Below the pieces are notes generated by a model. The model saw only the letters and a list, made by a program, of their open reading frames with translations. It ran no database searches and was not told where the DNA came from. Made by a program: the position numbers and the translations under genes. This document shows, in pieces, positions 1 to 10,130 of a stretch of 10,130 bases of DNA. The stretch is from DATKZS01 sp035527835 [NCBI: bacterium] (lineage in GTDB: Bacteria > RBG-13-61-14), in the NCBI GenBank assembly GCA_035527835.1, contig DATKZS010000212.1:1-10130 (forward strand), read 5' to 3'. Within the stretch, counting starts at the first letter, position 1, and every line of letters starts with the position of its first letter.

Positions 1-1707
1 GAACAGGTCGGAGACGCGGGAGGGAAGGGAGGCGGTTTTGCCGAAGGCGTATTCCACATGGTCGAGCACGCCCCAGTCGGGCAGCAGCGCGTCGCGGTGC
101 GAGGTCTTCACGAAATAGTAGAGGTTGTCGGAGGTGACCAGACGGCCGGCGCCGAGGCCGCGTATTTCCCGGACCAGGGCCGGGGCCTTGGCCAGGGCGT
201 CGCGCTTTGCGAAGCTGTACGCGGGTAGCGCGCTCATCAGGTCCAGGGCGGTGAGCGCGGCGAGCAGGGGCGCGGCCCAGGCCGCGGGGAACATCTTGCG
301 CCCGGCCGCGTAGGAGATCGCGAAGAGCAGGGCGATGGCGGCGATGATGCGGGCCAGGTCCTGCTCGATCAGCAGGAAGCTTTGCCCGGGGTTCGGGCTC
401 GCGGCCCGCACCGCCTCCGCCGATCCCGCCGCGTATCTGGTGAGCGCCGTGAGCGCCGCGAGCAGAATCAGGGCCGCGGCCCAGGCCGCGCGCCGGCGCG
501 TTTTTTGATCCGCCATGATGCCCTCGACCCGGCCGAGTCCCATGGCGGAGACCGCGGCCAGCAGCAGGGCCGCGAAGGTGAACAGCTTGGCCGGATACCG
601 GAGAGCGCGCAGCGCCGGGACGAGGTCCATGAGCCAGGGCATGACGCCGGCATGGCGGCCCAAAGCCAGGACCGTAAACATCGCGGCCACCGCCGTGAGC
701 AGCGCGGCCCTTCTGCGGCCCGGGTGTTTTATCGCGAGCGCCGCGAGCAAGAAGAGGGGCGCGAAGATCCCCGGATAGACGCTGTGGAACCACAAGTTCT
801 TTCCGGCGACCGCGCTCGAGAGCCACGGCGCCCAGAAACTCCCATCATTGATCCGTCCCCATAAGCCCGGCGCCAGCAGGTTGACGAGGCGCAGCGGGTG
901 CAGCGAAAAAGCGGCGGCCTCCGTTACCGTCAGCCCCGCGGCGCGCCGCGACTCCGGCAGCATGGCCCATGCCGGCATCCACGCCACGGCGGTGAGCGCC
1001 AGCGCGCCGGCGGCGGCCGCGGCCCAGCACAGCGCGTCCCGGCCGCGTCCTTCCGTGGATGGGGCCAGCACCGCCAGCAGCCCGAGCACTCCGAGCATCA
1101 TGCCGCACCCCGGCAGGTCGCCCTCCATGGCCGCCATGGCCGCGCACAGCGCCGTGAGCGCGATGCGCAAAGGGGCGCGTCCAAGTCCCATCCACGCCGC
1201 CAGCGCCCAGGGCAGCCAGGCCCCGGAAGTGAAATAGGGAATGTTCATGACCTGCGACGCCATGACCCCGCCGATCGGCCAGACCAGTCCCAGGTACGCC
1301 GCGGCGGCGCGCGACCGGGTGAGGACCCACCCCAGCGCGTAGCCGCCCAGCCCGGCCCACAGCGCGTAAAGGATGATGGACGCGAGCTGCGCGTCATAGC
1401 CGCGGAAGAGAAAAAACAGCGCGATGCGCGGCGAGTAAATCCCGTAGGTCGGGTTGGCCGCGCGGTAATGGCCCGTGCCCAGGGCCGGGAGCCAGGCGAT
1501 GAAGCCGTGCGCGCGCAGGTCCTCGACATGAGAGCGCAGCATCACGTAATTCAGGTCCGACGTGTCATGCGAGAAATAAGCCCGCCCATGGGACAGCGGA
1601 ATAAGATACGCGGCCAAAACGGCCAGGGCCACGGCCAGGACCACCGGGCCGTGATAGGCCCAAAAATTGCCGGAGGCGCGCGCCGTAATTTTTCCGTTCC
1701 CGGTCAT
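1..1707 (-). CDS. Polytopic membrane protein, YfhO-like (3' end beyond window)
   Basis: The frame is open from an ATG at 1707 to the left edge, giving 569 residues with the C-terminus cut off. The ATG is preceded by a purine-rich GAGGGG stretch. Hydrophobic segments lie near residues 21-38, 108-127, 134-152, 163-193, 199-215, 226-245, 311-326, 334-350, 372-392, 405-423, 451-468 and 473-494, so it is a polytopic inner-membrane protein. The first external loop carries an acidic motif (SHDTSDL, 46-52), as in GT-C-type membrane glycosyltransferases. Residues 364-393 (ALRALRYPAKLF followed by a membrane helix ending in MGLGR) resemble the 'RyPsKf...aGlG' signature of the YfhO family. The last visible part (GLGAGRLVTSDNLYYF) looks like the start of the soluble C-terminal region of that family. 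By analogy it may transfer sugars to surface polymers from lipid-linked donors; the substrate is unknown. It is divergent from the M28 peptidase gene. Family assignment is from motifs only; the membrane character is clear. Confidence 0.75.
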   Translation of the reverse strand, partial: MTGNGKITARASGNFWAYHGPVVLAVALAVLAAYLIPLSHGRAYFSHDTSDLNYVMLRSHVEDLRAHGFIAWLPALGTGHYRAANPTYGIYSPRIALFFLFRGYDAQLASIILYALWAGLGGYALGWVLTRSRAAAAYLGLVWPIGGVMASQVMNIPYFTSGAWLPWALAAWMGLGRAPLRIALTALCAAMAAMEGDLPGCGMMLGVLGLLAVLAPSTEGRGRDALCWAAAAAGALALTAVAWMPAWAMLPESRRAAGLTVTEAAAFSLHPLRLVNLLAPGLWGRINDGSFWAPWLSSAVAGKNLWFHSVYPGIFAPLFLLAALAIKHPGRRRAALLTAVAAMFTVLALGRHAGVMPWLMDLVPALRALRYPAKLFTFAALLLAAVSAMGLGRVEGIMADQKTRRRAAWAAALILLAALTALTRYAAGSAEAVRAASPNPGQSFLLIEQDLARIIAAIALLFAISYAAGRKMFPAAWAAPLLAALTALDLMSALPAYSFAKRDALAKAPALVREIRGLGAGRLVTSDNLYYFVKTSHRDALLPDWGVLDHVEYAFGKTASLPSRVSDLF

Positions 1708-1795
1708 GGCCCCTCTATCATAGCCTTTGCTCTATGTGGGATAAAGTTGCAACACCCGGCCGCCCCATTTCACTCGGTGTTCCGCCTCTCAATCT

Positions 1796-1824
1796 TTGAC
1801 AGCCTGGTCAAGCCATGTTACTTT
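1796..1824 (+). promoter_or_regulatory. Putative sigma70-type promoter of the M28 peptidase gene
   Basis: A perfect -35 hexamer TTGACA (1796-1801) is followed by a 17-nt spacer and TACTTT (1819-1824), with TG at 1816-1817 as in an extended -10. The -10 hexamer itself matches only three of six consensus positions. Transcription would begin about 7 nt downstream, at roughly 1831, almost on top of the ATG at 1834, so the message would be nearly leaderless. This is inference from motif and spacing only. Confidence 0.4.
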
Positions 1825-1833
1825 TCCTGAACA

Positions 1834-3030
1834 ATGATCAACGAGGTATTAAACAGTCTCTGCGCCCTGCCGCACCGTTACTCGACCAGCGCGAACGAAC
1901 ACCGGGCCGCCGAGTACCTCCGGCACAAGCTCGACGACCTGGAGATTGACGCCCAGCTGGTTCCGTTCGTGGCGCCCACGACGTTTTCCTGGATCTATTT
2001 AATTTTATATCTGGGTTTTTTGATTTCGGTGGTTACGGGCATCCAGCATCCGGTGGTGGCGCTGGCCATCGCGCTATTTTTCGCGGTGCTTTTCTACGGG
2101 GAGCAGACCACGCGGTTCTCGCCGCTATCGCAGTGGGTTCCGGAAGGACTGTCGCACAACGTGATCGGCAAGATTCCCGGCCGCAACAACCCCAGGAACA
2201 CCCTGATCCTCTGCGCCCACTATGACACCTCCAAGACCGCGCTCATCTTCCATCCCGGCTTCGTGGCCGGGCTGCGCCGCGCCTTTTTCATCTCGCTCAT
2301 CATGATCGGGCTCATCATCGTCGGCAACGCCGCCCGGATCGCGGTCACCGGGCAGGCGCTCAGGATCATCAACTGGGCCATGGCGGTCCCGGGCGTTTAC
2401 ATGGGTGTCATGTGCCTGGGCATGATCGAGCGGGAGGCGCGGGGGGTGCCGGTGAACGGCGCGGCGGACAACGCCTCCGGGGTGGCAACGGTCATGGAGC
2501 TCGCCAAGCGGGTCAAGGAAAAGGGCGGCCTGTCCGGCTGGGACGTCACGGTGCTGCTGACCGGGAGCGAGGAAGTGGGGCTGGCCGGCATGTCGCATTT
2601 TATGAGGGAGAACGGAAAGCGCCTGGACCCGGCGGCCACGGCCTTCATCAACTTTGACAACATGGGCGGCGGCAAGCTGACGGTGGTGCGGGAGGAGGGG
2701 ATGCTGAAGGGCCTGCCGGCGGACCCGGAGCTGCTCCGGACCGCGGAGGGACTGATAGCTTCCGACCCGCGGTTCGCTGATATTGACATCCGGGCCTTCC
2801 GGGCGCTGACGCTGGACTCGCTGGTTCCGAACGCGCGGGGCCACCGGGTGCTGAGCCTGATGGGGCTCAACAAGGCCGGCGTGCCTACGCCCTGGCACTG
2901 GCACAACGACACCCTGGAGCACCTGGACAAGGACATGGTCCGTCTGGCGGCCGAATTCGGCTGGGAGCTCGTGAACCGGCTGGAAACGGGCGGGAACGCG
3001 GAAGATGGGCCCCGCGAAAAACCTCTATAA
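1834..3030 (+). CDS. Membrane-anchored M28-family zinc metallopeptidase
   Basis: This 398-residue protein carries the complete di-zinc ligand set of peptidase family M28: H129 and D131 in CAHYDTS, D212 in AADNASG, the catalytic E246 and ligand E247 in TGSEEVG, D275 in NFDNMGG, and H357 in HWHNDT. The family contains aminopeptidases and related exopeptidases; the substrate here is not predictable. Two hydrophobic segments (about 51-68 and 72-88) precede the catalytic core. Two more (about 149-169 and 179-197) sit inside it, between the first ligand motif HxD and the next ligand D212. These ligands are 83 residues apart, compared with about 20 in classical soluble members, so the enzyme appears to be integrated into the membrane. 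A TGA lies two codons upstream in frame, so 1834 is the earliest possible start. There is no SD-like sequence before it. The gene ends at TAA 3028-3030, and the same frame continues as the possible small ORF downstream. Confidence 0.9.
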   Translation: MINEVLNSLCALPHRYSTSANEHRAAEYLRHKLDDLEIDAQLVPFVAPTTFSWIYLILYLGFLISVVTGIQHPVVALAIALFFAVLFYGEQTTRFSPLSQWVPEGLSHNVIGKIPGRNNPRNTLILCAHYDTSKTALIFHPGFVAGLRRAFFISLIMIGLIIVGNAARIAVTGQALRIINWAMAVPGVYMGVMCLGMIEREARGVPVNGAADNASGVATVMELAKRVKEKGGLSGWDVTVLLTGSEEVGLAGMSHFMRENGKRLDPAATAFINFDNMGGGKLTVVREEGMLKGLPADPELLRTAEGLIASDPRFADIDIRAFRALTLDSLVPNARGHRVLSLMGLNKAGVPTPWHWHNDTLEHLDKDMVRLAAEFGWELVNRLETGGNAEDGPREKPL

Positions 3031-3201
3031 GGCCGCGGCCGCCTGCGCCTGCTCTCCGTCCCCGCCCAGGCCGCTGGACTCGCCGGGTACGTCTCCGACC
3101 ACGAGCCGCTGCTCGCCGGCGCCATGGTTTTTGACCTCCTTTTTCCCGTGATCCTCACCTTCCTCTTCATCTCCTTCCTCCGCGCGGCCAGGAGCGCCTG
3201 A
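3031..3201 (+). pseudogene. Small single-helix membrane ORF lacking a proper start (frameshifted or start-less)
   Basis: Directly after the M28 stop codon, and in the same frame, about 56 sense codons run to TGA 3199-3201 with G or C at nearly every third position, a coding signature in this GC-rich genome. The translation includes AGYVSDHEPLLAGAMVFD, then a hydrophobic helix (LLFPVILTFLFISFL) and a basic end (RAARSA), so it looks like the C-terminus of a small membrane protein. The only in-frame ATG (3121) would leave 26 residues. A better-placed ATG at 3005, overlapping the end of the M28 gene, starts in another frame (MGPAKNLYKAAA) and would need a one-base shift near 3035-3050 to join this frame. 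Possible explanations are a frameshift, a sequencing error, a CTG start, or a nonsense mutation that cut a C-terminal membrane anchor off the peptidase. I do not recognise the family. Confidence 0.4.
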
Positions 3202-3202
3202 G

Positions 3203-3228
3203 CCGCGGCGGGGGACGGCGCGCCGCGG
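3203..3228. terminator. GC-rich hairpin between convergent genes
   Basis: CCGCGGCG (3203-3210) and CGCCGCGG (3221-3228) form a perfect 8-bp stem with a 10-nt loop. It sits exactly in the 29-bp gap between the plus-strand ORF end (3201) and the gnd stop (3231). No T-run follows it directly on the minus strand. On the plus strand a TTTTT occurs about ten bases later. It may slow or end transcription from both sides, but it is not a textbook intrinsic terminator, and GC-rich DNA gives such stems by chance fairly often. Confidence 0.3.
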
Positions 3229-3230
3229 AC

Positions 3231-4649
3231 TTACGGCTTTTTGTCCCACCGATGGTGGAATGACCCGGGGCGGTCAATGCGCTCGAAGGTATGGGCGCCG
3301 AAGAGGTCGCGCTGGGCCGAGATGAGGTTGGCGGGGAGCCGCGCGGTGCGGATGGCCTCGAAGTAGGCGAGCGCGGACATGAGGGCGGGGCAGGGCACGC
3401 CGAAGGCGATGGCGATGCGGATCAAGTTGCCCCAGCGGTCGTACTTCTTGTCAATCGTCTCGATGATGTCGTGATAGAGGAGCAGGCTCGGGAGCTCGGG
3501 GGCCTCGGTATAGGCGCGCCGGATCACGTCGAGGATGGCGGAGCGGATGATGCATCCTCCCTTCCAGATGCGGGCGAGCTCGGTGAGGTCGAGGCCGTAG
3601 CCGTATTCGCGGGACGCGGCGCTGAGCAGCGCCATGCCCTGGGCGTAGAGGGAGAGGCGGGCGGAGTAAAGGGCGTCGCCGGCGGCGCGGACCAGGTACG
3701 AGGTGGAGGTGATGGGAATCTGGGCGGGCTTGACCACGTTGATGATTTTTTCCGCGTCCTTCCGAAGCTCCTTTTTCGCGGAGAGGCTGCGGGCCTCGAC
3801 GGCGGCGGTGATGGTGGGGACGGCCTCGCCGAGCTCGAGCGCGTTCACCGAGGTCCAGCGGCCGGTGCCTTTTTGCCCGGCCCGGTCCAGAATGAGGTCG
3901 AGAAGCGGCTTTTGGGTGTCCGGGTCTTTTTCGCGGAAGATGCGCGCGCTGATCTCGACGAGGTAGGATGCCAGCTCACCCTGGTTGAATTCGTCGAAGG
4001 CGCGGGCCAGGGCCTCGTTATCGAGCGATCCCACCCGGCGGAGAATGTGATAGACCTCGGCGATGAGCTGCATGTCGCCGTATTCGAGGCCGTTGTGGAC
4101 CATTTTGACGTAATGGCCGGCGCCGCGCGGACCCGCCAGAGTGACGCACGGCCCGTCGCCGGTCCTGGCCGCGATGGCCTCGAACACGTGCCGCACGCGC
4201 TGATATGCCTCCGGCGTTCCCCCGGGCATGATGCTCGGGCCCTTGAGCGCGCCTTCCTCGCCGCCGGAAACGCCCACGCCCATGTAGGCGATGCCTTTTT
4301 CCGTAAGCTCCTTGCCGCGGCGCTCGGTGTCCTGGAAATGAGAGTTGCCCAGATCAATAATCAGGTCGCCCTCGTCGAGCAGCGGCAGGAGTCCCGCGAT
4401 GGTCTCATCCACCGCGGGGCCGGCCTTGACCATGATCATCACGGTGCGGGGCTTGGCGAGGAGCGCCACGAATTGCGCGAGCGTCTCTCCCAGCTCCACG
4501 GGCAGGCCCTTCGCGCTCTCCCGCATGAACTTGCGAGCGGTCTCCACGGTGCGGTTGTGCACGGCGACCGGGATGCCGCGCCCGGCCATGTTGAGGACCA
4601 GGTTCTGGCCCATGACCGCTAGTCCGATCAGTCCGAGCTCACTTGGCAC
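3231..4649 (-). CDS. gnd: 6-phosphogluconate dehydrogenase, decarboxylating
   Basis: This enzyme oxidatively decarboxylates 6-phosphogluconate to ribulose 5-phosphate and CO2 in the cytosolic pentose phosphate pathway. The 472 residues match the usual length of the long, dimeric class (about 470). The N-terminal Rossmann fold has LGLIGLAVMGQN (5-16). It is followed by HNRT (31-34), the kind of NR-T motif that binds the 2'-phosphate of NADP, so NADP is the likelier cofactor. The substrate site has SGG (128-130), KMVHNGLEY with K182, N186 and E189, AGQKGTGRW with K260, and EARSLS with R287. The C-terminal tail has RDLFGAHTF with R447 and H453, which closes the neighbouring subunit's active site. 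The start is GTG at 4649, chosen because AGGGAGG (4656-4662) lies six bases upstream and the Rossmann motif follows at the normal distance. It is the last gene of the minus-strand cluster, after the larA-like gene and gntK, whose kinase would produce its substrate. Confidence 0.97.
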   Translation of the reverse strand: MPSELGLIGLAVMGQNLVLNMAGRGIPVAVHNRTVETARKFMRESAKGLPVELGETLAQFVALLAKPRTVMIMVKAGPAVDETIAGLLPLLDEGDLIIDLGNSHFQDTERRGKELTEKGIAYMGVGVSGGEEGALKGPSIMPGGTPEAYQRVRHVFEAIAARTGDGPCVTLAGPRGAGHYVKMVHNGLEYGDMQLIAEVYHILRRVGSLDNEALARAFDEFNQGELASYLVEISARIFREKDPDTQKPLLDLILDRAGQKGTGRWTSVNALELGEAVPTITAAVEARSLSAKKELRKDAEKIINVVKPAQIPITSTSYLVRAAGDALYSARLSLYAQGMALLSAASREYGYGLDLTELARIWKGGCIIRSAILDVIRRAYTEAPELPSLLLYHDIIETIDKKYDRWGNLIRIAIAFGVPCPALMSALAYFEAIRTARLPANLISAQRDLFGAHTFERIDRPGSFHHRWDKKP

Positions 4650-4685
4650 TGTTTGCCTCCCTGCTCAGAAAATAGTTGGACACAT

Positions 4686-4743
4686 GGTAGGACAGGCATT
4701 CCTGCCTGTCCAGCGGCGGACAGACAAGAATGTCTGTCCTACC
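4686..4743. repeat. REP-like composite palindrome between larA-like gene and gnd
   Basis: This 58-bp element has outer arms GGTAGGAC (4686-4693) and GTCCTACC (4736-4743). It contains two nested hairpins: GACAGGCA-TTCC-TGCCTGTC (4691-4710), and GACAGACA-AGAA-TGTCTGTC (4719-4738), with the linker CAGCGGCG between them. Paired short palindromes with matching outer ends are typical of REP/BIME-type elements mobilised in trans by REP-associated tyrosine transposases. From memory, similar 'GTAGGACAGGCATTCCTGCC' repeats are scattered through many uncultured-phylum genomes; this was not verified here. It fills most of the gap between the two genes, and its right end supplies the TAG stop codon of the larA-like gene. 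No transposase is in the window. Confidence 0.85.
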
Positions 4744-5986
4744 GCCTGATACTGGCACCCTCCATGTTTTCCTTGAGTCTATAAAGTATCTCGCCGGCGC
4801 GGGGCACGACCAGGACGCCTTCGGACTCGCGGCCCTCGAACGCGGTCAGGTTTAATGACGTTGGATCGCGGTAGCCTATCGAGAGCCGCTCGCAGCGCTC
4901 GCGGGGAATGGCGGTGGCGAGCGTGACCTTGATCCGCGGCCGCTCCACGCCGTTCTCGAACGCGCCCATGCCTTTCAAGTGCGTGGAGTGCGCGAGCACG
5001 CCGCCCGGGTAGCGCTGAAACCGGTCCCACTGCTGAACAAAGTAGTCGCGCACGTGGTAGCCGATCTCGTCCAGGACCTTGCCGTGGGTGTAAGACACCT
5101 CCTTGATGTGCGGCGCGTAAATGATCACCTCGCCGCCGTCGGCCACCGCCGGCTCCATCTTGTACATGCCCTTGGCGCCGGTCCAGATGTCGTCGTACAT
5201 CTCGGGCATCACCGCGACCACGAGCTTAAACGGCCGCTCCACGTAGCGAATGTGCGTCCGGGCGGAGAGCTCCGCGGCCTGGCGCCAGGCCTCCCGCACC
5301 GGGCCCGCGAACAGGCCCTCGAGGCCGTCAACCCCCTCCACCACGGAGCAGACGCCGGTCACCGGCCGGTCCACCATGTCGGCGGCCCGCTCGATCACGG
5401 CGCGCACCGGGGTCTCGGCGCGGCCGATGATGCCGTAGTTGGTGATGAGCGCGCCCAGCCAGTGCGTGAAGTTGATGATCTCCGGCCCGGCGATTCCGGG
5501 GAAGAGGTACTTGTTGCCGCCGGAAAAGCCGGCGACCTCGTGGGGGAACACCGGGCCGTAGATGATGATGTGGTCGTAGTCGCCGATCAATCGGTTCAAC
5601 GCCACCGGCACGTCATCATGCATGAGCCCGTTGCTCAGCTCCTCCATCTCCCCGCCGCTGATCGTGCCGATGCGCGTAAAGGTGTCGGGCCGCTCCCAGT
5701 GGTGGTTGTGGATCGCGATGCCCGCGTATTTGCCGGCGCGGTCCTTATCGGTGATTCCGAAGAGCTTGTTTTGCGCGGCCTCGGTCAGGGGCTGGTGCGT
5801 GCCGAGCGCGATCAGGAAGTCGAGCTTCTTCGCGCGCGGCAGGATGAGCTCGGCCAGGAGCCGGAAGATCATGGGCATGGGCCCGCTTCTGGTCGCGTCG
5901 GGCGTGATCGCGAGCACGCGCCTGCCGTCCAGGTCCACGCGCCCGAGACCCTGCTCCATGATGGTTCTGGCTTCTTTTTCTTTCAT
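4739..5986 (-). CDS. LarA-superfamily nickel-pincer racemase/epimerase (candidate aldonate 2-epimerase)
   Basis: The 415 residues match the LarA family (DUF2088 N-terminal domain plus C-terminal domain), whose members move a hydride at C2 of 2-hydroxyacids using a nickel-pincer nucleotide. Visible signatures are PDATRSGP with D30 and R33, ALGTHQPLTE with H64, NHHWERP (94-100), FPHEVAGFSGGNKYLFPGIAG (147-167) with H149 and K159 (the lysine that binds the cofactor in L. plantarum LarA), and INFTHW with H175 (a nickel ligand position). It begins about 40 residues later than classical LarA, lacking the N-terminal strand segment. An in-frame TAA lies three codons before the ATG, so it cannot extend. 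I recall a LarA-like subfamily with this short start. There is no clear SD. It lies between gluconokinase and gnd, which favours an aldonate such as gluconate/mannonate over lactate as substrate (inference). No larB, larC or larE cofactor genes are in the window. The stop codon comes from the adjacent repeat. Confidence 0.88.
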   Translation of the reverse strand: MKEKEARTIMEQGLGRVDLDGRRVLAITPDATRSGPMPMIFRLLAELILPRAKKLDFLIALGTHQPLTEAAQNKLFGITDKDRAGKYAGIAIHNHHWERPDTFTRIGTISGGEMEELSNGLMHDDVPVALNRLIGDYDHIIIYGPVFPHEVAGFSGGNKYLFPGIAGPEIINFTHWLGALITNYGIIGRAETPVRAVIERAADMVDRPVTGVCSVVEGVDGLEGLFAGPVREAWRQAAELSARTHIRYVERPFKLVVAVMPEMYDDIWTGAKGMYKMEPAVADGGEVIIYAPHIKEVSYTHGKVLDEIGYHVRDYFVQQWDRFQRYPGGVLAHSTHLKGMGAFENGVERPRIKVTLATAIPRERCERLSIGYRDPTSLNLTAFEGRESEGVLVVPRAGEILYRLKENMEGASIRR

Positions 5987-5994
5987 ATTTTTTT

Positions 5995-6076
5995 AGCCGC
6001 AGATGAACGCAGATTAACGCAGATTAATTAAAATTATTCCATAATCATCTGCGTTAATCTGCGTTCATCTGCGGCT
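5995..6076. repeat. 82-bp palindrome with perfect 30-bp arms and 10-bp internal units, between gntK and larA-like gene
   Basis: Positions 5995-6024 and 6047-6076 are perfect 30-bp inverted repeats around a 22-bp AT-rich loop. Each arm contains tandem 10-bp units of the type CGCAGATKAA (5998-6007, 6008-6017, 6018-6027 on the left), so the palindrome is itself built from short tandem repeats. The element spans the whole 67-bp gap and extends 23 bp into the gntK reading frame, where it encodes the last residues (about PQMNAD) and the TAA stop. In the other direction its left edge contains an in-frame TAA just before the larA-like ATG. From memory, related 'GCAGATGAACGCAGATTAACGCAGAT' repeats occur in many environmental genomes; this was not checked. 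Confidence 0.95.
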
Positions 6077-7595
6077 CCTTTCTTTGCAACTCGTCCCATC
6101 GCTCGAAGTCCTGCTCCAGATGCCGGTACAACTGCTTGAACATCTCGAACCGCTCGCGATAGAACGCGGTCTTTTCAAGGTCCGGCTCGAACACGCGCTC
6201 GACCTCGATCATCTTGGCGGCCGCGCTTAAATCCTTGACCGCGCCCGCGGCCTTCATTCCTAGTATAGCGGCGCCCAGCGCGGAGTTCTCGCGGGCGCGG
6301 GTGAGCGACACGGCCGTGCCCAGCATGTCCGCCAGGAGCTGCACCCACGCGGCGGAGCGCGTGAAGCCGCCGCTGGCCCGGACCTCGCTCACGCCGCCGG
6401 GCGAGCCGGCAAGCAGCTCGTGGAGCAGGGCCATGCTCATGCAGATGCCTTCGAGCACGGCGCGGGCCAAGTGGGCCTGGCCGTGGTGGGGGCCGAGCCC
6501 GAAAAAGACGCCGCGGGCCTTCGGGTCCCAGTAAGGCGTGCGCTCGCCGTGAAGATAAGGGAGGAAGATGAGACCCTGGGCGCCGGGCCCCGCGGTCTCG
6601 GCGAGCGCGATGATGCGCTCGTAAGGCTCGGCTCCCTGGGCCATGGCGCGGTCGCGGAGGTCGGAGAGGACCTGGTCGCGCAGCCAGCGGAGAATGATGC
6701 CTCCGCTGTTGATGGCGCCGCCGGCGTACCAGAACTGGTCGGCGAGGTAATAGAGCCAGACTTTGGCCGCGGGGTCGAGCCAGGGGGAGGCGAGGACCTT
6801 GCGCATGGCGCCGGAGGTCCCGATGGTGGCGGCGGCCTGTCCGGGCAGTATGGCGCCGGAGCCCAAGTTGGCGAGTCCGCCGTCGCCGGCGCCGGGGACC
6901 ACGGGGATTCCCGCGGGCAGGCCGAGCGCGGCGGCGGGCCCGGGCAGCAGTCCGCCGGCGGCCCGGTCCGGGTCGCAAAGTCGTGGCAGGCGCTCGGCCC
7001 CGATGCCGATGGCGTCCAAGGTGGGCGCGTCCCATTCCAGGCGGCGGGCGTCGAGCAGGCCGTTCGAGCTCGCGTGAGAGCGGTCTGAGACCCATTGCCC
7101 GGTGAGCCGATGGATGACCGCGTCCTTGATGGACACGAACTTCGCGGCGCTCTGGAAAACCTCGGGCGCGTTTTCCTTAAGCCAGGAAATTTTCGCGGGG
7201 TAATACAGGGCGGTGGCGGGGCAGCCGGTGCGCTGGAAAATGTCGGCGCCGTCACGGCGGGCAAGCTCCTTGGCCTGCGCGGCGGCCCTGCCGTCGGCCC
7301 AGGTGAACATGCGGGTGAGCGGCCGGCCGTCCTTGTCCACCGCCATCATGCCGTGCATGGCGGCGGAAAAGGACACGGCGCGCAGTCGCGAAGTCTCGAT
7401 GCCGGCAAGGGCCTCACGCACGGCCGCGGCCATGCACTCCCAGACTTCCTCCGGGTCCTGCTCCTGCCGGTCCGGCCCCGGCTGATGCACGCGGCACCCG
7501 GCGCTGCCCGTTGCCATCTCCCGGGCGCGCTCATCCGCCGCCACGGCCTTGACCGCCGACGTGCCCAGATCAATTCCCAGAAACAGGCCACTCAA
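6054..7595 (-). CDS. gntK: Gluconokinase, FGGY family
   Basis: This enzyme phosphorylates D-gluconate with ATP to 6-phosphogluconate, the substrate of the gnd enzyme in the same cluster. The 513 residues match the length of the FGGY gluconokinase of Bacillus subtilis as I remember it, and many motifs agree. These are the phosphate-1 motif LGIDLGTSAVKAV (6-18), FSAAMHGM (76-83), FTWADGRA (97-104), PAKISWL (133-139), GAGDGGLANLG with catalytic D238, the nucleotide-binding TIGTSGAMR (257-265), GGAINSGGIILRW (292-304), and later PYLHGERTPYWDPKARG and ASGGFTRSAAW. This fits gluconokinase better than xylulokinase or glycerol kinase. The start is TTG at 7595. GAGGTG (7602-7607) sits six bases upstream, and the ATG just upstream runs into a stop after five codons. 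The final residues PQMNAD and the stop codon are encoded by the palindromic repeat at 5995-6076, so the natural C-terminus was altered by its insertion. Confidence 0.93.
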   Translation of the reverse strand: MSGLFLGIDLGTSAVKAVAADERAREMATGSAGCRVHQPGPDRQEQDPEEVWECMAAAVREALAGIETSRLRAVSFSAAMHGMMAVDKDGRPLTRMFTWADGRAAAQAKELARRDGADIFQRTGCPATALYYPAKISWLKENAPEVFQSAAKFVSIKDAVIHRLTGQWVSDRSHASSNGLLDARRLEWDAPTLDAIGIGAERLPRLCDPDRAAGGLLPGPAAALGLPAGIPVVPGAGDGGLANLGSGAILPGQAAATIGTSGAMRKVLASPWLDPAAKVWLYYLADQFWYAGGAINSGGIILRWLRDQVLSDLRDRAMAQGAEPYERIIALAETAGPGAQGLIFLPYLHGERTPYWDPKARGVFFGLGPHHGQAHLARAVLEGICMSMALLHELLAGSPGGVSEVRASGGFTRSAAWVQLLADMLGTAVSLTRARENSALGAAILGMKAAGAVKDLSAAAKMIEVERVFEPDLEKTAFYRERFEMFKQLYRHLEQDFERWDELQRKEPQMNAD

Positions 7596-7656
7596 TATTC
7601 ACACCTCATGTGGAAAACCATCACCTCTGGTTCAGCCCTCGCTCCCCTCTTCACAT

Positions 7657-7742
7657 TATATTTCGCACAGAGACACAGAGAACACAGAGTATAATATATT
7701 TTTAATTTTTCTCCGTGCCTCCGTGTCTCCGTGCGAGATATA
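7657..7742. repeat. Imperfect palindrome of 8-bp units between nadE and gntK
   Basis: The left arm 7657-7689 and right arm 7711-7742 are inverted copies around a 21-bp AT-rich loop. The right arm contains three 8-bp units, CTCCGTGC, CTCCGTGT and CTCCGTGC (7711-7734). The left arm has the matching units of CACAGAG type, with one extra A. Arm differences are mostly A in one arm against the C-containing complement in the other. In minus-strand (operon-sense) RNA these pair as G-U, while in plus-strand RNA they would be A-C mismatches. The outer left edge contains ATTATA (7655-7660), an exact TATAAT on the minus strand facing gntK. The element fills half of the 164-bp nadE-gntK gap; the remainder (7596-7656) holds only the gntK leader and SD. 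Confidence 0.85.
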
Positions 7743-7759
7743 AAAACTCCAATGCCCCT

Positions 7760-9469
7760 TCACCGCGGCCGGTAGCGGTTGGTGATGGGCAGGCGGCGGT
7801 CGCGGCCAAAGGCCTTGGGCGTGATCTTGACGCCGGGGGGCGCCTGCCGGCGCTTGTACTCGTTGCGGTCCACCAGCGCGATGACCTCGCGCACGGTCCG
7901 GGCGCTCAGGCCCGCGGCCACGATCTGATCGAGCGCGCGGTCCTCCTCGACGTACTCTTCCAGGATCGGGTCGAGCACCGGGTAGGGCGGCAGCGAGTCC
8001 TCGTCCTTCTGGCCGGGCCTAAGCTCGGCGGTGGGCGGACGCGCGATCACGCTCTCCGGGATCAGCTCGCGGCCCGCCCCGCGGTTCACGTGGCGCGCCA
8101 GCTCCCAGACCAGGGTCTTGGGCACGTCCTTGATCACGGCGAAGCCGCCGGCCATGTCGCCGTAGAGGGTGCAGTAGCCCACGGCCGTTTCGCTCTTGTT
8201 GCCGGTGGTGAGTACGAGCCATCCGAAGCGGTTGGATAATGCCATCAGGATGTTGCCGCGGATGCGGGCCTGCAGGTTCTCGGCCTCGACCCCGGGCCCG
8301 CCCTCTCCCAGCGCTTGTTTGAGCTCAGCCATGAACTTAATGAACACGTCCTTGATCGGCACGGTGATCAGTCTGATCCCCAGGTTTTTGGCGAGCAGCT
8401 CCGCGTCCGAGAACGTCTCGCCGGACGTGTATTGGGAGGGCATGGTGACGCCGATGACGTTGTCGCGGCCGAGCGCCTTTACCGCGAGAGCCGCCACCAG
8501 CGACGAGTCCACGCCCCCGGAAAGGCCGATCACCACCTTGGCGAAGCCGTTCTTGGTGACGTAGTCCCCGGTCCCGGTGACCAGGGCCAGATAGACCTCC
8601 TCCAGCTTGGACAGCTCCCGGCACATGGACGGCGCCACCAGCCCACGGCCGTCCGCCGCCGGCGCGGGAAGTATGATCATGCTCTTTTTCTTGCCGGCGG
8701 ATTTGGCGGCGGCGCGGGTGCCCGCGGGGACTTCGAGGTCGGTGACGAGCAGGTCCTCTTCAAAGCGGCGGGCCATGGCGATGATCCGGCCGGAAGGCAG
8801 GGCCACCAGGCTGCCGCCGTCGAACACCAGCTCGTCCTGCGCTCCGGCCAGGTTGTTGTAGCAGACCGCGGCGCCGGTGCGGCGGGCGAAGCCGGTGACG
8901 ATTTTGCGGCGCAGGTCGAGCTTGCCGGCGTCAAAGGGCGAGCCGGAGATGTTGAGCACCACTCCGGCCCGGCGGGCGCGGGCCCATTTCTCGACCCGGC
9001 CGCCCTCGATCCAGATGTCCTCGCAAATCGTGAGCATCACCCGCGCGCCGCGGAGCGCGAACAGGGCACACTCGGTCCCCGCCGTGAAATAGCGCTTCTC
9101 GTCGAACACGCCGTAGTTGGGCAGCTCGACCTTGCGGTAGATGGCGGCGATCTTCCCGGCGCTGACCACGGCCGCGGCGTTGAACACGTCACGGCCGGCG
9201 AGCTCGGGAAAGCCGATGACAACGGTGATGCCGGCGACGCGGGGCACGATGTTGTTGAGCGCCTTTTTGCAGTCCTGAAGAAAGGCCGGCTTGAGCAGCA
9301 GGTCCTCCGGCGGGTAGCCGCAGAGACAGAGCTCGGGGACCATGACCAGGTCGGCCCGCGCCGCCCGCGCTTTTTCCACGGCCCGGACGATCTTGTCCGC
9401 GTTCCTCTCAAGGTCTCCCACCGTCGGGTTGATCTGGCCCATGGCTATTCTTAAAACCGTTCCCGCCAT
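7760..9469 (-). CDS. nadE: Glutamine-dependent NAD+ synthetase
   Basis: This enzyme makes NAD+ from nicotinic acid adenine dinucleotide, ATP and glutamine, the last step of NAD synthesis. The 569 residues contain two domains. The N-terminal nitrilase-type glutaminase has the triad E46 (VPELC), K113 (YRKVELPNYGVFDE) and C149 (TICEDIW). The C-terminal ATP-pyrophosphatase synthetase has the P-loop LSGGVDSS (316-323) and the later conserved TTGNKSETAVGYCTLYGDMAGG and YPVLDPILEEY. It ends with the family's typical KRRQAPPGVKITPKAFGRDRR tail, so it is complete. A start at 9568 is possible but unlikely: the extra 33 residues are low-complexity, overlap the promoter, and begin next to the upstream terminator. 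ATG 9469 is preceded by AGGAAGAGGG and gives the family's normal N-terminus (LRIAMGQINPTVGD). It is the first gene of the minus-strand series, and its own promoter is visible. Confidence 0.96.
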   Translation of the reverse strand: MAGTVLRIAMGQINPTVGDLERNADKIVRAVEKARAARADLVMVPELCLCGYPPEDLLLKPAFLQDCKKALNNIVPRVAGITVVIGFPELAGRDVFNAAAVVSAGKIAAIYRKVELPNYGVFDEKRYFTAGTECALFALRGARVMLTICEDIWIEGGRVEKWARARRAGVVLNISGSPFDAGKLDLRRKIVTGFARRTGAAVCYNNLAGAQDELVFDGGSLVALPSGRIIAMARRFEEDLLVTDLEVPAGTRAAAKSAGKKKSMIILPAPAADGRGLVAPSMCRELSKLEEVYLALVTGTGDYVTKNGFAKVVIGLSGGVDSSLVAALAVKALGRDNVIGVTMPSQYTSGETFSDAELLAKNLGIRLITVPIKDVFIKFMAELKQALGEGGPGVEAENLQARIRGNILMALSNRFGWLVLTTGNKSETAVGYCTLYGDMAGGFAVIKDVPKTLVWELARHVNRGAGRELIPESVIARPPTAELRPGQKDEDSLPPYPVLDPILEEYVEEDRALDQIVAAGLSARTVREVIALVDRNEYKRRQAPPGVKITPKAFGRDRRLPITNRYRPR

Positions 9470-9493
9470 TCCCTCTTCCTTCCGATCAGGTGC

Positions 9494-9522
9494 ATTATGA
9501 AGAAGATCGGTGGTCAATTCAA
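9494..9522 (-). promoter_or_regulatory. sigma70-type promoter of nadE
   Basis: Reading the minus strand, TTGAAT (9522-9517) and CATAAT (9499-9494) are separated by exactly 17 nt, matching four and five of six consensus bases. Transcription would start near 9487, leaving an 18-nt leader that holds the SD before ATG 9469. The promoter lies downstream of the hairpin terminator, as expected for an independent unit. Confidence 0.6.
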
Positions 9523-9576
9523 GCTGCGGGGCCGCGGGGAATCCGGGCTGAGGGGCGGCGGGCGCCATTAAATTGA

Positions 9577-9608
9577 AACGGGAGCGGGTGTTGAGGCCCG
9601 CTCCCGTT
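9577..9608 (-). terminator. Intrinsic terminator of the dockerin-module gene
   Basis: AACGGGAGCGGG (9577-9588) and CCCGCTCCCGTT (9597-9608) form a perfect 12-bp stem with an 8-nt loop. On the minus strand the stem is followed by a T-rich tail (TTTCAATTTAAT). It lies 20 bp past the stop codon of the right-hand gene and before the nadE promoter. On the plus strand no T-tract follows, so it acts on minus-strand transcription. Confidence 0.8.
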
Positions 9609-9628
9609 CCGGGATTGTCACGCTGCGG

Positions 9629-10130
9629 TCATGGCGGGTCAACCGCGTTCAGGGTGAATGCCGGCAACAGGTCAACGTCATTCATCCATCGGCCTTTTTC
9701 TTCGGCGAGCAAGAGCCCGCAATGGGGGATTTGAGCGTTCACGATGATGGAGCCGGGGCCGGTGATGGAGAGGACGATGAAGGCGTGGCCGCCGTCAAGT
9801 TTGCCGTTGACGCCGGACACGTCGAAGCGGTTGCCCGCCGGGCCTCCGCTGTAACTGCCGTCGCCGCCGAGCAGCACGGCCGTGCCGGTGGAGCCGTCGT
9901 CAATGGAGAAGACCACGGAGAAGCCGCCCTGGTACAGCACGTTGATGAGGTTGGAGTTGCGCACCCGGACCGTCACGTGAGTGGTGCTACCCACCAGCAC
10001 GTCTCCCGCCGGCTCGTAAACCTTTTCCAGATCCGCGGCCCGGCTGTTGACCGTGCCCACCGGCATGCTCAGGATGAAGCCCCGGATGGTGACCAGGTCG
10101 CTGCCCAGGATGTAGCCGTCGGCGTCGAGG
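9629..10130 (-). CDS. C-terminal part of a protein with a dockerin-type calcium-binding module (5' end beyond window)
   Basis: The frame is open to the right edge, giving 166 residues up to TGA at 9631-9629. The first visible residues, LDADGYILGSDLVTIRGFIL, fit the dockerin type I / F-hand pattern. Aspartates occupy loop positions 3, 5 and 12, glycine position 6 and isoleucine position 8, followed by L and an amphipathic helix of the 'LxxIRxFIL' type. Loop position 1 is off the edge. About 145 residues follow, rich in V, T, S, G and N (for example HVTVRVRNSN, FSVVFSIDDGS, AFIVLSITGPGSIIVNAQI), suggesting a beta-sandwich, with no helix or anchor at the C-terminus. It is probably an extracellular or cell-surface protein, but the signal peptide and main domains would be upstream. 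The internal ATG at 10066 is not a credible start because the loop is just before it. It is a separate transcription unit from nadE. Confidence 0.7.
   Translation of the reverse strand, partial: LDADGYILGSDLVTIRGFILSMPVGTVNSRAADLEKVYEPAGDVLVGSTTHVTVRVRNSNLINVLYQGGFSVVFSIDDGSTGTAVLLGGDGSYSGGPAGNRFDVSGVNGKLDGGHAFIVLSITGPGSIIVNAQIPHCGLLLAEEKGRWMNDVDLLPAFTLNAVDPP

What the first reader, a model, noticed from the sequence alone, without database searches (positions are those of the whole stretch)
3231..7595. Candidate nickel-dependent aldonate route: GntK - LarA-like epimerase - Gnd in one cluster
Seen: three same-strand genes encoding an FGGY gluconokinase, a LarA-superfamily protein with the cofactor lysine and histidine ligands kept, and 6-phosphogluconate dehydrogenase. 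Known: the LarA superfamily contains not only lactate racemase but other hydroxyacid racemases and a D-gluconate 2-epimerase (GntE). Inference: the middle gene interconverts D-mannonate and D-gluconate (or another C2 epimer pair), so that the kinase and Gnd send it into the pentose phosphate pathway. This would bypass mannonate dehydratase/KDG and the Entner-Doudoroff route. The genes are in pathway order, with the kinase first and the dehydrogenase last.
Basis: partly seen in the sequence, partly recalled or inferred. Interest (0 to 1): 0.72.

Follow-up and report, generated by a model that had tools for sequence, protein, structure and literature searches.

The report
Nickel-cofactor sugar-acid epimerase gene cluster
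Three neighbouring genes very probably let a bacterium flip the sugar acid mannonate into gluconate with a nickel-cofactor enzyme and burn it through the pentose phosphate pathway, a route already known from Thermotoga and here met in a separate branch of the enzyme family.

Summary
In detail: on the minus strand lie an FGGY kinase (6054-7595), a LarA-superfamily protein (4739-5986) and 6-phosphogluconate dehydrogenase (3231-4649). The middle protein is not a lactate racemase. Its best solved relative is Thermotoga GntE2 (4nar), shown in print to interconvert D-mannonate and D-gluconate; it keeps the seven cofactor/catalytic residues and the published E-V-A-H GntE signature. It falls in a clade of 80 tree rows, apart from GntE2 and from a LarAH18 tier. 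Relatives have a D-mannonate-oxidoreductase-like gene nearby in 47 of 79 loci, Gnd in 18, but an FGGY kinase in only 1. Genomes with this clade plus mannonate oxidoreductase mostly lack mannonate dehydratase UxuA (3 of 34 have it, against 6 of 8 controls), which supports the proposed bypass. The idea is not new: Rodionova 2012 proposed it (as cited by later papers) and Desguin 2020 assayed the enzyme. The window's own genome is not held, so larB/C/E could not be tested there; of 45 relatives, 35 have all three over cut-off and 8 have none. Verdict: new member of a known kind.

The parts
6054..7595 (-). FGGY carbohydrate kinase, probable gluconokinase (513 aa, TTG start with GAGGTG upstream)
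   Evidence: TIGR01314 gntK_FGGY 418 bits (cut-off 649 not reached), best PDB match 3gbt 'Gluconate kinase' 9e-80
4739..5986 (-). LarA-superfamily, GntE-type D-mannonate/D-gluconate 2-epimerase (415 aa); NPN dependence inferred
   Evidence: PF09861; 4nar/GntE2 5e-64, 33-36% identity; seven cofactor/catalytic residues and E-V-A-H signature; own clade in tree
3231..4649 (-). gnd, decarboxylating NADP-type 6-phosphogluconate dehydrogenase (472 aa, GTG start, GGGAGG upstream)
   Evidence: NF006765 611 bits over cut-off 413; PF00393
5995..6076 (.). perfect 30-nt inverted repeat spanning the kinase-LarA gap (5987-6053) and the last codons of the kinase; -59 kcal/mol for the 96-nt fragment 5985-6080
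   Evidence: the repeat finder I1, ViennaRNA in own script, sequence
4686..4743 (.). 26-nt inverted repeat (88%) in the LarA-gnd gap (4650-4738), reaching over the LarA stop codon; -52 kcal/mol for the 96-nt fragment 4650-4745
   Evidence: the repeat finder I4, sequence
7663..7736 (.). hairpin-forming stretch in the NadE-kinase gap (7596-7759); -60 kcal/mol for the whole 164-nt gap
   Evidence: fold, sequence; not in the inverted-repeat list

Best explanation
The middle gene encodes a nickel-pincer-nucleotide (NPN) dependent 2-epimerase of the GntE kind. It takes the hydride from C2 of D-mannonate onto NPN, with H64 and H149 as the two acid/bases, and gives it back on the other face, making D-gluconate. 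The FGGY kinase then makes 6-phosphogluconate and Gnd oxidatively decarboxylates it to ribulose 5-phosphate. In relatives the mannonate would come from hexuronates through uronate isomerase and D-mannonate oxidoreductase, and the epimerase would take the place of mannonate dehydratase UxuA. Shown here: gene identities, residues, clade, relatives' neighbourhoods, the UxuA pattern. From the literature: the D-mannonate/D-gluconate reaction for T. maritima GntE2. Inferred: substrate, cofactor use and flux in this organism.
For: Best solved relative is 4nar, which is GntE2, assayed on D-mannonate (PMC7583248). The published usual GntE residues E,V,A,H (PMC11770544) are met: E150, V151, A332, H333; 77 of 79 clade rows share them, 0 of 10 outgroup LarA rows do. 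Within 5.5 kb of LarA in 79 clade loci: D-mannonate-oxidoreductase-like gene 47 (42 on the same strand), Gnd 18 (16), UxaE 11 (8), UxaC 10 (10). In L096 the order is oxidoreductase, LarA, FGGY kinase, Gnd, IolO-type epimerase, UxaE. Genome-wide, mannonate oxidoreductase over cut-off in 34 of 45 clade genomes against 8 of 35 controls, strong Gnd (316 bits or more) 38 of 45 against 13 of 35. Among genomes with mannonate oxidoreductase, UxuA is in 3 of 34 with the clade and 6 of 8 without, Fisher p 0.0004; in Verrucomicrobiota alone 2 of 12 against 5 of 5, p 0.003. No p-value is corrected for shared descent.
Against: No uronate gene in the window. Exact trio rare: FGGY kinase in 1 of 79 loci. Hairpins at the gene borders, and a promoter-like match at 4712-4684 in the LarA-gnd gap, may mean separate transcripts. 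29 of 79 clade loci show none of the seven marker genes. Seven clade genomes with mannonate oxidoreductase and no UxuA have no strong Gnd. Eight of 45 clade genomes have no larB, larC or larE over cut-off, among them G193, whose cluster (L096) is the most similar in content. All three together are not significantly enriched over controls (35 of 45 against 22 of 35, p 0.21). LarAH18-tier rows share E-V-A-H (18 of 21), so it does not single out GntE. The UxuA contrast rests on eight controls, five of them Verrucomicrobiota. Only PF03786 was used for mannonate dehydratase; the enolase-superfamily type was not tested.
Confidence: 0.74

Rival explanations
1. Phosphorylated route: the kinase first makes 6-phosphomannonate and the LarA-like protein is a 6-phosphomannonate 2-epimerase that delivers 6-phosphogluconate to Gnd. 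Gene order kinase, LarA, Gnd would then be the true pathway order.
For: L. suebicus extracts phosphorylate mannonate before epimerising it, the genes are unidentified, and a homologue of the T. maritima gene was seen in its proteome (PMC6978723, passages). Gene order in the window.
Against: GntE2 works on free D-mannonate. In L096 and L009 the epimerase gene comes before the kinase gene, and 78 of 79 clade loci have no FGGY kinase in the flanks held.
Confidence: 0.12
2. The enzyme epimerises another hexonate, aldarate or uronate-derived pair, and gluconate/mannonate is not its natural substrate.
For: High KM of GntE1 and GntE2 for mannonate in print (120 and 17 mM). In Verrucomicrobiota locus L160 the gene is followed by KDPG aldolase, UxuA and a sugar kinase, with no Gnd nearby. 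5-keto-L-gluconate epimerase gene in L096.
Against: A D-mannonate-oxidoreductase-like gene near LarA in 47 of 79 loci and the UxuA complementarity point to mannonate itself.
Confidence: 0.18
3. The three genes are chance neighbours in separate transcription units and do not form one route.
For: Strong hairpins at all three gene borders (two of them listed); a promoter-like match in the LarA-gnd gap; the trio is rare in relatives; NadE upstream is unrelated.
Against: LarA and Gnd lie close together in 18 of 79 loci, in three phyla, and the same three families meet in L096 and in Thermotogota L009.
Confidence: 0.1

Closest known systems
GntE2 (LarAH20), T. maritima, PDB 4nar, with gntK and gnd in the UxaR-regulated aldH-pelB-gnd-uxaRED-gntEK operon (PMC7583248, PMC3750489, passages)
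   Same: LarA superfamily, seven cofactor/catalytic residues, loop E and A-H pair, kinase and Gnd in the same cluster
   Different: 33-36% identity; separate clade; loop E-V instead of E-S; no uronate genes seen in the window; T. maritima also has UxuA
LarAH18 group, NCBIfam NF052594 'putative hexonate epimerase'
   Same: E-V-A-H in 18 of 21 tier rows; Gnd and mannonate-oxidoreductase-like neighbours in 11 and 9 of 23 tier loci
   Different: Window scores 186 bits against a cut-off of 500; 24-29% identity; separate clade with support 100. The tier is named after one member that was scored, L205, 611 bits
GntE1 (LarAH19), C. glutamicum
   Same: Published D-gluconate 2-epimerase of the same superfamily
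L. suebicus mannonate kinase / 6-phosphomannonate 2-epimerase route (PMC6978723, passages)
   Same: Hexuronate carbon enters 6-phosphogluconate and Gnd
   Different: Phosphorylation precedes epimerisation; genes unidentified

Membership tests
LarA superfamily (NPN-dependent 2-hydroxyacid racemases/epimerases) | Lar_N domain and residues equivalent to LarA D72, R75, H108, H174, K184, H200, K298 | tested here: met
   PF09861 73.5 bits over 23.3; all seven residues aligned
LarA superfamily (NPN-dependent 2-hydroxyacid racemases/epimerases) | larB, larC, larE in the same genome | not testable with these tools
   Own genome not held. Relatives: all three over cut-off in 35 of 45, none in 8, some in 2
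GntE (D-gluconate 2-epimerase) | Usually E, V, A, H at LarA positions 175, 176, 358, 359 | tested here: met
   E150, V151, A332, H333 by sequence alignment; signature from PMC11770544; also in 18 of 21 LarAH18-tier rows
GntE (D-gluconate 2-epimerase) | Same phylogenetic group as an assayed GntE | tested here: inconclusive
   Nearest assayed protein in the tree's set is GntE2, but the window lies in its own clade of 80 rows (SH-aLRT 95, quick tree); GntE1 and the eukaryotic LarAH15 were not included
GntE (D-gluconate 2-epimerase) | Measured D-mannonate/D-gluconate epimerisation | not testable with these tools
   Needs enzyme assay
LarAH18 (NF052594) | Score over the curated cut-off of 500 bits | tested here: not met
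   Window 186 bits; clade relatives L004 190 and L160 184; a true member, L205, 611
Lactate racemase (NF033504) | Score over the curated cut-off of 460 bits | tested here: not met
   70 bits
FGGY gluconokinase (TIGR01314) | Score over the curated cut-off of 648.55 bits | tested here: not met
   417.7 bits, the best of all models; the kinases beside LarA in L009 and L096 score 372 and 217
6-phosphogluconate dehydrogenase | Score over the NF006765 cut-off of 413 bits | tested here: met
   611 bits

The most novel reading that the evidence does not exclude
The kinase acts first on mannonate and the LarA-like protein is an NPN-dependent epimerase of 6-phosphosugar acids, so that the gene order is the pathway order. 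It would be a phosphorylated branch of the LarA superfamily and would give a gene for the unassigned 6-phosphomannonate 2-epimerase seen in L. suebicus extracts.
Probability: 0.1. Interest if true: 0.65.

Novelty: new member of a known kind. Interest (0 to 1): 0.36.

Why it matters
The route itself is known; in the papers read here its gene-cluster evidence comes from Thermotoga. The window leads to a branch of LarA proteins found in Chloroflexota, Planctomycetota and Verrucomicrobiota. Three members scored here pass no NCBIfam cut-off, and none of the passages read here reports an assay of it. Its genomic pattern suggests that it replaces mannonate dehydratase in hexuronate breakdown, sending uronic-acid carbon into the pentose phosphate pathway with nickel chemistry. 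That can be tested with one protein and two substrates.

Tried and rejected
Lactate or malate racemase: rejected on model scores and tree. LarAH18 member: rejected on cut-off and tree. larB/C/E as a discriminating sign: not useful, since they are common in controls too. UxuA depletion overall: no difference, 9 of 45 against 9 of 35; only the joint pattern with mannonate oxidoreductase differs, and in Chloroflexota alone that joint pattern is not significant (0 of 15 against 1 of 3, p 0.17). Strong Gnd does not differ in Verrucomicrobiota alone (14 of 15 against 10 of 11). Terminators: the scan found 3 against 4.5 expected, none on the minus strand; promoter-like sites were 4 against 0.9 expected, three of them on the minus strand, one in the LarA-gnd gap. 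Exact 17- and 18-base pieces of two of the hairpins gave no match in the 224 loci then held. The taxon of the window was not determined. No structure was predicted; I judged it unnecessary given the identity to 4nar.

Rows left out and limits: the draws gave 37 of 251, 26 of 246 and 18 of 194 genomes with a clade match; G229 and G080 (partial) and G356, G327, G315, G314 (flanks not fetched) are absent from the 79 neighbourhood loci, which add G001, G005, G006 and G008. The 45 clade genomes are 15 per phylum out of those 79, and the 35 controls come from the genomes listed first without a match; in both I preferred larger genomes, so neither is a random draw. Contig ends cut many flanks. Neighbour thresholds were my own (phmmer bits: mannonate oxidoreductase 190, Gnd 250, UxaC 250, UxaE 250, FGGY kinase 190, HAD 150, PFP 300). 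In the oxidoreductase search only 26 candidates were scored in most genomes, so a missing oxidoreductase there is less sure. Whether the genomes are complete is not told by the tool.
Full report
OBSERVATION. The three ORFs are open at the given coordinates on the minus strand. Gnd passes its curated cut-offs. The kinase is an FGGY kinase whose best NCBIfam model is gluconokinase TIGR01314, 418 bits, short of the cut-off of 649; its best solved match is a 'Gluconate kinase', 3gbt. The middle protein carries the Lar_N domain. Gaps are 67 bases (kinase to LarA) and 89 bases (LarA to gnd) by the coordinates. Upstream is NAD synthetase NadE (7760-9568); downstream and convergent is an M28 peptidase (1834-3030, plus strand). 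No UxaC, UxaE or mannonate-oxidoreductase-like ORF was found in the window and no UxuA domain among the seven ORFs scanned.

WHAT THE MIDDLE PROTEIN IS. Its closest solved relative is 4nar, E 5e-64, 36% identity in a pair alignment and 33% in the large one. PMC7583248 (passages, section 8) identifies 4NAR as T. maritima GntE2 and reports D-mannonate to D-gluconate epimerisation, KM 17 mM and kcat 197 per second. The residues that paper names for cofactor and catalysis are all present in the window: D30, R33, H64, H149, K159, H175, K272. PMC11770544 (passages) gives E, V, A, H as the usual GntE residues at LarA positions 175, 176, 358, 359; the window has E150, V151, A332, H333. My placing of the last two rests on sequence alignment with A351-H352 of 4nar; the 2020 paper had named N348 for the first of them, which aligns with window G329.

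CLADE. One scan of genome contigs gave nine loci. Samples of Chloroflexota (251 genomes), Planctomycetota (246), Verrucomicrobiota (194, plus 96 in an overlapping draw) and Thermotogota (41) gave more. In the first three phyla scores fall in tiers, and 37 of 251, 26 of 246 and 18 of 194 genomes have a top-tier match. A quick maximum-likelihood tree of 130 rows puts the window with the 79 top-tier rows, SH-aLRT 95 for that set of 80 (57 for the 79 without the window), apart from the Thermotogota/GntE2 rows (99), a second tier (100), a small Chloroflexota tier (100) and the LarA outgroup (100). One member of the second tier, L205, scores 611 on the LarAH18 model, over its cut-off, while the window, L004 and L160 score 184-190. 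So the window's clade is neither LarAH18 nor the Thermotogota group, and no NCBIfam model claims the three members scored. GntE1 (LarAH19) was not in the tree. Identity of the window to its clade is 46-60%, to Thermotogota rows 29-36%, to the small Chloroflexota tier 36-38%, to LarAH18-tier rows 24-29%, to outgroup rows 19-24%. Of the 79 clade rows 77 keep all seven residues; L152 and L129 do not.

NEIGHBOURHOODS. Within 5.5 kb of LarA in 79 clade loci: D-mannonate-oxidoreductase-like gene 47 (42 on the same strand), Gnd 18 (16), HAD protein 13 (12), UxaE 11 (8), UxaC 10 (10), PFP 8 (7), FGGY kinase 1 (1); 29 loci show none of these. The queries were the window's Gnd and kinase, L005's oxidoreductase and isomerase, which pass NF006132 and NF002794, L004's HAD and PFP, and L009's UxaE. 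Typical orders are UxaC, oxidoreductase, (HAD), LarA, Gnd, (PFP) in Chloroflexota L004 and L005, and oxidoreductase, LarA, FGGY kinase, Gnd, 5-keto-L-gluconate epimerase IolO, UxaE in L096. For comparison, 23 LarAH18-tier loci have Gnd in 11 and the oxidoreductase in 9, with no UxaC or UxaE, and 5 loci of the small Chloroflexota tier have none of the seven. So the link to Gnd is shared with the LarAH18 tier, while among the three sets counted the uronate isomerase and epimerase genes were seen only in the window's clade; Thermotogota L009 also has UxaE.

GENOME-WIDE TESTS. In 45 clade genomes and 35 genomes of the same phyla without a match: mannonate oxidoreductase over cut-off 34 of 45 against 8 of 35 (p 4e-6); strong Gnd 38 of 45 against 13 of 35 (p 2e-5), though not different in Verrucomicrobiota alone (14 of 15 against 10 of 11); UxuA 9 of 45 against 9 of 35 (no difference); larB, larC and larE all over cut-off 35 of 45 against 22 of 35 (p 0.21). 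Among genomes with mannonate oxidoreductase, UxuA is present in 3 of 34 with the clade and 6 of 8 without (p 0.0004); in Verrucomicrobiota alone 2 of 12 against 5 of 5 (p 0.003), in Chloroflexota 0 of 15 against 1 of 3 (p 0.17); the 12 Planctomycetota controls have no oxidoreductase over cut-off. These p-values ignore shared descent. The pattern is what one expects if the LarA-like protein replaces UxuA as the exit from mannonate. Against it: seven such genomes lack a strong Gnd, T. maritima has both GntE and UxuA, and only the PF03786 type of mannonate dehydratase was sought.

MECHANISM. Two-histidine proton-coupled hydride transfer on NPN, as described for LarA (PMC11770544, passages), is inferred from the conserved residues. 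The route D-mannonate, D-gluconate, 6-phosphogluconate, ribulose 5-phosphate is the one proposed for T. maritima by Rodionova 2012; that paper is not held and is known here through PMC7583248 and PMC6978723 (passages). It would fit the L. suebicus scheme, in which mannonate is phosphorylated before epimerisation (PMC6978723, passages); I keep that as the most novel reading.

LIMITS. Strong hairpins lie at the three gene borders (two are in the repeat list). The one between kinase and LarA reaches into the last codons of the kinase, and the one after LarA covers its stop codon. A promoter-like match lies in the LarA-gnd gap. A single transcript is therefore not assured. The source organism is unknown and its genome not held. 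Eight of 45 clade genomes have no larB, larC or larE over cut-off although their LarA keeps the residues; G625 is one of them and its LarA contig is 4.15 Mb of a genome given as 4.2 Mb.

NOVELTY. Searches of the paper library on NPN with gluconate epimerase, on UxaE with mannonate, on larB/C/E with genomes, on gluconate epimerase with mannonate, on mannonate with Chloroflexi, and on GntE listed no paper whose title or abstract start treats this clade. That is not proof of absence: PMC11770544 has a tree of 1212 LarA homologues with predicted GntE functions and names Planctomycetota as rich in them, so the clade may already be in it; figures and supplements were not seen. I file it as a new member of a known kind.

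Noticed in passing
G005, G193, G201, G020, G672, G684, G563, G625 (loci L005, L096, L097, L103, L160, L161, L162, L164): Eight of 45 genomes with a window-type LarA have no larB, larC or larE over cut-off, although LarA keeps the cofactor and catalytic residues. G625's LarA contig is 4.15 Mb of about 4.2 Mb. Cofactor source unknown.
   Followed up: partly
L160:6953-11300 (also L161): In a Verrucomicrobiota genome the window-type LarA gene is followed by KDPG aldolase, UxuA and a sugar kinase whose best models, below cut-off, are KDG kinases, with no Gnd nearby; the epimerase may there feed gluconate into mannonate and KDG, the reverse direction. L161 looks alike; its UxuA was scored.
   Followed up: partly
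L004:8868-9758, L006:4395-5309 and 11 further clade loci: A HAD-family protein of unknown role lies near LarA in 13 of 79 clade loci, in 6 of them with a PPi-phosphofructokinase-like gene and in none with an FGGY kinase; which enzyme phosphorylates gluconate there is open.
   Followed up: no
window 5995-6076, 4686-4743, 7663-7736: Each of the three gene borders holds a different long hairpin, like dispersed palindromic elements; the first supplies the last codons of the kinase. Exact short pieces of two of them matched none of 224 loci.
   Followed up: partly
L130-L134 (Chloroflexota): A separate LarA-like clade (36-38% identity to the window) keeps the seven residues and loop E, but its other three pocket sites are G or V, S or A, and L or G; none of the seven marker genes nearby in 5 loci. 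Substrate unknown.
   Followed up: no
window 9629-10129: Open-ended ORF whose first residues look dockerin-like by eye; no Pfam or NCBIfam match.
   Followed up: no
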